Source of the DNA: Leptolyngbya sp. NIES-3755
GTDB taxonomy: Bacteria > Cyanobacteriota > Cyanobacteriia > Leptolyngbyales > Leptolyngbyaceae
Length of the DNA stretch: 64,000 nucleotides
Assembly: GCA_001548435.1 (NCBI GenBank)
Contig: AP017308.1
Location: 5,899,030 to 5,963,029 of the forward strand
Direction of reading: 5' to 3'
Shown: positions 1-64,000 of the stretch, in pieces
Layout: each line of letters opens with the position of its first letter
How positions within the stretch are numbered: the first letter of the stretch is position 1
The notes under the pieces: model-generated
Told to the model about the DNA's origin: nothing
The model's database searches: none
Seen by the model: only the letters and a program-made list of their open reading frames with translations
Program-made: the position numbers and the translations under genes

Positions 1-359
1 TTGTCTGCCGCCACATCGGGGGATGTTACCTGAGATTCATTGATCTTAACTCCGTTCGAGGCATCGATTTTTACATCTGAACCTTGAACTGTTTTCGCTG
101 ACTTCAGCTTAGTCACATCAGCCGCCATGACTTTACCAGACACGACATGATAGGTGAGAATTTTCTTGAGTTGCGGAATGTCTTTTAGCAATCCATCTAC
201 AGTGCCTTCTGGCAATTTGGCAAACGCCTCATCTGTGGGTGCAAACACTGTGAATGGACCTGCACCTTTGAGAGTTTCGACCAGACCCGCAGCTTTGAGA
301 GCAGCAGCTAGAGTATTGAAAGAACCAGCTTTGACAGCAGTATCAACGATATCAGCCAT
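1..359 (-). CDS. Fasciclin (FAS1/beta-Ig-H3) domain protein, C-terminus beyond window
   Basis: The minus strand is open from an ATG at 359 to the window edge (119 codons). It starts [20 protein letters not shown] and carries the FAS1 hallmarks [19 protein letters not shown], then [11 protein letters not shown] and a later [16 protein letters not shown]1 domains are adhesion or cell-surface modules, and single-domain copies are common in cyanobacteria. No signal peptide is visible, which fits the short cytosolic-looking cyanobacterial members. An AAGGTGAA Shine-Dalgarno lies about 8 nt before the ATG. The C-terminal end of the domain lies outside the window. Confidence 0.9.
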
Positions 360-528
360 GAATTTCACCTTTTACTTGTTACTTGCTAACGCTGATTACG
401 CCAACAATTCAAGTATGGCAGCCTGATGTTTGAGTTTGTGTTTGAATTGTTGCTTGAGCCATCTTCTACGACTTATGACTTAGTGCGTAATGAATAAGTC
501 TCTTTAACGATAGAGCTGATCGATCGAT

Positions 529-825
529 TCAATCAAATAATCCTTCTACTGTTTGACGAAATGCAATCAGAGCATGAGTTGATTGATATTGCTTCAGATC
601 TTCTAGTAATTGGTCAGAAATTTCTGAGGTGACGATCGTTTTGAGTTCAATGTTGGTGTTGTACCCTGCGATGTCTCCCATTCTTTTCCCATGACTTCCC
701 CCACCTTGTGCTGGAATGATCGTATAGCCAGACACTCCTAATTTTGAGAGCAGGCGGATGAGTCTCTCCTGCAAAACAGCCTCACCGATGATTGTGACCA
801 GAACACCTTGAGCTAAAGTAGCCAT
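529..825 (-). CDS. PII-like small signalling protein
   Basis: This 98-aa protein begins MATLAQGVLVTIIGEAVLQE. I chose the ATG at 825 because a GGAGAAGAA Shine-Dalgarno sits just upstream; an in-frame extension to 897 has no such signal and overlaps the preceding gene. The pattern (beta strand, helix, GVSGYTIIPAQGGGSHGKR loop, then IELKTIVTSE) matches the PII/SbtB-like ferredoxin fold: trimeric proteins that sense nucleotides or metabolites and bind a partner. The glycine-rich loop is the expected ligand-binding T-loop region. It lies 20 bp after a receiver-domain gene and downstream of an apcA-like gene, all on one strand, so it is probably co-transcribed. The ligand and partner are unknown. 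Confidence 0.7.
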   Translation of the reverse strand: MATLAQGVLVTIIGEAVLQERLIRLLSKLGVSGYTIIPAQGGGSHGKRMGDIAGYNTNIELKTIVTSEISDQLLEDLKQYQSTHALIAFRQTVEGLFD

Positions 826-845
826 ATCATTTCTTCTCCAATGTT

Positions 846-1286
846 TTAATTGAGCCAGCCGACTTCGGGAACTCTTGACCGTTGTGTGAGGTTCCAAACC
901 TTATCCACAAAACTATTTAGATTCACGGGCTTGAGTAAATAGGCTTCAGTATTGAATTTGGACTGTTGGGTAAATTCTGCGATCGAACAAGTTGAAGTAA
1001 TCAAGATCGGGATGATGCTGCCATGTTTAAGCGCAAGATATTTAGCTCGACGAATGAGTGGATACACCCCTTCGCCCAGAAATCTCATTTCACAGATCAA
1101 AACTCCAGGCATCAATCTGTTGAGTGAAGCTAATCCATCCTTGACCGAACTCGTTGTCGTTACTCGCGCCCCACAGCTTTCAAGCACAAAAGCATACAAA
1201 TCTCTGTTGTCTCGATCGTTCTCTACAATCAGAATCTGGACATTTTTGAGAATTTCAGGGTTTAGAAGTTTGTTCGAGTTCAACAT
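846..1286 (-). CDS. Stand-alone response-regulator receiver domain with Glu at the phospho-acceptor site
   Basis: This 146-aa single-domain protein has the receiver fold: ILIVENDRDN acidic pocket (E22-D24), the beta-3 strand PGVLICEMRF, ITSTC, and the conserved lysine in LLKPV. The residue at the canonical phospho-Asp position is Glu66, with no Asp in the strand. In other receivers Asp-to-Glu often mimics the phosphorylated state, so this protein may be locked or may use another input; that is inference. No output domain is present. It sits between the apcA-like gene and the PII-like gene on the same strand, suggesting a link to light-harvesting or carbon/nitrogen signalling. Confidence 0.8.
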   Translation of the reverse strand: MLNSNKLLNPEILKNVQILIVENDRDNRDLYAFVLESCGARVTTTSSVKDGLASLNRLMPGVLICEMRFLGEGVYPLIRRAKYLALKHGSIIPILITSTCSIAEFTQQSKFNTEAYLLKPVNLNSFVDKVWNLTQRSRVPEVGWLN

Positions 1287-1419
1287 AATAAAAGTCTCGC
1301 AGAAAACACAACATCGCTTTTCAGATCTAAATGAGTGATGCTTGACTTTTCAGTTGAATTGATGAATTACGAAACAAGTCGTTACCTGAGCCTCTACAAA
1401 GGACAGATGAAGCACCAAC

Positions 1420-1905
1420 TCACAGTAGTCCAGCAATCAAGTAGTCAAAATAAGCACCGACTTCCCTTGCTTCTTCTGATGACATGAGTGAAGTCGTCAT
1501 TGCTTTCATAGCACGAACGCTCTCAGCAACGCCCTCAAGCGGTGTACCGAGGGAATTGTACATCTGGCGTACTCCAATCAATCCAATGCCCTCAAGCGGG
1601 GTCGCTTCTCCAGCCGCAACGCTATAAGTGACTAAGCGCAGGTAGTAATCCATATCTCGCAGGCAGGTTGCGGTCATTTCCTCACCATAAGCGTTACCGC
1701 CAGGAGAGACTAAATTGGGACGACGCTGAAACAATTGACTCGCGGCTTGTTTAACAATGCGATCGCGGCTTTCAGTTAAAGTTTTGACCAATCGTAATCG
1801 TCGATCGCTGCTCATCATAAAGCCTTTGATCTGCTCCATTTCTCCCGGCGTAAGATAGCGGCACTCTGCATCTGCATTCACGATTAATTTCTGAATCACA
1901 CTCAT
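1420..1905 (-). CDS. Allophycocyanin alpha-type subunit (ApcA paralogue)
   Basis: This 161-aa protein has exactly the usual ApcA length. It keeps the family landmarks [20 protein letters not shown], with the bilin-attachment cysteine at Cys81, YYLRLVTY, and a C-terminal [12 protein letters not shown]. Known role: a phycobilisome core subunit carrying a phycocyanobilin on Cys81. There is no apcB, apcC or apcE next to it, unlike the main apcEABC operon, so this looks like an accessory or conditional paralogue rather than the housekeeping copy. It is closer to ApcA than to ApcD by eye. AAGGA lies about 8 nt before the ATG. It probably heads an operon with the receiver and PII-like genes. Confidence 0.9.
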
Positions 1906-1944
1906 GATTGAATTCCTTTTCTTTTACCCCCACCTTGACACAGT

Positions 1945-1979
1945 GATGTTTGATTTCATGTCTGTGTTGTTTGATTTCG
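1945..1979. repeat. Two direct copies of a GTTTGATTTC motif upstream of the apcA-like gene
   Basis: GATGTTTGATTTCA (1945-1958) and GTTGTTTGATTTCG (1966-1979) are spaced 21 bp apart, about two helical turns, between the NACHT gene and the apcA-like gene. A third copy lies at 4036-4049 upstream of the NACHT gene. The helical spacing suggests binding of a regulator to one DNA face; the HTH-NACHT protein encoded between the copies is a candidate. Function is inferred only. Confidence 0.45.
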
Positions 1980-1986
1980 ATGCAAT

Positions 1987-3984
1987 TCATTCCCCTTGCC
2001 ATTCTCGATCCTCTAACTCTTTCTGAGGTAAAAGCAACGTTGCCTCAATTTCTTGCCGAATTGCGGCTGTGACTTCACAATTGCTGTTCAAGCAATCAAT
2101 CAGGAGTTGGTTAGCATCATAGTACCGTTGTAAGACTTGCTGTTGCTCAGGGCTGAACAGGTAAAATACGCGAGTGGTGACAGCTTTTGGTTCGATTGGG
2201 ATTGTTTGAGATTTTTGGCTGACCCACATCAAAAATTCTTGCAAATAGGGATCTTGAGCCACTAGCGCATCAATTTGCTGCTTCATCAACTGCACGAGTG
2301 AATCTGCACTTCGCAACATCGCAGCCGTTAACAAGAACACTTCGCGCCAGTGAGGATCAGTAATGTGGCTCACCAATCCTCCTAATGCTTGCTCTAATGC
2401 CCGTAGATTATGATTAGCGACGATTTTTCGAGCGGTGAAATATTCTTGAAACGCTAAGTAGGAGAATGAAAAAATGCCTCGTGCTCGTTCGACTAAGAGT
2501 CCGTGCTGTGCCTCGATCGCTTTTAGTATCGCTTCGCTTTCAAGTTGCAGTTCTTCAGGTTCTAACGACGCATCCGGTAAGTTTCGTAGATAGTCTCCGA
2601 TGTATTGTTCAATGACCCGTTGTTCAAAAAAATATTGTCCTTGTTCAAACGTGACAGCAGCTAATTGACTCAGTAATCTGAGCTTTTGGGGCAATAAAAA
2701 CTCGCGATAAACATCATCACGTTCAACGCCTCTCGCTTCATCCCACTTCCCCAGCAGGAGATCGAGTCCTTGTCTGTAGAACTCAGTTCGCTTGGTTGGA
2801 AATTTTTCTTGACCATGAAACACCCAGCAGGCAAGGTGCAGAAACAAAGGGGTCACAACCAGTTGGCGAAACTGCCAGTTCTCCGGTAAGTCTAGTTTCT
2901 GCATAAACTCAACGGACTGATTTTGCTGCGGTTCCTTTGGAGTTGCGCTCTGCGCTAATCGCGGCATTGTTCTGCTGAATACGGCGAACCACTTTTGTGC
3001 GAACGTTGTAATTTGCGCCTGGGTAAACGGTGCAATCTCAACATCGGTGAAGCCTCGAAGTTGTAGCTTTTGAGCCGCTGTCCGACAGGAGACGACAAAT
3101 TGATTGCGATGATACTTGTCTGAGAATTGGCGAATTTCTCGTAAAACTGCTGCACTGTCCTGATTTAGCAGTTCATCGATACCATCCATTAACAGTAAAA
3201 CTCGACCCGATTGTAGCAATGTTTCAATCACTGCGGAGTCTGAAATGCCAGAAGAAACAAAGCAAGCGCAAATATAATTAAAAAGGCTAAAATTGCCGCT
3301 GTTTCTCGATTCTTCTGCAAACTCTCTCATCACCATAAAGAGCGGCACTCGATCAGCAGCAAATTCTTCCCGATTGCATTGAATGGCTAGATGTTGCAAA
3401 AAAGTAGTTTTCCCAACTCCCGGCTTCCCCAACACTCTCAGCTTTGAATAGGTTTCGACTGCCTGCATTCCTGGGATTTGCTTTTGCTCAACGGCTCCGA
3501 ATCCCACGCGATCGAACTCAGTCGGTTCTAAGTTCTGGAGTTCAGCGATCTCGAACCATTGTTGGCTGGCAACTTCTTCTAGAATATTGACATCCACATA
3601 GATGTCATCAATGCTGACGGGACGGTTGATATCCAGTAATTGCAGGATGCCGCACTGATTTTGAATCGTGTCTCGATGCTGCGATCGCACTTGCTGTACT
3701 AGACTATCCGCATCCACGGGGGCTGCTTTTGTTCGTTCGCCCGGTGCTGGAAAATCTACAGGTGGATCAAGCGCAATCTCGCGCCAATTCAAATCCAAAA
3801 TCGAACAAACTTCCAGGAAGATCTGTCGATCGACAGGTTGCCCGGTGAAAAAGCGCCAGATGGGTTGACGGGTCTTTAAGTTCACTTCTCCCGCCAAGTT
3901 TTCCTGCGTCCAGCCTTTGATTGCAAATGCACGTTTAGCTTGCTGAATACCCGTTGGCGATGCCTGAAGTGAACGTTTGACCAT
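1987..3984 (-). CDS. HTH-NACHT STAND NTPase
   Basis: This 665-aa protein starts with a helix-turn-helix-like region (about residues 10-70, AIKGWTQENLAGEVNLKTRQ). A linker (about 95-175) is followed by a NACHT NTPase with Walker A GKPGVGKTT (186-194) and Walker B LLLMDGIDE (263-271). A helical region and a charged C-terminus follow. Bacterial NACHT proteins are NLR-like signal-transducing ATPases, and several families defend against phage. No obvious nuclease, protease or TIR effector is present, so this form may act as a transcriptional or signalling switch through its N-terminal HTH. It follows clpC by 94 bp on the same strand. A short repeat (2930-2962) has been inserted in frame, giving the stretch LAQSATPKEP. 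There is no strong Shine-Dalgarno. Confidence 0.85.
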   Translation of the reverse strand: MVKRSLQASPTGIQQAKRAFAIKGWTQENLAGEVNLKTRQPIWRFFTGQPVDRQIFLEVCSILDLNWREIALDPPVDFPAPGERTKAAPVDADSLVQQVRSQHRDTIQNQCGILQLLDINRPVSIDDIYVDVNILEEVASQQWFEIAELQNLEPTEFDRVGFGAVEQKQIPGMQAVETYSKLRVLGKPGVGKTTFLQHLAIQCNREEFAADRVPLFMVMREFAEESRNSGNFSLFNYICACFVSSGISDSAVIETLLQSGRVLLLMDGIDELLNQDSAAVLREIRQFSDKYHRNQFVVSCRTAAQKLQLRGFTDVEIAPFTQAQITTFAQKWFAVFSRTMPRLAQSATPKEPQQNQSVEFMQKLDLPENWQFRQLVVTPLFLHLACWVFHGQEKFPTKRTEFYRQGLDLLLGKWDEARGVERDDVYREFLLPQKLRLLSQLAAVTFEQGQYFFEQRVIEQYIGDYLRNLPDASLEPEELQLESEAILKAIEAQHGLLVERARGIFSFSYLAFQEYFTARKIVANHNLRALEQALGGLVSHITDPHWREVFLLTAAMLRSADSLVQLMKQQIDALVAQDPYLQEFLMWVSQKSQTIPIEPKAVTTRVFYLFSPEQQQVLQRYYDANQLLIDCLNSNCEVTAAIRQEIEATLLLPQKELEDREWQGE
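2930..2962 (-). repeat. 33-bp interspersed repeat (family A), copy inside the NACHT gene
   Basis: The plus strand reads GGTTCCTTTGG followed by AGTTGCGCTCTGCGCTAATC and GC. The core TTAGCGCAGAGCGCAA (minus strand) is a near-palindrome able to form a hairpin. It is almost identical to 47331-47363 in kinase 2 and related to 58411-58441. In this gene it is translated in frame as part of RLAQSATPKEP. Confidence 0.75.
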
Positions 3985-4035
3985 AAAGCAAAAGAGTTGT
4001 ATTAAAACTCAAAGCATACCCTCCTAGAAACATTA

Positions 4036-4049
4036 GATGTTTGATTTCG
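4036..4049. promoter_or_regulatory. Third copy of the GTTTGATTTCG motif, upstream of the NACHT gene
   Basis: GATGTTTGATTTCG lies about 50 bp before the NACHT start codon, in the gap after clpC. It matches the two copies at 1945-1979 in 12-13 of 14 positions. It could be an operator for the NACHT and apcA-like genes; this is inference. Confidence 0.4.
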
Positions 4050-4078
4050 TTACTATCTCGTTCGATCGACTGAATTCT

Positions 4079-6487
4079 TCAAACAATCTTGATCTGCCCC
4101 TGCTCATCTAAATCAACTTTTACAGAATCACCAGGCTTGACTCGACCAGAGAGAATTGCCTCAGCCAAACTATCTTCGAGAAGACAGGTAATGGCTCGTC
4201 GCAGCGGACGTGCGCCTTGCTCTGGATGATAGCCTGCTTCGACGAGGCGATCTTTAACACGATCGCTGACTTCCAGTTTGATGCCTTGTTCTAATAAACG
4301 GTCTGAAAATTCATTTAGTAAGAGATCCGCAATTTGTTTGATTTCGTCGTGTGTCAATTGTCGGAACACAATGATGTCATCTAACCGATTCAAAAATTCT
4401 GGACGAAAGTACTGCTTCAGTTCTTCATTGACTAGCGTTACAGTGCGTTGATAAGAGGCTTCTGGAACATTCGTCGATAGTTCAAAGCCGAGTCCACTCC
4501 CTCCTTTCTGAATCACCTTAGAGCCAACATTCGAGGTCATCACGAGCAAAGTATTCTTGAAATTCACGACTCGCCCTTTTGCATCGGTTAGGCGACCATC
4601 TTCTAGAATTTGCAACAGTAAATTAAACACATCAGGATGCGCTTTTTCGATTTCGTCAAATAGAACCACGGTGTAAGGCTTGCGCCGAACGGCTTCGGTT
4701 AACTGTCCGCCTTCGCTATAGCCGACATATCCCGGCGGAGAACCAATCAGCTTAGAAACGGTATGGCGCTCCATAAACTCAGACATATCGAGTCGAATCA
4801 TTGCTGATTCAGAACCAAAAAAGCAGGCGGCTAATGCTTTGACTAATTCGGTTTTGCCAACTCCTGTGGGACCTGAGAAAATAAACGAGGCGATCGGGCG
4901 GTTTGGATTGCTCAACCCCACTCTTGCTCGTCGAGTCGCACGTGCGATCGCATTTACCGCTTCCTCTTGTCCAATCAATCGTTGATGTAAAATCTCTTCC
5001 ATCTGCATCAACTGTTCTGACTCTGCTTCGGTGACTTTGTTTACCGGAACACCCGTCCAAGCTGAGACGATCTGAGCAATATCAACCTCATTCACTACAA
5101 TTGAGGAGCCAAACGCTGGAGTCTCAGTCTGAACCTCTGCTTGCAATGTCAGTTCGCTCGATCGCACTTCACCAGCGTGTCTAAAGTCCTGTTGTGCGAT
5201 CGCGCTAGCTTTAGTGAGCAAAATCTGTTTGAATCTTGCACTCAAGCTTTTATCGAGTGTGAACTGTTTGCCGTGAAGAATTCGAGCGCGAGATCCGGCT
5301 TCATCGATTAAATCGATCGCTTTATCGGGAAGCAGTCGATCAGAAATGTATCGATCGGCAAGTTTCGCCGCCGCTTCTAGCGCCAAATCCGAAATTTCTA
5401 ATCGATGGTGCTGCTCGTAGCGACTGCGTAACCCCTGTAGGATCAGAATTGTCTCTTCAACACTGGGTTCATCAATCATCACAGGCTGAAATCGCCGCTC
5501 AAGTGCCGCATCTTGCTCAAAATACTGACGATATTCATCGAGTGTCGTCGCTCCAATACAGCGCAGATCGCCTCGCGCCAGAGCAGGTTTCAGAATATTC
5601 GCAGCATCCAGCGACCCTTGAGTAGACCCTGACCCTAGCAGGGTGTGAACTTCATCGATGACTAAAATGATGTTTCCTGATGAGCGAACTTCCTTCATGA
5701 TCGTTTTGAGGCGTTCCTCAAATTCACCTCGATACTTTGTTCCCGCTAGCAATGTCCCGATGTTCAATGTTAGAACTTGCTGATCTTGGAGCGATTCGGG
5801 CACATCTCGATCGACAATGCGCTGCGCCAGTCCCTCTGCCAAAGCAGTCTTTCCGACACCCGGTTCGCCAATCAAAATCGGATTGTTCTTCGTGCGGCGA
5901 CCCAGAATCTGAATCATCCGTTCTACTTCCTGGGTCCGACCGATCACCGGATCAAGCTTTCCCAACGCCGCTAGTTCAGTCAAGTTCGCGCCGCACTCAT
6001 TCAAAATCGGCGTAGTCTTGCGACCGGAACTGTTACCTTTTAGAATTGGCTTCGCTTCAGAGATGGCTTGCAGCACATTAATCCGAACCTCAGTTCGCTC
6101 CACACCCAGCCGTTCTAAAATCTGAGTGGCTAGTCCTGCATCATCTTGCACGATCGCAAGCAACAAGTGTTCTGGCTCTACTCGACCATGCCCTAGCTGC
6201 TGTGCCTCCTGCATGGACTGTTCCAAAACATACCGACTCCGAGGAGTAAAGGGTATGTCAGTTTGAGACAATCCAGAGCCTCGACCAATGACTGCTTGCA
6301 CCTGCTCTTGTGCGTCTTCCAAGGTAATATCTAAATCGGCTAAAACTTGCGCGGCAATGCTCGGTCGAGTTGCAATTAAACCGAGTAGGATCTGCTCTGT
6401 CCCCACATAGTTATGCCCCAAGCGACGAGCTTCAATTTGCGCCGCATTCACAACTCGAATGGTTCTCTCCGTAAATCTATCAAACAC
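4079..6487 (-). CDS. clpC: ClpC-type AAA+ unfoldase
   Basis: This 802-aa class I Hsp100 protein has an N-terminal Clp repeat domain (1-145). AAA-1 carries Walker A GEPGVGKT (207-214), and AAA-2 carries Walker A GPTGVGKT (539-546). The LGF ClpP-docking loop is present (GGSGLGFEL), so it should feed substrates to ClpP. The middle region (about 405-455) is shorter and more degenerate than the UVR segment of standard cyanobacterial ClpC (about 820 aa), so this may be a divergent second copy. The start is GTG, with AAGGGA about 9 nt upstream. It lies 61 bp after the pentapeptide gene and 94 bp before the NACHT gene, all on the same strand, probably as a stress operon. Confidence 0.93.
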
Positions 6488-6547
6488 AGGATTGAGTCCC
6501 TTGGGTAATGCAGGTTGGTAAGAATGTGCCTTTCTAAACGTCGGTTT

Positions 6548-6910
6548 TTAGACCTGTGGCGCTTTAAGACGATTTGAGAGTGTACGAGGATTAGTTCCGG
6601 TGGGTAAGATTGCCCCTTTGAGATGGGTTTGGCTCAAATTGGCTTCACCTAAGTTGGTGTCGCTCAAATTAGCCCCCGCAAGGTTTGCTCTAGTAAACTT
6701 CGTGTCGGTTAACGTCGCTCCAGTCAGAATTGCACCTGTAAGATTGGCGCAACTTAAGTTAGCCTGGGTCAGGTTTGCCTTAGTTAAATTCGCTCCACTG
6801 AGATTGATACCTGCAAGATTTACATTTCTGAAATTGACTGCAATTAGGTTCAGATTTCGGAAATCTCGTTGTCCCACCGCATACCGACTCAGAATTTCTT
6901 TGGTATTCAT
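6548..6910 (-). CDS. Pentapeptide-repeat protein
   Basis: This 120-aa protein is mostly a run of about 17 A(N/D)LXX pentapeptides (NLSGANLTKANLTQANLSCA and so on, residues 20-105). These fold as a right-handed quadrilateral beta helix. There is no signal peptide and no extra domain. The family is very common in cyanobacteria with mostly unknown roles; some members mimic DNA or act in stress responses. A GGAAAA Shine-Dalgarno precedes the ATG. It lies between the RRM gene and clpC on the same strand. Confidence 0.9.
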   Translation of the reverse strand: MNTKEILSRYAVGQRDFRNLNLIAVNFRNVNLAGINLSGANLTKANLTQANLSCANLTGAILTGATLTDTKFTRANLAGANLSDTNLGEANLSQTHLKGAILPTGTNPRTLSNRLKAPQV

Positions 6911-7038
6911 TTGTTTTCCAGGATAAGTAAAGACCGACGATCGCTAAATCACAAAATGGGATCAGCGATCGCGAAAGGCAGACGTTATAGATCTGCCTGT
7001 AAGACTTTGGAATGGTGCTAAATTCTTGCTGAACCAAA

Positions 7039-7317
7039 TTAGCGTCGGGAATATCCACCCGCAGAACCTTTCTCTTCACGCGGTTTCGCTTTATTGACGG
7101 TCAAATCGCGCCCCATCCACTCTGCTCCATTGAGCGCTTCGATCGCAGCCTCTTCTTCTGCCTGAGTCGCCATTTCGACAAACGCAAAGCCTCGAACCCG
7201 TCCAGTCTCCCGATCAGTGGGGAGTTGCACCCGCTTGACTGTTCCATGTTCAGCAAAGATTTCGCTGAGATTGTCCTGCATCACTTCGTAAGAAAGATTG
7301 CCAACATAGATCGACAT
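7039..7317 (-). CDS. RRM-type RNA-binding protein (cyanobacterial Rbp family)
   Basis: This 92-aa protein has one RNA recognition motif, with RNP-2 IYVGNL at residues 3-8 and RNP-1 RGFAFVEM around 43-50. A short basic, glycine-containing tail follows (KPREEKGSAGGYSRR). Cyanobacterial Rbp proteins bind RNA and several are cold-induced or guide mRNAs to membranes. GGAGC precedes the ATG at a good distance. The 247-bp upstream gap shared with the divergent HLIP gene is long enough for a regulated 5' leader. Confidence 0.93.
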   Translation of the reverse strand: MSIYVGNLSYEVMQDNLSEIFAEHGTVKRVQLPTDRETGRVRGFAFVEMATQAEEEAAIEALNGAEWMGRDLTVNKAKPREEKGSAGGYSRR

Positions 7318-7597
7318 AAAAAAGCTCCAGAATCACAACAATGTAGAGAGATTTAGGTTCGGAGCAACACTTATAGAAAAATAAGAAATTACAACAATCA
7401 AAAATATCGCTTCAGCCTCCAGCCTAACACAGCTTTAAAGAGTTCAACGATCGTGCGGGTAATAGAGAAACCAGAACTTTATCGGTCTGTGCGATCGCGA
7501 CTTCAGGCACAACCTTCAGAGATACCTCTAAAGGTACAGAGCGAATCAAGATACTAGCCGTACCATGAGGGGTAGAAGTTTATTAAGAAGTGTAACA
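7318..7597. promoter_or_regulatory. Divergent intergenic region between the RRM and HLIP genes
   Basis: This gap must hold the promoters of the minus-strand RRM gene and the plus-strand HLIP gene. It is AT-rich near the RRM side and contains several CGATCG-type octamers. I see no clear palindromic operator, riboswitch or terminator. Coordinated cold or light control is plausible from the gene types only. Confidence 0.4.
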
Positions 7598-7798
7598 ATG
7601 CAATCGAACAAAGCGACTAACTTACCTCCTGTTGCCACCGAATACAATGGTGTCGATCGCAATGCTTTTCTTTTCGGCTTCAATCCCCAAGCGGAACTCT
7701 GGAATGGACGTTTAGCGATGATTGGATTTGCTGCTTATCTATTGTGGGACTTAGCAGGCTTTAGTGTTCTGCGGAACGTTTTGCATTTGATTAAGTAG
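7598..7798 (+). CDS. High-light-inducible protein (HLIP/SCP, one-helix chlorophyll-binding)
   Basis: From the ATG at 7598 this encodes 66 aa with the chlorophyll-binding motif ELWNGRLAMIGFAAYLLWDL, the ExxNxR signature at the start of one transmembrane helix. HLIPs protect photosystem assembly intermediates and dissipate excess energy in thylakoids. An upstream in-frame ATG at 7565 would add 11 basic residues but has no Shine-Dalgarno, while AAGAAG lies about 9 nt before 7598. It is transcribed divergently from the RRM gene. Confidence 0.92.
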   Translation: MQSNKATNLPPVATEYNGVDRNAFLFGFNPQAELWNGRLAMIGFAAYLLWDLAGFSVLRNVLHLIK

Positions 7799-7819
7799 AT
7801 TCGGCATTGTTAAATTAAC

Positions 7820-8005
7820 GGGGCTTTGTTGCATGAATCCAAAAAGGGCAGGAATAGTCCTTACGATCGCCAATCCTAAGCATCAATTTGATAGTCATCA
7901 GGCTTGGCGATCCGGATCATGCGATGAAGCGCAGCGTATCTGATGGTTGCTCCAATCAGGCGATCGAGTCTCTCTTTGGTTAACTTGTAACTTGAGCTAC
8001 AAAAT
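7820..8005 (-). mobile_element. IS remnant: one terminal-repeat-like end and a transposase C-terminus
   Basis: GGGGCTTTGTTGCATGAATC at 7820 resembles terminal repeats of IS5-type elements. On the minus strand a reading frame ending TAG at 7876-7878 encodes ...TKERLDRLIGATIRYAALHR followed by MIRIAKPDDYQIDA, which looks like a transposase C-terminus. Only about 40 codons remain and no second end is visible. The sequence runs directly into the ftsH leader, so a deletion or one-ended event probably joined it there. Confidence 0.55.
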
Positions 8006-8025
8006 TCTAACGTTGAGGAAAACTA

Positions 8026-9927
8026 TTGTGGCATTCAATTATGGCAATCAAAGAAAAACCAACACCGCCGCCTCGTTCTCGCTTAATTGCAAACATCCTG
8101 CTTGCTGTATCGGGAGCATTCCTGCTCGTCAACTTGTTTTTGCCTAACTTGTTCGGCGCTCAAGTTCCGGGAGTTCCCTATAGCTTGTTCATTCATCAAG
8201 TGCAAGAAGGAGAAGTTAGCCAAGTTTCAGTCGGTCAGAATCAAATTCGGTATCAACTGAAAACCGAGGATGGTACGCCGGGACAAGTGTTTTCAACGAC
8301 TCCAATCTTTGATTTAGAGCTACCCAAACTTTTAGAAGAAAAAGGCGTTGAGTTTGCCGCCACACCACCGCCAAGAAATGGCTGGTTTACGAGTCTGCTC
8401 GGCTGGGTGATTCCGCCACTGATCTTTGTGGCAATTTGGCAATTCTTTCTAGCACGGGGTACGAATGGTCCACAAGGTGCATTGTCGATCGGCAAAAGTA
8501 AAGCCAAAGTCTATGTCGAAGGGGAATCTGAAAAGATCACGTTTGCGGATGTTGCCGGGGTAGAAGAAGCGAAAACTGAGTTAGTTGAGATTGTGGATTT
8601 TCTCAAAACTCCGGCACGTTATACCGCGATCGGCGCAAAAATTCCGAAAGGCGTGTTGCTCGTAGGTCCGCCTGGAACTGGAAAAACGCTGTTAGCCAAA
8701 GCTGTCGCTGGCGAAGCGGGGGTTCCATTCTTCAGTATTTCGGGGTCTGAGTTTGTGGAACTATTTGTCGGGGTGGGTTCTTCACGAGTCCGCGATTTAT
8801 TTGACCAGGCAAAGAAGCAAGCGCCTTGTATTGTGTTTATTGATGAACTTGATGCGATCGGTAGATCTCGCAGCAGCAGCGGTATGTATGGCGGGAATGA
8901 TGAACGCGAACAAACGCTGAATCAATTGCTGACCGAAATGGATGGATTCGCAGCGACGGATGCGACTGTGATTGTCCTTGCGGCAACGAATCGCCCCGAA
9001 GTTTTGGATCAAGCGTTGTTACGTCCCGGTCGATTCGATCGACAAGTCTTAGTCGATCGACCTGATCTTTCGGGTCGGGATGCGATTCTGAGAATTCATG
9101 CTCAACAGGTCAAACTGGGTCCAGATGTCGATTTGAGAGCGATCGCCACTCGTACACCCGGTTTTGCCGGAGCCGATCTTGCTAACCTAGTCAACGAAGC
9201 GGCACTTTTGGCGGCTCGAAATCAGCGTCAGACGGTAGCTCAAGAGGATTTTGCCGAAGCGATCGAGCGCGTAGTCGCTGGACTCGAAAAGAAAAGCCGT
9301 GTGCTGAACGAAACCGAGAAGAAGATTGTGGCATATCACGAAGTCGGTCACGCCTTGGTGGGAGCCTTAACAACTGGAAATGGTCGCGTTGAGAAAATCT
9401 CGATCGTGCCGCGAGGTATGGCAGCGTTAGGCTACACATTACAACTGCCGACTGAAGATCGCTTCTTGCTGAATGAAGCCGAACTTCGGGGACAAATTGC
9501 GACCTTACTGGGTGGACGATCGGCAGAAGAAGTCATCTTTGGCAGCATCACAACAGGCGCTTCTAACGATTTGCAACGAGCTACCGACTTAGCTGAACGC
9601 ATGGTGACAACTTACGGCATGAGTAAGGTATTGGGACCACTTGCGTATCAACAAGGACAGCAGGCAATGTTCTTAGGGGATGGTTCTAATCCTCGGCGGA
9701 TGGTGAGCGAGGATACTGCAAAAGCGATCGATATCGAAGTCAAAGAAATTGTCGAAACGGCTCACGAAAGTGCCGTGGCGATTTTGCGCCAGAATCAGGA
9801 ACTGCTCGAAGCGATCGCGACTCAACTGCTCGAAACCGAAGTGATTGAGGGCGACACCTTGCAGGGCTTGTTGGGCAAAGTGCAGTCTCCTAGCCAAGTT
9901 AGCGACTCGCATAAAGTTGCGGTCTAG
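8026..9927 (+). CDS. ftsH: FtsH membrane AAA+ zinc metalloprotease
   Basis: This protein of up to 633 aa has two membrane segments (about 21-42 and 122-143) flanking a lumenal/periplasmic domain. The AAA module has Walker A GPPGTGKT (214-221) and Walker [11 protein letters not shown] (268-277). The protease has the zinc motif HEVGH (438-442). Thylakoid FtsH complexes degrade damaged D1 and membrane proteins. Start choice: TTG at 8026 has GAGGAA 5 nt upstream; ATG at 8041 gives the more typical N-terminus MAIKEKP but lacks a well-placed Shine-Dalgarno. A terminator-like hairpin follows. Confidence 0.96.
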
Positions 9928-9945
9928 AATTGACAAGTTTTAGAA

Positions 9946-9985
9946 AGCAAGTCCCTTTTCAATCTTGGAAGGGGATTTGCTATTT
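9946..9985 (+). terminator. Probable ftsH terminator hairpin
   Basis: AGCAAGTCCCTT (9946-) can pair with AAGGGGATTTGCT (ending 9981) around a ~10-nt loop, with one mismatch and one bulge. ATTTTGG follows. It begins about 20 bp after the ftsH stop codon. Confidence 0.6.
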
Positions 9986-10467
9986 TGGCGTTAGAGCGAT
10001 CGCCCGACAATTCTGATGGGTCAAACTTGCCATCCGCAACTAAGTAGCTGAAGTCATAGTATGGCAATCCTTCCGGTGTATAATGCGACGATCGAGAACG
10101 TGGGAATCGGCGCGGGAGCCGGGGTGGTTGCCGAAGTTGAACTCGAACGATTTCCGGTTAAGGGATCGATCGTGCCGGAATTCTCCACCGGAACGGTTGC
10201 CGCTGTATGGTTAGCGAGGGGTGGGAGAAACCAACCCGGAGTGACACTTTTCCCAATGATGACATCAGCGGGAGTGGGTGTGATTGGTGTAAGTATCGGA
10301 GTCGGGGCTACCAAGCCGTTATTCGGTTGATTCAACTGAATGCCTAAACTTGCCACACCATCGAGCAAGGATGCGTCTTGCAGAAAGGGTTATGACGCGA
10401 CAATAGCATTGGCTCAACCGACAATTACGATGCCCACCCCAAACTTTCCAAGTGAGAGATCACCTTT
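9986..10467. other. 480-bp stretch without a convincing gene
   Basis: Two long antiparallel reading frames overlap here: plus 10061-10330, glycine/valine-rich, and minus 10054-10368, proline/threonine-rich with PTPILTPITPTPAD. Neither has a Shine-Dalgarno or a domain I recognise. The low-complexity look and the neighbouring MuA remnant suggest decayed accessory DNA. Confidence 0.5.
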
Positions 10468-10881
10468 TCATTTGCAAACCGGATTAGTGGTATGACCAGG
10501 CAAACAGCGTAAATCTTCAGTTTCCACTCCTAAGTTGGCGAGAAAGCGTTGTACCCGACGACTGAGGTATTCTTTGCCATGATCCGTGCGGATATGATCT
10601 GGTACGCCCCATCTGAGAATCGCAGCCGCGATCGGATAAACAGTTGTCGTGTGATGCAAAGCTGCTTGAGCTATCTCCCCTTGACCATTACTTTCGTTCA
10701 ATGCAGTTCGTGTGATCGCAGGCAGACTGCTGAGAGCATACTCGTTGCCACCTTCAAGTTTCGCTTTGCGAGTGACATTGTGTGACGCAGTGGGCAGACC
10801 AGGCAACCCAGCTAGATCAGTAGCGGAATACCATTGTTGCGCCTTCTTACGACGATCGCTGAACTGCTTCATAACAATCAT
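10468..10881 (-). pseudogene. Internally deleted MuA-type transposase
   Basis: The first ~60 residues (WYSATDLAGLPGLPTASHNV, SSLPAITRTALNE) match the N-terminal DNA-binding region of Mu-type transposases. This then joins directly to part of the DDE integrase core (AAAILRWGVPDHIRTDHGKE, with the second catalytic Asp in RTDHGKEY) and stops soon after. The first catalytic Asp, the catalytic Glu and everything C-terminal are absent; full MuA is over 600 aa. The fragment stays in one reading frame, so a shortened protein could be made, but it cannot transpose. It marks a lost Mu-like element. Confidence 0.75.
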
Positions 10882-11054
10882 AATGCCGGGATAGAAAATA
10901 ACAACTGTATCTAATCGAGCGGTAGTAACTCAGGCTGTTGACCGCCAACGCTTTGCATATCGAGTTCTGTGCCATTGAGGTGATTTCCTTGCCAGTGCCA
11001 CTACGACCAACCCAGATCGTCTGAGATCGCGTGAGTGATTAATTTTGCTTGAGG

Positions 11055-11330
11055 TCATTTCTGCGGACTGGAAAAGGGCTTACACTGAATTGCCTTCACA
11101 TTCCGCAGATAGTTTAACTGTGGCTCGAAGTCAGCAGGACAATAGACATAAACATTGTCCTGAGATCGGCTAATGACTAAACGGTAGCTGGGTGGAATTC
11201 CTTGAGGACTTTTGATCACTTCGATTCTGGGAATCACTTGTGGACTGACTTGAGATAGGGATGGAAAATTGAATATTAGAAGTATGCTGAATAGAACTGT
11301 GATTGAGAGTGTAAAAAACTTCCGGCTCAT
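11055..11330 (-). CDS. Small secreted protein, unknown function
   Basis: This 91-aa protein has a clear Sec signal peptide (about residues 1-26, FFTLSITVLFSILLIFNFPS). The mature part of about 65 aa contains two cysteines (in YVYCPADF and AIQCKPF) that could form a disulfide. GGAGGTTT lies just before the ATG, a strong Shine-Dalgarno. I do not recognise the family. The next gene upstream on the same strand also encodes a small secreted protein with two cysteines, so the pair may be functionally related. Confidence 0.75.
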   Translation of the reverse strand: MSRKFFTLSITVLFSILLIFNFPSLSQVSPQVIPRIEVIKSPQGIPPSYRLVISRSQDNVYVYCPADFEPQLNYLRNVKAIQCKPFSSPQK

Positions 11331-11397
11331 TGGAAACCTCCTGATGGGTGTGTTTTAGTAAGCATTGACTAGAAAAGTGCTGCCTTGATGACTCAAC

Positions 11398-11775
11398 TTA
11401 ACGTTTCGTACACGCATACTGCTGTTGGATAGCATTGTTTTTGTACACTTCTAGTGTTCCAGACTGCTGGCTATCTAATGTTCCATCCCAAACCCAGTAT
11501 TGATAATCACCATTCTGAAACTTGTAAACTCGAACGCCTTCTGTTGCTTGGCTTGTTCCTCTTCCCAAACTCAAATTTCCCTTGGAACTGGTTGAGCGGT
11601 AAAGAAGTTCTCCTGATTCTTTCGTTTTCCAGATATTGATGTTGTATCCGCCTTCGCATTGCAAGTTGAGGAGCAAATTAGCTGTGGAATCGGCTGATGC
11701 CGGCAGAGCGATATTAGCTATCATGCTAGTTGCCAAAACCAAAAGAATTGTGGAACAAGTTAGGAATGCTTTCAT
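11398..11775 (-). CDS. Small secreted protein, unknown function
   Basis: From the ATG at 11775 (AGAGAGA about 7 nt upstream) this encodes 125 aa, starting MKAFLTCSTILLVLATSMIA with a signal peptide probably cleaved after LPASA. The mature part is a predicted beta-rich domain (LLLNLQCEGGYNINIW, GVRVYKFQNGDYQYWVWDG) with two cysteines, the second near the C-terminus (YACTKR). A 16-codon upstream extension is possible but would bury the signal peptide. No family is recognised with certainty. Confidence 0.75.
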   Translation of the reverse strand: MKAFLTCSTILLVLATSMIANIALPASADSTANLLLNLQCEGGYNINIWKTKESGELLYRSTSSKGNLSLGRGTSQATEGVRVYKFQNGDYQYWVWDGTLDSQQSGTLEVYKNNAIQQQYACTKR

Positions 11776-11961
11776 CGTGTTCTCTCTAAATATCTGGGTT
11801 GCTAGGTTTAGCGATCGTCTCAATTAGCGGTAGGAGTCAGCGATCGTCTGTCCGAAAGGCTTCTCGACAATATCGACTCGCTTGGTTTCAGGATAGGTGA
11901 TTGTAGTGAATCGCTCCAGCAGCAGTTTGCCTCAATGGGAGCGACTGCTGAGGCAATGCCT

Positions 11962-13062
11962 TTAAGCAAGCATGGATAACGCTGAGGGATTAAAGTTCAT
12001 GAGATCAGCGGTACGGTTTTGATGTATCTTCACCGTCCATTGCGGATCTTGCAGCAGCGCACGTCCAACTGCAACCAAGTCGAAGTCACCGCGCTCCAGC
12101 CGACGCAGCAGTTCGTCAAGTGACGCAGCCTGTGATGCTTCACCACTAAAGGCTCCCATGAAATCGCTGCTGAGACCGACCGACCCTACAGTAATGGTGG
12201 GAACCCCTGTCAGCTTCTTTGCCCAGCCCGCAAAGTTTAGATCAGATTCGTCGAACTCCGGCTCCCAAAAACGGCGTTGTGAGCAATGCAATATATCTGC
12301 ACCTGCATCTACCAGCGGTTGTAACCACTCCTCCATCTCGGCTGGGGTGTTCGCAAGTCGGGCAGTGTAGTCCTGTTGTTTCCATTGAGACAGGCGAACG
12401 ATGATCGGGAAGTCGGAACCGACGGCTGCACGGACGGCTTGAATAATCTCGGCGGCGAAACGACCGCGCTCAGCGATCGTCACTCCCCCAAATTGATCGG
12501 TGCGATGGTTCGTGCCCTTCCAGAAAAACTGATCGATCAGATAGCCATGTGCCCCGTGAAGTTCAACGGCATCGAAACCCAGCCGCTTTGCATCCGCCGC
12601 TGCACTGGCAAAGGCAGCGATCGTATCGGCGATGTCGGCATCAGTCATCGTTTTCCCAAACGGCTGGTCAGGACGATTTAGACCCGAAGGACTCTCAAAC
12701 AGGTCAACGGGCAGATCGTCACCGTAGGGGGGCGGCACTGCGCCAACATGCCAGAGTTGCGGGATCATTGCTCCTCCGGCAGCGTGGACTGCATCAATGA
12801 CTTGCTTCCAGCCAGCAAGTTCCTGCTCACCGTAGAAGCGGGGAAAGTTAGCACCGTTCAGCGATGCGGGTCGTGCAATGCCTGTTCCCTCGGAGATGAT
12901 CAGCCCGACTTCAGCAGCGGCACGTTTTGCATAGTAATCTGCTACGTCTTTTGTTGGATAGCCATCGGGTGAAAAGCCTCGCGTCATTGGAGCCATCACA
13001 ATTCGGTTCGGCAGCTTCAATCCTTTAAAGCTGAAGGGTTGGAACAGTGTGTTAGTAGACAA
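11962..13062 (-). CDS. Old yellow enzyme family NADH:flavin oxidoreductase
   Basis: This 366-aa FMN-dependent TIM-barrel ene-reductase starts PFSFKGLKLPNRIVMAPMTR and has the substrate/FMN motif ELHGAHGYLIDQFFWKGTNH followed by RTDQFGG, and a C-terminal DLVAVGRALLQDP. The family reduces activated C=C bonds of enals, enones, nitro compounds and quinone-like electrophiles with NAD(P)H. The start is TTG at 13062, supported by AGAGG 5 nt upstream. Its promoter region carries the conserved AraC-linked element at 13100-13141. It belongs to the detoxification island with azoreductase, RidA and quinone reductase. Confidence 0.93.
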   Translation of the reverse strand: MSTNTLFQPFSFKGLKLPNRIVMAPMTRGFSPDGYPTKDVADYYAKRAAAEVGLIISEGTGIARPASLNGANFPRFYGEQELAGWKQVIDAVHAAGGAMIPQLWHVGAVPPPYGDDLPVDLFESPSGLNRPDQPFGKTMTDADIADTIAAFASAAADAKRLGFDAVELHGAHGYLIDQFFWKGTNHRTDQFGGVTIAERGRFAAEIIQAVRAAVGSDFPIIVRLSQWKQQDYTARLANTPAEMEEWLQPLVDAGADILHCSQRRFWEPEFDESDLNFAGWAKKLTGVPTITVGSVGLSSDFMGAFSGEASQAASLDELLRRLERGDFDLVAVGRALLQDPQWTVKIHQNRTADLMNFNPSALSMLA

Positions 13063-13099
13063 GGTAACCTCTTGAGAAATTGTTAATTGTGTTGATTTG

Positions 13100-13176
13100 A
13101 AGTGTACTGAGTTCCAATGCTTGATTGCTTTCAGATTCTTAGGGTGAAGAGCGAGTTGGTTTCGGTATCGTCCGAT
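13100..13176 (-). promoter_or_regulatory. AraC-linked promoter element, site A (upstream of the OYE gene), with regulator vestige
   Basis: 13100-13141 matches the 42-bp element seen at 22861, 40185 and 52811 (shared core on plus: AAGTGTACTGAGTTCCAATG then CTT..TTTCAGATTCTTA). In the gene-sense direction it ends with a TACACT -10-like box. 13142-13176 is a degenerate 3' end of an araC gene: the minus strand reads TIPKPTR where the intact regulator at 40253 has LTPKQVR. The element sits about 40 bp before the OYE start. Confidence 0.7.
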
Positions 13177-13313
13177 TTAGACACTAATGTTCAGAATTCA
13201 CTTGCCATGTAACCACAATGATTTCTGCAAACACTAAGACAACGAACAGCCTCAGAGTAATCGCTAAGTCCGTTTTCCGATAACATCAATATCGACTGAT
13301 TCGCTGACTCGTG

Positions 13314-13934
13314 CTACCAGCCATTCACTAGCTCTTGAATTTTAGATTGTGCTTCGTCTAGCCCCCGTTTTCGTGCCTCGTCTCCCATATCTAGACCATT
13401 GGCATGAATGAACTGAATGTCGGTCACACCCATGTATTGAAAAGCATACCGGAGCGCAGGTTCCTGACTATCCCACCCCTCATAAGGAGACCCTGCTTCA
13501 AACTCAACGCCTCGCGATGTGATGAACAACACTTTTTTACCGTTCGCAAGTCCTTTGACTTGACCATTCTCCTCGATGAATGTGCGACCCACACGAACCA
13601 CTTGATCAATGTATGCCTTGAAATTGGACGGAATGCTGAAGTTGTACATTGGCACACTGAACACACATCGATCGGCTGCCAAAAACTCATCCACTAACTC
13701 ATCAGAAAACTTCAGCAGTTCAGCCATTTCTGAAGTCAGTGCTTCTGGCGTAGTAAAAGAAGCCGCAATCCAGTCTTCGGTGACATGAGGAACTGGCGTT
13801 TGTCTTAAATCACGATAGGTGATCATGTCATCAGGATGTAAGTCTTGCCACGCATCGATAAACTTCTTTGCCAACTTGCGAGATTTGGAGCGATCGCCCC
13901 GTGGACTTGAATCAAGATGCAGAATGCTTGCCAT
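13314..13934 (-). CDS. azoR: FMN-dependent NADH-azoreductase
   Basis: This 206-aa flavodoxin-fold protein has the AzoR pattern: ILHLDSSPRGDRSKSRKLAK (FMN phosphate loop), VFSVPMYNFSIPSNFKAYID (FMN-binding loop) and FITSRGVEF. It is a homodimeric quinone/azo reductase using NADH with two-electron transfer, thought to protect against quinone stress. Length is normal for the family (about 200 aa). It is encoded upstream of the OYE gene on the same strand, with a 251-bp gap that holds regulatory site A, so the two are probably separate transcripts. Confidence 0.93.
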   Translation of the reverse strand: MASILHLDSSPRGDRSKSRKLAKKFIDAWQDLHPDDMITYRDLRQTPVPHVTEDWIAASFTTPEALTSEMAELLKFSDELVDEFLAADRCVFSVPMYNFSIPSNFKAYIDQVVRVGRTFIEENGQVKGLANGKKVLFITSRGVEFEAGSPYEGWDSQEPALRYAFQYMGVTDIQFIHANGLDMGDEARKRGLDEAQSKIQELVNGW

Positions 13935-13993
13935 AGTGCCTTAACCAGAAATTTCAATTTCATCTAGACAGTAAGCTATTGCTAATACGAAAC

Positions 13994-14395
13994 TCACGGA
14001 ACAATTGCAGTGACGCGGATTTCAATACGCATCGTTGGAAGTCCAAGAGCTGCAACTCCTACCTGTGTCCAAATTGGGGCATGGTTAGGCATGTAATGAC
14101 GAAATAGCTTGACCATCACATCGTTAACCTCCGGAGGAAACCCTCCAACATGGTAAGAATTAACGTGGACAACATGCTCCCAACTTGCACCAGCAGTCGC
14201 CAAGGTCTGCTCTACGTTCCGAAACGCTTGAGCAATTTCGTCTGCGATCGCTTCGGGAATTTGTAGATCGTCATCCCAGCCGCCTTGACCGGATGTCTCC
14301 ACTCGATCGCCAATTTTTACGGCTTGTGAGAAATGCAATTCATTCAGCATGTATTCGCCATAACCGGGAGTAACAAAAAACTTGGGCTGATTCAT
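13994..14395 (-). CDS. RidA/YjgF/UK114 family protein
   Basis: This 133-aa protein ends with the family signature MRIEIRVTAIVP, which contains the substrate-binding arginine. Earlier motifs include VETSGQGGWD and AIADEIAQAFRNVEQTLATA. RidA-type proteins are trimers that hydrolyse reactive enamine/imine intermediates, and other subgroups act in catabolic pathways or as redox chaperones. AAGGAACG precedes the ATG. The setting, next to azoreductase, MBL hydrolase and OYE, suits a reactive-metabolite clearing role. Confidence 0.9.
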   Translation of the reverse strand: MNQPKFFVTPGYGEYMLNELHFSQAVKIGDRVETSGQGGWDDDLQIPEAIADEIAQAFRNVEQTLATAGASWEHVVHVNSYHVGGFPPEVNDVMVKLFRHYMPNHAPIWTQVGVAALGLPTMRIEIRVTAIVP

Positions 14396-14475
14396 GGCGT
14401 TCCTTTGTATAGTACGTTTGACTGTGGTGCGATCGCAACTATCATCAAGTTGCTAAAATGATTGCTATGAATCCT

Positions 14476-15441
14476 TTAGGGTTCACGCCAGCGGTAATCT
14501 ACTGGCACCCAGGCATAACCTTGTTCTGCTGCCCGAAGGTGTCCAACGCCGGGAAAGGGCAAATGTGCGCCTGCTACCAAAATTCGGGATGCTTCCGCTC
14601 TCGCAAACTGTGTTTTGCGTTGTGCCGCAGCAGCATTGGCATCGACATCATAAGCAACTGTAATTTCTGGCTTGGGAAATTGCACCGAAGCAAAGTGAAC
14701 AATATCGCCCCAAAACTCGATGCTCTCGCCCTTGCTTGCCGCTACATAGCAGCTATGACCAGGAGTGTGTCCGGGTGTGGGATGCGCGGTGATTCCCGGT
14801 AGCAGAGATGTCTTGCCAGAAAACGATTTCACCTTGCCTGCATCTAAATAAGGTTTGACCGTTTTCGCGGCTTCGTCAAAGTACTTTTCAGCAACGTTGA
14901 ATCGCTTGGCATTTGCTCGATCGGACCAGAAATCGACATCTGGCTTGCCGACATAGAGCGTGGCGGCAGGAAACACCCGTTTCCCCTGTTCGACTAGCCC
15001 CCCACTATGATCGGTATGAATATGAGTCAGGAGAATTGCATCAATCTCGTTAGGCGTGTAGCCTGCTGCCTTTAACGATGTTTGAAGCTTACCGCCCAGT
15101 TTTGGACCAAAAAAGTCCCCGGCTCCCGTGTCCACGAGTACTTGTTGATCTCCAGTGTCGATCAAGAAAGCATTAATCGATGCCTCGACAGGATTAGTCA
15201 GAAAGTTTTTCTGAAGCAGGCGATCGGTTTCTGTTGGGTTCGTATTCGACAGCAGCGTATGTAGATCCTGGGGAAGTGTGCCGTCACTCAGGACCGTAAT
15301 TGTGAAATCACCTAACTTGAATGGATAGACACCTGGCACTTGAGCGATCGCACTTTTGCTCAGTGATACCGCTGGAAAAAGACAAGAGATCACAATCGTT
15401 AGCACTGTGGTTGCAACCACTATTATCAGTCTAGAAAACAT
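14476..15441 (-). CDS. Exported MBL-fold metallo-hydrolase
   Basis: This 321-aa protein has an N-terminal signal/anchor (about 1-34, LIIVVATTVLTIVISCLFPA, AIAQ) followed by the metallo-beta-lactamase fold. The zinc motif is THIHTDHSGG, with later metal ligands in TPGHTPGHSCYV and the FWGDIVHF aspartate. Members hydrolyse lactones, thioesters or other esters; quorum-quenching lactonases belong here, but the substrate cannot be read from sequence. AAAGGG precedes the ATG. It lies between the alpha/beta hydrolase gene and the RidA gene on the same strand. Confidence 0.88.
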   Translation of the reverse strand: MFSRLIIVVATTVLTIVISCLFPAVSLSKSAIAQVPGVYPFKLGDFTITVLSDGTLPQDLHTLLSNTNPTETDRLLQKNFLTNPVEASINAFLIDTGDQQVLVDTGAGDFFGPKLGGKLQTSLKAAGYTPNEIDAILLTHIHTDHSGGLVEQGKRVFPAATLYVGKPDVDFWSDRANAKRFNVAEKYFDEAAKTVKPYLDAGKVKSFSGKTSLLPGITAHPTPGHTPGHSCYVAASKGESIEFWGDIVHFASVQFPKPEITVAYDVDANAAAAQRKTQFARAEASRILVAGAHLPFPGVGHLRAAEQGYAWVPVDYRWREP

Positions 15442-15479
15442 ATTAGAACCCTTTTAGCGATAAAGGACTCGGTAGATAA

Positions 15480-16313
15480 TCACCCCTGAAGAAAGTTCAA
15501 CAACAAGGGATTAACCTGATCCGCGTGAGTCCAGTTAATGGCGTGCGGTCCGCCAGGAATGACCACCAGTTGACTGTTTTTAATCAGCTTCGGGAGTCTT
15601 GCTGCGGTGGACTCAAGTGGCAAAATACGATCGGCATCGCCATGAATGATCAGAGTCGGCACATCAATGCGGGGCAGATCATCGCGGAAATCAGTCAGCC
15701 AGGATGGTACACAGTCTAAAGTCCCTTTCGCAGAAGCTCCTACAGCCACATTCCAACTTGCCTGAATTGCTTCATTGCTAATCCGCTTACCCAGCAACTC
15801 ATCCACATTGAAGAACGCTTTGAAAAACGCAGAAAAGTAAGCTGGGCGGTCTTCAACGATCGCTTTCATAATGCCATCGAAAACACTTTGGTCAACGCCC
15901 TCTAGATTGTCGTTCGTCTTTAACAAAAAGGGTGGAACCGGAGCCATTAGCACCGCTTTTTGCACCCGTTCTGAGCCATACTTGCCCAGATAGCGCGTCA
16001 CTTCACCGGTCCCCATTGAGAAGCCAACCAACACGGTATTTTGCAAGTCAAGCTGGGTCATGAGGGTATTCAAATCGGCGGCGAAGGTATCGTAGTCATA
16101 GCCAAACGAGGGTTGACTAGAGTTGCCAAATCCACGGCGATCGTAGGTAATGACTCGATACCCTGCATTCAGCAGCACTAAGGTCTGCTTTTCCCACGAA
16201 TGACCGTTGAGGGGAAATCCATGAATCAGAACAATCGGTTGACCTGTGCCCAGATCTTCGTAGTAGAGATCAATCGTTGCAGAATTTTCTTGACCGACAG
16301 TCACGTAAGGCAT
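15480..16313 (-). CDS. Alpha/beta hydrolase, cofactor-free haloperoxidase/esterase type
   Basis: This 277-aa protein has the oxyanion motif LIHGFPLNGHSW and the nucleophile elbow VGFSMG (catalytic Ser). The acid lies in IIHGDADRILP and the catalytic His in GGPHAINWTHAD. YDRRGFGNSSQP is typical of the non-heme chloroperoxidase/arylesterase group. Likely an ester hydrolase with perhydrolase activity; the natural substrate is unknown. AGGAGATT precedes the ATG. It is followed by the MBL hydrolase and preceded by an SDR on the same strand. Confidence 0.9.
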   Translation of the reverse strand: MPYVTVGQENSATIDLYYEDLGTGQPIVLIHGFPLNGHSWEKQTLVLLNAGYRVITYDRRGFGNSSQPSFGYDYDTFAADLNTLMTQLDLQNTVLVGFSMGTGEVTRYLGKYGSERVQKAVLMAPVPPFLLKTNDNLEGVDQSVFDGIMKAIVEDRPAYFSAFFKAFFNVDELLGKRISNEAIQASWNVAVGASAKGTLDCVPSWLTDFRDDLPRIDVPTLIIHGDADRILPLESTAARLPKLIKNSQLVVIPGGPHAINWTHADQVNPLLLNFLQG

Positions 16314-16375
16314 TGCAATCTCCTATGAATGCTGAATTTGAATGGTTAGCTGACCGTTCTTGACACAGCACCCAT

Positions 16376-17128
16376 TTAGATTTGTGCCATGCCGCCATCC
16401 ACAAACAACTCGATGCCGTTGACGAAGCTGCTGTCATCGGAAGCCAGAAAGACAACAGCTTTGGCGATCTCGTCGGGCGTGCCAACTCTTCCCAATGGGA
16501 TCTTGTTGGCATCGCTCTTCACAAATTCTTTCAACTGCTCTTCACTGAGTCCAAATTGGTCGTAACCGGGAGTCGGAGTGGTACCAGGGCTGATCGCATT
16601 CACTCGAATTTGTCGGTCTTTGAGGTCGAGTGTCCAGGTGCGGGCAAACGATCTCACGGCAGCTTTAGTCGCGCCATACACGCTGAAGGCTGGAGTGCCC
16701 TTGATGGAATTAGTTGAGGCATTCAGGATGATGGCAGCACCCTCTGGCATCAGTGGCAGTGCCTTCTGCACAGTGAAAAGTAGACCTTTGACGTTGATGT
16801 TGAAGGTTTTGTCAAAGTGTTCTTCGGTGATCGATCCGAGCGGGATGGGTTGTCCAACGCCAGCATTCGCAAAGACCACATCCAAGTGACCTTGCTCTTG
16901 CTCGATCGTGGCGTAAAGCCGATCAAGGTCTGCCAGATTTGAGACATCGCCCTGAATGCCAGTCACATTCTTACCAATCTCGTCTACAGCCGCATCAAGT
17001 TCAGTCTGACGACGACCCGTGATAAAGACATAGGCACCTTCGACAACGAATCGCTTAGCAGTGGCAAGACCAATGCCGCTCGTGCCGCCAGTGACAAGCG
17101 CAACTTTTCCTGCGAGTTTGTGTGACAT
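16376..17128 (-). CDS. Short-chain dehydrogenase/reductase (SDR)
   Basis: From the ATG at 17128 (AGGAGA upstream) this is a 250-aa classical SDR: cofactor motif [11 protein letters not shown] in FANAGVG, catalytic Ser in LNASTNS, YGATK for the Tyr-Lys pair, and a C-terminal [11 protein letters not shown]. An upstream ATG at 17158 overlaps the VOC gene and is less well supported. It catalyses NAD(P)H-dependent carbonyl/alcohol interconversion on an unknown substrate. The VOC gene lies directly upstream, so the pair is probably co-transcribed. Confidence 0.92.
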
Positions 17129-17154
17129 CGTGTTCTCCTGGTTGAGTAATGAAT

Positions 17155-17613
17155 TCATAATGGGGTGACAAACTCGATCAGATTGCCGTTATTGTCTTGA
17201 ATCACACAGAGCCGAATACCCGGATCAGGATAGCTTCCGAGTTCGAGAAATGTTTTCACATCCCGTCGATTTAATTCAGCCAGAACTGCATCGACATCTC
17301 GAACTCGAAAACAAAAATGTCCGATGCCTGTTGTCCTTAATCCTTCACCAAAATTAGTCGCGATCGGCATTCCTGATTGGGACTGAGTCGAGCCAATGAT
17401 TTCGATGCGAAAGCCATAGACACGGAGATAAGCCAATTTCAGGTCTGGGAAAACGCTGACTGTCCATTCCTGTTCGATCGTCGCATCGAGCTTTTCTTGA
17501 TACCACTGAAGCGTTTCCTCATAGTTCGGGACATTCAAGCAAACATGATCGATTTGCATCGAACTCAGAGGATTTGAGCCGAGAGTGGAAGCGGTTTGAG
17601 TTGAAATGGTCAT
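17155..17613 (-). CDS. VOC-fold (glyoxalase/dioxygenase superfamily) protein
   Basis: This 152-aa protein contains one VOC module: [20 protein letters not shown] at residues 19-38, [11 protein letters not shown] in the middle, and a C-terminal [12 protein letters not shown] whose Glu is a usual metal ligand. His (IDHVC), His (GHFCF) and Glu (LIEF) are plausible metal-binding positions. Members include glyoxalase I, extradiol dioxygenases and fosfomycin-resistance enzymes; the reaction here is not assignable. AGGAGATTCAA precedes the ATG. Its end lies 26 bp before the SDR start at 17128. Confidence 0.85.
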
Positions 17614-17656
17614 TTGAATCTCCTGTCATTGTGAATGTTCTAGAGACCTCAGAGTC

Positions 17657-17839
17657 TTACCGGGTGAGCGAAGGGGGTGCGAGATGTCCGATCGTCGATC
17701 GGAACACATCCTCTGGATCGTATTTCTGCTTCAGGTCGAGCAATCGCTCATAGTTCGACCCGAAGGCAAGCCGAACGCGCTCCTGTTCTGGCTCATCTAG
17801 GAGATTGATGTATCCCCCTTTGAAAGCGAATGGTGCTAG
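17657..17839 (-). pseudogene. 3' part of FAD-linked oxidase gene separated by an IS5-type insertion
   Basis: After the IS the minus strand continues APFAFKGGYINLLDEPEQE and AFGSNYERLLDLKQKYDPED to a TAA at 17657-17659, the typical C-terminal berberine-bridge (BBE) segment. Removing the IS and one CTAG copy joins this exactly in frame to the 5' part at 18685-19882, giving a 458-aa protein of normal family length. On its own this part has no start. Confidence 0.88.
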
Positions 17840-18684
17840 AGGGTGTTATGAACTTTGAAAGCGAAGTTCAACAAACTGTTTGACCATCAACATCGCAAAC
17901 GCGACCAGGTGAAACCCTGCTAAAGTTTCAGCTAGACGCTCATAATCTCGCACTAACCGCCGAAACCGGGACATCCAGCCAAAACTACGCTCGACCACCC
18001 ACCGACGAGGAAGCAGCACGAAGCCCTTCTTGGCTTCCGGCAGTTTCACGACTTCCAATCGAACTCCTTGCTGTTCTGCCGCTTGTGCCGCTGGTTCTCC
18101 GGTATAAGCTTGATCAACAAACGCCACTTCTATGTTGTCTCCGGTGACTTGTTGCACTTGCTCAACCAGAACTTGGACTTGGTGACGGTCTTGCTCGTTC
18201 GCAGGCGTGACGTGCAACGCTAACAGTTGCCCTAATGTGTCCACCGCAATATGGACTTTGCTGCCTTTCTTGCGTTTCCCGCCGTCGTACCCTGCTCGAT
18301 GTCCGCTCTCAAGCGTAGACTGTAAGGTGCGACTATCTAGAATCACGGCACTCGGTTGCTCGTTGCGTCCAGACAGAAGCCGTAACAATTCGCGCAGGTC
18401 ATGTACCATCGTTTCAAACACCCCTGCTTTCATCCACCGCTGCGTTTGTTGGTACACCGCTGCCCACGGCGGCAAGTCATGCGGCATTAGTCGCCACGCT
18501 CCTCCGCTTCTCGCCACGTATCGTAAACCGTTAAACACTTCTCTCAGACTGTGTTCGCGCTGCGGTGCATCTTCGCTCATCAATGTTAAGTATGGTGCGA
18601 CAAATACCCATTCTTCGTCGCTGACATCTGTGGGATAAGGCTTTCTACTCATGCCTCCAGTTTAACAAAAGTGCATAACACCCT
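17840..18684 (-). mobile_element. Complete IS5-family insertion sequence (845 bp) with CTAG target duplication
   Basis: The ends are AGGGTGTTATGAACTTT (left) and, reversed, AGGGTGTTATGCACTTT (right): 16 of 17 matching positions. It is flanked by CTAG at 17836-17839 and 18685-18688, fitting the YTAR target preference known for IS5 elements. One transposase ORF fills it. The intact ORF, intact ends and exactly restorable host gene all point to a recent insertion. Confidence 0.92.
17846..18652 (-). CDS. IS5-family DDE transposase
   Basis: This 268-aa protein starts MSRKPYPTDVSDEEWVFVAP, a typical IS5-family N-terminus. DDE residues are visible in VILDSRTLQST (first Asp), VAFVDQAYTG (second Asp) and RRWVVERSFGWMSRFRRL (Glu, within the Y/R-E region). 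KRKKGSKVHIAVDTLGQLLA is the usual segment between. It is full length with no frameshift, so the element may be active. Confidence 0.95.
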   Translation of the reverse strand: MSRKPYPTDVSDEEWVFVAPYLTLMSEDAPQREHSLREVFNGLRYVARSGGAWRLMPHDLPPWAAVYQQTQRWMKAGVFETMVHDLRELLRLLSGRNEQPSAVILDSRTLQSTLESGHRAGYDGGKRKKGSKVHIAVDTLGQLLALHVTPANEQDRHQVQVLVEQVQQVTGDNIEVAFVDQAYTGEPAAQAAEQQGVRLEVVKLPEAKKGFVLLPRRWVVERSFGWMSRFRRLVRDYERLAETLAGFHLVAFAMLMVKQFVELRFQSS

Positions 18685-19882
18685 CTAGTGCCTGTGAGAG
18701 GTTCTGTGCCCATTGGATAGACCGCTGCTCGTCGTCCTGTGACTCCCAAGCTGCAATTAGCTCAACCATCAGATGATCCTGACGCAGCGCAAAAGCAGTC
18801 TCGGACACACCGACCCGACTTGCGGCTCCATGAAAGTGATGGATGTTAATCGCCGAAAACGGAGAAGGCAATGGCAGTCCCTGTTCAATCAGTGCCTCGA
18901 TCGTCTCCGTCTGTAAGCCGTCAAGCGACTGAGTTTGAAGGTAGCCGTGACGACCCTTTGGAGAGAACGCATCGTTACTATGAATTAATTCGTGATAAGA
19001 AACAGGTTGCATCTGATCGAGCAGCACTGTACCAAAAGTCCGCAGAGATGCGATCGCCTGCTCACCCATTTCGAGCGAGCCACAATAAGTCGGTGAGAGA
19101 AACAGCACCGTCTGACCATCGGGGGTCTGTATGAATCCAGACCGAATCGTCAATTCATCAGGAGCGGTGGCGATGAACTCGTTAAAACGGTGTAACACAG
19201 TTCTAGCTTGCTCCAAAGGATAGAGCAGTAAACCTGATAACACGGTTGTGAGCGGATGCAGGCGAAACTCCAGGGAAACAACGACTCCAAAATTGCCACC
19301 GCCGCCACGCAGTCCCCAGAGTAGGTCGGCGTTTTCCTCTTCGTTTGCGGTGATAAGTTGCCCATCAGCAGTGACGACTTGTGCCGATAGCAAATTGTCA
19401 GCAGCCAGTCCATAGGCACCGTTCAGAGAACCATAGCCGCCCCCCAGAGTCAGTCCGGTCATCCCAACGCTAGAGATTGTTCCTGTGACGGTTGCTAACC
19501 CGTATTTCTGTGCTGCCTCAATCAGGTCGCTAGCTGTTGCTCCAGCTTGAATCTGAGCTACGCGCTTGTTTGGATCAACGGTAACAGCTTTCATCTGAGA
19601 AAGATCAATCACCACGCCATTCTCCACAAGCGATCGTCCGAAAATCTCATGTCCAGCACCTCGAACCGAGAGGGGTAGATTATGCGATCGTGTCCAGCGA
19701 ATCGTATGAATCACATCTTGAACAGTGAGACACCGAGCGATCGCAGCGGGTTGTGTCTTCACCCTGCCATTGAAGAGTTGACGCACCTGTTCATAATCAG
19801 CATCTTCAGGCAGAACAAGCTGTCCTGTGAGCAGTGCTGCGAGATCGTTGAAGGCAGCACTGTGACGGTATGTAGTTGTCAT
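18685..19882 (-). pseudogene. 5' part of FAD-binding (PCMH/BBE-type) oxidase, truncated by the IS
   Basis: The reading frame starts at an ATG (19882, AGGAG upstream). It carries the PCMH FAD domain: LPLSVRGAGHEIFGRSLVEN, TVTGTISSVGMTGLTLGGGY and LLWGLRGGGGNFGVVVSLEF. The frame runs a few codons into the IS and ends at 18662 (last native codons ...NLSQAL). The BBE C-terminus lies beyond the IS. Proteins of this type oxidise alcohols or sugars with covalent or tight FAD. Without the BBE segment the product is probably inactive. It lies 43 bp after a truncated hydrolase gene on the same strand. Confidence 0.88.
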
Positions 19883-19925
19883 AATTTCTCCTTTTCAGGT
19901 CATTGTTTGTTGAATGAGGGCGACA

Positions 19926-20375
19926 TTAGTGGGTTGCATCATTGAGAAGCACTTCTCGCCAAAGCTCAAACGGCATCACCAGCGTATGATCGTCCGATTC
20001 TGTAGCTAGAGAGTCAAATAACGCTTGATAATGCGGCGGAAGGATATCTCTGAGGCTTTCACCATCATTGAGGACAAAAGCATCTAAGAAGATCAGTCTT
20101 CTAATGCAATCGGGAATTGCTTCAGCAACTTTCGCAATGATTGTTCCAGCAAAACTATGACCTAAGAGAACAATACCGGTTAAGTCTTTGCCAACAATGT
20201 AATCAACGATCGATTGCGTACATTGAGCATGGTTAACGTTTTTATCTACGCTTTTACCATGTCCGGCGATCGTGGGAGCAAACGCCAGATGTCCTTTTGC
20301 TTCTAGATGGTCAACGACTGCTTGCCAAGCAGAACCATCGTGCCATGAACCGTGAACCAAGACAAAAATTGACAT
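19926..20375 (-). pseudogene. C-terminally truncated alpha/beta hydrolase
   Basis: The 149-aa frame has VLVHGSWHDGSAWQ (oxyanion region) and the nucleophile elbow LLGHSFAGTI with the catalytic Ser. It stops at VLLNDATH, where homologous hydrolases of this type continue for about 80-100 residues carrying the catalytic Asp and His. The end lies only 43 bp before the next gene start, so a deletion probably removed the 3' half. AAGGA precedes the ATG. A stable product would not be expected to hydrolyse. Confidence 0.7.
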
Positions 20376-20518
20376 AGAATGATTCCTTGAGATGTGGGAT
20401 GAAAATTAAGCCCGTCCGTTATCTCTTGAAATGGATGCAGTGAGTATTCTGTCGTTCGTCACCGTGAAAGTGCCTGAACCTTTGGCATGAACCACTCGTT
20501 CAGGAATACGATCGCCCA

Positions 20519-21265
20519 TTAGTACGCTGTGAGTCCACCATCGATAACCAAAGGTTGTCCGGTGATATAGCTGGCAGCATCAGAACACAGAAAAACAACC
20601 GTCTGAGCAACTTCTGCTGCCTGACCCATGCGCCCCATTGGAACCGTAGACCCTACATCATCAGTCGAGCCACTGCTCAGGCGATTCATCATTGCAGTGG
20701 CAATCAGTCCGGGGTTGACGGCATTAATCCGAATTCCCTGGTTGGGATAGTCAAGTGCAGCAGAACGTGTCATCCCCATTACCGCATGTTTGCTCGCAGC
20801 GTAAGGAGAAAACCCTGAAGAACCGATTAAACCAGCCTTTGATGAATTATTCACAATTACACCTGATCCTTGAGTCAGCATCTGTTGAATTTCATACTTC
20901 ATGCAAAGGAATAGCCCTCGCACGTTAATCGCCATGAGGTTGTCAAACTCTTCGATCGATTGTTCGTGTAGCGGTTTTCCGGGTGATTCAACGCCTGCAT
21001 TATTGAAGGCACAGTCGAGTTGCCCGTAGGTTGCAACCGTCTTTTGCACTAATGTTTTGATCTCTTCCTCATTCGAGGCATCTGAGTGAACGTATAAGCA
21101 TTCAGCGCCTGTTTCGCGAATCAGTTTGGCGGTTTTTTCACCTTCTGCGTCGCGTCTACCGGAGAACACGACTTTTGCACCAGCAGCACCGAATGCGATC
21201 GCGGTTGCTCTACCAATGCCCGATGTCCCTCCTGTCACTAAAGCAACCTTGTCTTTAAGCATCAT
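20519..21265 (-). CDS. Short-chain dehydrogenase/reductase (SDR)
   Basis: This 248-aa classical SDR has [20 protein letters not shown] for cofactor binding, FNNAGVE, the catalytic Ser in [18 protein letters not shown] (Tyr-Lys) and the C-terminal [14 protein letters not shown] strong AGGAGGTAAC Shine-Dalgarno precedes the start. It is closely related to the SDR at 37333-38112 and to the fragment at 22927-23132, showing local gene duplication. Substrate unknown. Confidence 0.93.
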
Positions 21266-21328
21266 GATAGTTACCTCCTGTTGTGAATGGCTGTGTCACT
21301 TTGTCAAAAACTCAATGGGCAGCAACAC

Positions 21329-21344
21329 GTGTAGGAGCCAGCAA
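21329..21344 (+). repeat. Left copy of 16-bp inverted repeat flanking the quinone-reductase gene
   Basis: GTGTAGGAGCCAGCAA is repeated perfectly in inverse orientation at 22234-22249. The pair brackets the quinone-reductase-like gene at 21426-22094. The left copy also forms a local hairpin (GTAGGAG 21331-21337 with CTCCTAC 21355-21361). Confidence 0.75.
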
Positions 21345-21425
21345 CAAGAAGCGCCTCCTACAACTAGGATGAGTACGATCCTGGCTGTGTGCCCCATAAA
21401 TTCAGTCCCGCCAGTTCCATGCCGA

Positions 21426-22094
21426 TCAATACTGACCTACGGCGATCGGCAACTCACGTTCAATGGTTCGCAATCGTTGCGAAAAATCATTCAAGATACG
21501 TTGACGAACTGCATCTGTGTGGCGAACGGGGGCATAAACAATCTGCGGAGCAAGAACGTCAAAACCAGCGAATTGCAGCATCCCTCGCTGAATTGGGCGC
21601 AGAATAGCATGGATATCACCGTTAAAACCGCCTGCAAGATAGTCCTCTTCTGTGCTACCTGTGGTCAACGAGAGCATTGCTTGCTTACCTCGAAATCTGC
21701 CCGTTTCATAAATATGTCCATTACCGTAAACACGCCCCATAACAAAGACGCGATCGACCCACCCCTTCAAAATTGCAGGGACACTGAACCACCACAAAGG
21801 GAATTGCCAAATCATCAGATCGCACCATTCCAGTTTTTGGATCTCAGCTTCAATTTCTGGAATGAATCCTCCAACTTCAGTTGCATACATCTCTTCAAGT
21901 TGCTGCTTAAAGTAGTCAGGATCTTTGACAAACGTAAAGTTGCGGCGATCGGATACAGGGTCAAATCTCATGGTATGGAGATCTGAATATTGAACATCAT
22001 GCCCAGAGTCTTTGAACGTGTCAATTGCAGTCTGAAACATTGCTCCGTTAAAGCTTTTCGACTCTGGGTGTGCAAGAACAATCAAAACTTTCAT
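21426..22094 (-). CDS. Flavodoxin-fold NAD(P)H:quinone reductase-like protein
   Basis: This 222-aa protein has the NQO1/MdaB/KefF-type pattern: MKVLIVLAHPESKSFNGAMF at the FMN/FAD phosphate loop, WCDLMIWQFPLWWFSVPAIL and KGWVDRVFVMG, then LTTGSTEEDY. Members reduce quinones by two electrons and protect from semiquinone radicals, or regulate K+ efflux. Together with azoreductase and OYE it supports a quinone-detoxification theme. No clear Shine-Dalgarno is visible. The gene is bracketed by 16-bp inverted repeats. Confidence 0.9.
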   Translation of the reverse strand: MKVLIVLAHPESKSFNGAMFQTAIDTFKDSGHDVQYSDLHTMRFDPVSDRRNFTFVKDPDYFKQQLEEMYATEVGGFIPEIEAEIQKLEWCDLMIWQFPLWWFSVPAILKGWVDRVFVMGRVYGNGHIYETGRFRGKQAMLSLTTGSTEEDYLAGGFNGDIHAILRPIQRGMLQFAGFDVLAPQIVYAPVRHTDAVRQRILNDFSQRLRTIERELPIAVGQY

Positions 22095-22119
22095 GTGAGT
22101 TATTTCGTTTTCTAAGTTT

Positions 22120-22227
22120 CTAAACTTTTGCTAGGGCTGGATAATCCAGATAGCCTTTTTCACCACGGGTATAGAACGTGGCTGAGTCAGGCTGCGATCC
22201 TGGTTGCAAAATGGCGGATTTAGGCAT
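22120..22227 (-). CDS. Tiny open frame, 35 aa, doubtful
   Basis: The minus strand from ATG 22227 reads MPKSAILQPGSQPDSATFYT then RGEKGYLDYPALAKV and stops. It lies inside the inverted-repeat segment upstream of the quinone reductase. There is no Shine-Dalgarno. It could be a leader peptide, a gene remnant or chance. Confidence 0.2.
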   Translation of the reverse strand: MPKSAILQPGSQPDSATFYTRGEKGYLDYPALAKV

Positions 22228-22233
22228 TGATAT

Positions 22234-22249
22234 TTGCTGGCTCCTACAC
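22234..22249 (-). repeat. Right copy of 16-bp inverted repeat
   Basis: TTGCTGGCTCCTACAC is the exact reverse complement of 21329-21344. It abuts the stop codon of the SnoaL-like gene (22250-22252), so the repeat forms the very 3' boundary of that gene. Confidence 0.75.
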
Positions 22250-22831
22250 TTAGTCGCGATCGATTAGTGTGTTTGAAGGTAAGTTGGGATCGATTACCTT
22301 ACGCGCACTGTCAACGCCCACGACGGGAAGTGTACCCGGATCGAGCAAGCCGACTTGAACCAATACACTTGCCTGATCCCAGTAAATGTGTTCGTGGGCT
22401 ATTTTGCCGTCACGGAACCGAATAATCGCTACTACTGGCACTTCCACCCGTTTTCCGGTGGGAGCAACGCCGGGTAATATCCATTCCATCCAAACAGTAT
22501 GAGTGAACTTAGCCACCATTTCATCGACGAGTTGATTCGTTCCGATCGTGCGCGAGATTGGAGTCAACTCCATGTCCGGCGGCATCTGTGGAATGAGGTA
22601 TTTGGAATAAAACTCGCGCAGTGCTGGTTTCCCGACTCCCCCAATCATGACCGGGATGTGGTTAACGTAAGCATCTTCAACCATCGTAGCGAGGGCATCT
22701 TCAGTACTGTGAGTGCCAAACTCGTACTGTAAATGCTCTTCCCAAAGTGCTTGCAAAGACTCCTGGGCTGGTGTCAAATTGGCAGTTGCTTGTAAACTTG
22801 CTTGTCCGTCTACAGTTTGCTCTTTGACCAT
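22250..22831 (-). CDS. SnoaL/NTF2-like (ester cyclase type) protein
   Basis: This 193-aa protein has one NTF2-like fold of the SnoaL type: ALWEEHLQYEFGTHSTEDAL, DAYVNHIPVMIGGVGKPALR and EFYSKYLIPQMPPD, then MEWILPGVAPTGKRVEVPVV and KIAHEHIYWDQASVLVQVGL. These match a bacterial subfamily called ester cyclases or polyketide cyclase-like; catalysis is unproven for most. AGGAG lies 9 nt before the ATG. Regulatory site B (22861-22901) is 30 bp upstream, so it should share control with OYE, cupin and protoglobin genes. Confidence 0.85.
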   Translation of the reverse strand: MVKEQTVDGQASLQATANLTPAQESLQALWEEHLQYEFGTHSTEDALATMVEDAYVNHIPVMIGGVGKPALREFYSKYLIPQMPPDMELTPISRTIGTNQLVDEMVAKFTHTVWMEWILPGVAPTGKRVEVPVVAIIRFRDGKIAHEHIYWDQASVLVQVGLLDPGTLPVVGVDSARKVIDPNLPSNTLIDRD

Positions 22832-22860
22832 GATTAAATACTCCTGGTTCTATCTATCTA

Positions 22861-22926
22861 AAGTGTCTTGAGTCCCAATGCTTGACTGCTTTCAGATGCT
22901 TGTGATGTTAGTGAGCTTGTTTCAAT
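22861..22926 (-). promoter_or_regulatory. AraC-linked promoter element, site B (upstream of SnoaL-like gene), with regulator vestige
   Basis: 22861-22901 matches sites A, C and D; the plus core CCCAATGCTTGACTGCTTTC is nearly that of site A. 22908-22926 preserves the last codons of an araC gene: the minus strand reads LKQAH-stop where the intact gene at 40253 reads PKQVR-stop. Immediately beyond (22927) begins an unrelated SDR fragment, so the regulator copy was cut off there. Confidence 0.65.
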
Positions 22927-23132
22927 GGACGTATAAGCATTCAGCGCCTGTTTCACGAATCAGTTGGGCGGTTTTTTCACCTTCTGCGTCGCGTCTACCG
23001 GAGAATACGACTTTTGCTCCGGCAGCACCGAGCGCGGTGGCTCCGCCTAGCCGAAGGCAGCGCGGTTGCACGACCAATTCCTGATGTTCCGCCAGTAACA
23101 AGTGCAACTTTACCTGCAAGTGTTGTCGTCAT
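22927..23132 (-). pseudogene. SDR gene fragment (N-terminal ~65 codons), frameshifted
   Basis: From an ATG at 23132 the minus strand reads [20 protein letters not shown] and RATA, then is thrown out of frame by a short GC-rich insert (23033-23065). It resumes in another frame as [20 protein letters not shown] and ends after GAECLYVH. The fragment is nearly identical to the matching part of the SDR at 20519-21265. It has no catalytic residues. Its promoter faces that of the TetR gene, so the original SDR was probably that regulator's target. Confidence 0.85.
23033..23065 (+). repeat. Short palindromic repeat (family B-like) interrupting the SDR fragment
   Basis: The inserted stretch contains GGCTCCGCC and AGCCGAAGGCAGCGC, and CGCGG occurs at both of its edges, which could be a target duplication. 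The AGCCGAAGGCAGCGC half is shared with repeats at 59354-59386 and 62688-62727. It breaks the reading frame. Confidence 0.6.
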
Positions 23133-23175
23133 AATGTACCCCGCTAGGTGTATCGCTGCCAAATCAGTATTTATT

Positions 23176-23241
23176 TACCGATTGGTACAGATTAGCATGA
23201 GTCTTTTCAAACTGTCAAGGAAGTTTTATACTGAACGGTAT
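23176..23241 (+). promoter_or_regulatory. Probable TetR operator pair and promoter
   Basis: Two similar palindromes occur: TACCGATTGGTA (23176-23187) and ATACTGAACGGTAT (23228-23241). Both fit AC(C/T)G-NN-(C/T)GGT, a common TetR-family operator form. The second overlaps a TATACT -10-like box and the A and T of the ATG start codon of the TetR gene, which would give tight autorepression. The first is placed to control the divergent SDR fragment. Inferred from sequence symmetry and position. Confidence 0.6.
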
Positions 23242-23860
23242 GGAAACGAAAAAGTCTCAAACGAGAAAGCCTCGCGCTGTGCAGGGTCGTCCTCGCGCTT
23301 TTGATATCGACATCGCTTTAGACCAGGCTTTGCTGCTGTTCTGGCGCAAGGGCTATTTGGGAACATCGCTCACCGATCTAACTGAGGCGATGGGCATTAA
23401 CCGTCCGAGTCTTTACGCCGCCTTTGGTAACAAGGAGACTTTATTCCGCAAGGCACTTGATCGCTATCGAGATCGGCACACTGCGTTCGTGCGGGATGCC
23501 CTTGAGGAACCCACTGCCCGGAGAGTGATCGAGCGGTTGATGCAGGGTGCTGTGGATTTAGTGACCAATCCAGGCAATCCGTCGATCTGTCTGCTTACAC
23601 AGAGTCTGCTCGCCTGTGCAGATCCAGACGATCCGCTCCATCAGGAATTGGTAGAACGCCGAGCGGCAGACGAGATTGCTATGCGCGATCGCTTCGAGCG
23701 GGCGATATCTGAGGGAGACTTGCCGCCCGATGCCGATCCTGCTGCCCTTGCCCGCTTTGTGCTTACAGTCATCTCTGGAATGTCCGCGCAAGCCGCAAGC
23801 GGAGCCAGTCGCACGGAACTCCTACAAATTGTTCAGACAGCATTGCAAGCTATCAAATGA
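23240..23860 (+). CDS. TetR/AcrR family transcriptional regulator
   Basis: This 206-aa protein has an N-terminal HTH (about residues 21-66; ALLLFWRKGYLGTSLTDLTE, AMGINRPSLYAAFGNKETLF) and a C-terminal TetR ligand-binding domain with SICLLTQSLLACAD. Its basic N-terminus precedes the HTH. It resembles regulators that control adjacent SDR or reductase genes in response to electrophiles. It is divergent from the SDR fragment, with two operator-like palindromes between. The start overlaps one palindrome, and the nearest AAGGAAG is too far upstream (about 16 nt) for a normal Shine-Dalgarno. Confidence 0.92.
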   Translation: METKKSQTRKPRAVQGRPRAFDIDIALDQALLLFWRKGYLGTSLTDLTEAMGINRPSLYAAFGNKETLFRKALDRYRDRHTAFVRDALEEPTARRVIERLMQGAVDLVTNPGNPSICLLTQSLLACADPDDPLHQELVERRAADEIAMRDRFERAISEGDLPPDADPAALARFVLTVISGMSAQAASGASRTELLQIVQTALQAIK

Positions 23861-24018
23861 CAGTCATCTTGGCGGAAACAACAGCTACAACTCTTGCTTA
23901 AGAAAAAGCGATCGCATAGTGTCGTCTGCATTTACCAGATTACGATTGGCACAGATCGTTTGTCACTTTAAAAAGTTGGCGGCAGAACCCCCTTTTCTTT
24001 TGCATTCACACTGCTCTA

Positions 24019-24837
24019 TTACGCCGTTGCAGCACGATCGATGAGTTTGGCAACGGCATCTGAATGGGAAACCATCAAGACATGGGACGCGCCCTTCACA
24101 ACAACGGTCTCTTTTGAGTTAGCGCGGTTCGCCATGAAAGACAGTGCCGCTGGAGGAATGTTCAAGTCGAGATCGCCATAAATAAACCAGGACGGGGTAG
24201 ATTTCCATGCGGGCGCACCGGAGGCTTCGTTCAGCGCGGCTTCCATAATCGGACGCTGGGTGCTAGCCATCAGTTGCGCGTCGTTAGCGGGCACATCCGC
24301 AGCAAACTGAGCGTGGAACTTGTCCTGCTGAATGTAGAGGTCTTTACCACCATCAGGCAGTTCAACGGGGGGTGCGAGTGTTGGTCCGAGTGTGCTGCCC
24401 GGATAACGTCCTGAGAGTTCAATGGCAGTTTCGCCCGCATCAGGAGCGAAGCCAGCAACGTAGACCAGTGCTTTCACGTTCCTGTTACCATTGACAGCAT
24501 TGGTAATGACTGAGCCTCCGTAAGAATGCCCAACCAGCACGATCGGTCCGTTGATGTCTTTCAGGGCGCTAGCAACATAATCTGCGTCGCTCTTAACGCC
24601 GCGCAGAGGATTCGCCACAGCAACCGTCGGATAACCTTTCGTGATGAGCTTCGTCAATACACCGTTCCAACTCGAAGACTCGGCGAACGCACCATGAACG
24701 AACACGATCGTGGGCTTGTTGACTTGTGCATTTGCAGTACTCATGATAGCTCTTAGAGAAGTGATGGTAAGCGTTCCTAAAAAGAGAATGACAATCAGAA
24801 GCAGGCGGATTCTGTTCCCGAAGTTGAACATGTTCAT
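24019..24837 (-). CDS. Exported alpha/beta hydrolase
   Basis: From ATG 24837 (GGAAA upstream) this is a 272-aa protein with an N-terminal hydrophobic signal (RLLLIVILFLGTLTITSLRA, cleavage near ANAQ). The hydrolase domain has IVFVHGAFAESSSWNG, nucleophile elbow VGHSYGGSVI, acid in IYGDLDLNIP and His in KGASHVLMVSH. The pattern is that of bacterial hydrolases annotated as esterase-like with homologues throughout proteobacteria and cyanobacteria. It is likely periplasmic. A related cytosolic hydrolase is encoded at 35691-36389. The substrate is unknown. Confidence 0.9.
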   Translation of the reverse strand: MNMFNFGNRIRLLLIVILFLGTLTITSLRAIMSTANAQVNKPTIVFVHGAFAESSSWNGVLTKLITKGYPTVAVANPLRGVKSDADYVASALKDINGPIVLVGHSYGGSVITNAVNGNRNVKALVYVAGFAPDAGETAIELSGRYPGSTLGPTLAPPVELPDGGKDLYIQQDKFHAQFAADVPANDAQLMASTQRPIMEAALNEASGAPAWKSTPSWFIYGDLDLNIPPAALSFMANRANSKETVVVKGASHVLMVSHSDAVAKLIDRAATA

Positions 24838-24919
24838 AGTGTGATTTCCATTTGAATTTGGGTAGGGCTTTCCTTCTGTTTCAACGAGCATTGACTGAAA
24901 ATGTAAAATGCTTAAATGA

Positions 24920-25135
24920 CTAGATTAGAAGGCTTTGCCTAGAGTGCTTTCGGGTTGTTGATTCCAGATAATCAGTGTCATCAGCTTGTACTGGACAGGC
25001 TTTTTTCAGCAACTCAGCTACCTCTTGTGCAATCGCAACCAGGGCATGATTCACCGAAGCGTCGCGAAGAGAATCAGTCTGAGGTGTACATTCATGCTCA
25101 GAATCATTTCTGCTTTGTACTCGTAAATACGTCAT
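24920..25135 (-). CDS. Small hypothetical protein
   Basis: This 71-aa protein (MTYLRVQSRNDSEHECTPQT...) has a central predicted helix VNHALVAIAQEVAELLKKAC and two cysteines. A GAGGATAG Shine-Dalgarno is well placed before the ATG, the main support for it being real. No family is recognised. It lies just downstream of the broken DsbA-like gene on the same strand, so it could be the last gene of module 1. Confidence 0.5.
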   Translation of the reverse strand: MTYLRVQSRNDSEHECTPQTDSLRDASVNHALVAIAQEVAELLKKACPVQADDTDYLESTTRKHSRQSLLI

Positions 25136-25206
25136 AGAACTATCCTCAATAGAAATAACAAAACTGCTTTCGTCTATTCCTAACGTTGATGAGTGATGAA
25201 AAGAGC

Positions 25207-25771
25207 TTAGTGATTTGTAGCAACAATGGCTGCCCTCAATTCTGTTATTCTCCAGCGTCCGGTATATCGAATGTTATTGATAAATAGAACTGGAGCAGCC
25301 GTTATTCCACTCTTGCATCCACTTTCGATATCTTCATTGATGCGATCGAGATGCACTTGTTTAGACAAGTCTTTGAGAAATTGAGGGATATCAAGCCCTA
25401 AATCATTGGCGTACTCGACAAGATAACCATTTTCTAACTTCTGTTGATGGGTAAATAAAGTGTCGTGCATCGACCAAAACTGTCCCTGAGCAGCGGCGGC
25501 TTCAGCGGCTTGGGCTGCTCGTTGAGCATGAGGATGAATCTGTGTTTGCGGAAAATGACGGAAGATCAAGCATAAATAATCTTCTCCAAAAGAAGCACTA
25601 AGCTCTCGTTTGAGCGCTTTAATCATCTTGTAAACCTCTGCACTTCTGCGGTCTTGATAGTCTCCATACATCACCAGCACGACCTTAGCACTTAGCACTC
25701 AGCACACCCTGCATCCAATCTTGAGTTGAAGGGGGTACAAGTAAGGAACTGTGGCTACGATCGTCATTCAT
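25207..25771 (-). pseudogene. DsbA-like protein, frameshifted by a 7-bp tandem duplication (module 1)
   Basis: An intact start (ATG 25771) gives MNDDRSHSSLLVPPSTQDWM and QGVLSAK, then a stop. The rest (VVLVMYGDYQDRRSAEVYKM... to 25207) is open in another frame. The break is the direct repeat AGTGCTAAGTGCTA: deleting one 7-bp unit restores a single 185-aa frame, matching the 186-aa paralogue at 40725-41285. The thioredoxin-fold CxxC position reads DRRS, so even the intact form lacks a disulfide active site. A GTG inside the repeat (25698) could start a 163-aa form. Confidence 0.85.
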
Positions 25772-25992
25772 CTTTCTATATCTGCATCAGGCATGGAACT
25801 TTGCAATTAGCTTGCTCAATCGATTGACTGCATCTCTATTTGCATAAACTCAATATAGGAGATCGCCTTTAAGCCGTCTTCTATAGCGAGTTAAAACTTT
25901 TACAGTACAAATTGATAGAGTGCCCCTGCGATCGCAAAGTAGAAGGCTGACTATAACTTAAGTTAGAATCCGAAGCCGATCGAAAGTACACC

Positions 25993-26616
25993 CTACAAAC
26001 TAACAATGCCGCGTTTAACTGCAACAATCACAGCTTGAGTGCGATCGCTGACATCTAACTTATTCAAAATCCGATTGATATGAGATTTAACCGTGCCTTC
26101 ACCGATACTCAAAGCCGCCGCAATCTCGGCATTACTCATGCCCTGTGCTAGTGAGTGAAGTACCTCCAATTCTCTTTCACTCAGTTCTGGATTGCTGAGG
26201 CGCTGTACCAACTTTGCTCCCACATCGGGCGGAATATACTTCTGACCTCGATGAACGGTACGAATGGCATTCAGCAGCTCGTCAGGTTCAGTTTCTTTCC
26301 ACAGATATCCTTTTGCGCCTGCCTGCAATCCCCGATAGATATCTTCGTCACTATCATACGTGGTCAGTACAATAATCCGAGCAGATTTAGCGATCGCACA
26401 AATGGTACTGATGGCAGCAACTCCTTCCACTTTAGGCATTCGCAGATCCATCAGCGTGACATCCGGTTGGTGTTCCTCAAATAGCGCGATCGCTTGTTCC
26501 CCATTCTCGGCTTGGGCAATCACCTGCATTTCTGGGTCACGATTGATGATCGTGGCTAATCCTTGCCGAAAAATAGCATGATCGTCTGCAATCAGAATCC
26601 GAATGGCTTGGCTCAT
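25993..26616 (-). CDS. NarL/LuxR-type response regulator (module 1)
   Basis: From ATG 26616 this is a 207-aa protein: receiver domain with ILIADDH acidic pair, phospho-Asp in DVTLMDLRMP, VLTTYDSDED and LWKE lysine, then a C-terminal LuxR HTH (ELSERELEVLHSLAQGMSNA, GTVKSHINRILNKLDV). It should be phosphorylated by the HisKA_3-type kinase encoded just upstream (7 bp gap) and bind DNA as a dimer. A start at 26646 would overlap the kinase gene. The paralogue at 41510 shares the organisation. Confidence 0.94.
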   Translation of the reverse strand: MSQAIRILIADDHAIFRQGLATIINRDPEMQVIAQAENGEQAIALFEEHQPDVTLMDLRMPKVEGVAAISTICAIAKSARIIVLTTYDSDEDIYRGLQAGAKGYLWKETEPDELLNAIRTVHRGQKYIPPDVGAKLVQRLSNPELSERELEVLHSLAQGMSNAEIAAALSIGEGTVKSHINRILNKLDVSDRTQAVIVAVKRGIVSL

Positions 26617-26623
26617 AATGATG

Positions 26624-29600
26624 TTACTCTCGATTGACGGTGACAATTATCTCCGTTCCTTGTCCAGGTTGGCTCCGAATCGTGAGTTGTGCGCCGATGC
26701 GCTCTGCCCGTTCGCTCATGCCAAGTAAGCCAAAACCCTCAGAGCATGAAATACACCCAACTCCAAAGCCCTGTCCATTGTCTTTCACGCGCAAACAAAC
26801 CTGATTGCGATCGTAGACTAGCTCGACTCGAATTTCATCAGCATTGGCGTGTCTGATTGCATTGGTCAATGCTTCCTGCCCAATTCGTAGTAGGTTACTC
26901 TCGACTTCAATCGGTAAAGAATACACTCCACCCTCAATCTCATAGTATAAGGTGGTATCTATTGCGGCAGTTCTGAGTTGAGCGACGAGACGATGGAGAG
27001 CGCTTTGTAAACTGCCTTCCTCTAAAAGCTGAGGACGCAGCGCTACTACCGATCTCCGCGCTTCAGACAGTCCAGTTCGTGCCAATTCTTTGATCAGGTT
27101 TAGGTGTGCCTGGGTTGCTTCCAAATCATCCGTTAGCACCTGGTTTGCCGCTCCGACCTGAGCCAGAATGCCTGTAAACGCCTGAGCGAGCGTATCGTGA
27201 ATTTCGCGTGCCATGCGATTACGTTCTTCCAGAATTGAGGCTGCTTCTGCTTGCTTTTGGGGTGTGATATCTCGCGCCAGCCAAATTACCTGCTCATGGG
27301 AGAGTGGTGCAATCCGAGCCGAAAACCAGACTTCTCGTCCATTCAAAAACATCTTGTACTCAACGGTGAGAATTTCTTGAGTCATCAGCGCCTGCTGAAT
27401 ATAACCCACAAATTCATCGGCTTGTTCTTTTCCGAGTTGATGATGCAGAGTTTTACCAATCATCTCCTCGACAGGTTGACAGTGCAGATGCGGTTCCACT
27501 GCGATCGCACAGATGATTTGCCCCTCAGCAGACAGGATATAGAATGGATCGGGAATTGCTTCAATTAAAGTCCGTAGCTCTGTCTCTGAGGCTTGTAGGG
27601 CGGCTTCGCTTGCCTGTAAAGCAGCCGTTCGTTGGGCAACTTGTTGTTCTAAAGTGCGGTTGTAGTCCGCTAGCAGTTTCTCTGCTTGTTTGCGCTCGGT
27701 AATGTCCTGGAAGGTGGCGATCGCATAAGCCACATCACCGTGTTCATCAAAAACGGGTGTTCCCCATACCTCTACTGGAGTCGCTACATTGTTTCGACGA
27801 ATTTCCATATCATTAATCATCGTGCGATCACCACTCAATGCCCGAACAACTGGCATTTTCTCAATGGGATAGGGTTGATCGGTTCCCGCTAAATAAATTT
27901 GATAAACTTCTGCAAATTGATCCGGTATCACAGCAGGATCAATCCCTTTGCCCAATAGCTGAACTGACCTTTGATTGGAGTAGCAGGGGCGACCTGTTGC
28001 ATCGATCACTCCAATTCCCACTGGCACCGCTTCAAAAAATTGCGTCAATTCATTTTTGCTGGCGTGTAGCTGTGCATAGAGTTTGGCATTTTCGATCGCG
28101 ATCGCGGCTTGAGTGGATAGCAAGTTTAAGACTTGCGATCGCTCAGGTGTAAATACTCCAGTTGCTGATTTATTTTCCAGATACAGCACACCAACAAGCT
28201 TACTTTGATTCAGCAACGGCAAACAGAGCAGCGATCGCGGTTGGTTGTGCTGAATGTATGGCTCATGGATGAAATTACCTTCATGAGTCGCATCATTCAA
28301 AATCACAGGTTCATGAGTCCGAATCACATAGTGAATAACCGATTCGGGTAAACGATTCGCCATTAGCATCGATTCCAACACTTGCGCCGTACAGGCATTC
28401 TCACTATTATTGAGTTCACAAGCAGCCTCAATTGTCCATTCTCCTGAGTTTTCTAAAATCAGACTTCCAGTTTGTGCGCCAGCATTCTCAATTAAGATCT
28501 GCATCAAGGAACGAAGCAATCGATCGAGTTCAATTTCACTCGAAATTGCCTGTGATGCTTTCAGTACCGCCGCTAAATCGATCGCGCTGTCTAGGCGAGT
28601 AGAAGTAATTCCAGAAGTTGCATGGATTGGCGTGTAAGTCACACTCGATGATTGAGGAAAGAACTGCGGGTAGCGAGTTTCTAAATCTTTGACTTTTGCC
28701 ATCGCTCCCCATCGTTCATAGCAGTAGTGGGCTTCTTTCATGTAGAGCTGGGCAAATTTTTCCAGACCTCGCGCTAGATAATGTTTTGCAGCTAATTCGT
28801 ATGCTAACGCCTCTTCCTGAATATATTCATTTTCTCTGGCTCCTTGAATCGCTTGTTCATAGAATTTTTCTGCTTCAAGCAACTGACCCAAGACCCGTGC
28901 TTTCTCTGCCTCAACTAGATGATATTTGTGCAAATGATTCATGGGGGCGTGATCTGCCCATCGCTTCATCTTCTCCTGGCTAATCGCGACTTTTTCAAGA
29001 ATTTCCTCTCGTACTTGAGCGTTACTTTCAGAGTGTGTTGCGAGTCTTACCAGAGAATCATAGAGGTAGTACAAAGGCTCAAAGGGACACGATATTACTC
29101 GAATCAAATAACGTTCTGCTAGGGCTAAGTTTTCAACTGCCTTAGCATACTCAGAAAATAGATAGCACAGGAAAAGTTTGTTAAAAAATTCGCTAAAAAT
29201 TGCGTTTCCATCATTCGCTGCCTCGTATTGTGACAACCCCTGCTCCTCATTGTAGATTTCACCCACGAGACAGGTTGGACTGACCGAGCGTCCCATCAAA
29301 TTTAAGACAGCCTGGTGATCGATTTGATTCCAAGTGAGTGTTCCCTTCTTTCTGAGTTGACGAATTGCTTCACTATAGGTTGTCATCTCACGTTCAAGTT
29401 CCACGAGTCCCTTTCCAATTGCCCAGCAGTAGCGGCAGTAAGCGTGAGCGGAATAGGCAGCAAACTCCAAATCCCCAATTTCTAGCGCGCTTTGATAGGC
29501 TTCTAGGAATGATTGCTGCAATTCTCTAGCCTGTTTTTTCCGGTGGATGATGAAGAAATTTGCGAACAGCAATGTTCTCGCTCTAATTGAATGGGTATTC

Positions 29601-32524
29601 AGTTGTGACAGCAGTTCTAAAGCAAGCTGACCAAACTCGTAGCCAGACTCGATGTCTTCGACCATTCCACAAAGAATTAATCCAAAGGTGGCATACGCAA
29701 AGGGAGACACAGATGCATTGCCGTACTGAATTGACAAGTTGACCTGTTTAGACGCAAGTAGCGGCAGCAAATTGGGAGCAGCAATATGGGCAGCAGCTAT
29801 GAGGCTGGATAGGATTCGCATCGCCGCCAACCTGTCTGGATCGGTCATTTTCGGCAAATGGATCAAGTCCCAAATTGGTTTCTCACTTAAGAGGGATGCG
29901 ATTGTGTCCAGTCCAAGGCAGACCTCTGACTGAGTGGGCGATTGAGGAAGACTGATTCCCAATTTCTGTAACACTTGTAATCCAGTATTGATTGCTTTTA
30001 ATCCCTGGTTCTGCGCCATATCGATTTGAATTTTGACTTCGTAAACTTTTACAGTTTCGAGAGCCGTTTTAGCTTCTTGCAGAACGATCGCTGCCCAGTC
30101 TTCTACCTGTTCAAACTCACCACACAAGTACGCAACTTCTGTTGTTTCTACAGATAACTCTAAGGTCAAGTCATAGTTGGTTTGCCAGCTAGAGGCTTCT
30201 AGCCATTGTCTCCCTGCACTTAAATAGTTGCTTGCCGTACTATACGCGATCGCCCCTTTTGCTTTCTGACCCGCTACTAGGTTCAATTGAGCAATCTCAT
30301 TACGTTTGGACTGATCAGAGACAAGCTCAATTCCATGATTAAGATGATCTACAATCTCAAACAACCGCTCTGATAGCTGTTCTGGTAACGTTTTTTCGAG
30401 GAGATTACGACCAATTTGCAGATGAACCACTTGTTTCTGCGACTCATTAATCAAGGCGTAGGCGGCTTGCTGGACGCGATCGTGCGAAAACTTATATTCT
30501 TGTACTAACAAGTTCTCATCTAATTCTGACAGAGGTTGAATTAACCCAGCTTGGATTGCTGCGAGTAAATCCTGGGGAATTACTTTCGGGGATTTTTCAC
30601 ACACGATCGCTAACGTTTCTAAATCAAACTCAGCGCCAACACAAGCCGCGATCGAGAGAATTTGCTGGGTTGCTTCCGACAATTTCTGCAACTGACGCAG
30701 CAGCAACTCCACGACATTATCCGTGATATCTTGAGCTTCAATCTCAGCCAAGTTCCATTGCCAACTCAATTGTTGGGCATCAAAGGTCAACAGATTTTCG
30801 CCATCCAGCAACTTCAAAAATTCACCGACAAAGAAGGGATTGCCCTCAGTTTTACGGGACACCGTTTGGGCGAGGGCATGAACCGTTTCAGGAGTGTGAT
30901 GGAGTGTCTCAGCTAACAGTTGACTCAACGATTCCAATGTTAAGGGAGTCAGAATGATGTCCTGAAGGATTGCTCCCTGGTTTCGCAGGCTCTCTAGTGT
31001 CAAAATTAATGGATGCGTCGGAGTCACTTCGTGATCTCGATAAGCTCCGATCAAAAATAGAGATTGGGTTTGCTCGTCCAGTAAGATCAGTTCGATTAAC
31101 TTCAGCGTCGCAGCATCGATCCACTGGAGATCATCTAAAAAGATCACCAGGGGATGCTCTTTTGCACAAAATACCCGGACAAACCTTTGAAACGTCAGAT
31201 TGAAGCGATTCTGCGCTTCTGTGGCTCCAACTTCGGGTACAGGCGGCTGCTTGCCAATGATCAACTCCACTTCGGGAATAACATCAATGATGACTTGTCC
31301 GTTGCTGCCTAAAGCGGTGAGGAGACGCGATCGCCACAGTTCCATCTGTTCGTCGGGTTCTCCCAAGAGTTGCTGCACCAATTTTTGCAGGGCATCGACG
31401 ATCGCGCTGTAGGGGATATTGCGCCGGAATTGGTCAAATTTACCCCAGATGAAATAGCCGTGCTTTGCGGTGATCGGTGGATAGAGTTCCTGCACTAATG
31501 CTGTTTTGCCAACGCCAGCATCACCAGAGACCAGCATCATTTCACGGACTCCCTCACTCCCTGCCACTCGGTCAAACGCCACCCATAATGCTTCAATCTC
31601 TGCCGCTCGTCCATACAGTTTTTGAGGAATACAAAACTGTTCAGACACATCTTGCAGTCCCAATGGCATCGATTCAATTCGACCCACTTCTGCCAGTTGT
31701 CGAGCGCAACGTTCGAGATCGGCTTTGATTCCCCAAGCACTCTGATAGCGATCCTCCGCATTTTTCGCCATCAGTTTCAAAATCAGGTCTGAAATGGGTT
31801 TGGGAATCTTAGCGTTCAGTTCATGCGGCGGAATCGGTGGTCTAGCAATGTGACAGTGAACTAGCTCCAGGAGGTCTTGGGTGGGAAACGGCAACTGTCC
31901 CGTTAACAGTTCGTAGAAGGTGACACCCAATGAATAAAAATCAGTGCGATAGTCGAGCATCCGGTTCATCCGCCCGGTTTGTTCTGGGGAAAGATAGGCG
32001 GGGGTTCCTTCCAGCAGATGCAGATTTTTGAATGTGGGATTCGTGCGGCTGAAGCGAGTAGCAATGCCAAAATCAATCAGTTTGACCACGCCAGTCTGCG
32101 GATTCAAGACAATGTTGCCAGGATTGATGTCCTTATGAATGACGTGAGCCGCATGGAGTTTGCCCAGAGTATCAGTAGTCGCGATCGCGATATCCAGAAA
32201 AATCGACAACGGCATGGGGCAGAAGTCCGATCGCTGCCGCATCCAGTATTCTAAAGACTCTCCCCCAAAGTCCTCCAAGAGAATCACTAATGTGCGCTGG
32301 TAGTCTTGCTGGCTGTATGTCTTAACGACACCTTCAAGGTTGAGGGAACGGGTAATTTCATATTCCTGCCGATAGCGAGTTAATTCCTGAAGAGAGGGAT
32401 AATTCTGCTTGAGAACTTTGGCAATCACTGCACAATTATCTTGCTCTCTAATGCCCCGATACACCAGAGAAGCCAAGCTCTCATAGATTTTGCTGTGGAT
32501 TGTAACTCCAGGCAGGGTAATCAT
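26624..32524 (-). CDS. Giant hybrid Ser/Thr kinase - AAA ATPase - GAF - PAS - histidine kinase (module 1)
   Basis: From ATG 32524 (GGTGGAG upstream) this encodes 1966 aa. Order: Ser/Thr kinase (about 1-275; Lys36, HKDINPGN 130-137, DFG 151-153), AAA-type NTPase (Walker A GDAGVGKT 334-341, Walker B IFLDDLQWID), a long helical TPR-like region (about 640-1300), GAF (about 1320-1480), two PAS domains (about 1480-1765), and a HisKA_3/HATPase module with phospho-His in REIHDTLAQ (about His1776) and DNGQGFG. This is the architecture of the HstK-like family known in filamentous cyanobacteria. It pairs with the adjacent NarL regulator. The frame is fully intact. Input signal unknown. Confidence 0.95.
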   Translation of the reverse strand: MITLPGVTIHSKIYESLASLVYRGIREQDNCAVIAKVLKQNYPSLQELTRYRQEYEITRSLNLEGVVKTYSQQDYQRTLVILLEDFGGESLEYWMRQRSDFCPMPLSIFLDIAIATTDTLGKLHAAHVIHKDINPGNIVLNPQTGVVKLIDFGIATRFSRTNPTFKNLHLLEGTPAYLSPEQTGRMNRMLDYRTDFYSLGVTFYELLTGQLPFPTQDLLELVHCHIARPPIPPHELNAKIPKPISDLILKLMAKNAEDRYQSAWGIKADLERCARQLAEVGRIESMPLGLQDVSEQFCIPQKLYGRAAEIEALWVAFDRVAGSEGVREMMLVSGDAGVGKTALVQELYPPITAKHGYFIWGKFDQFRRNIPYSAIVDALQKLVQQLLGEPDEQMELWRSRLLTALGSNGQVIIDVIPEVELIIGKQPPVPEVGATEAQNRFNLTFQRFVRVFCAKEHPLVIFLDDLQWIDAATLKLIELILLDEQTQSLFLIGAYRDHEVTPTHPLILTLESLRNQGAILQDIILTPLTLESLSQLLAETLHHTPETVHALAQTVSRKTEGNPFFVGEFLKLLDGENLLTFDAQQLSWQWNLAEIEAQDITDNVVELLLRQLQKLSEATQQILSIAACVGAEFDLETLAIVCEKSPKVIPQDLLAAIQAGLIQPLSELDENLLVQEYKFSHDRVQQAAYALINESQKQVVHLQIGRNLLEKTLPEQLSERLFEIVDHLNHGIELVSDQSKRNEIAQLNLVAGQKAKGAIAYSTASNYLSAGRQWLEASSWQTNYDLTLELSVETTEVAYLCGEFEQVEDWAAIVLQEAKTALETVKVYEVKIQIDMAQNQGLKAINTGLQVLQKLGISLPQSPTQSEVCLGLDTIASLLSEKPIWDLIHLPKMTDPDRLAAMRILSSLIAAAHIAAPNLLPLLASKQVNLSIQYGNASVSPFAYATFGLILCGMVEDIESGYEFGQLALELLSQLNTHSIRARTLLFANFFIIHRKKQARELQQSFLEAYQSALEIGDLEFAAYSAHAYCRYCWAIGKGLVELEREMTTYSEAIRQLRKKGTLTWNQIDHQAVLNLMGRSVSPTCLVGEIYNEEQGLSQYEAANDGNAIFSEFFNKLFLCYLFSEYAKAVENLALAERYLIRVISCPFEPLYYLYDSLVRLATHSESNAQVREEILEKVAISQEKMKRWADHAPMNHLHKYHLVEAEKARVLGQLLEAEKFYEQAIQGARENEYIQEEALAYELAAKHYLARGLEKFAQLYMKEAHYCYERWGAMAKVKDLETRYPQFFPQSSSVTYTPIHATSGITSTRLDSAIDLAAVLKASQAISSEIELDRLLRSLMQILIENAGAQTGSLILENSGEWTIEAACELNNSENACTAQVLESMLMANRLPESVIHYVIRTHEPVILNDATHEGNFIHEPYIQHNQPRSLLCLPLLNQSKLVGVLYLENKSATGVFTPERSQVLNLLSTQAAIAIENAKLYAQLHASKNELTQFFEAVPVGIGVIDATGRPCYSNQRSVQLLGKGIDPAVIPDQFAEVYQIYLAGTDQPYPIEKMPVVRALSGDRTMINDMEIRRNNVATPVEVWGTPVFDEHGDVAYAIATFQDITERKQAEKLLADYNRTLEQQVAQRTAALQASEAALQASETELRTLIEAIPDPFYILSAEGQIICAIAVEPHLHCQPVEEMIGKTLHHQLGKEQADEFVGYIQQALMTQEILTVEYKMFLNGREVWFSARIAPLSHEQVIWLARDITPQKQAEAASILEERNRMAREIHDTLAQAFTGILAQVGAANQVLTDDLEATQAHLNLIKELARTGLSEARRSVVALRPQLLEEGSLQSALHRLVAQLRTAAIDTTLYYEIEGGVYSLPIEVESNLLRIGQEALTNAIRHANADEIRVELVYDRNQVCLRVKDNGQGFGVGCISCSEGFGLLGMSERAERIGAQLTIRSQPGQGTEIIVTVNRE

Positions 32525-32706
32525 GGAATGCTCCACCGACGAAAGACTGTCATCTGTCTTCCAAAGTATATCGCTTACCAAACTTCAGAAAATTAAGCTT
32601 CTTGGTGGATTTTCAAAGGACTTCCCAATGAGTACATGATCTCGCGATCAATGCTTCTCCCATTGAAGAGACTTCATCGTCAGTAAATGCAACCGAAATT
32701 CTGCTC

Positions 32707-33687
32707 TCAAGCTCGTTCTGATGCCGCTTGCGACAAAAACTCAACTAGCAATTGATTCACCTCGCTGGGGCGCTCCTGCTGAATCCAATGTCCAGTCTTG
32801 GGCAGCAACACCGCTTTTCTCAGGTTCGGCATTGTTGTTTCTAGCTGGTTGATTAGATCTCGATTCATCGCCACAGCAATATCAAATTCTCCTCCTATAA
32901 ATAAAGTGGGTTGCTGGAGCTTTGCGCCACTCAAGAAAGATGTCAGTTCCCAATCTCTGTCCAAGTTGCGATATCGAGCCAATCCACCTCGAAATCCGGT
33001 ACGCTTAAATTCCTGGGTGAGAACATCAAGGTCTCGATCTCTGAACCAATTCGGAAGCTGCTCTGGTTCAGATAGACTGTCCAGAAATTTCTCTGATTTG
33101 CCAAACAATAATCGCCATCTTTTCTCAGGTGGTGCCTCTCCAGAGGCAGAATAAAGCATCATGCGAAGGGACTTACGAACATCAGCTTCTAGTTCTGACT
33201 CTATTAACCCTTGTTCTTGAAAGTAGGACACATATAGTTGTTGCTCACCCGCCATCTGTTTTAGAATCTCTGTTGGAGGGTTACTATCCCAAGTTCTGGC
33301 GCGATAAGGAACACTGAGTAAGCCGATCGCACGAAACAAATCGAGACGTAACAATGCACAATGCCAAGCTAAAGGCGCACCTTGGTCATGCCCAATAATC
33401 ATTGCTTGTTCGTGATCCAGTGCATGAACCAGCCCGACAATATCGCTTGTGAGTTGCAGAATGTTGTATGCTTCAACGGACGTAGGCTGGTCAGTTTGTC
33501 CATAGCCTCGTAAGTCTGGTGCAACCACATGAAACCCAGCTTCAGCGATCGCGCCTATCTGATGCCGCCAAGCATACCAACATTCAGGAAATCCATGACA
33601 CAGGATAACAAGATTGCCTTGCCCCTGTTCCGCAATGTGCATTTTGATATTATTCGTTTCAACGAAGCGATGATTGATCGATTGCAT
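32707..33687 (-). CDS. Epoxide-hydrolase-like alpha/beta hydrolase
   Basis: From ATG 33687 (GGAGAAA upstream) this is 326 aa, with the soluble epoxide hydrolase pattern: ILCHGFPECWYAWRHQI (HGFP oxyanion hole), the nucleophile Asp in IIGHDQGAPLAW, a cap domain (about 130-230), and the catalytic His in PKTGHWIQQERP. VVAPDLRGYGQTDQP is typical. Epoxide hydrolases open reactive epoxides to diols, in line with the detoxification theme; haloalkane dehalogenases share the fold. A longer frame begins with TTG at 33762 without a Shine-Dalgarno. Confidence 0.9.
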   Translation of the reverse strand: MQSINHRFVETNNIKMHIAEQGQGNLVILCHGFPECWYAWRHQIGAIAEAGFHVVAPDLRGYGQTDQPTSVEAYNILQLTSDIVGLVHALDHEQAMIIGHDQGAPLAWHCALLRLDLFRAIGLLSVPYRARTWDSNPPTEILKQMAGEQQLYVSYFQEQGLIESELEADVRKSLRMMLYSASGEAPPEKRWRLLFGKSEKFLDSLSEPEQLPNWFRDRDLDVLTQEFKRTGFRGGLARYRNLDRDWELTSFLSGAKLQQPTLFIGGEFDIAVAMNRDLINQLETTMPNLRKAVLLPKTGHWIQQERPSEVNQLLVEFLSQAASERA

Positions 33688-33824
33688 CATTTTCTCCATT
33701 CGATGAGTACCAATTAACTTTCCTGTTGCAGAAAATAATGTTTGCAGAGTTTTCTTGACCAACCGTGATGCGAGGCTTAGAAATCTCCTATGAATTCAAC
33801 GAGGTTCAGCATTCTGACAATGAA

Positions 33825-34235
33825 TCAAATATCGATCGCGCTAAATTCGGAAAGAATTTGCTGGTACTTCCCGCTCACTTGTCCTAAATCATAAGTGGGA
33901 GTCACAGTCTCAACCTTCAATGCTTTGAGTTGTCCAACACATTCACTAGCTTCGGTTAGTTGTTCAGCCGTTTGCAGTTTAGTCGTTACCGTCACTCCTG
34001 CTGAGCAGACTGCTGCAAAGAGACAGGTTACTTTCCAGTTTTGAGCATTTCCAATCGTTCCTGCCATGCCTGCTAAAAGCGCAGCTAGGGCACTGAGAAT
34101 GATATTAGTTGTAATGTAGCGAGCATTTTTGCGTTTGAGTGCATTTTTCTGTGCTTGTGCTTTTTCAAGGCTACTAGCAATTTGCGATCGCAGCGTATTC
34201 AATTGTGTTTCCGAAACAGTAGAGTTGTCATTCAT
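33825..34235 (-). CDS. Small two-helix membrane protein, SLATT/DUF4231-like?
   Basis: This 136-aa protein has an N-terminal coiled segment (LNTLRSQIASSLEKAQAQKN), two adjacent membrane helices (about 45-62 and 68-85; ITTNIILSALAALLAGMAG and VTCLFAAVCSAGVTVTT) and a C-terminal helical tail. The layout resembles SLATT-type two-TM proteins, some of which are effectors in nucleotide-signalling conflict systems, but I cannot confirm membership and no nucleotide-cyclase or sensor partner is adjacent. The Shine-Dalgarno is weak. Confidence 0.6.
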   Translation of the reverse strand: MNDNSTVSETQLNTLRSQIASSLEKAQAQKNALKRKNARYITTNIILSALAALLAGMAGTIGNAQNWKVTCLFAAVCSAGVTVTTKLQTAEQLTEASECVGQLKALKVETVTPTYDLGQVSGKYQQILSEFSAIDI

Positions 34236-34432
34236 AAGGTTCTGCTCAAAACTTGAAGTTTATTTGAATGGTTGCGGCAGCGATCTCAACCACAACCAAG
34301 TCACCGAAATGATGGTCATGACTCTTCTCTAGCCAATTCAACTAACGATGTTCTAATGCTGCTTTTGTCTCGAAAGTCGTGGTCTAGTTTCGAGGGATCA
34401 TTTCACAAAATCAAAGAATATTTTTGAAACCA

Positions 34433-34912
34433 TTACGGAAATACAATCTTGGGAGGTGCTGCGTGTCCAAGGTAAAGATAGGCAGCAGATCGCAATACAA
34501 TTTCAGAGTAAAGAATCTTCTGAATCTCCAAACTGGGAACTCGCTTTGCCGTGAAGTTATACGTCGCGATTTCTCCTTCTAAGCTGAAATCTGTATCGCT
34601 TAAGTAGTGGTCATAGTCGTGTATTCCTTGAAAAATGAAGCCGTAAATCGGGTTGGGATAAAGGGTGGAATCATAGCTATCGGCACTGACCCAAAGTTGC
34701 CCTCGCTCAATATCGTCAAACATTTCTTGGGCATCTGCGTAACGCATATAGTCTGAGAACTGTAGATTCAGTGGCAATTGCTGGAATTCCTCCATGAGCC
34801 AATCACTGAGTTGCGCGATCGCTTCATCAGAAATTTCGGCTGGCTTGCCTTCCAGGTAGAGTTTGGCAAGCGTTTCAACTTGAGTTGTTGGTTTTGTAGC
34901 TGTGAGCGTCAT
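34433..34912 (-). CDS. Conserved-looking hypothetical protein linked to PTOX
   Basis: This 159-aa soluble protein is acidic and rich in aromatic residues (LNLQFSDYMRYADAQEMFDD, NPIYGFIFQGIHDYDHYLSD, IVLRSAAYLYLGHAAPP). A strong GGAGGG precedes the ATG. It starts 63 bp after the PTOX gene on the same strand, so co-transcription is likely. HDYDHY is His/Asp-rich and could bind metal, but no family is recognised. A role in support of plastoquinol oxidation is inferred only from position. Confidence 0.7.
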   Translation of the reverse strand: MTLTATKPTTQVETLAKLYLEGKPAEISDEAIAQLSDWLMEEFQQLPLNLQFSDYMRYADAQEMFDDIERGQLWVSADSYDSTLYPNPIYGFIFQGIHDYDHYLSDTDFSLEGEIATYNFTAKRVPSLEIQKILYSEIVLRSAAYLYLGHAAPPKIVFP

Positions 34913-34975
34913 TTTTTTACCCTCCGCTCGAATTACGATTACTTTGACAAATGCGACCGCGTTGAGTCACTAAAA

Positions 34976-35665
34976 TTAATTTGTGTCAGTTGTGCTAGTT
35001 GCAACCACTTTTACTAAAGTATGAGGACTTTTGAACGTGAGTCGCGCATCCGGTTGCTGAAGTGCCACCATCGTTTTTACGTGTTCACATTCATCATCGC
35101 GAATATTCACAAATACATCATAGAGCGTATCAACTTGAGGACGGCGAAAGGTGGAACCGAGTGTCGTCTGAACTTCTTCAAACATATACAAATCGCCATC
35201 TCGGTAGTAGTCGATCGCAATCTGGGGGGCAGGTTGAGCTTTCAGTTCTGCTTCATGTTCATTTAAGTAGTCATCATAGGTGTGATAAGCATGATTCTCG
35301 ATCAGTTCCATCAAGTAATAGGCATACTTAGGCAACGCCATGTAGAGCGGCACGACAACCCAATAGTATGCAACTGCAATGTGTTCCGCAACAAAGCGAT
35401 CAATCCACAGTCGATTGCCGCCGAGAGATTCCATGATTAATAAATGATGCAGTTCGTTCCAGGTTTCAGCAAAGTGAACTTTCAACCAATCTGCTTTGCG
35501 CCAGTAACCCAGCGTTTCATACAAGTGCAGCACAGATAGATAGGAAAAGTAAGGGACACGGGCGATCGTTTCTAGTACATAAAACCGAGCATAAGAACGA
35601 TTGCCGTACACCACATCTACAACGAAAACGAAAAAACTGACGATCGCTCGAATTAAAACTTTCAT
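34976..35665 (-). CDS. Plastoquinol terminal oxidase (PTOX, alternative oxidase family)
   Basis: This 229-aa di-iron membrane-bound quinol oxidase shows all six iron-ligand motifs: Glu32 in LETIARVPYF, Glu71 and His74 in ETWNELHHLL, Glu123 in ENHAYHTYDDYL, Glu192 and His195 in DDECEHVKTM. PTOX transfers electrons from plastoquinol to O2, making water, and acts as a safety valve in thylakoids under excess light or low acceptor conditions. AGAGGAAG precedes the ATG. The short length is normal for cyanobacterial PTOX. The gene at 34433 follows in the same direction. Confidence 0.95.
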   Translation of the reverse strand: MKVLIRAIVSFFVFVVDVVYGNRSYARFYVLETIARVPYFSYLSVLHLYETLGYWRKADWLKVHFAETWNELHHLLIMESLGGNRLWIDRFVAEHIAVAYYWVVVPLYMALPKYAYYLMELIENHAYHTYDDYLNEHEAELKAQPAPQIAIDYYRDGDLYMFEEVQTTLGSTFRRPQVDTLYDVFVNIRDDECEHVKTMVALQQPDARLTFKSPHTLVKVVATSTTDTN

Positions 35666-35690
35666 TTTGTCTTCCTCTAAGTTAATCGAG

Positions 35691-36389
35691 TTACTCTACA
35701 GCAGAGCCTGCTGCTTCAACAATCAGATTGGCAACCTCTCTAGGGCGAGAGATGTAGGGCACATGGCTTGCTTGAAGCTCAGTTATTTTGGCACCGATTC
35801 GGCTTGCCATGAATCGCTGAAGCTCAGGGTTAATGGCTCGGTCTTCCTGAGCTAAGAGATACCATGAGGGAATAGTCTGCCAAGCTGCGCTTTCTACCGA
35901 TTGGTCAAACGTTATGCTAGCGGCAGGTTTTTGTGCCACTGCCAGCACCTGCGCTTCGGCTGGCGATACGTCATGAGCAAAGACCTCGTGAAACTTCTCG
36001 CGATCGATGTAAAGGAAGCCTTCTGCATCTGGAACAATTGCTGTAACCAGTGGAGGGGGCGGGTATTTACCAATTAACTGGCTAATGCTGTCGCTTGGTG
36101 CTAATGCCCAACCCGCAATATAAACTAGGGCTTTTACATGTGGATTGCTAACCGCCGCGCCTGTGATCACAGCTCCACCGTAGGAGTGACCCACTACAAC
36201 AACAGATCCCGGCTGAGCATCAATTACCCGCTTGGTGGTGGCAATATCCTCTGGAAGAGAAGTCAGTGGATTTTGCACAGCGGTCACGGTATAGCCATCC
36301 TGTGTCAGAAGTGAGATGACATGCTGCCAGGATGTACCATCAGCCCAGCTACCATGAACCAGAACGATCGAAGGTTTGGTTTCGGACAT
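35691..36389 (-). CDS. Alpha/beta hydrolase
   Basis: This 232-aa protein has SIVLVHGSWADGTSWQHVIS, nucleophile elbow VVGHSYGGAVI, the acid in LLAQEDRAINP and His in LQASHVPYISRP. It is related to the exported hydrolase at 24019 but lacks a signal peptide, so it should act in the cytoplasm. AAGGAG precedes the ATG. It ends 25 bp before the PTOX start, so it may be in the same transcript. The substrate is unknown. Confidence 0.9.
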   Translation of the reverse strand: MSETKPSIVLVHGSWADGTSWQHVISLLTQDGYTVTAVQNPLTSLPEDIATTKRVIDAQPGSVVVVGHSYGGAVITGAAVSNPHVKALVYIAGWALAPSDSISQLIGKYPPPPLVTAIVPDAEGFLYIDREKFHEVFAHDVSPAEAQVLAVAQKPAASITFDQSVESAAWQTIPSWYLLAQEDRAINPELQRFMASRIGAKITELQASHVPYISRPREVANLIVEAAGSAVE

Positions 36390-36532
36390 AGAAATTACTC
36401 CTTGAGTTGATTGATGGTTTGCTGCCTACAGTGACTAAATTTTTGTAGCAGCGGAGGGTAAGGTTCCGAGTGGTCCCAAAATCTCGTCGCCAGAAAGATT
36501 GCATCATCAGATTGCTCCTGTAGATTGAGATT

Positions 36533-37174
36533 TTAGTTGCTGTAGAAGTTAATTCGTCTATAGCCCAAAAACTGACCTAGCGCATTTTCTCCAACTGGAT
36601 AGACAGTCACTCCAAACTCATACACTCCGCCCCAACTTGGATTTCGCTGAACTGCTAGTGCAACTGTGACTGTACTGCCAGGCTGCACAGGTTGATCAAA
36701 TACAAGTGTTACTTCACCTGGATGAGCGGGTTGTCCACCTGTGCTTGCTAAGCGAATTTTAGAACTGCTTGCAAATCGCTCACCGAGAGAAGCTTTACTG
36801 TTGCTAACATCAAATTTGACAATCTCTACATTTTCAGCTTGAGCGATCGTCACGGCTTTAAGCGGTTGTCCAGCATCTTTCGGAACAGTCAATGTGAATT
36901 CATAAGTCGAAGGTGCAAATGATCCGGTTCGAGAAGCAGCAACCCGAAGAATCCGGGGAGGGTGACTAAAAAAGGTTCGTTTAGTTTGACTAGATTGTAG
37001 CTTAAGCTGGGTGGTTTGAAGCTGAGCGGTTTGCAGATTAGCTTGTTCAGTAACTTGATCGGCTTTAGTTAAAGCATGAGCGGCTAACTGCTGACCCGTG
37101 CTGGTAGCGTACTGCACCACAGATGCGGCAAGAGTTGCTAAAAGGATACGAATCCTAAGTTTATGGACTTGCAT
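36533..37174 (-). CDS. DUF2808 secreted protein
   Basis: This 213-aa protein has an N-terminal hydrophobic signal (RIRILLATLAASVVQYATS) and a Gln-rich linker (QTAQLQTTQLKLQSSQTK). The DUF2808 beta-domain follows: YEFTLTVPKDAGQPLKAVTI, AQAENVEIVKFDV, VTLVFDQPVQPGSTVTVALA, GVYEFGVTVYPVGENALGQF. The family is almost restricted to cyanobacteria and is probably envelope-associated; its function is unknown. A second member is at 57162-57716. AAGGAGATTACC gives a strong Shine-Dalgarno. Confidence 0.9.
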   Translation of the reverse strand: MQVHKLRIRILLATLAASVVQYATSTGQQLAAHALTKADQVTEQANLQTAQLQTTQLKLQSSQTKRTFFSHPPRILRVAASRTGSFAPSTYEFTLTVPKDAGQPLKAVTIAQAENVEIVKFDVSNSKASLGERFASSSKIRLASTGGQPAHPGEVTLVFDQPVQPGSTVTVALAVQRNPSWGGVYEFGVTVYPVGENALGQFLGYRRINFYSN

Positions 37175-37332
37175 GGTAATCTCCTTAGAGTATTTGAGCT
37201 TGTAGTGTTCTTGTTTGAGGTGATTGTTTAGTTAATCAGACCAGAGCGGAGTGCTTGAACTGTTACTTGTGTGCGATCGTTCGATTGATATAACCATCTA
37301 CAATCAGTTGCAGCACCTCTAAATGGTCTTGA

Positions 37333-38112
37333 TCAGGTCACTGTAAATCCGCCGTCAATCACTAAGGGTTGTCCAGTGATGTAACTGGCAGCATCAGAGC
37401 AAAGAAAGACAACAGCTTGAGCAACTTCTTCTGCCTGTCCGATGCGCCCCATCGGAACCGTAGATGCGAAATCATTAGCCGTGATGCCCATCCGATCGAG
37501 GCTACGATCCAGCATCTCAGTCGCAGTAGCGCCGGGGGTAACTGCATTAATCCGAATGCCCTGCTTGGCATAGTCCAACGCTGCCGCTCGTGTCAGTCCC
37601 ATGACTGCATGTTTACTTGCAACATATGGAGATGTCCACGGAAACGCAATCAACCCTCCTAACGAGGAGGTATTGACGATAGCTTTGCTACACGGGTACG
37701 TGTTCGCCCCAGATCCTTGAGTCAGCATTTGTTGAATCTCATATTTCATGCACAAGAACAGTCCCCGTGTGTTAATCGCCATCAGTTTGTCAAAGTCTTC
37801 GATCGATTGCTCATGTAGGGGTTTTGGAAGTGCCTCTATGCTCGCGTTATTGAAGGCATAATCGAGCTTCCCAAACTTCTCGACGGTGGTTTGCACAAGC
37901 GATTTAATCTCGGCTTCGTTCGAGACATCCGATCGCACAAACAGACAGTCAATGCCAGCATCTTGTAGTTGAGCTTCCGTTGCTTTACCTTCTGGTTCGC
38001 GTCGTCCTGAGAAAACCACTTTAGCTCCTGCAACACCGAATGCTTTAGCGGTTGCCTTGCCAATTCCCGAAGTTGCCCCCGTAATCAAAGCCACTTTATT
38101 TTCAAGTTTCAT
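37333..38112 (-). CDS. Short-chain dehydrogenase/reductase with an 8-residue repeat insertion
   Basis: From ATG 38112 (AAGGAGAAAA upstream) this is a 259-aa [37 protein letters not shown] (catalytic Ser), [10 protein letters not shown] and [13 protein letters not shown]. Compared with the closely related SDR at 20519 it carries eight extra residues, [17 protein letters not shown] against SGVIVNNSS, encoded by a short palindromic repeat just before the catalytic Ser strand. The frame is intact. The insertion could affect the active site, or be tolerated in a loop. Confidence 0.92.
37681..37708 (-). repeat. Short palindromic insert inside the SDR gene
   Basis: The segment contains the near-palindrome ACACGGGTACGTGT. 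It adds about 24 bp relative to the paralogue at 20519-21265 and is translated as part of ANTYPCSKA. No other copy is seen in this window. Confidence 0.55.
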
Positions 38113-38180
38113 CGTTTTCTCCTTTTGCAACTGAAAAATTCTGGAGAGAGTGCTGTCCATTTGCTCCGAAGCACCAGTTT

Positions 38181-38615
38181 TTACTGTTCAGTCACATTTT
38201 GGTTGCTTGAGTACTTGCAAGTGTAGATTTCGACGAAATACTCTAGCGGTTGTAGTAGTTTGTCGATCGTTGGATCATCAGATTTAAGGATGCCGCGATC
38301 GCTGCTCCAGCAATACCTCCACCATTCAGGATTGTGATTACAAAGTGCTTGCAGTAAATGCGAATAGGAACCGTCAAATACCTCGTTTAGGCTAGGCTCG
38401 CCTGCTAATTCCGGCTTCTGGTGCAGCTTGCGAATGGTGAGGCAGCAGAGTCGCAGGTAGGATGTCATTCTTAGCTGTCGTGGCATCTTGGTCAGTAGTT
38501 TAGTTCTTGCATAATCAAGCAGATGAACAATCTCTTTGTCGAGGTCTGTAGAACACTCCAGATTCTGCTTTTGAGGTCGAACACCAAAATCTTGTCTGTA
38601 GGAATTGAGTTTCAT
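38181..38615 (-). CDS. Hypothetical soluble protein
   Basis: From ATG 38615 (GGAAGGAAAA upstream) this encodes 144 aa, [20 protein letters not shown]..., largely helical, with several Cys and Trp ([36 protein letters not shown]). No signal peptide, membrane helix or known motif is visible. It lies between the cupin pair and the SDR on the same strand. The good Shine-Dalgarno supports it as real. Confidence 0.6.
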
Positions 38616-38745
38616 CGTTTTGTTTTCCTTCCTGGTAGACAACGCATCACCAAGGCTGGCTTATCTCTAGCAACTAGCCTTATTCAAATCTCTAGTACAG
38701 CTATAGATAGGAAGAAATCTTTCCTGTGTGCGATCGCTTTCTTGG

Positions 38746-39324
38746 TTAATGACTCCGGTTCTTTCGCAGTATCCCGAAACCGGGGTAGTGAGGCAATAGT
38801 TCCGCTGTTTCTTCCGACGACAAGAAACGAACACCGTTTGCAGCACCCAAGCGGATGGCATGGCTAGGATCGTCCGTCATATAGGTGACCGCCTCAGTGG
38901 GAAGACTCATGCTTGTTGCAGGTTCAGCCATTTCGATGAAGTAGCGATCCAGCCCAACCGCTTGCTCACCCACTGCTTGAACCAGGATCAATGTTCGGAG
39001 GTGCGGGGAGCGGATATAAAAAGCGTGCGGCTTGCCTTGAGGTAAGAAGATTGTTTCCCCTGCATGTGCCACTAAAACCTTGTCTTCGCAGTAGAACTCT
39101 ATCTCGCCCTCAAGCACGTAATACAACTCATGCTCCCAGTCATGAACATGAGGAGGCGGTTCATTGCCAGGTTTCGCCTGGTACTCCATCAGGGCAAAGC
39201 GCCCCCCAGTGTCCTCGCCTTTAGCAAGGAAGGACATGAGACTTCCCATGTAAAACATAGCTGAGTCGATCGCAGAGGTGCGCTTGTATGCTTTTAGTGA
39301 TGCTGATTGAACTTGTTCCATCAT
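38746..39324 (-). CDS. Cupin-domain protein (quercetinase-like), copy 1
   Basis: This 192-aa single cupin has metal-site motif 1, EPPPHVHDWEHELYYVLEGE (two His and Glu), and motif 2, LPQGKPHAFYI (His). The family includes quercetin 2,3-dioxygenase-like and other small-molecule oxygenases or isomerases. It ends LLPHYPGFGILRKNRSH, nearly like the next gene, showing tandem duplication. AAGGAGA lies just before two adjacent ATGs; the second (39321) is better spaced. Likely in one operon with copy 2, 25 bp upstream. Confidence 0.88.
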   Translation of the reverse strand: MMEQVQSASLKAYKRTSAIDSAMFYMGSLMSFLAKGEDTGGRFALMEYQAKPGNEPPPHVHDWEHELYYVLEGEIEFYCEDKVLVAHAGETIFLPQGKPHAFYIRSPHLRTLILVQAVGEQAVGLDRYFIEMAEPATSMSLPTEAVTYMTDDPSHAIRLGAANGVRFLSSEETAELLPHYPGFGILRKNRSH

Positions 39325-39349
39325 TCTCCTTAATGATTAATTTTCTTGG

Positions 39350-39913
39350 TTAATGACTCTGGCTCTTTCGCGGTACTCCAAAGCCGGGGTAGTGGGGCAA
39401 CAGTTCCGCCGTTTCCTCCGGGGTCAGCATCTTAACTCCGTACTTGGCAGCCAGCGCGATCGCGGGAGCTGGATCGGAAAGCGCGTATGTGGTTGCGTTC
39501 TCAGGGAGTTCCATGCTGGTGGACGGACTCGACATCGCTTCAAAGTAACCGTCCAGACCATACCCGTCCGGACCACCCGGTTGCAACAGTGCGAGGAACC
39601 GGAGGGTGGGCGACAGGTAGTAGAATGCGTGTGCCTGATTCCGGGGGAGGAAGATTGTTTCGCCTGCCCGCACCGTCCGAACTTCACCCATGCAGTACAC
39701 CTCCAGTTCGCCTTCTAGAATGTAATACACCTCATCCTGGTCATAGTGGAGATGGGGAGGCGGCTCATTGCCCGGTTTCATCCGAAGCTCCAGAAGGAAG
39801 AAGCGGTTTTCGGTCTCGGCGGATGTTACAAGAAAAGTCATGAGACTGCCCATGTAGGAACGGGTGGTTTCCGTAACCGCGCTACGAACGAAGAAATCTG
39901 CTGACTGGTTCAT
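39350..39913 (-). CDS. Cupin-domain protein (quercetinase-like), copy 2
   Basis: From ATG 39913 (AGAGGTC upstream) this encodes 187 aa. Metal motif EPPPHLHYDQDEVYYILEGE and LPRNQAHAFYY are intact. It shares the YMGSLM(T/S)FL start and the LLPHYPGFG end with copy 1. Its GC content looks higher than that of copy 1. It is the first gene after regulatory site C and the AraC gene, so it is the best candidate for direct AraC control. Confidence 0.88.
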   Translation of the reverse strand: MNQSADFFVRSAVTETTRSYMGSLMTFLVTSAETENRFFLLELRMKPGNEPPPHLHYDQDEVYYILEGELEVYCMGEVRTVRAGETIFLPRNQAHAFYYLSPTLRFLALLQPGGPDGYGLDGYFEAMSSPSTSMELPENATTYALSDPAPAIALAAKYGVKMLTPEETAELLPHYPGFGVPRKSQSH

Positions 39914-40252
39914 GATTTGACCTCTGATATGAATGTGACTACCGTGTTCACAATTAGTTTTGTGGTAATTTAAGTCTTGCAACTCAGCCGTTGCATTGTT
40001 TACCTGAATTCAATAGATGCCTAAGAACATTCAACAACTGCATTTTCAGCACAGAGGTCTACCCAAGGCATAAATATCCTTTCCCATCTGTGCTAGATGA
40101 GTGGCAAAAGTCTGTCTTTTGCAGTTGTGTATTGCTCTAGATGCGGAGAAGTTTGTGTGAGATTCTCTTGATTCTTTGTACCTAAAGTGTACTAAGTTCC
40201 AATGCTCAACGTCTTTCGGATTCTTACAACAATCTGTTAGATTCTTAAAGGG
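39914..40252. promoter_or_regulatory. 339-bp leader between the AraC gene and the cupins, with site C
   Basis: 40185-40226 is the reference copy of the conserved element (plus core AAGTGTACTAAGTTCCAATG ... CTTTCGGATTCTTA), lying just after the stop codon of the intact araC gene at 40253. The remaining ~270 bp to the cupin start is longer than at the other three sites and shows no gene. In gene sense the element ends in a TACACT -10-like box without a good -35, as expected for an activator-dependent promoter. Confidence 0.65.
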
Positions 40253-40609
40253 TTAGCGAACTTGCTTGGGTGTCAGTCCGGTGACTCGCTTAAACTGTTG
40301 CGTCAAATGACTTTGACTAGAGAACCCGACTTGTGTGGCAATGTCTGCGATCGACAAATCCGTTCTTGACAGCATCACTTTCGCCCGTTCCACCCGCTGT
40401 TGAATCACATACTGATGCGGCGAAATTCCCATTGCTTGCTTAAACAAACTGGCGAAGTAAGTCGGGCTGATATTGATGATGCTTGCCAGTTCAGCCAGGG
40501 ATAACTCTCGATTCAGGTGAGCGTGAATGTAATCGATCGCTTGCTGCAATTGAGTGTGCGTTAAGCCTCTGCTCTTAAATTCAATTGCTGGCATTGTAAT
40601 TGTTGTCAT
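40253..40609 (-). CDS. AraC-family regulator consisting only of the HTH domain
   Basis: This 118-aa protein is the tandem-HTH DNA-binding domain of AraC/XylS regulators: ALAELASIINISPTYFASLF-type first HTH (text: SLAELASIINISPTYFASLF) with KQAMGISPHQYVIQQRVERA, then second HTH DIATQVGFSSQSHLTQQFKR and TGLTPKQVR at the end. Full-length members carry a further 150-200 residue sensor domain, absent here, so it may be a MarA/SoxS-like constitutive form controlled by its amount. The Shine-Dalgarno is weak. Its 3' end has been copied with the downstream element to three other places. Confidence 0.9.
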   Translation of the reverse strand: MTTITMPAIEFKSRGLTHTQLQQAIDYIHAHLNRELSLAELASIINISPTYFASLFKQAMGISPHQYVIQQRVERAKVMLSRTDLSIADIATQVGFSSQSHLTQQFKRVTGLTPKQVR

Positions 40610-40724
40610 AGTTCAAAAATTGGTAATTTTGTTCAACAAAACGGGCAAAAGCTAGCCATCGATCCGATGGCTCACTAGCACTAATAAACAAATCAGATAC
40701 GAATTGGAGCAGGGATCGAGGAAT

Positions 40725-41285
40725 TTAATGACTTGCAGTAACAATGGTTGCGATTAATTGCTCAAGGCTCCAACGATCGCTATAGCGAATTCCGTTAATA
40801 AACAGTGCTGGTGCAGTTGTTACTCCGCTGTGGTGTCCACTGGCAGTATCTTCGTTAACGCGATCGACGTGCCTTCGCTTGGATAGATCTTGCAGAAATT
40901 GGGAGATATCGAGTCCTAAACGATCGGCATACTCCACTAGATAGCCATTATTCAATGCGTGTTGATGGGAAAATAGCATCTCATGCATCTGCCAAAATTG
41001 ACCTTGCACTGCTGCTGCTTCCGCTACTTCTGCTGCCTTTTGTGCTTGAGGGTAGATTGAATCCTGGATAAAGTGACGAAACACGACACATACCTGATTT
41101 TTCTCAGGAAATACGGAATCGAAATGTTGCTGAATTGCCTGAATCAACCGATGCACTTCCCCACACTGAGGAGATTGATAATTCCCATATTGCACGAGTA
41201 CGACTGGGGCATTGAGTATCCCCTGGTAGCGATCGCGTTGTGAGGGCGGAACAAAGAGTTGATTGAAATTACTATCTTGACTCAT
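40725..41285 (-). CDS. DsbA-like thioredoxin-fold protein without CxxC (module 2)
   Basis: This 186-aa protein has the DsbA/FrnE-like pattern VVLVQYGNYQSPQCGEVHRL, VVFRHFIQDSIYPQAQKAAE, AAAVQGQFWQMHEMLFSHQH, and the cis-Pro region GVTTAPALFINGIRYS. The usual CPxC active site reads SPQC, with only one cysteine left, so normal dithiol oxidoreductase activity is not expected. No signal peptide, so cytosolic. It lies downstream of the NarL regulator of module 2 and is the intact paralogue of the broken gene at 25207. Confidence 0.88.
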   Translation of the reverse strand: MSQDSNFNQLFVPPSQRDRYQGILNAPVVLVQYGNYQSPQCGEVHRLIQAIQQHFDSVFPEKNQVCVVFRHFIQDSIYPQAQKAAEVAEAAAVQGQFWQMHEMLFSHQHALNNGYLVEYADRLGLDISQFLQDLSKRRHVDRVNEDTASGHHSGVTTAPALFINGIRYSDRWSLEQLIATIVTASH

Positions 41286-41509
41286 CGGACTTTTTAGCGA
41301 AAAGGGTTCTCATGACAATACTTGATGCCATGACTCATACTTGTGATTTCTGCTGATTGGAATGTTTGAACCTCGTTCTGTTATTTGTATGACTTCATCC
41401 TATGAGATTAATGTAGTGCTGTCGCCAACTTAGAGTTGAGTGTTTGAAGGGATAAAACGGCAGTTGCTCCCTATCTCTACAGCGAATCATCACCCGAACT
41501 TAAGTTCAG

Positions 41510-42139
41510 TTATAAATTGGTGAGTCCCCGCTTCAACGCTGTGACGACTGCTTGAGTGCGATCGCTCACGCCCAATTTACTCAAAATTCGGTTGATGTGG
41601 AATTTGACAGTACTTTCAGTGATATTCAAAGCCGCACCAATGTCATGATTGTTTAAGCCATCTGCCATGAGATGAACGATCTCTTGCTCTCGATGGGTCA
41701 ACTCTGGATTTTTCATACGTTGCACCAGCTTGGCAGCAACTTCAGGCGGAATATATTGTTGCCCGCTGTGAACGACATGAATGGCATTCAGGAGTGCATC
41801 CGGTTCAGCATCCTTGAGCAGATAACCTTTAGCTCCAGCGTGTAATCCACGATAAATATCTTCGTCACCATCATACGTAGTTAGCATAATAATGCGGGCA
41901 CGGGCAAATTCAGCACAGATTGCCACGGTCGCATCAACACCACTCATCTGCGGCATTCGTAAGTCCATTAAGGTGACATCGGGCTGGTGTTGTCGATACT
42001 GATCGATCGCCTCCTGTCCATTCCCCGCTTGCCCCACCACTGTCATGTCCGACTCGTTTTCAATCATTGCGGCTAGTCCTTGTCGAACAATGGAGTGATC
42101 ATCAACAATCAAAACGCGGATTGCTACAGGCTGACTCAT
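41510..42139 (-). CDS. NarL/LuxR-type response regulator (module 2)
   Basis: From ATG 42139 this is 209 aa: VLIVDDHSIVRQG, phospho-Asp in DVTLMDLRMP, LLKDAEPD lysine, and a LuxR HTH ELTHREQEIVHLMADGLNNH with STVKFHINRILSKLGV. The ATG overlaps the kinase stop as ATGA, which implies translational coupling to the kinase. It is intact although the cognate kinase gene is broken, so it may now be driven by the module 1 kinase or be unphosphorylated. Confidence 0.94.
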   Translation of the reverse strand: MSQPVAIRVLIVDDHSIVRQGLAAMIENESDMTVVGQAGNGQEAIDQYRQHQPDVTLMDLRMPQMSGVDATVAICAEFARARIIMLTTYDGDEDIYRGLHAGAKGYLLKDAEPDALLNAIHVVHSGQQYIPPEVAAKLVQRMKNPELTHREQEIVHLMADGLNNHDIGAALNITESTVKFHINRILSKLGVSDRTQAVVTALKRGLTNL

Positions 42140-42665
42140 ACGGCTGCCTCCCGATGTACAGATACGGTCACTTCTGTTCCTTGCCCTAGTTGGCTGCAAA
42201 TTGAGAGTTGTACTCCAATGTGTTCCGCTCGTTCGCTCATACCCAGTAAGCCGAACCCTTGACTTAGGGTTGTGTTGTTGACTTCAAATCCTTGTCCATC
42301 ATCTCTAATTCGCAAGCAGCATTGTGTCGGTTTATAGACTAATTCAATCCAGATCTCGTTCGCATGAGCATACTTAACCGCATTCGTAAATGCTTCCTGT
42401 CCAATTCTCAGCAGGTTATTCTCAGTGCCAGGGGATAACGCATAGGGCGTACCAATAATCTCACAAATCAGGCGGGTTTCGGTTGAGAATTGCATACTGG
42501 AGACAAATCGCTCCAGCGCAGTCCACAGGTTGCCCTCTTCGAGTAATTGGGGACGCAGTGCCGCAACGGATCGTCGAGCTTCTGTCAGCCCGTTGCGAGC
42601 TAGATCGCGTACGGTTTGAATATGCGATTGTATTGCTTCTGGGTTGGTTTTTGCTAATCGAGAAA

Positions 42666-43842
42666 GGGAGCGTGTCACCTTCTTGAGAGAATAGATGTCG
42701 TGGGATTCAGTTGCTCATTGAGATAAGCACAGCGTTGTGCCAGCACTTTCGGAATATGCTCCGCTTTCCACCGACCTCCAACAATCTGCAACCGTTGATC
42801 AATTTGTTTGACCAACGATTCCACGGCTCCTGACCCAATCGAACATAGCTCCTCAGCCGCGTAGTAGTCGTAGTTCACAATCCGATGTTGATGCTTCAGC
42901 AGATAGTTGCAAAACCGCTCTGCCTCATCGGAGGGACACGCCGCTAATTGGGCTAGAGCAGCGCTCACATCTCCTTTCCATAACTGAGCTTCTATCTGTT
43001 CTCGGTCGATTTCGTCGCTCGATAACTTGAACAAGTTCTCCTTGAGATGATACCAATCGAGAATCTCAATCCGTTGCTCGCTCAACGCGACGATCTGCTG
43101 ATGCAAGTTCCAGATGCCGTCGTGTCCATCGCCCAGACAGACAACGACCTCTGCCATCGGACGCGCGCTCACTGTTGCGACCAATGCCTCATTGTCCTGA
43201 AACCAAGCTCGACTTTCTCCCTTGCCATTGATGCGAACGGCTTTGTACTGTCGCCAGTCCGGTTCGTCTTGAGTGCCACTGGTTAACTTCACATTGCCGC
43301 CATCAATACTGATTTCCAGAATCGGCTCTGGCGCTTCGGGTTCAAGTTCTTCCCACGGTTGTCGCTGGACTAATCGTTGTTGCGTTTTGGCGCTGACGCG
43401 CATTCCTGTATACACCGCGATGTCTCGTTCTGCGCGGGCATAGGAAACCGTTGCACTCGCTCTCAAACAGCACGCTTCCAAGTAAGGACTCATTTGGCTT
43501 CTCGCAGATACCCCTAATCGTGTCGCTTGTTCACTCGTCAATTGCAGTTCTCCTAAGATACTTTTCAACCGTCGCGGGTAGCCTTCAGTTGTGGCGGTAA
43601 CTGCTGTGATAAAAAACTCCCTAATCCTGGTGTGACGTGCTGTTGCACTTGAGTTCGCACCATCGCTTCGATTTCTGCCAAATTCGTTATCTGGCTTTTG
43701 TCAGCATCGTTGTACAAGATTTTTGCAATCGCTTGAACATGGGCATTCAGCGCTTGTTGGTCTTCAGGAGTCATCGCGGGAACCTCTTCAGGAATCGGTT
43801 TCCTTTATTCTCATTTTTCTCCTCAGAAGGTGACACGCTCCC
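42666..43842 (-). mobile_element. ISKra4-family insertion sequence (1177 bp) with 9-bp target duplication
   Basis: Terminal inverted repeats GGGAGCGTGTCACCTTCT are perfect at both ends. The target duplication ATCGAGAAA is at 42657-42665 and 43843-43851. Two overlapping transposase frames fill the element. The host kinase rejoins in frame after removal. No mismatch between the ends or in the target copies suggests a recent insertion. Confidence 0.92.
42675..43774 (-). CDS. ISKra4-family transposase in two frames
   Basis: Frame 1 (43774-43565) encodes 69 aa (MTPEDQQALNAHVQAIAKIL...). Frame 2 (43568-42675) encodes up to 297 aa with DDE residues in ILEISIDGGNVKL, VVVCLGDGHDGIWNL and IGSGAVESLVKQIDQRL. 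The frames overlap by 4 bp at GGTTGAAAAG, so a -1 shift or coupled re-initiation (TTG at 43568) would be needed to make the full transposase. Programmed frameshifting is known for parts of this family; here it is inferred. Confidence 0.88.
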
Positions 43843-44175
43843 ATCGAGAAATGGCTCCCATGTGAACCAGAACACCTGTAAGGGTTTGAGCGAGAGTGTC
43901 GTGAATCTCCCGTGCCATGCGGTTCCGTTCTTCCAGGATAGATGCTTCTTCTGCCTGTTTACGATCGCGAATATCGCGGATCATCACCAGCACCTCAGTG
44001 TCTGCGATCGCAACAATTCGCACTTCCTGATCGTAAACTCGTTCGTCACTCACAATCTTCTGCTCATAAATCTGTAGCTCACCTGTTTGAATGGCTGTTT
44101 GCGTATACTCCATTCGCATTCGAGCGATATCGGGCGGCAGAACATCGCGAACATTCACGCCAGCTTTTAACTGTT

Positions 44176-44219
44176 GTAGATTGAACGCTTGAAGGTTGTA
44201 GATTGAACGCTTGAAGGTT
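44176..44219 (-). repeat. Perfect 22-bp tandem duplication breaking the kinase frame
   Basis: Units 44176-44197 and 44198-44219 are identical (GTAGATTGAACG... to ...GAAGGTT). Because 22 is not a multiple of three, the kinase frame is lost here. With one unit the protein reads GNLQAFNLQQLKAGVNVRDV continuously. Slipped-strand reversion is possible. Confidence 0.9.
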
Positions 44220-47200
44220 TCCGCTTCTCACCACTTTTAGATAAGTGCCATCTTGACTCATTCGGATTAGTAGATCGGGGATAGCACTGATCATGGCTCG
44301 ATTCGTCGCTTCACTTTGTTGCAGTGCTTCTTTTTCTCGCTCTAATTCCAGTGTGCGTTCAGTAACCTGTTGTTCTAAAGTTTGATTGTAATCAGCGAGT
44401 AGTTGCTCTGCTTGTTTGCGCTCGGTAATGTCTTGAAAGGTGGCGATCGCATAAGCCACCTCGCCCTGTTCATCAAAAACGGGTGTTCCCCATACCTCCA
44501 CGGGCATCGCGACATTGTTTTGACGAATTTCCATATCATCAATCATCGTGCGATCGCCACTTAATGCCCGCACAATTGCCATTTTCTCAGTAGGATAGGG
44601 TTGATCGGTTCCTGCGACATAAACTTGATAAACCTCTGCAAGTTGATCCGGTGTTGCAGTAGGAACGATCCCTTTACCTAATAGCTGAATTGCCCGTTGA
44701 TTGCAATAGTAGGGGCGACCTGTTGCATCAACCACTCCAATTCCCACTGGTACCGCTTCAAAAAATTGCGTTAATTCATTTTTGCTGGCGCGTAGCTGTG
44801 CGTAGAGCTTGGCATTTTCGATCGCGATCGCTGCCTGGGTGGAGAGGAGGTGGAGAATTTGCGATCGCTCTGATGTGAATGCTCCCGCCGCCAATTGATT
44901 CTCTAAATACAACACGCCAACTAACTCACCTTGATTGAGCAGTGGCAAACAGAGCACCGATTGAGTTTGGTTACGTTGAATATAGGGTTCATTGATAAAA
45001 ATCCCTTCGCGAGACGCATGGCTTAGAGTGACAGTCTCCTGAGTCCGAATGACATACTGAATAATGGATTCAGGAAGTTGATTGGCTACAGGGGTGGATT
45101 GCAGTACTTGTGTAGCACAAACATTTTCGCCATCATTGAGTTCATAAGAAGCTTCAACAAACCATTCCCCTGAATCTTCTAGGATTAGATACCCAGCTTG
45201 TGCGCCAGCATTCTGAATTAGGATCTGCATCAACGAACGGAGCAACGGCTCTAGTTCAACTTCACGAGAAATCGCTTGTGAAGCTTTCATTACCGCCGTT
45301 AGATCGAAAGCAATGGGAGAGGTATTAGCGGTGGTTTGAGAAGGGGTAGGGATTGACGTAGAAGCTACTCTAGACGACTGGGAGAAAAACTGTGGATAGC
45401 GAGTTTCTAAATCTTTGACCTTTGCCGCTGCGCCCCATCGCTCGTAGCAGTAGTGAGCTTCTTTCAGGTAGGTCTGAGCAATCTTTTCTCGACCTCGTGC
45501 CAAATAATGTTTCGCCGCTAATTCATGAGCGAGTGCTTCTTCTTGAATAAACTCATGCTTAGCAGCACCTGCGATCGCTCGTTCATAAAATTCTTCAGCC
45601 TCAAAGAGTTGCCCTAAGACCCGCGCTTTCTCTGCTTCAACAAGATGAAATTTATGTAGATAATTCATGGGGGCATGACCTGCCCATTTTTGCATCTTTT
45701 CTTGGTTGGCGTTAACACAATTGAGCCAAGCTGAGTTTTCAGAATTTGAAGCATCGAGCGATAAGCTCAAAAGCGCTAGAGAATGGTAGAAACAGAATAA
45801 AGGTAAAACCGTTGTTGCTGTCACCTCTTCAAAATGTTGCCTTGCTACAACAGCGATTTGTACGGCTTGACAATATTCTCCAAATAGATAACATAGTATA
45901 ATTTTGTGTAGATAGAGCATTTGGATCGCAGTTCCATCTTTGACTGCAATCGCGTGTGGTAACGCCTGCTCTTCATTATATAGCTTACCAATTAAGCGGC
46001 TAGGATTTTCAGACCTATCTAACAAATTAAGAATTGCCTGCCACAATATTGCAATCCAATTCGAGGGGCTTTCCCGTCTGATTTGACTGATTGCTTTGCT
46101 GTAGTTTGCTGTTTTTTGTTCTAGTTGGATGAGTTCCTCACCCGCAAAAAACGAGTGATAGCATACATGATATGCAGCATAACCAGCAAATTCAAAGTCT
46201 CCAGTTTCCACTCCATTCTGATAAACATCAGCTAGCATTGGTATTGTGTTCTTAAGATGCACCCTCCAATGCATAACATGGGCACTCGATGCCATCAATG
46301 CTTTAGCATTTCCTTTTTTGGTATTCAATCGTTCTACCAAACTGAGAGCTAATTTGCCGAACTGATAACCGGATTCAATGTCTTGAACGATTCCACATAG
46401 AATAAACCCGTAGGTAGCATAATACAGGGGCGACCAGGTAGCATTGCCATAGTTGATTGATAAATTTACCGCTTCGCAAGTAATCAGTATCATCAGTTCT
46501 GGTGACACGACAAATGCAGCAGCCAATATATCCGCCAGGATTGACATTGCTGCCAGCGGTTCTGGTGCGGTCATCCTCGGTAGATTAATCAAGTCTTCGA
46601 TTTCTCGTCCAGCTAATCGTGCAGATGTTTCCTCCAATTCTTTCTGAACGTCTAACTGACTTGGAGTTTCGACTAAGATTACTCCCAAGAACTTCAACAC
46701 CTCTAAGCCAATTTTAAGGGCTTCTTTCAGATTGCCCTGTGATAGATATCCTTGAATTCTGCTATCGTAAACCTGCACTTTATCAAGTACTGTGTTAGCG
46801 CGATCGAGTACCACTGCTACGAATTGTTCCATCTTGGCAAAGTTACCATAGAGATACGCCGCTTTTGCTGCTTCTGAATACAGCGCTAAGGTAAGGTCAT
46901 ACTCACTCTGCCAACTCTCCAGATTGAGGAGTTTCAGTCCTGCATTGAAATACTGAAGTGCTGCTTCATAAGCCGTCGCTGCTTTTGCCTTCTGACCTGC
47001 CATTAAATTCAATCTAGCAACTTCAATCTGTTCACCTGGATCGAGAATCAGTTTAATTCCTTGATTGAGATGATCCACAATGACAAACAACCAATCGGTT
47101 TGTTGTTCTAGTGAAGTTTTTTCGAGTAAATTGCGACCGATTTGGAGATGAACGGTTTGTTTCCGTAACTCATCAATCAAAGTATAAGCCGCTTGCTGTA

Positions 47201-47330
47201 CGCGATCGTGCGAAAACTTATACTTTTGAACTAACAGATTCTCATCCAAATCAGACAAGGGCTGAATTAATCCAGCTTGAATTGCTGCTAATAAATCTTG
47301 GGAAATCGCTTTACGTGGTTTTTCGTGAAC

Positions 47331-47363
47331 GGTTCTTTCGGAGTTGCGCTCTGCGCTAATCGC
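47331..47363 (-). repeat. 33-bp interspersed repeat (family A), copy inside kinase 2
   Basis: It differs from 2930-2962 at only two positions. Here it is translated as AISAERNSERT, extending the loop by about nine residues relative to the module 1 kinase, which reads LETLAIVCEKSP at the same place. The reading frame used differs from that in the NACHT gene. Confidence 0.78.
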
Positions 47364-49408
47364 CAACGTTTCTAAATCAAATTCAGCCCCTACACAAGCA
47401 GCTAAGCAAAGAAGCTGCTGTGTTACTTCTGGCAGTTTCTTCAACTGATGCAACAGCAGCTCTACCACATTGTCCGTGATATCTTGAGCTTCAATCTCAA
47501 CCAGATCCCATTGCCAGTTCAACTGTTTTGCATCAAAAATCAACAGATTTTCGCGATACAGCATCTTCAAAAATTCACTCACAAAGAACGGGTTGCCCTC
47601 GGTTTTAAGTGACACAACCTGGGCGAAGGAACGAACAGTATCAAAACTGTGATGTAGCGTCTCAGCCAGCAATTGACTCAACGGTTCCAACGCTAGGGGA
47701 GTTAGAATAACCTCCTGAAGCACTGCCCCTTGATTTCGCAGTCTTTCCAGTGTCGAAACCAATGAATGGGTTGGAGTGACTTCGTTATCTCGATAAGCTC
47801 CGATCAAAAACAGATACTGGGTTTGCTCGTCGAGTAAGATGAGTTCGATTAACTTCAGTGTTGCAGAATCGATCCACTGTAGATCATCTAAGAAGATAAC
47901 TAGAGGATGATTCTTTGAACAAAACACCCGCACAAACTTTTGAAACGTCAGATTGAAGCGATTCTGAGCTTCAGTGGCTCCAACTTCTGGCACGGGTGGT
48001 TGCTGTCCAATGATTAACTCAACTTCCGGAATGACATCAATGATAATTTGTCCGTTGCTGCCCAAAGCAGTCAGCAGGCGCGATCGCCACCCTTCCACCT
48101 GCTCATCCGGTTCTCCCAGGAGTTGTTGCACTAATTTCCGCAGGGCATCAACGATCGCACTGTAGGGAACATTGCGCCCAAACTGATCAAACTTACCAGA
48201 GATAAAATAGCCGTGCTTTGCCGTGATCGGCTTATAGAGTTCTTGAACTAATGCAGTTTTGCCAACACCAGCGTAACCAGAAACCAGCATCATCATTGGC
48301 AATGCGTGGGAAACAGATGCAGCGGATGACTGAATAGCACGATGCCCAGAGTCGTCATCCGCTACAAAATCCGTTGCCACTACCCTTTCAAATGCCACCA
48401 GTAATGCTGCAATCTCCGCCTCTCGTCCGTACAGCTTCTGAGGGATACAAAACTGTTCGGAAACATCTTGAAGACATAACGGGATAGAGTCAATCCGCCC
48501 AATTTCTGCCAGTTGTTGGGCGCAGCGTTCTAAATCTGCTTTGATGCCCCAGGCACTTTGATAGCGATCCTCCGCATTTTTCGCCATCAGTTTCACAATC
48601 AGGTCTGAAACGGGTTGGGGAATTGCAGCATTCAATTCGTGCGGCGGAATCGGTGATTTAGCAATGTGGCAGTGGACTAACTCCAGAACATCCTGGGTAG
48701 GAAACGGCAACTGTCCCGTCAACAGTTCGTAGAAGGTTACACCCAGTGAGTAGAAATCGGTGCGGTAGTCGAGCATTCGATTCATCCGCCCGGTTTGCTC
48801 TGGCGACAGATAGGCAACAGTTCCTTCCAGAAGATGAAGGCTTTTGAACGTGGGATTGGTGCGATCGAAGCGAGTGGCAATGCCAAAATCAATAATTTTG
48901 ATCACACCAGTATTCGGGTTAAAGACAATGTTGCCAGGATTAATATCTTTATGAATAACATTCGGGGCGTGGATTCTGCCTAGTGTGTCGGTGAGGGCGA
49001 TCGCCACATCCAGAAAAATCGGCAAGGGCATGGGACAGAAATCAGATTGCTGTCGCATCCAATATTCCAAAGACTCTCCACCAAAGTCTTCTAGAAGAAT
49101 AACCAGTGTACGCTGATGGTCACGCTGGCTGTATGCCTTGATCACGCCTTGGATGTCAAGGGAGCGAGTTATTTCATATTCCTGCCGATAGCGCGTTAAT
49201 TCCTGAGCAGAGGGATAATCTTGCTTCAGAACTTTAGCAACAACTGCACAATGATCTTGCTTCCTGATCCCTCGATACACCAGAGAAGCCGGACTCTCAT
49301 AGATTTTGCTGTGAATAGCGACTCCAGGCAGGGCAATCATTCAATTCTCTCCCATGAAGCGTTGTGAGCTGTCTCCCAAAGTATATCGCTACTGATGCGG
49401 CAAAATCC

Positions 49409-50128
49409 TCATCGCCTGCTTAAATAAAGGTTCCAAGTTTGTTTAGCAATTTCAGGATCGGCTGCAATGTGTTCGGCACAGTTGAGACGAAGATGACGAT
49501 CGCCAAACGGGGCATTTACTAGCGAACAATGATGGGGACGATCTGACCCTGGATACTGATTAGGCTGAAAGAATTGACAGGTCACACACATCTTTGCCAC
49601 CGAAATCTGTCCCTGTTGTTGAAGCTTGCGAATCATTTTGATCAGTCCCCGCAGAAAGATGACTTGTTCCTCCTCGGATAGCTCATCCACGGTGTTGAGC
49701 AGAAAGTCAGACCAGGACGCTGTTTGTGTTGCTATCTGCTGTCCTTGAGGGGTTAACGTAAGGGCGATCGCTCGTTTATCTTGAGGCGATCGCGTTTTTT
49801 GCACTAACCCTTTCTCGACTAGCGATGTCACCGCATCACTGGCAGTAGCAGCCGTGACTGCAAGATGTTTTGCCACCTCTGACAACCGCATTCCAGCGTT
49901 GCCTTTGTCAATCAGAAGCGCCAGAATTTGCCCTTGAGTCGGTGTTAAGCCTTGTTGTCCAGCATCCTGCCAGGACTGACTTTTCAGCGCCAGCCCAATT
50001 TTTTCTAGCCCAATCAAGATGTGCTGTTCGATCGCACTTGAAGCATCGAAGGGATTTTCGCTGCTGCCAGTCGGGTTTTCAGCGGGAAGGGCTAATTCTG
50101 TGTCGCGATCGCTTTGAGTACTATCCAT
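49409..50128 (-). CDS. MarR-family regulator with C-terminal four-cysteine motif
   Basis: This 239-aa protein has a disordered N-terminus (1-30) and a MarR winged helix (about 40-170; LTPTQGQILALLIDKGNAGM, RLSEVAKHLAVTAATASDAV, KTRSPQDKRAIALTLTPQGQ). A C-terminal cluster has Cys181-x2-Cys184, Cys201 and Cys217 (MCVTCQFF, HHCSLV, LRLNCAEH). Four cysteines at such spacing suggest a Zn or Fe-S site, making it a candidate redox or NO sensor; this is inference. It lies between kinase 2 and the globin operon, same strand. Confidence 0.88.
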   Translation of the reverse strand: MDSTQSDRDTELALPAENPTGSSENPFDASSAIEQHILIGLEKIGLALKSQSWQDAGQQGLTPTQGQILALLIDKGNAGMRLSEVAKHLAVTAATASDAVTSLVEKGLVQKTRSPQDKRAIALTLTPQGQQIATQTASWSDFLLNTVDELSEEEQVIFLRGLIKMIRKLQQQGQISVAKMCVTCQFFQPNQYPGSDRPHHCSLVNAPFGDRHLRLNCAEHIAADPEIAKQTWNLYLSRR

Positions 50129-50270
50129 GAATACTGACCGTATAAGGCTGAATCAGTCCAGATAGTGTACCAAAACTTCAGCATTTTCAGCATGGCATCC
50201 TCGTTTAAGCGGACGAAAAGGCGGATCTTTAAGCGCGATCGCGTCAGTCGTAGCAGTTGCCCACGGAACA

Positions 50271-50906
50271 TTACTTACATAGTTTCTGGGTCATTCCTTT
50301 AACGATGCGAAGGTGTTTCTCGATGCGCTCAATCACTGCTGTTTCAGGCGTATGCCCAAACCATCCATCTAGCAATTGCAGGTTTTGGTCAACCAGAAGA
50401 AAGGTTGGTGTCCCTGGTAGATGATTCAGTGTGAAGGTTGCTAATGTTTCGGCGTACCGCTGCAAATGAGCGTTCACCTTTTGCCGCAGTGCTGCTTGCT
50501 CTGATTTGGGCAGGCGATCGAAATCAGAAATCGCTTCAGTTAAAGTCTCAATGTTTTCAGGTGTTGCCAGTGCTGCACCTGTGATGAGTTGATCGACTGC
50601 AACGGGAAAGTCGATCGTTTGAGAGTAAAACTCTCCTAATGCTTGCCGAGTTGCTCCAACCAGTTTCATCTCTGTCAGAAGCAACGCTGTATTGGCAGCA
50701 GTATTGTACTCAAAATCCTCAAAAGCTGTTGAGAGTCCCAAGATATTCAAGCCTAACTGACGATACTTCCAATACAACTTGTTAACGAGAGGAAAGCCGT
50801 AGATGAAGCAACCGGGACAGTTGACTTGAAACACAAACAAAAGATTCAGCGCTTTGAGATCAAAAGAGCCTTGTAAGACGCGATCGACCTTGAGTTGAAT
50901 TTTCAT
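50271..50906 (-). CDS. TlpA-like thioredoxin-fold protein
   Basis: This 211-aa protein has a CPGC redox motif at Cys30/Cys33 (FVFQVNCPGCFIYGFPLVNK) and a thioredoxin-type cis-Pro region HLPGTPTFLLVDQNLQLLDG. A helical insert (about 75-160) is typical of TlpA/ResA relatives. No signal peptide, so likely cytosolic. It ends the globin operon and overlaps the Rof-like gene by 4 bp (ATGA), so it is translationally coupled. It could supply thiol electrons to partners of the globins; inferred. Confidence 0.85.
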   Translation of the reverse strand: MKIQLKVDRVLQGSFDLKALNLLFVFQVNCPGCFIYGFPLVNKLYWKYRQLGLNILGLSTAFEDFEYNTAANTALLLTEMKLVGATRQALGEFYSQTIDFPVAVDQLITGAALATPENIETLTEAISDFDRLPKSEQAALRQKVNAHLQRYAETLATFTLNHLPGTPTFLLVDQNLQLLDGWFGHTPETAVIERIEKHLRIVKGMTQKLCK

Positions 50907-51145
50907 GATGCTAATCGAGTAGGGTTGCCATTGACAGAAATCAAGCGATCGAGCCGAATTTCAGTTCCGTTTTTGAGTTTCAGAAAATCGGCATGGTTCG
51001 CGGCATACACATCCACAATCTGATCTTGAACTTCAACGACTTCGCCAGTTACAGTGCGGTAGGAGATCTGACAAATTTGCCGCAGCGTTGCCAAGGCTTC
51101 TAGCTGATCGTGAAACCCACAGTCCACCAAATAATAGTCATCCAT
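50903..51145 (-). CDS. Rof-like (Rho-binding antiterminator fold) small protein
   Basis: From ATG 51145 this is 80 aa: MDDYYLVDCGFHDQLEALAT, CQISYRTVTGEVVEVQDQIV and LKLKNGTEIRLDRLISVNGN. The order and the C-terminal ELR(L)DxI-type strand match the Rof/YaeO Sm-like fold. In E. coli Rof inhibits Rho. Most cyanobacteria lack Rho, so another partner or RNA is likely. The gene overlaps the 83-aa gene before it by 8 bp and the TlpA-like gene after it by 4 bp. Confidence 0.65.
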   Translation of the reverse strand: MDDYYLVDCGFHDQLEALATLRQICQISYRTVTGEVVEVQDQIVDVYAANHADFLKLKNGTEIRLDRLISVNGNPTRLAS

Positions 51146-51389
51146 GATCAATCTCCTTCCAATAGTTGTTCGCAGCCGCGATCGTAGCAAATTCAGTGGC
51201 AACCGTTTGTCCTACTGCAATCAACATCATGGCATCATTACCATAAATCTCTCGTAGCTGTTTGCGCTTCTCTTCATCGGGTTGAGTCAGTTTAATAATC
51301 AGTCGCGCCAGTTTCACGGCTAATTGCCGTCCTTCCTCAGGTGTTTCGGTGATCAACGAGTTGTTAGGAACCAGTGCGATCGTATCCAT
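51138..51389 (-). CDS. 83-aa hypothetical protein in the globin operon
   Basis: ATG 51389 has a strong AGGAGAA 6-7 nt upstream. The protein (MDTIALVPNNSLITETPEEG...) is mostly helical, with RQLAVKLARLIIKLTQPDEE and IYGNDAMMLIAVGQTVATEF. No known motif or membrane anchor is evident. The same frame is open upstream into the globin remnant, so a read-through fusion is possible, but the Shine-Dalgarno favours this start. Confidence 0.65.
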   Translation of the reverse strand: MDTIALVPNNSLITETPEEGRQLAVKLARLIIKLTQPDEEKRKQLREIYGNDAMMLIAVGQTVATEFATIAAANNYWKEIDHG

Positions 51390-51829
51390 TGTTTGTTCTC
51401 CTGTTAGTATCAAACTTTCTGGTGAGTAGTCTGTACCTTCCAGCATTAATTGAGCCACAACTTCATATGCCTCTATCCACGCTTGCTGCACGTCGGGAGT
51501 CCAGGCTGTACCCAGACTTACTCAAAAGCTTTAAGTAAGCTACTGCCCACCATTGGATAGTGTTGCGGCAATACACCGTACTGAAAGTGTCGAGTGCCCA
51601 AGCCTCTCAAGGCATCGCTTAAAACATCTGGTTTACGCAGGTTATTGACGGTAAAGACGAGAGATTGAAACAGTTGTTTGCGCTGCTTTTCCATATTGGT
51701 GTTGGCAAACAAAGGCTGAACTTCTGGATAGTCCGTAAACAGCACTGTGTAGAACTGTTTAGTCACCTCCGAACTGTTCGCTTTAATCTGAGCAAAGCTG
51801 CTCTTTAGCAATTCAACATTGAGAGCCAT
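51390..51829 (-). pseudogene. Single-domain globin (Vgb/flavohemoglobin-type), frameshifted
   Basis: The first 103 codons (ATG 51829) encode a globin: SFAQIKANSSEVTKQFYTVL, proximal His81 in LGTRHFQYGV, and HYPMVGSSLLKAFE. TAA then ends the frame. The missing C-terminal helix continues 1 nt out of phase as LGTAWTPDVQQAWIEAYEVV and AQLMLEG. A single-base deletion plus a CAA-to-TAA change would explain this. Such globins dioxygenate NO or bind O2. Without helix H the product may be unstable. A sequencing or assembly error should be excluded first. Confidence 0.8.
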
Positions 51830-51942
51830 TTAATGTTCTCCGTCACTAAGGTTTCACATTGGATGGGAAGCTTCACTTCCCTGAACTAATGCTGTAGGCT
51901 TGCTCCAAGCATGAGAAGATTTTTGTTCGTGGCATTCACCCT

Positions 51943-52062
51943 TTATCGAAAGTAGGTGTGATGCCAAGACCAACAAAGCTGTAAGAAAAACAATCCCATC
52001 GCCAGCACGATGCCACTAAATACTGACAGCGAGAACACTAGAAAAATACCAACAAATTCCAT
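51943..52062 (-). CDS. 39-aa single-helix membrane protein in the globin operon
   Basis: ATG 52062 with GGAGGG 4-5 nt upstream opens a 39-codon frame: MEFVGIFLVFSLSVFSGIVL then AMGLFFLQLCWSWHHTYFR. Residues 4-29 form one hydrophobic helix, ending with an aromatic, His-His containing tail. It lies 13 bp after the protoglobin stop and 113 bp before the globin start. It may anchor a globin or thioredoxin partner to the membrane; unknown family. Confidence 0.7.
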   Translation of the reverse strand: MEFVGIFLVFSLSVFSGIVLAMGLFFLQLCWSWHHTYFR

Positions 52063-52075
52063 GAGTCCCTCCAGA

Positions 52076-52657
52076 TTAGAAATAGGCATCTTTGGCATAG
52101 GGGGCGCACCAAAGCGTCACCTGTAGTGTGATGGATTTGAACCAGGCTTGATACATATTTTCAACGTCTTCCGCGCTGTGTCCCTTGTTTGACAGAAAGG
52201 GCTTGATGGTGGCTGTGATCGGGTAGATGAAGGCAATCAAGTACCGCATTCCAATATGAGGAGCGGCTTCAACGTGATCAGTCTGGTTTTTCTTAGCGTA
52301 AGTGTGGCGCAGACCGATTTCCTGCTGATAGTTCAGCCAATCCTGGTCATAAGGTCGATTACAGGTGTCTAGAATCCACTGAGCAAAGCGTTTGCGAACA
52401 GCACTCAAGTAGTCGAAGTTTGGCTGCCCTGCATTGCTGAAGTAATAAACTAGATGAGAGTTAGCAGCAACAAAGCCGTACCAAACATCTAGTACCGCAG
52501 CAATTTGGTCTTCTAACACTTCTCCTGCCATCCGCAGATATTTCTCATCTTCATCTGTAAACAAAACGGTCTGTTTGAGCAGTTCCAAGTCGTTGAGGGT
52601 CAACGGTGAATGAGCGGTTTGTTCAGTTCCAAAGGTATAACCTGCGATCGCGTTCAT
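52076..52657 (-). CDS. Protoglobin
   Basis: This 193-aa protein matches stand-alone protoglobins (about 195 aa): DEKYLRMAGEVLEDQIAAVL with DVWYGFVAANSHLVYYF, proximal His118 in EIGLRHTYAKKNQTD, and RYLIAFIYPITATIKPFLSN. Protoglobins bind O2, CO and NO and also occur as the sensor part of globin-coupled sensors; here there is no output domain. AAGGAGATTGATCA precedes the ATG. It is the first gene of the globin operon and sits directly after regulatory site D. Confidence 0.93.
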   Translation of the reverse strand: MNAIAGYTFGTEQTAHSPLTLNDLELLKQTVLFTDEDEKYLRMAGEVLEDQIAAVLDVWYGFVAANSHLVYYFSNAGQPNFDYLSAVRKRFAQWILDTCNRPYDQDWLNYQQEIGLRHTYAKKNQTDHVEAAPHIGMRYLIAFIYPITATIKPFLSNKGHSAEDVENMYQAWFKSITLQVTLWCAPYAKDAYF

Positions 52658-52810
52658 TGATCAATCTCCTTGTCATGAGTGAGTGGTGAATATGTTTGAC
52701 AGAATTGCAACAGCTAAATATCATCAGCCTAGAAAGTAAAAGAGAAGCCCATAAACAGTAATTGAAGCTAAATTGAGGCTGATTAAATACCTCTAACTTC
52801 ATCTACTTAA

Positions 52811-52852
52811 AGTCTATAGAGTTTGAATGCTTGATGTCTTTCAGATTCTTAT
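52811..52852 (-). promoter_or_regulatory. AraC-linked promoter element, site D (upstream of protoglobin operon)
   Basis: Plus-strand TTGAATGCTTGATGTCTTTC and AGATTCTTA match sites A-C. In gene sense it lies about 150 bp before the protoglobin ATG. The -10-like box corresponds to TAGACT here, against TACACT at sites A and C. The araC vestige at 52859-52930 adjoins it as at the other sites. Confidence 0.65.
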
Positions 52853-52858
52853 GAAGTT

Positions 52859-52930
52859 GCGAACTTGCTTCGATATCATTCCTGGGAATTGCTTAAACTG
52901 TTACCTCAAATGACTTCGACCGAGCGGCAC
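52859..52930 (-). pseudogene. 3' vestige of an araC regulator gene
   Basis: The minus strand reads SRSHLR, a stop, then QFKQFPGMISKQVR, aligning with QSHLTQQFKRVTGLTPKQVR at the end of the intact regulator at 40253. About 24 codons are preserved, with one in-frame stop and loss of the original stop. It abuts the 3' end of the MOSC gene, so the rest of this regulator copy was deleted. Confidence 0.8.
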
Positions 52931-52945
52931 GATTTAGCGTTGTTG

Positions 52946-53359
52946 TTAGTTCTCGCCCCAGAGTCGAGGGGCGGAATCAGGATTGATATTTTTAGCGGCA
53001 CGATCGAGCAAGGTGCGTTGCCAATTCGGTGCTAACAAGGGACAATTTGCCAGTTCAGCCGCTGCTTCTCGGTTGTTCAAATCATGCACCATGATTTGAT
53101 TCGCCCGTGCGATCGTCCACTGTGGAAAAGAGCGATCGCGCAATATAAGTTCCATCCCTGCCTCAACCGCGCCTTCTTTCAGTACACGGAAATACCATCC
53201 GGTCTGTCCAATCTCCTGAACTTGTAATGCTAGATCCCAGATTCGCCAGCGACGCGACAATTTCCAGCATGGCTGACGAGGCTGGGATATCTGAACTTGA
53301 GCTTCACCAATGTCATAGATATCTCCAATACACACCGATGCTTCAGTTTGATCGGTAAC
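52946..53359 (-). pseudogene. 3' part of MOSC-domain gene separated by an IS
   Basis: From the IS border the frame reads VTDQTEASVCIGDIYDIGEA, VQISQPRQPCWKL (conserved MOSC cysteine), then VQEIGQTGWYFRVLKEGAVE and ARANQIMVHDLNNREAAAEL to a stop at 52946. Joined to 54621-54915 after removing the IS and one TAAC, it gives a 234-aa YiiM-like MOSC protein. MOSC proteins bind molybdenum cofactor or sulfur and act in cofactor transfer or N-hydroxylated compound reduction. Confidence 0.88.
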
Positions 53360-54620
53360 CTCAGATCTTGCACCATTCCTGATAAGCGGGATTGGGTAGC
53401 GACTTGAGAACAATCTCAAACTGATAGCCAGCAGCAATCGGAACTGCTTCTTGGAGATATCGGAGAAACTGGAACCACAGCACAGAAGGAAACAAAATTG
53501 ACAAAGCTAAATCACTGGCAACCTTCCAATCGAGTTGAGGGAGCAACGAACTTTGGTAAATCCAATGAACGAGGAGATAGGCAATCAGAGCCAGAATTAA
53601 CCAACGATAGACCCCCTGCTTTGTCGATTGACCAAAGCGATGCAGACCAAAGCGATGCTTGATGGTTTTGAAGAAGGCTTCAATTGCCCACCGCTTGCGC
53701 CCCAAGCGCACGAGGTAGACTCCAGAGTAAGGATAGGTCGAAACCACAAAACGCAGTTCTCGTTTGCCATCAGCGAGTCTGAGCCAGAACCAGGAGACAG
53801 TCAGTGGGAAGTCAATGCCATCAAGCTTGATCTGCGCTCCTCGCCGATTGTGGCGATAAAGCTGTTTGAGATTACGCCCATCTTGTAATTTGCGGGTGCA
53901 GCGCATTCCGACCACCGCTCGCCAACGTCGATGCTTGACTGCTTTGAGAAAGTCAATCGTGCCAAACTCAGTGTCAGCGAGCACAATCACAGGCGCACCC
54001 GCTGCCAAGTCAGTGGGCACAGTTGCCAGTAACTTACAGGCTAACTGAGCCGGACTTGCCTGCCCCTTGCCTCGCCAGACTCGAAAACTCCACGGGATGC
54101 GCCAATTGCCAAGGTTGAGATACAACACGACCAAATGTAGTCCCCGCTTGCTATTCAGCATTCGTACCCAAGGGTCAGGCGCATCCGGGTTTTGGGTCGG
54201 GGTACTCAGATGCAAGAACTTGCCACATTTCTCCAAGGTTGTCAGATCGATGAGTACCCGCAGCGGCAGGTCTCTGCGCGACGGATGCTGCCTCAGTTGG
54301 TCGAAGATCGCTTTGCGGGTGGCGCGAATCACGCTGCGCGTAGACCACGAGTAATGGTTCAAAAATCGGCTGAGCGAACTGGCTGATTTCACCTGAGTGG
54401 ATTGAGGCAATGGATGTCCCAGCGCTTCGAGAAATAGCCCGAACAGCGCATTCAAACTGGCTTTTTGGTAGGCACTAGGCATCAAGCAGAGAAGACTATA
54501 AACTAGCGATTGGGCGTGTACAGCGATGGTTTCCATAACCGTCTCATCTTTTTTCTACGCCCTTTCTTTCAGATTTTGATGCCTTTGGCAACCCCTATTG
54601 AGACTGGTGCAAGATCTGAG
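53360..54620 (-). mobile_element. IS4/IS701-like insertion sequence (1261 bp) with TAAC target duplication
   Basis: Ends share CTCAGATCTTGCACCA in inverted orientation. TAAC flanks the element at 53356-53359 and 54621-54624. One transposase frame occupies it and its stop codon lies almost at the left end. Excision restores the MOSC reading frame exactly, which confirms the borders. Confidence 0.9.
53361..54536 (-). CDS. IS4-like DDE transposase
   Basis: This 391-aa protein has catalytic candidates in LRVLIDLTTLEKCGK, VIVLADTEFGTIDFL and GRKRWAIEAFFKTIKHRFGL (the E of the Y/R-(2)-R-(3)-E-(6)-K pattern). The N-terminus SLSRFLNHYSWSTRSVIRAT resembles IS4/IS701 relatives. It is intact, so the element may be active. 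The exact family (IS4 or IS701) needs comparison with curated ends. Confidence 0.9.
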   Translation of the reverse strand: METIAVHAQSLVYSLLCLMPSAYQKASLNALFGLFLEALGHPLPQSTQVKSASSLSRFLNHYSWSTRSVIRATRKAIFDQLRQHPSRRDLPLRVLIDLTTLEKCGKFLHLSTPTQNPDAPDPWVRMLNSKRGLHLVVLYLNLGNWRIPWSFRVWRGKGQASPAQLACKLLATVPTDLAAGAPVIVLADTEFGTIDFLKAVKHRRWRAVVGMRCTRKLQDGRNLKQLYRHNRRGAQIKLDGIDFPLTVSWFWLRLADGKRELRFVVSTYPYSGVYLVRLGRKRWAIEAFFKTIKHRFGLHRFGQSTKQGVYRWLILALIAYLLVHWIYQSSLLPQLDWKVASDLALSILFPSVLWFQFLRYLQEAVPIAAGYQFEIVLKSLPNPAYQEWCKI

Positions 54621-54915
54621 TAACTGTAAAATTTTCTCCAAAACATCCATAGGAAAGATTGGGCAAATTCAACCGTGCTCGCCAGGAGGGATAGTGTTCA
54701 GCCGCATATACCAGCACTGCTTTTTCAACACCGCCGTGATGTTTGAGATCGGCTTGACCATCTCCAGCTAGGTTGGTGCTTCCAAGCCAGATCGTCCCTT
54801 GAACTGGTTCTTTGAAGAATCCAGTAGACCAGGGACGATTCAATGGATCGGGTGCATTTGCAACACCAATCAATTTGGGCAGTCCAACCTGAATCGAAAG
54901 GATTTGGGCAACCAT
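54621..54915 (-). pseudogene. 5' part of MOSC-domain gene, truncated by the IS
   Basis: ATG 54915 (GGAGGG upstream) opens MVAQILSIQVGLPKLIGVAN, FFKEPVQGTIWLGSTNLAGD and GQADLKHHGGVEKAVLVYAA, then GCFGENFTVT, the N-terminal half of a YiiM-like MOSC protein. The frame then enters the IS and ends at 54595. The essential C-terminal half with the cysteine is on the other side of the IS, so the split product is presumably inactive. Confidence 0.88.
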
Positions 54916-54943
54916 TTAGCCCTCCGTGTTAGCATCTAATTAG

Positions 54944-54956
54944 TTAGGGCTCCTAA
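54944..54956. promoter_or_regulatory. Perfect TTAGG-N3-CCTAA palindrome upstream of the MOSC gene
   Basis: TTAGGGCTCCTAA lies about 30 bp before the MOSC start codon in the divergent gap with the XRE-cupin gene. Its place near the promoter suggests an operator. The regulator is unknown; no other copy was noticed in the window. Confidence 0.4.
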
Positions 54957-55171
54957 ATAATAAAAGAAGATTTGCCTGTGTGTCAAGTTGTTTTCCTGAT
55001 TAAAGCTAGTCTTCAGCTTTGAGCTTCAGTTGACGAGAACGATTGAAGTGGAATAATGGGCGTAAATACTTGATTCTGGAGAATAGCCAATAATTGCTGT
55101 AGTACCTCCCAAAAAAATGCTATCTTGTCTATCAGGCAATATACTGAAATAAGTCGCTTAAGAGAAGATTT

Positions 55172-55816
55172 ATGGACAGTTCGATCGACACCCTGCTCAA
55201 GTCTGAATTAACTAAACTAGGACAACAGTTGCGTGCTCTAAGAACTGAACGAGGTTGGACTTTAAGCGAACTGAGCGAACAAGCAGATGTGTCTGAGGCG
55301 TATTTGTCGCGCTTAGAATGTGGCGAAAGACAGCCTTCACTGGCAGTTCTGTTTAACTTGGCACGGGTCTATGGAGTGTCACTGCCCGACCTATTTGGCT
55401 CGACTTTAGAAAACTCAAAGCCAGCGATTCCAGAACAAGAAGCTTCTGCGGGCGTTGTCATTCGTGCAGGCGATCGTCTACTTCAAACAGGCAATGGATT
55501 GCGCTATGCTTCCCTCGCTGGCGGGAACCATCTCGCTGATTTGCATCCGCTCCGAGTGATCGTACCGGTCGATCGACCAGCAGAACATCACTACCAGCAT
55601 AGCGGTGAAGAGTGGCTCTATGTTCTCTCCGGTCAGTTAATCCTGACGCTAGTAGACGAGCAGTTTTTACTCAATCCGGGCGATGCGGCTCATTTTGATG
55701 CGTTCCTCCCACACGATATCTCTGCAACCGGAGAGCAAGACGCTGAGATTCTTCTAGTTGCCTGTACACCGACACGCTCTCTATTGAAAAGTTACCTCTC
55801 CGAGAAACAATCATGA
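55172..55816 (+). CDS. XRE-cupin transcriptional regulator
   Basis: This 214-aa protein has an XRE HTH (about 15-70; LGQQLRALRTERGWTLSELS, EQADVSEAYLSRLECGERQP) and a C-terminal cupin (about 110-205; HYQHSGEEWLYVLSGQLILT, NPGDAAHFDAFLPHDIS). This is the PuuR/SutR-like design, in which the cupin senses a small molecule. AGAGAAG precedes the ATG. It overlaps the amidotransferase gene by 4 bp (ATGA), so the two are coupled. Confidence 0.93.
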   Translation: MDSSIDTLLKSELTKLGQQLRALRTERGWTLSELSEQADVSEAYLSRLECGERQPSLAVLFNLARVYGVSLPDLFGSTLENSKPAIPEQEASAGVVIRAGDRLLQTGNGLRYASLAGGNHLADLHPLRVIVPVDRPAEHHYQHSGEEWLYVLSGQLILTLVDEQFLLNPGDAAHFDAFLPHDISATGEQDAEILLVACTPTRSLLKSYLSEKQS

Positions 55817-56529
55817 GAATCCACTACTTACAGCACGTTCCCTTTGAAAAATTGGGCAGCCTTTCGACTTGGATGACTGATCAAAACTATTCGGTATCTT
55901 CTACCAGGCTTTATGCCGACGCTCCCTTACCAACTGTGAATGATTTTGATTGGTTGATCATCCTGGGCGGACCGATGAATATCTACGAGGAGAACCAGTA
56001 CCCCTGGCTAATCGCAGAAAAACAGTTGATTAAGCAGGCGATCGAGAAAGATAAATTAGTGCTTGGCATTTGTCTGGGAGCACAACTGATTGCGGATGCT
56101 CTAGGTGCAAGAGTGTATTCGGGTGAACACAAAGAAATTGGATGGTTTCCGATCAAAACAACAGAAGCCGTTCAGCAATCCGAAGCACTTGAATTCTTAC
56201 CTTCTGAACTGACTGTTTTTCATTGGCATGGGGATACATTTGAGTTGCCAGAGAAAGCCATTCGTCTCGCCTACAGTGAAAGCTGTGCGAATCAAGCATT
56301 TCTCTACAGCGACAAGGTGCTTGGCTTGCAATTTCACTTGGAAGTTGATCAGCAAGGTGTACGGCAAATGATTGAGAATGGTGCATCAGAATTAGTTGCA
56401 GGAAAGTACGTTCAGAGTTCCGAGGAGATGCTTTTCGCAGATAGGAATTTTGCAACGATCAATGAAGTCATGTACCACTTCCTTGAAATGCTCTCATGCC
56501 ACGATCGCAAAACTGTTCAGAATCGTTAG
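55813..56529 (+). CDS. Class I glutamine amidotransferase
   Basis: This 238-aa protein has the GATase-1 triad: nucleophile Cys87 in VLGICLGAQLIADALG, and His175/Glu177 in LQFHLEVDQQG. LIILGGPMNIYEENQYPWL and VFHWHGDTFELP are typical of the GMP-synthase-like stand-alone subgroup, often annotated in glutamate or polyamine catabolism. Coupling to a PuuR-like XRE-cupin regulator suggests a role in gamma-glutamyl compound breakdown, by analogy only. Confidence 0.92.
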   Translation: MRIHYLQHVPFEKLGSLSTWMTDQNYSVSSTRLYADAPLPTVNDFDWLIILGGPMNIYEENQYPWLIAEKQLIKQAIEKDKLVLGICLGAQLIADALGARVYSGEHKEIGWFPIKTTEAVQQSEALEFLPSELTVFHWHGDTFELPEKAIRLAYSESCANQAFLYSDKVLGLQFHLEVDQQGVRQMIENGASELVAGKYVQSSEEMLFADRNFATINEVMYHFLEMLSCHDRKTVQNR

Positions 56530-56624
56530 ATTGGGATGTGATTTATCTTGAACTTGGTTGGAACCTTTGACTTGCTCAAAACCGCTCAAGATGCCGTGAG
56601 TCGTTAGGGTTGGCGATTTCAAAA

Positions 56625-56683
56625 AAGGGAGTTTCGGTAACTGACTTGCGAATTGACAAGAAGCTTCTACCCGTAACTCCCTT
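56625..56683. repeat. 59-bp miniature element with inverted ends
   Basis: AAGGGAGTTTCGG at the left and, reversed, AAGGGAGTTACGG at the right differ at one position. The ends enclose about 33 bp with no coding capacity. It resembles a tiny MITE or solo IS ends. As an RNA hairpin it has a loop too long for a typical terminator, and no U-run follows. Confidence 0.5.
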
Positions 56684-56690
56684 CAAAGCA

Positions 56691-56999
56691 TCAAAGGTTA
56701 CGCGGCTGATAGTATCGTTGCTCCAACCATTGCCTAACCTCTTGCTCAGAACTCAATCTAGCAGAGCGATTCGTTTCTGGATCATAGACCTGCCAATAAG
56801 TCTGACCAGAACGATCGCGTCGCTGCCAGACTCGTGGTTCGCTAGAGACGGGAGTGGATATCGCTTTCCAAGCGTAAGATAAGAGTGATTTAGACTGAAG
56901 TGCGATCGCACTCATCAGCTTGCTGAAAGAGTTAAAATTGAAAGATACACTCGCCTCTACAGAGTCTTGGTTGTAATCGGAACAATCATGGTGATTCAT
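56691..56999 (-). CDS. Small hypothetical protein with a degenerate paralogue nearby
   Basis: This 102-aa protein starts at an ATG preceded by AGGAGAGC. Its C-terminal half, VWQRRDRSGQTYWQVYDPET and LSSEQEVRQWLEQRYYQP, is basic and aromatic; the first half has a moderately hydrophobic segment FSKLMSAIALQSKSLLSYAW. A decayed copy of it lies at 58310-58535. Similar small proteins are common in filamentous cyanobacteria, but I know no function. Confidence 0.65.
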   Translation of the reverse strand: MNHHDCSDYNQDSVEASVSFNFNSFSKLMSAIALQSKSLLSYAWKAISTPVSSEPRVWQRRDRSGQTYWQVYDPETNRSARLSSEQEVRQWLEQRYYQPRNL

Positions 57000-57161
57000 A
57001 AAGCTCTCCTAAAGTGTTTTGATCAACTTGGGATTGAAAAGCAACATCATCGATGTACCCGCACATCACTCAGTCCTGAAGCCGCGATCGTGCTTCCGCT
57101 AGACTCTGACCCAAATTCAGTTCCCAGACCCTTCGCAGTTCTGAACTGAATGAACGTTGAT

Positions 57162-57716
57162 TTAGCCGCCATAACTCCGTAGCGCCACCCGACCATAACC
57201 CAAGAACAATCCATTAGTGGGATTTCCCACTGGATACGCGGTGACACCAAAGAGATAAATGCCATCTGCACCCGGACTCCGATCAACCAACAGCGAAACC
57301 GTCACGGTTGCTCCGGGTTGAATCGGTTGGTCAAACGCGATCGTCAACTCATTGCCGCGCTCACCCCCAATCGCAGCAATCGGAACCTTGATCCCATTTG
57401 CAACCGCTTGAGTTTGAGGCAGTGCAAAGCCAATCTTCGCCGCATTCTCAGCTTGCGAAATCGTGACCGTTTGGAGCGGTGCACCCGCGTCTGAAGGAAC
57501 CGTCAGCGTGAATTGATACGTGCCACCTGCGGCAAACGAAGTCGGTCGAGTCGTCGAAAACTCGACTAAACGAGGAGCACGATCGAACACAAATTGACCC
57601 CTAGCAACTTCAGTGGCAGCAACCGGAGTGACTGAACTAGATAAAGCAAAACTAGCACTCAGCAGCAGGGCGTGAACGAAGCGAGTGCTGCTCTCGGCAA
57701 TAGATAAACGAGACAT
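57162..57716 (-). CDS. DUF2808 secreted protein
   Basis: 184 aa from the third of three adjacent in-frame ATGs (57716), which is best spaced from GGGAGGC; the others are at 57719 and 57722. A signal peptide (ALLLSASFALSSSVTPVAA) is followed by the DUF2808 domain: YQFTLTVPSDAGAPLQTVTI, SQAENAAKIGFALP, LTIAFDQPIQPGATVTVSLL, GIYLFGVTAYPVGNPTNGLF. It parallels the protein at 36533. It is divergent from the MarR gene across a gap with TAGTTG/CAACTA half-sites, so it is probably under that regulator. Confidence 0.9.
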   Translation of the reverse strand: MSRLSIAESSTRFVHALLLSASFALSSSVTPVAATEVARGQFVFDRAPRLVEFSTTRPTSFAAGGTYQFTLTVPSDAGAPLQTVTISQAENAAKIGFALPQTQAVANGIKVPIAAIGGERGNELTIAFDQPIQPGATVTVSLLVDRSPGADGIYLFGVTAYPVGNPTNGLFLGYGRVALRSYGG

Positions 57717-57748
57717 CATCATGCCTCCCTAAATTGTTTAGAATTGAA

Positions 57749-57817
57749 TAGTTGCGTTTGAAGCGATTTCATTTGCAACTAAAATCAGCCTAACACAAAT
57801 AGTTGAACTTGCAACTA
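57749..57817. promoter_or_regulatory. MarR-type operator half-sites between DUF2808 and MarR genes
   Basis: TAGTTG (57749-57754) pairs with CAACTA (57776-57781), and a tight palindrome TAGTTGAACTTGCAACTA spans 57800-57817. TAGTTG-N6-CAACTA is a typical MarR-family operator form. The tight palindrome lies 20 bp before the MarR start codon and could repress both directions. Confidence 0.65.
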
Positions 57818-57837
57818 CTTTCTGGCAAACTAAAGGA

Positions 57838-58290
57838 ATGAAAAAGCTCGATTCTCTCCGCAACTCGACTTGGCGATTGTTTCTCACGGTTCATGCCAAA
57901 CTGCTCGATCGCATTGAGGCAAAATTTGCCGAGGCAGAGTTACCGCCGCTGGAGTGGTATGACGTGCTGTTGACGCTCAAAGAAGCACCGGATCAGCAGC
58001 TACGGCTGAGTGACCTCGCAGATAAAGTGCTGTTAAGCCGCAGTAATCTAACGCGCTTAACCGATCGACTCGAAGCAGCGGGATTGTTGCAGCGGAAACG
58101 ATGTCCGGACGATCGACGCGGAGCGTATGCCGTGCTGACTGACGCGGGAGTTGCCATGCAAGAGCGAATGTGGAAGGTTTATGCGGCAAGCATTGTCGAG
58201 TATTTCGGTCGCCATCTCAGCACTGAGGAAGCTCAACTGATGCAGCAAACATTCACCCGAATGATAGTCGCCTTGGATGAGGAGTCATGA
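57838..58290 (+). CDS. MarR-family transcriptional regulator
   Basis: This 150-aa protein has the MarR winged-helix core: LPPLEWYDVLLTLKEAPDQQ, LRLSDLADKVLLSRSNLTRL, TDRLEAAGLLQRKRCPDDRR and GAYAVLTDAGVAMQERMW. Length is typical. The N-terminal helices form the dimer interface. It contains one cysteine (KRCPDDRR) in the wing, which could allow oxidation sensing; inferred. The operator-like palindromes upstream suggest autoregulation and control of the divergent DUF2808 gene. Confidence 0.93.
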   Translation: MKKLDSLRNSTWRLFLTVHAKLLDRIEAKFAEAELPPLEWYDVLLTLKEAPDQQLRLSDLADKVLLSRSNLTRLTDRLEAAGLLQRKRCPDDRRGAYAVLTDAGVAMQERMWKVYAASIVEYFGRHLSTEEAQLMQQTFTRMIVALDEES

Positions 58291-58309
58291 ATCACCTGCA
58301 CTGTTGATA

Positions 58310-58535
58310 GAAACGTTGCTTCAATCATTGTCTTACTTCTTGCTCGGAACTAAAACTAGCGAAGCGATTGGTTGCTAGACTGTACACTTGCCAGTCGGTC
58401 TGTCCCCAACGTTTAGCGCAAAGCGCAACTGCGAAGCAACCGTACTGCTGTCGGATACGCGGTTTACAAGAATCAGGTGTCGAAACTACTCTCCAAGCAG
58501 AAGATCAGGATGATTGAGATTGAAGTGCGGGAGCT
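58310..58535 (-). pseudogene. Decayed copy of the 56691-56999 gene
   Basis: On the minus strand fragments such as WGQTDWQVYSLATNRFASFS and SEQEVR align with SGQTYWQVYDPETNRSARLS and SEQEVR of the intact gene. A family A repeat (58411-58441) is inserted in the middle, and there is no continuous frame or start. It joins directly to the truncated integrase gene, marking a rearrangement point. Confidence 0.7.
58411..58441 (+). repeat. Family A interspersed repeat, third copy
   Basis: TTTAGCGCAAAGCGCAACTG with CGAAGCAACC follows the same pattern as 2930-2962 and 47331-47363 in opposite orientation, differing at about six positions. The hairpin core TTAGCGC-AAA-GCGCAA is kept. It lies inside a decayed gene. 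Confidence 0.65.
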
Positions 58536-58541
58536 TCGCTG

Positions 58542-59264
58542 TTGTCGGATGCAACCGTGAAGAGAATTTTGGGAACACTCAAAGCGTTTTATGGCTGGCT
58601 GTGGCGATCTGGCTATGTCGATCTCGACCCAACTCTCGAAGTACAACTGCCGAAGTTGGCAGAGCCAGGAGCGGATAACTTGACGGATGAGCAAGTAGAG
58701 AAGATTTTGGGAGCGGTGGCAGAGATGAAGCTGTGCGATCGCAATCTGGCGCTGTTTGCGGTATTGCAGCACGGCATTCGAGCAGAAGCAGCGACATTGT
58801 TGAATGTAGGCGATTTTGATGGAAAGCGCTTGTGGGTACGTCAGGATAAGGCAGATAGTAAAGGGGTTGTGCCGCTCGATGAGGAAGGGATACGAAAGAT
58901 TCAGGCGTATTTAGGGTGGCGAGTCAATCAAGGAGAGGTGTTGCAGCCAGAAAGCCCGTTATTTGTGTCGGCTTTGCGGCGCAATCGAGGGGCGCGGATT
59001 GGATATGACACGATCGATAAGTTGGTCTGCCAACTGCGTGAACAGACTGGCATCGAGTTTCATGCCCACCAGCTTCGGCATACCTATGCAACGAATTTGG
59101 TGTTAGACGGCATGAATCCGTATCATGTGATGACGCTGACGCGGCACGAGTCGGTGCAGAGTTTTCGACGGTACACGAAGGCGGCAGACCAGCAAGCAGC
59201 GGAGGCAGCGTTTTACGAAACAAAACGGCGGAAGCGCAAGCCAGAACCGTTCTCAGAACAATAG
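58542..59264 (+). pseudogene. Tyrosine recombinase, 5'-truncated
   Basis: The 240-codon frame opens with TTG without a Shine-Dalgarno, directly after the decayed gene. It starts inside the core-binding domain (ATVKRILGTLKAFYGWLWRS). The catalytic domain is complete: Arg in LQHGIRAEAATLLNV, His-x-x-Arg in HAHQLRHTYATNL, His in LTRHESVQSFRRY, and a Tyr in RRYTKAAD. Full-length relatives have an extra 60-100 N-terminal residues. It is probably not functional, or is expressed only as a catalytic fragment. The related tail at 60193-60351 suggests two integrases were present. Confidence 0.75.
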
Positions 59265-59463
59265 CAAAACGACTTACTATTATCGGCAAGCAAATAGAAA
59301 AAGGGTCTATGGCAAGTCTGCTTGAGCAAAATGGAAGATAGCTTCCTGAAATTGTCGGACACGCTTTGCGTGAGCCGAAGGCAACGATTTAGTTTCGGAT
59401 CTCGATTTAAATCTAAATCAATTTCTACAGTCTAGACATTTGCGATTAATCGATCGCGCCATC
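59265..59463 (+). other. Intergenic stretch with a family B repeat
   Basis: 59354-59386 contains ACACGCTTTGCGTGAGCCGA with AGGCAACG: a CACGCTTTGCGTG hairpin plus the AGCCGAAGGCA tail. The same unit occurs reversed at 62688-62727, and its tail at 23033-23065. The remainder shows no gene. Confidence 0.6.
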
Positions 59464-60096
59464 TTACCTCCCAACCACAAGCCGAGCTAAATGCTTCAAA
59501 ATCTTTAGAATTTCGATCAACTCATTGCCCGGTGCAAACAGCGAAAATACCCGCGACGTAGCATATTGCGGTACTTCTTCGCAATTCAACTTGACAAACG
59601 CAAAGTCACTGCCATTGAGAATTAATCCATAGCAGGGCTGAGTTGGATTTGCCAGCATGTAGCTTAACGCTTGAGGAAGCGCCACATTGAGAGAGAAAGC
59701 GCTCATCTTTGACTCGATCGCCAACACCCAGAGCTGTCCCGATACCACCAGCACATCAATTTCCCCACGAATCACCACACCCTCTTCAGGATCGATCGCT
59801 TCAATTTCGATTGCTTTCTCTGGTTGAATCCGAAACGGCGGCTGATAGAAGCCTGCTAGGTCAAGGAGTGGAGAGAGTACCACCATCTTGACCGCTTCTT
59901 CCAGCATCGGCGGCTCTTTGATGAGATGTTCAAAATTTGATTTGACTCGTGCCAGTGCTTGAAGCTCTGGATCAGTGACGAGCGTTTCCGGAGCAATCCA
60001 CTCAGTAAAAAATTGAGGATTTGTGGCGACCTGCAATCCGAATTCGGTTTCCAGAAGTCCGAGTGTGACTTTTCTTGCCTGAACTGCCTGAGCCAT
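59464..60096 (-). CDS. PD-(D/E)XK nuclease-like protein
   Basis: This 210-aa protein has a recognisable nuclease-core pattern: VIRGEIDVLVVSGQLWVLAI followed by ESKM, giving Asp (EID) and Glu-x-Lys (ESK). The N-terminal half is helical (LLETEFGLQVATNPQFFTEW, EPPMLEEAVKMVVLSPLLDL). Similar cyanobacterial proteins are often annotated as small restriction-endonuclease R-subunit-like proteins, usually without M or S subunits, as here. GGAGGCTGT precedes the ATG. Whether it restricts DNA is unknown. Confidence 0.75.
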   Translation of the reverse strand: MAQAVQARKVTLGLLETEFGLQVATNPQFFTEWIAPETLVTDPELQALARVKSNFEHLIKEPPMLEEAVKMVVLSPLLDLAGFYQPPFRIQPEKAIEIEAIDPEEGVVIRGEIDVLVVSGQLWVLAIESKMSAFSLNVALPQALSYMLANPTQPCYGLILNGSDFAFVKLNCEEVPQYATSRVFSLFAPGNELIEILKILKHLARLVVGR

Positions 60097-60192
60097 ACAG
60101 CCTCCGAACGCTTGAACTCATTGTGCCACGATTTTATCGTATCAATTCTTCTATAGTACATTTATATTAATTTTAATATCTGCTTTAATATA

Positions 60193-60351
60193 GTTGATTC
60201 GCTGCTGGCGCGAACACTGACTGAACATCGTTCTGAGAAGGTGTTTGAGCGCTACATTCAGAGCAAACGACTGGCAGCAGCGGAATCTGCATTTTATCAA
60301 GCAATTCACGAGCCAGCACCGGATTCAGAACAGCAGCATCCAGAAAACTAG
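60193..60351 (+). pseudogene. Tyrosine recombinase C-terminal fragment
   Basis: The plus frame ending TAG at 60349-60351 reads TLTEHRSEKVFERYIQSKRL and AAAESAFYQAI, matching LTRHESVQSFRRYTKAADQQ and AAEAAFYETK of the truncated integrase at 58542. Only the last ~50 codons, including the Tyr motif, remain. It is a different integrase, not a continuation of 58542. Confidence 0.7.
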
Positions 60352-60539
60352 GTGTATCAATGTGCAAATGGATTGAGATCTCAATCCATCTCGATCTAAT
60401 CTTGCGAAACGCTGCCCGTACAGTCGATACAGCGATTTTTCGAGGAGTGAGTCGGAAAAGACCCAATTCTACAACTCAAGCGGTGTAGGGGTTTGAAAAT
60501 TCAGGGATCGAAATGGTTTGAGATCTCAATCCATCTGAA

Positions 60540-60727
60540 TTTCTACAAAGGCGAACTTGACGCAGGAGGAATTGTCTGTGTCGTTAAAAATTTCTTCGGC
60601 AACGCTAAGGAAATGGGAGCATGGCGACATTGAACCGTCTATGACCTGGAAACAGTGGTCAACGTTCTGCGAAGTCACCGGAGTTCCATTTGATCAGCTT
60701 CCGATCAACTTATCCAAAAGCGCTTGA
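60540..60727 (+). pseudogene. XRE-type HTH fragment
   Basis: The frame reads NLTQEELSVSLKISSATLRK, WEHGDIEPSMTWKQWSTFCE and VTGVPFDQLPIN and stops at 60725-60727. This is most of a short HTH regulator lacking its N-terminal helix. TTG 60557, or GTG 60578 with AGGAGGA upstream, could start a short product. It is probably a remnant. Confidence 0.6.
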
Positions 60728-61184
60728 AAATAAGCTGGTAAAACCATCTTGAGATAGAGCGATCGCTCTATTCAGCCGTACAGAATTTGGAACTTGTGCA
60801 ACGACTCTCCGCCAATCATGCCATCCGATCGCCTCGATTAGAGTGTTTAGCTGCACCGCTACCGTCTCCGAGTAAGTTTGAACTTCATTTAGAAGGGTGC
60901 GATCGCTCATTTCAGCCAGAAAAGGTTCAAGCCTCCTGCGCTTCGATTGGTTCAAATATATTCCATGTACTCACTGGATCAATTAGAGAATGGAATATTT
61001 TTTTAAGTTGCTTTCATCCTCCCGAAAATTTCTGCGCCAGCTTTGAAATGTGATTCTGCCTAATTCCAGTTTTGACCTCGATTTGCTTTTGAGTGGGTAA
61101 TGTTCTGGTTTCAGACCACCAGTGCTGGATTACTTCACCAACCACAATCCACGCTAATTTGCTCGATGTTGCTGCATTCGGTGT
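60728..61184 (-). other. Decayed region with short minus-strand frames
   Basis: Minus 60710-60955 (MSDRTLLNEVQTYSETVAVQ...) and minus 61014-61190 (VVGEVIQHWWSETRTLPTQK, QIEVKTGIRQNHISKLAQKF, HTH-like) are open, but both look like fragments without start signals or neighbours. I do not assign functions. Confidence 0.4.
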
Positions 61185-61481
61185 AATGTCGAAGTCGCTC
61201 AACAAGTGGGGCAGATGGGTAAACGAGTGATGCCCCTGATTTGGGACAACGCCAGTTGGCATCTGTCCAAGCAAGTCAAGCAATGGATTCGCAATCACAA
61301 TCGCCCAGTGAAGCAAACTGGAGTAGGGGTGCGATTGATTGTCTGTCAGCTTCCAGTCAAAAGTCCTTGGTTGAATGCGATTGAACCGAAATGGATTGAT
61401 GCGAAACGTGCGATTGTGGAACCCAATCGTAAGTTAACGGCGCAAGAACTACAAACGAGAGTCTGTGATTACTTTGAGTGA
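61185..61481 (+). mobile_element. IS630-family transposase C-terminal remnant
   Basis: The plus frame reads EVAQQVGQMGKRVMPLIWDN, ASWHLSKQVKQWIRNHNR and RLIVCQLPVKSPWLNAIEPK: the second half of the IS630/DDE_3 core with the second Asp (WDNASWH) and Glu (NAIEP). The first half and the terminal repeats are missing, so it cannot move. Confidence 0.8.
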
Positions 61482-61484
61482 CCG

Positions 61485-62204
61485 TTACTGGAACCGCTTG
61501 CAATAAAGGTCTCCTGAAGCTGCACTAGGCATTACTTTTAGCATTTCGTTACCCCCACGCTGAAATTCATACTGGACGCGCTCGATCGCAACTTTGTAGC
61601 CCGCTTGAGCCAATCTTTCCAGCAGCGGTTCGACATGAGGCGATTTCTCTGCATTATAGGTCAGTAATGGAAATATTCGGGCTTCGTGGGCGACAGTACA
61701 CATCGCTTCGATCGACTGTTGATGAAACGTGAGCGATAGCTCATCTGAGTACAAGAACAGAAAATGCGAACACAGAGCTAGATCAAAGGTGGCACGTTCA
61801 AATGGTAAATCGGGCAATTCCCCGACAACATAGCGACCTTCTGCTTTTCCTTGCTCGTAATCAGCTAAGAACACCTGCATGGCAGCCCTGCGAACGTTGC
61901 CGAGTTCATCAGGCGATTTGATGTCAGTCCAGACGAATTTGGCTTGATTGGTGCGAGTTTGACTGATCACGTTTTCATAAGTCAGATCAATCCGCTCTTG
62001 AATTTGCTGGGCACTGAATTGATAGAGCGGATCACAAGAAACGACGCGACGACCGGATTTGGCTAGGTGCGCGTTAAAACTAGCTGGACCATCTGCACAT
62101 CCGATGATTCTGAGATTCAAATCATCAGCAGTCAGCGCAAACATTCGCTGATATTCTTCAAATGAGCGCCCCCAAGGAACAATCGATTGATAGTGAAAAG
62201 CCAT
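61485..62204 (-). CDS. SAM-dependent methyltransferase-like protein
   Basis: From ATG 62204 this is 239 aa: FALTADDLNLRIIGCADGPA with a GxxDGP-type SAM motif I, VVSCDPLYQF (acidic end of beta 2), PFERATFDLALCSHFLFLYS (motif IV region), then LLTYNAEKSPHVEPLLERLA. It fits the class I methyltransferase fold. The substrate is unknown. A 30-codon upstream extension exists but starts poorly. It lies 4 bp from the end of the IS630 remnant. Confidence 0.82.
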   Translation of the reverse strand: MAFHYQSIVPWGRSFEEYQRMFALTADDLNLRIIGCADGPASFNAHLAKSGRRVVSCDPLYQFSAQQIQERIDLTYENVISQTRTNQAKFVWTDIKSPDELGNVRRAAMQVFLADYEQGKAEGRYVVGELPDLPFERATFDLALCSHFLFLYSDELSLTFHQQSIEAMCTVAHEARIFPLLTYNAEKSPHVEPLLERLAQAGYKVAIERVQYEFQRGGNEMLKVMPSAASGDLYCKRFQ

Positions 62205-62342
62205 TCGTTTTTGCCTACACCTGAACTCAGGACTTGCGTTGTAGAAATTGTACGATCGTAGTCGCGTCAGAATAAAACATCTAAGGTTCCACAATTTTTA
62301 TCTAAGCTAAGATTTGTGACTTGAATCGGAGATTTTATCGCA

Positions 62343-62847
62343 ATGGCTCACTCCTCATTTTTTGCGTTGAAACTATTTGCCGCAGTTGGCTGTGGTCTAA
62401 TTGCTGGAGTCTTCTTCGCTTTCTCCACCTTCGTCATGCAGGCACTTGCCCAACAACCGCCGCCAACCGCGATCGCGACCATGCAATCAATTAACATTAC
62501 CGTGATTAATCCCTGGTTCATGACCGCGTTTCTGGGAACAGGTGCAGCGTGTCTTCTACTCAGCATCGTCTCGCTACTGAAATGGCAGCAACCGAGTTCT
62601 GCCTACTTGCTGATTGGGAGTTTGCTCTACCTGATTGGAACAATCGGAGTGACGATAGGATTTAATGTACCGTTGAATGATGGATTAGCGCTGCCTTTGG
62701 CTCACGCAAAGCGTGTCCGTAAAGCCCGATAGCTCAGAAGGAGCAACCCTCTGGGCAAAATATCTAACCAATTGGATATTTTGGAATCATGTCCGCACGA
62801 TCGCGTCTCTCATCGCGGCTGTCTTACTGTCGATCGCACTGCACTGA
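62343..62847 (+). pseudogene. DUF1772 membrane protein broken by a short repeat
   Basis: ATG 62343 opens a four-helix membrane protein of the DUF1772 (anthrone-oxygenase-like) family: GLIAGVFFAFSTFVMQAL, ITVINPWFMTAFLGTGAACL, IGTIGVTIGFNVPLNDGLA. A repeat at 62688-62727 then adds LPLAHAKRVRKAR and a stop. The native end continues two frames on as SSEGATLWAKYLTNWIFWNH and VRTIASLIAAVLLSIALH to 62847. Removing the repeat would give about 155 aa, normal for the family. Confidence 0.85.
62688..62727 (-). repeat. Family B repeat inserted in the DUF1772 gene
   Basis: In reverse complement the segment contains CTTTACGGACACGCTTTGCG and TGAGCCAAAGGCAGCGC, matching 59354-59386 over its central hairpin CACGCTTTGCGTG and AGCC-AAGGCA tail. 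It shifts the frame of the host gene and supplies the early stop. Confidence 0.75.
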
Positions 62848-63013
62848 TCTCATATTGCTCCCCGATGATTGTGTTTGCGTCGTTTCGATTTAGGTTCATT
62901 TTTTGAGCTTGCAAAGTGCTGTATGTTATGGCTTCTGACTTGAATGTAGACATCGTAGATTCAAGCCGAAGGCATCGGATTCCAAAAACTCTGATTAATC
63001 GTAAGAGAAAGGG

Positions 63014-63454
63014 TTAGCGCGACGAATTTGCAGTGGTTTGAGCTTCTTGCTGACACATTGAGAGGATTCTACGATCGTTGTCACTGACTGGGATTCTGTG
63101 AAAATTGCTCAGTTCTGCGGTACTGCGATCAACCTGAGTACTTTCGGTTGAAAGGGTCTGAATATCCAGTGTGCGATCGTCTAAATTCCCTTGAAAGCAT
63201 TGAAACTCAGATCTGGGATAGTAGAATGCGCCGACCACTTGACCGTCAATATTTTGAAAGACAACGTACCCTTTTGAGATTTGATTCGGTTGCTCAACCT
63301 GTCCATACAGGTAGATGCCATTGGCTAGATCCTTAGAAGAGTCGTTTGACCGGGCTTGAGATTGTTCTGCACCCGTAGTTATCCAAGCGGTCAAAGTGAC
63401 TAAGCTAGCTGTTAAAAATACTTTGCTAAAGCAATTTAATGCAGGTAGATTCAT
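63014..63454 (-). CDS. Secreted protein of unknown function
   Basis: This 146-aa protein has a signal peptide (FSKVFLTASLVTLTAWITTG). The mature part has NGIYLYGQVEQPNQISKGYV and VFQNIDGQVVGAFYYPRSEF then QCFQGNLDDRTLDI, a pattern I have seen in many cyanobacterial exported proteins without known role. Two cysteines could form a disulfide. AGGAGAAAC precedes the ATG. It is divergent from the lipoprotein gene at 63662. Confidence 0.8.
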   Translation of the reverse strand: MNLPALNCFSKVFLTASLVTLTAWITTGAEQSQARSNDSSKDLANGIYLYGQVEQPNQISKGYVVFQNIDGQVVGAFYYPRSEFQCFQGNLDDRTLDIQTLSTESTQVDRSTAELSNFHRIPVSDNDRRILSMCQQEAQTTANSSR

Positions 63455-63661
63455 CGCTGTTTCTCCTTGCGCTAATTTCTTTCACCGTAACTTGTTTCAT
63501 CCCTGTGTATGTACCGCTACAGGTGTAATTGATAACGCTCAAAAATCTGTCGATCGATACGAATATGCCTCAAATTAAAAACTTTCTTGAGATACTTCTG
63601 TAAACTGTGAAACCCGTTGTGTTACTGAAACTATTCGCAATGAAACCATCCGGTAATTCTC

Positions 63662-64000
63662 ATGTTTGCTCGTTCCTTGTTCGTCACATTTCTACTCGGA
63701 AGCTCGATCGCTTGTACGCCTCAGACGATTAAAGGGTCTAATCCAGATCCTCCCTCCGTCAGTCCGCAAGCTACGCCTTTAGCAAGTCAACCTACACCGA
63801 CACCTTCTCAAACGACTACGATTCAAATTGAAGGTGAGCCTCAGCAAGTCCCGCTTGAGTCGATTCAAACGCCTAACTTTTCAACTCACTTTCCAGAAGA
63901 TCGCTTTGCAGTTCAGCGCGGCGGGGGGTCAGGGGAAGGTGAGGGGACTTGGTTTTATTGGAAACAACCCGATGGAACGATCAATAAAGATGCTTATGTT
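63662..64000 (+). CDS. Probable lipoprotein, C-terminus beyond window
   Basis: ATG 63662 opens MFARSLFVTFLLGSSIACTP, a lipoprotein signal with Cys18 as the likely lipidation site (SSIAC). A Pro/Thr/Ser-rich spacer (PPSVSPQATPLASQPTPTPS) leads to a folded part that begins TPNFSTHFPEDRFAVQRG and runs past the window end (113 codons seen). No family is recognised from this part. There is no strong Shine-Dalgarno. Confidence 0.75.
   Translation, partial: MFARSLFVTFLLGSSIACTPQTIKGSNPDPPSVSPQATPLASQPTPTPSQTTTIQIEGEPQQVPLESIQTPNFSTHFPEDRFAVQRGGGSGEGEGTWFYWKQPDGTINKDAYV

Follow-up and report, generated by a model that had tools for sequence, protein, structure and literature searches.

Single-domain protoglobins are known from Methanosarcina acetivorans and Aeropyrum pernix, and the founding hexameric tyrosine-coordinated haem protein (HTHP) is that of Ruegeria (Silicibacter) pomeroyi (PDB 2oyy). 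To our knowledge, no physiological role has been settled for protoglobin, HTHP or DUF2024. On the regulatory side, NsrR controls NO-detoxification regulons, and OhrR and MexR are Cys-based sensors of the MarR type. Here we analysed a window of 64,000 nt, by which we mean the whole stretch of DNA studied, from Leptolyngbya sp. NIES-3755 (GCA_001548435.1, AP017308.1, positions 5,899,030-5,963,029, forward strand). It carries an operon with the gene order protoglobin, one-helix peptide, flavohaemoglobin-type globin, HTHP, Rof-like protein, CPGC redoxin and a MarR regulator with a four-cysteine tail (Cys4-MarR). This operon is probably the cyanobacterial form of a widespread and shuffled defence island, controlled by Cys4-MarR and directed against reactive nitrogen or oxygen species. 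Its genes are the following:

52076-52657, minus strand: protoglobin, 193 aa, which opens the operon (PF11563, 126.8 bits, cut-off 25)
51943-52098, minus strand: one-helix peptide, 51 aa, sharing 23 nt with the end of the protoglobin ORF (helix judged by eye)
51518-51829, minus strand: 5' part of a flavohaemoglobin-type globin (PF00042, 39.5 bits, cut-off 22)
51390-51518, minus strand: 3' remnant of this globin in a shifted frame that continues directly into HTHP
51138-51389, minus strand: HTHP, 83 aa (PF11534, 115.3 bits, 1.7e-33, cut-off 25)
50903-51145, minus strand: Rof-like small protein, 80 aa, with relatives in loci L010, L012, L144 and L091
50271-50906, minus strand: CPGC redoxin (TlpA/ResA-like), 211 aa, its ORF overlapping the end of the Rof-like one
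49409-50128, minus strand: MarR with a C-terminal four-Cys tail (C181, C184, C201, C217; PF12802/PF01047)

The locus shows both similarities to and differences from the described systems: (i) The window protoglobin consists of its 193 aa only, with no attached signalling domain, and is likewise comparable in length to the proteins of M. acetivorans (2veb; phmmer 2e-81) and A. pernix (6e-65); the His of its GLRH motif, which we take to be the proximal His, aligns with that of 2veb. Unlike them, it shares a MarR-linked operon with further haem proteins and with thiol proteins. (ii) The window HTHP is of the same family as 2oyy (E 1.8e-20), with the Tyr haem ligand aligned, and the Ruegeria gene (identical to 2oyy) also lies by a four-Cys MarR, the redoxin 3eyt and MOSC genes. 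Unlike the window, however, the Ruegeria region has no protoglobin within the surrounding 12 kb and no TTAGGANTCCTAA site within two mismatches. (iii) NsrR regulons resemble the locus in placing NO-reactive haem proteins under a Cys-bearing regulator, and in Hymenobacter hmpA, Rrf2 and catalase genes, an NsrR-like trait, stand beside the island set. In contrast, the window regulator is of the MarR type, the window segment has no match to the Rrf2 model, and we know of no NsrR that uses the palindrome described below. (iv) OhrR and MexR share the MarR winged helix and thiol-protein neighbours, whereas in the window MarR the Cys residues are placed past the MarR fold, in a C-terminal tail.

The packing of six tightly spaced or overlapping genes in the original prediction is seen in the minus-strand ORFs from 52657 to 50271, and its protoglobin, its tiny one-helix ORF, its TlpA-like thioredoxin and its neighbouring Cys-rich MarR gene (same strand, 142 bp downstream) are all in place. 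The one-helix peptide is known from the window and three further cyanobacterial loci (80-86% identity in L010, L011 and L012), with dN/dS of about 0.2-0.4 in four pairs. In the redoxin, FQVNCPGCF is invariant in 6 aligned proteins from two phyla, the window included, and the family profile best matches 3eyt among PDB entries (E 4e-28); the window redoxin itself has no Pfam redoxin match, and its structure model is poor (pLDDT 65), with no PDB fold match at E<=0.001. The second globin is a globin by family but is neither intact nor expected to work, a one-base frameshift after residue 103 having cut it short relative to the intact 145-aa ORF of L011; complete ORFs are present in L011 and in Nostoc C057. 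Its DNA is 93% identical to L011 over 429 columns, its 5' part scores far under the NF009805 cut-off (65.9 against 432 bits), and 33 codons of its 3' remnant align with L011 with 3 synonymous and 2 non-synonymous changes. Likewise, the 80-aa Rof-like ORF exists but its name is weak: only one of six members matches Pfam ROF (PF07073, E=0.046), and at E<=1 the PDB gives just two matches, both to Rof and with E of about 0.8. Identity is 85-87% in L010 and L012, 68% in L144 and 34% in L091; the members from L042, L045 and L047, at 20-22%, were placed in the family model by judgement. HTHP, the pairing with Cys4-MarR and a common operator had no place in that prediction. The ORF 51138-51491 joins the globin remnant in frame to HTHP, whose conserved ATG lies at 51389 and is kept with its ribosome-binding site in L010 and L011, and HTHP is thus the third haem protein of the operon. 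As for an NO/O2-handling system at the membrane, the families fit the handling of NO, O2 or peroxide, while the membrane part was based on the 51-aa peptide. Promoter and terminator consensus matches are not above shuffles (2 against 5.0 and 2 against 3.5).

The regulator is a MarR protein (PF12802, 49.8 bits, cut-off 27), and of the known structures MepR, YetL and YusO match it best. The four Cys of its tail are invariant in 18/18 and 32/32 aligned homologues, and the tail, predicted to form a small set of short strands, is covered by none of the best 60 of 125 PDB matches. Among the matches listed for OhrR and other named MarR equivalogs of NCBIfam (25 of 28 families), the best reaches 44.3 bits against a cut-off of 175. 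The protein was found in 37 of the 45 genomes searched, singly in 34, and its neighbours elsewhere include truncated globin, cytochrome P460, glutaredoxin, thiol peroxidase, small thioredoxin and redoxin; no haem or thiol neighbour was seen in the Paraburkholderia MarR region. An apparent redoxin-MarR fusion (411-aa ORF in L042) was set aside, because L042 is a MAG and its relatives have overlapping genes. In the papers searched, 'MarR family' and 'four conserved cysteine' never occur together; the available part of PMC11837568 deals with a GbsR-type MarR, naming one Cys, which belongs to another family than Cys4-MarR.

Further cyanobacteria and Bacteroidota have the gene set too, either complete or in shuffled form, and part of it adjoins the founding HTHP of Ruegeria. 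The genes form a recurrent linked set, contrary to the possibility, raised with the original prediction, that they are not linked in any other genome. Conservation across cyanobacteria, where protoglobin occurs in at least 2 of 386 sampled genomes, one of these copies being broken, is not supported. Protoglobin and Cys4-MarR are the commonest pair, lying within 2.6 kb of each other in 41/80 protoglobin loci (38 on the same strand); the other 39, some at contig ends, have no Cys4-MarR within this distance. Both genes occur together in at least 4/246 Bacteroidota (hypergeometric p 0.002) and at least 4/150 Chloroflexota (p 8e-5), relatedness being ignored in both values, after removal of the centre genome from each sample; the Chloroflexota genome G439 is already among the loci. 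At most 12, 20 and 9 first-look MarR candidates were scored per genome in the samples, so that these counts are lower bounds. The pair is adjacent in 4/4 of these Bacteroidota and 3/4 of these Chloroflexota, the remaining one being about 7 kb apart, and protoglobin is missing next to MarR in 14 of the 18 Bacteroidota MarR loci that were sampled. Among 10 of the 25 HTHP plasmid records, Cys4-MarR is found in only 2 (Hymenobacter and Ruegeria), and the HTHP regions of Corynebacterium marinum, Microbulbifer, Streptomyces and Hoeflea contain none of the partners. AraC and HxlR-like regulators adjoin some protoglobin genes. A class-I GATase, also present in the window, adjoins protoglobin in L036, L060 and L090 and lies close to MarR in L144 and L124. 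Judged by title and the start of the abstract, no protoglobin paper among those listed describes a MarR-linked haem/thiol setting, and in the available part of PMC11218638 protoglobin appears only in the reference list.

The MarR-linked loci have in common a palindrome, TTAGGA-N-TCCTAA, upstream of the linked genes. With at most one mismatch it is present in 30/42 MarR-linked loci (the 41 with MarR within 2.6 kb, plus L024) against 3/38 other protoglobin loci (L011, L025 and L083), the 38 including L011, which lies at a contig end, and L073, with MarR 3.6 kb off. It was also found in 16 of the 18 separately sampled Bacteroidota MarR loci, while six permuted control patterns gave 0-3 loci; exact cores number 36 (33 distinct), against 4 or fewer for other half-site permutations. 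At two mismatches the site is not distinctive in loci without MarR (7/38, controls 4-22). In the window genome an exact site is absent, and sites with one mismatch number 7, fewer than the 21 obtained with the reversed pattern, which rules out a genome-wide enrichment of the operator there. Six of the one-mismatch sites are outside the island, five of them within long ORFs; the sixth is on the second contig, 67-74 bp ahead of one ORF and at the same time within a 122-aa ORF of the opposite strand. The operator strings occur in no paper among those searched.

Upstream of protoglobin, the window contains the following features, listed with the AraC-type ORF found further away:

40253-40609, minus strand: AraC-type ORF, 118 aa (tblastn with AraC proteins, 7e-12 to 5e-51)
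52692-52704, no strand: junction of 13 bp, against 301 bp in L011, with blastn blocks on both sides
52804-52920, minus strand: remnant of an AraC 3' end and flank, matching 40179-40317
52946-53437, minus strand: 3' part of a MOSC gene with YiiM_3-alpha (PF03473 and PF03475)
53361-54536, minus strand: ORF between the MOSC parts, presumably transposase-like by position and sequence
54595-54915, minus strand: 5' part of the MOSC gene (PF03473, 45 bits)
54944-54956, no strand: operator with one mismatch, TTAGGGCTCCTAA, ahead of the MOSC gene
55813-56529, plus strand: class-I GATase (PF00117), a recurrent neighbour in other loci

The window copy of the operon is partly decayed, with a broken globin, a split MOSC gene and a missing operator stretch: about 290 bp before protoglobin are absent, and in L011 the operator lies inside the corresponding 301 bp (1485-1497). 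L011 also has a one-mismatch site at 269, ahead of the MOSC start at 311. That the whole operon is a decaying remnant without present function is what these three lesions would suggest, but we think it improbable, for the ORFs of protoglobin, HTHP, redoxin and MarR are intact, and in protoglobin and HTHP dN falls well short of dS (the protoglobin tree leaves out L012 and L099, whose frames are broken). The AraC link of the original prediction exists as sequence, the remnant matching the end and 3' flank of the AraC ORF at 79% over 85 bp (E 1e-17) and 77% over 48 bp (E 1e-8), a match seen by gapped alignment, the two stretches having no exact 16-mer in common. The operon may accordingly be read as having lost its MarR site and come under AraC control through this shared 117-bp stretch. 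Three loci with AraC sequence ahead of protoglobin would fit: L090 has a gene, L012 an 85%-identical fragment some 0.7 kb away and L011 a weak remnant. So would the word CAGATTCTTA, which L011 and L012 carry directly behind the AraC remnant and which L010 carries twice upstream. Nevertheless, the matching stretch contains AraC coding sequence and is therefore at least partly a gene remnant, and TTTCAGATTCTTATG, as a short motif, is near chance in the window (7 occurrences at three mismatches, mean 3.3, with 8/100 shuffles reaching 7); AraC control thus appears doubtful.

Different readings of the island as a whole should also be considered. It might answer electrophiles, quinones or hypochlorous acid through the MarR thiols, the haem proteins being secondary; the nitroreductase, MOSC, universal stress protein and GMC oxidoreductase genes that lie close by in some loci, and the structural likeness to MepR, YetL and YusO, speak for this. 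Yet globin, P460 and HTHP are recurrent haem partners, even if they do not separate peroxide from electrophiles, and we give this possibility a small but real chance. A role of Cys4-MarR in metal homeostasis or metal stress, with the haem and thiol genes as its targets, seems distinctly unlikely. The four invariant Cys would suit a Zn or Fe-S site, as might the predicted short strands of the tail; Dps is close to HTHP in L011, L012 and L097, and merA and a heavy-metal ATPase lie by HTHP in C. marinum and Hoeflea, respectively. However, both of these metal genes adjoin an HTHP that lacks Cys4-MarR, and AdcR, with the other NCBIfam equivalogs among the matches listed, falls far under its cut-off. 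Finally, gene order and partners vary and several copies are plasmid-borne, as expected if unrelated stress genes merely hitch-hike on plasmids and islands, but a palindrome common across phyla, a mostly single-copy MarR and operon spacing make this hardly credible.

For the defence island against reactive nitrogen or oxygen species we infer a scheme that covers MarR binding and repression, signal, metal, NO specificity and effector chemistry. The Cys4-tail MarR repressor would bind TTAGGA-N-TCCTAA at island promoters and would come off when its Cys4 site, or a metal ligated there, is oxidised or nitrosylated. Release would switch on the haem proteins (protoglobin, globin and HTHP), which could consume NO, peroxynitrite or peroxide, while redoxin, thiol peroxidase and small thioredoxin or glutaredoxin partners may give reducing power or repair thiols. 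More tentatively, and as a plausible rather than a probable proposal, a MarR subfamily with a Cys4 metal or Fe-S site would sense gases or redox state, bind TTAGGANTCCTAA across no fewer than eight phyla and so define a protoglobin/HTHP/DUF2024/P460 stress regulon.

If this is true, the Cys4-MarR regulon would place protoglobin and HTHP in a physiological setting. A common regulator and a 13-bp operator across phyla would tie protoglobin, HTHP and DUF2024 to one response, and the Cys4 tail would predict a type of sensor within MarR that we did not meet in the literature searched. A MarR protein and a control site common to several phyla may thus be a clue to the purpose of protoglobin.

The original prediction was partly right. 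The gene set that it described as a globin operon is a real and recurrent island, although the prediction overlooked one member, a hexameric tyrosine-coordinated haem protein (HTHP). In this genome of 6.76 Mb and four contigs, seven closely packed genes or gene parts run from 52657 downward:

from 52657, minus strand: protoglobin, first of the seven
minus strand: 51-aa one-helix peptide, overlapping the protoglobin end
minus strand: flavohaemoglobin-type globin, after the one-helix peptide
minus strand: HTHP (PF11534, 115 bits), its ORF sharing a frame with the globin piece
minus strand: Rof-like protein, after HTHP
minus strand: redoxin (TlpA/ResA-like) with CPGC, after the Rof-like protein
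minus strand: MarR regulator, 142 bp past the redoxin gene

The order protoglobin-peptide-(globin)-HTHP-(Dps)-Rof-like-redoxin-MarR was found, whole or partial, in three compared loci: L010, where the globin is absent and HTHP and the Rof-like protein share one ORF; L011, with globin, HTHP and Dps followed by an alternative oxidase where the contig ends; and L012, with HTHP, Dps, Rof-like protein and redoxin. Conservation across cyanobacteria, put forward as a check of the prediction, is not supported: protoglobin itself occurs in just 2 of 386 sampled cyanobacterial genomes (2 of 42 within the family), NIES-3755 included in both counts, and the other copy among the 386 (L099, genome G334) is broken. 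HTHP was present in 4 of the 386 and Cys4-MarR, a MarR regulator with a C-terminal four-Cys tail, in 6 of 329 at E<=1e-30, two of the six in the window's class; all three are rare in cyanobacteria and wide outside them. The cyanobacterial protoglobins form one supported group of 7 tree rows, and the rows nearest to the window protoglobin are Leptolyngbyaceae MAG sequences.

The predicted linkage extends to other genomes, the set recurring whole or shuffled in cyanobacterial and Bacteroidota loci. The Nostoc plasmid C057 carries island parts in a different order, in a stretch without protoglobin or HTHP: MOSC, a Rof fragment, a small thioredoxin and Tpx, divergent from MarR, continuing with an AurF-type oxygenase, GATase, globin, Rof-like protein and redoxin. 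Among the Bacteroidota, the L042 set comprises protoglobin, DUF2024, redoxin and MarR, Rof-like protein, Rrf2, cbb3-type subunits and HTHP, and L045 and L047 have two protoglobins, DUF2024, redoxin, MarR and Rof-like protein; identity of the Rof-like members in these three loci is just 20-22%. In Ruegeria pomeroyi, the founding HTHP, which is identical to 2oyy, has as neighbours MOSC genes, a four-Cys MarR and the redoxin of PDB 3eyt, the structure that the window redoxin family matches best in the PDB (4e-28). Several further features were observed. In L013, protoglobin and MarR are separated by a thiol peroxidase gene (6510-7148), and L010 has a shortened copy of it between redoxin and MarR (7892-8095). 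In the window, an HTH + cupin regulator overlaps a class-I GATase gene (55172-56529), and class-I GATases recur beside protoglobin or Cys4-MarR in other genomes; a second MarR-like ORF with a weak Cys4-MarR model match (57838-58290) is followed by an integrase-like ORF (58542-59264). The planctomycete contig L048 has the protoglobin-MarR pair at about 1097 and 6001, 4.9 kb apart with equal match values, a duplication or an assembly artefact, and an HTHP homologue annotated 'peroxidase' lies on an E. coli plasmid (CP057135.1, 22385-22588).

The window copy is partly decayed. The second globin of the original prediction is not an intact gene: relative to L011, where the globin ORF is complete (145 aa), its reading frame shifts by one base after residue 103 and it lacks its own stop, so that the remnant continues in frame into HTHP. 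Upstream, a MOSC gene (52946-54915) is interrupted by a transposase-like ORF (53361-54536), and a stretch of 301 bp in front of protoglobin in L011 has a counterpart of 13 bp here. These three lesions could be genuine or assembly faults. For protoglobin and HTHP, dN is well under dS (window versus L010 or L011).

In 41 of 80 loci, no more than 2.6 kb separates protoglobin from a MarR whose C-terminal tail reads CxxC...C...C, and 38 of these pairs are on one strand; the pair occurs in 37 of the first 47 loci (closest relatives) versus 4 of the last 33. The regulator is present in 37 of 45 searched genomes, from 47 loci, and single in 34 of the 37. Since the loci were chosen by likeness to the window protoglobin, and the MarR model was built on MarRs of such loci, two genome samples were taken. 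Among 247 Bacteroidota, 19 had MarR, 10 protoglobin and 5 both, adjacent in all five; among 151 Chloroflexota, the counts were 6, 12 and 5, with four pairs adjacent and one about 7 kb apart (co-occurrence p = 0.002 and 8e-5, centre genome excluded and relatedness ignored). The 18 other Bacteroidota MarR loci place the regulator beside protoglobin (4), a 77-aa thioredoxin with a DUF2024 gene (9), a P460-like gene (3; P460 confirmed by Pfam in L136, the single locus tested) or none of these (2). Of 7 plasmid MarR regions examined, from 38 records, 6 have DUF2024 or a thiol/peroxide gene beside the regulator, the latter a thioredoxin, redoxin, catalase or 'peroxidase-related' gene; the Paraburkholderia region had no such neighbour. 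DUF2024 and a truncated-globin-like part share one ORF in L126 (5868-6500) and are adjoining ORFs in L127 (5394-6028), the truncated globin scoring slightly below the Pfam cut-off in L126 and above it in L127. A predicted secreted protein family with the motif GQLDGAPVLGYVFPT, from Bacteroidota and a cyanobacterium, adjoins Cys4-MarR in L125, L128, L134 and L158; the two members tested had no Pfam match.

The four tail Cys are invariant in 18/18 and 32/32 aligned homologues. In a good structure model (pLDDT 84; tail blocks 84-90), the tail is predicted to form three short strands that lie beyond the MarR fold; no solved structure among the 60 matches listed covers the tail, and we infer that it holds a Zn or Fe-S site.

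The palindrome TTAGGA-G-TCCTAA stands about 100-120 bp before protoglobin in L010, L011 and L013. Exact cores, TAGGANTCCTA, number 36 (33 distinct) across 1.5 Mb of loci, against <=4 for each of the other 29 half-site-permutation palindromes and 0-1 in first-order random sequence. At <=1 mismatch, TTAGGANTCCTAA was found in 30/42 MarR-linked protoglobin loci, 3/38 others and 16/18 sampled MarR loci, whereas the six permuted controls gave 0-3 loci. Allowing two mismatches raises these counts to 41/42, 7/38 and 18/18, and those of the controls to 3-22 loci. The scanned sets contain 29 exact sites. Of these, 22 are close to the start of a gene for protoglobin, MarR, DUF2024 or a small thioredoxin (<=260 bp upstream, or <=60 bp past the called start); judged by position, others precede the P460 gene in L136 and the secreted protein family in L125, L128 and L134. 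Sites with <=1 mismatch span Cyanobacteriota, Chloroflexota, Abditibacteriota, Bacteroidota, Ignavibacteriota, Acidobacteriota and Planctomycetota loci, and sphingomonad plasmids (Pseudomonadota). In the window, the protoglobin copy of this putative operator is gone with the missing 290 bp, whereas a one-mismatch copy persists 29 bp ahead of MOSC, a place where L011 has such a copy too. From the linkage, the palindromy and, in those Chloroflexota loci that carry exact sites, a position 10-23 bp ahead of MarR, we infer that Cys4-MarR would bind this sequence.

A rival and less likely reading would place the window operon under a different regulator. The last codons and 3' flank of an AraC-type ORF (40253-40609) match 52804-52920, upstream of protoglobin (79% over 85 bp, 77% over 48 bp, gapped), which bears out the AraC-linked site originally proposed, at least as a remnant, and AraC might control protoglobin through this shared sequence. 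Upstream of protoglobin, L012 carries an AraC fragment (85% identical) at a distance of ~0.7 kb, L090 a complete AraC gene, and L011 a weak remnant (32% over 100 aa); AraC is therefore a recurrent protoglobin neighbour in cyanobacteria. The MarR evidence is independent of AraC, so the link leaves unchanged the odds of the preferred reading, a Cys4-MarR-controlled island that would defend against reactive nitrogen or oxygen species. In L012, L036, L060 and L092, an HxlR-like gene (by eye) on the opposite strand directly upstream of protoglobin replaces Cys4-MarR.

As to the signal of such a defence island, NO is the favoured candidate. Published work describes nitrite reduction and peroxynitrite isomerisation by M. 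acetivorans protoglobin (PMC4020757) and Tyr-bound haem with peroxidatic activity in HTHP (PMC4813847), and a transcript table enters the Nitrosococcus protoglobin as O2-, CO- and NO-binding (PMC3772326). An alternative oxidase adjoins HTHP in Nostoc UHCC 0926 and lies near it in L011 and L097; a cbb3-type oxidase accompanies HTHP in Thioclava, Roseibium and L042, with Rrf2 also in Thioclava and L042, and truncated globin and haemerythrin also in Thioclava. Four further HTHP plasmid regions had none of these oxidase, Rrf2, truncated globin or haemerythrin partners. Such neighbourhoods may serve both to respire and to scavenge when NO, peroxide or related poisons are present. The important finding is Cys4-MarR together with its palindrome, and the regulator is plausibly a new sensor subfamily.
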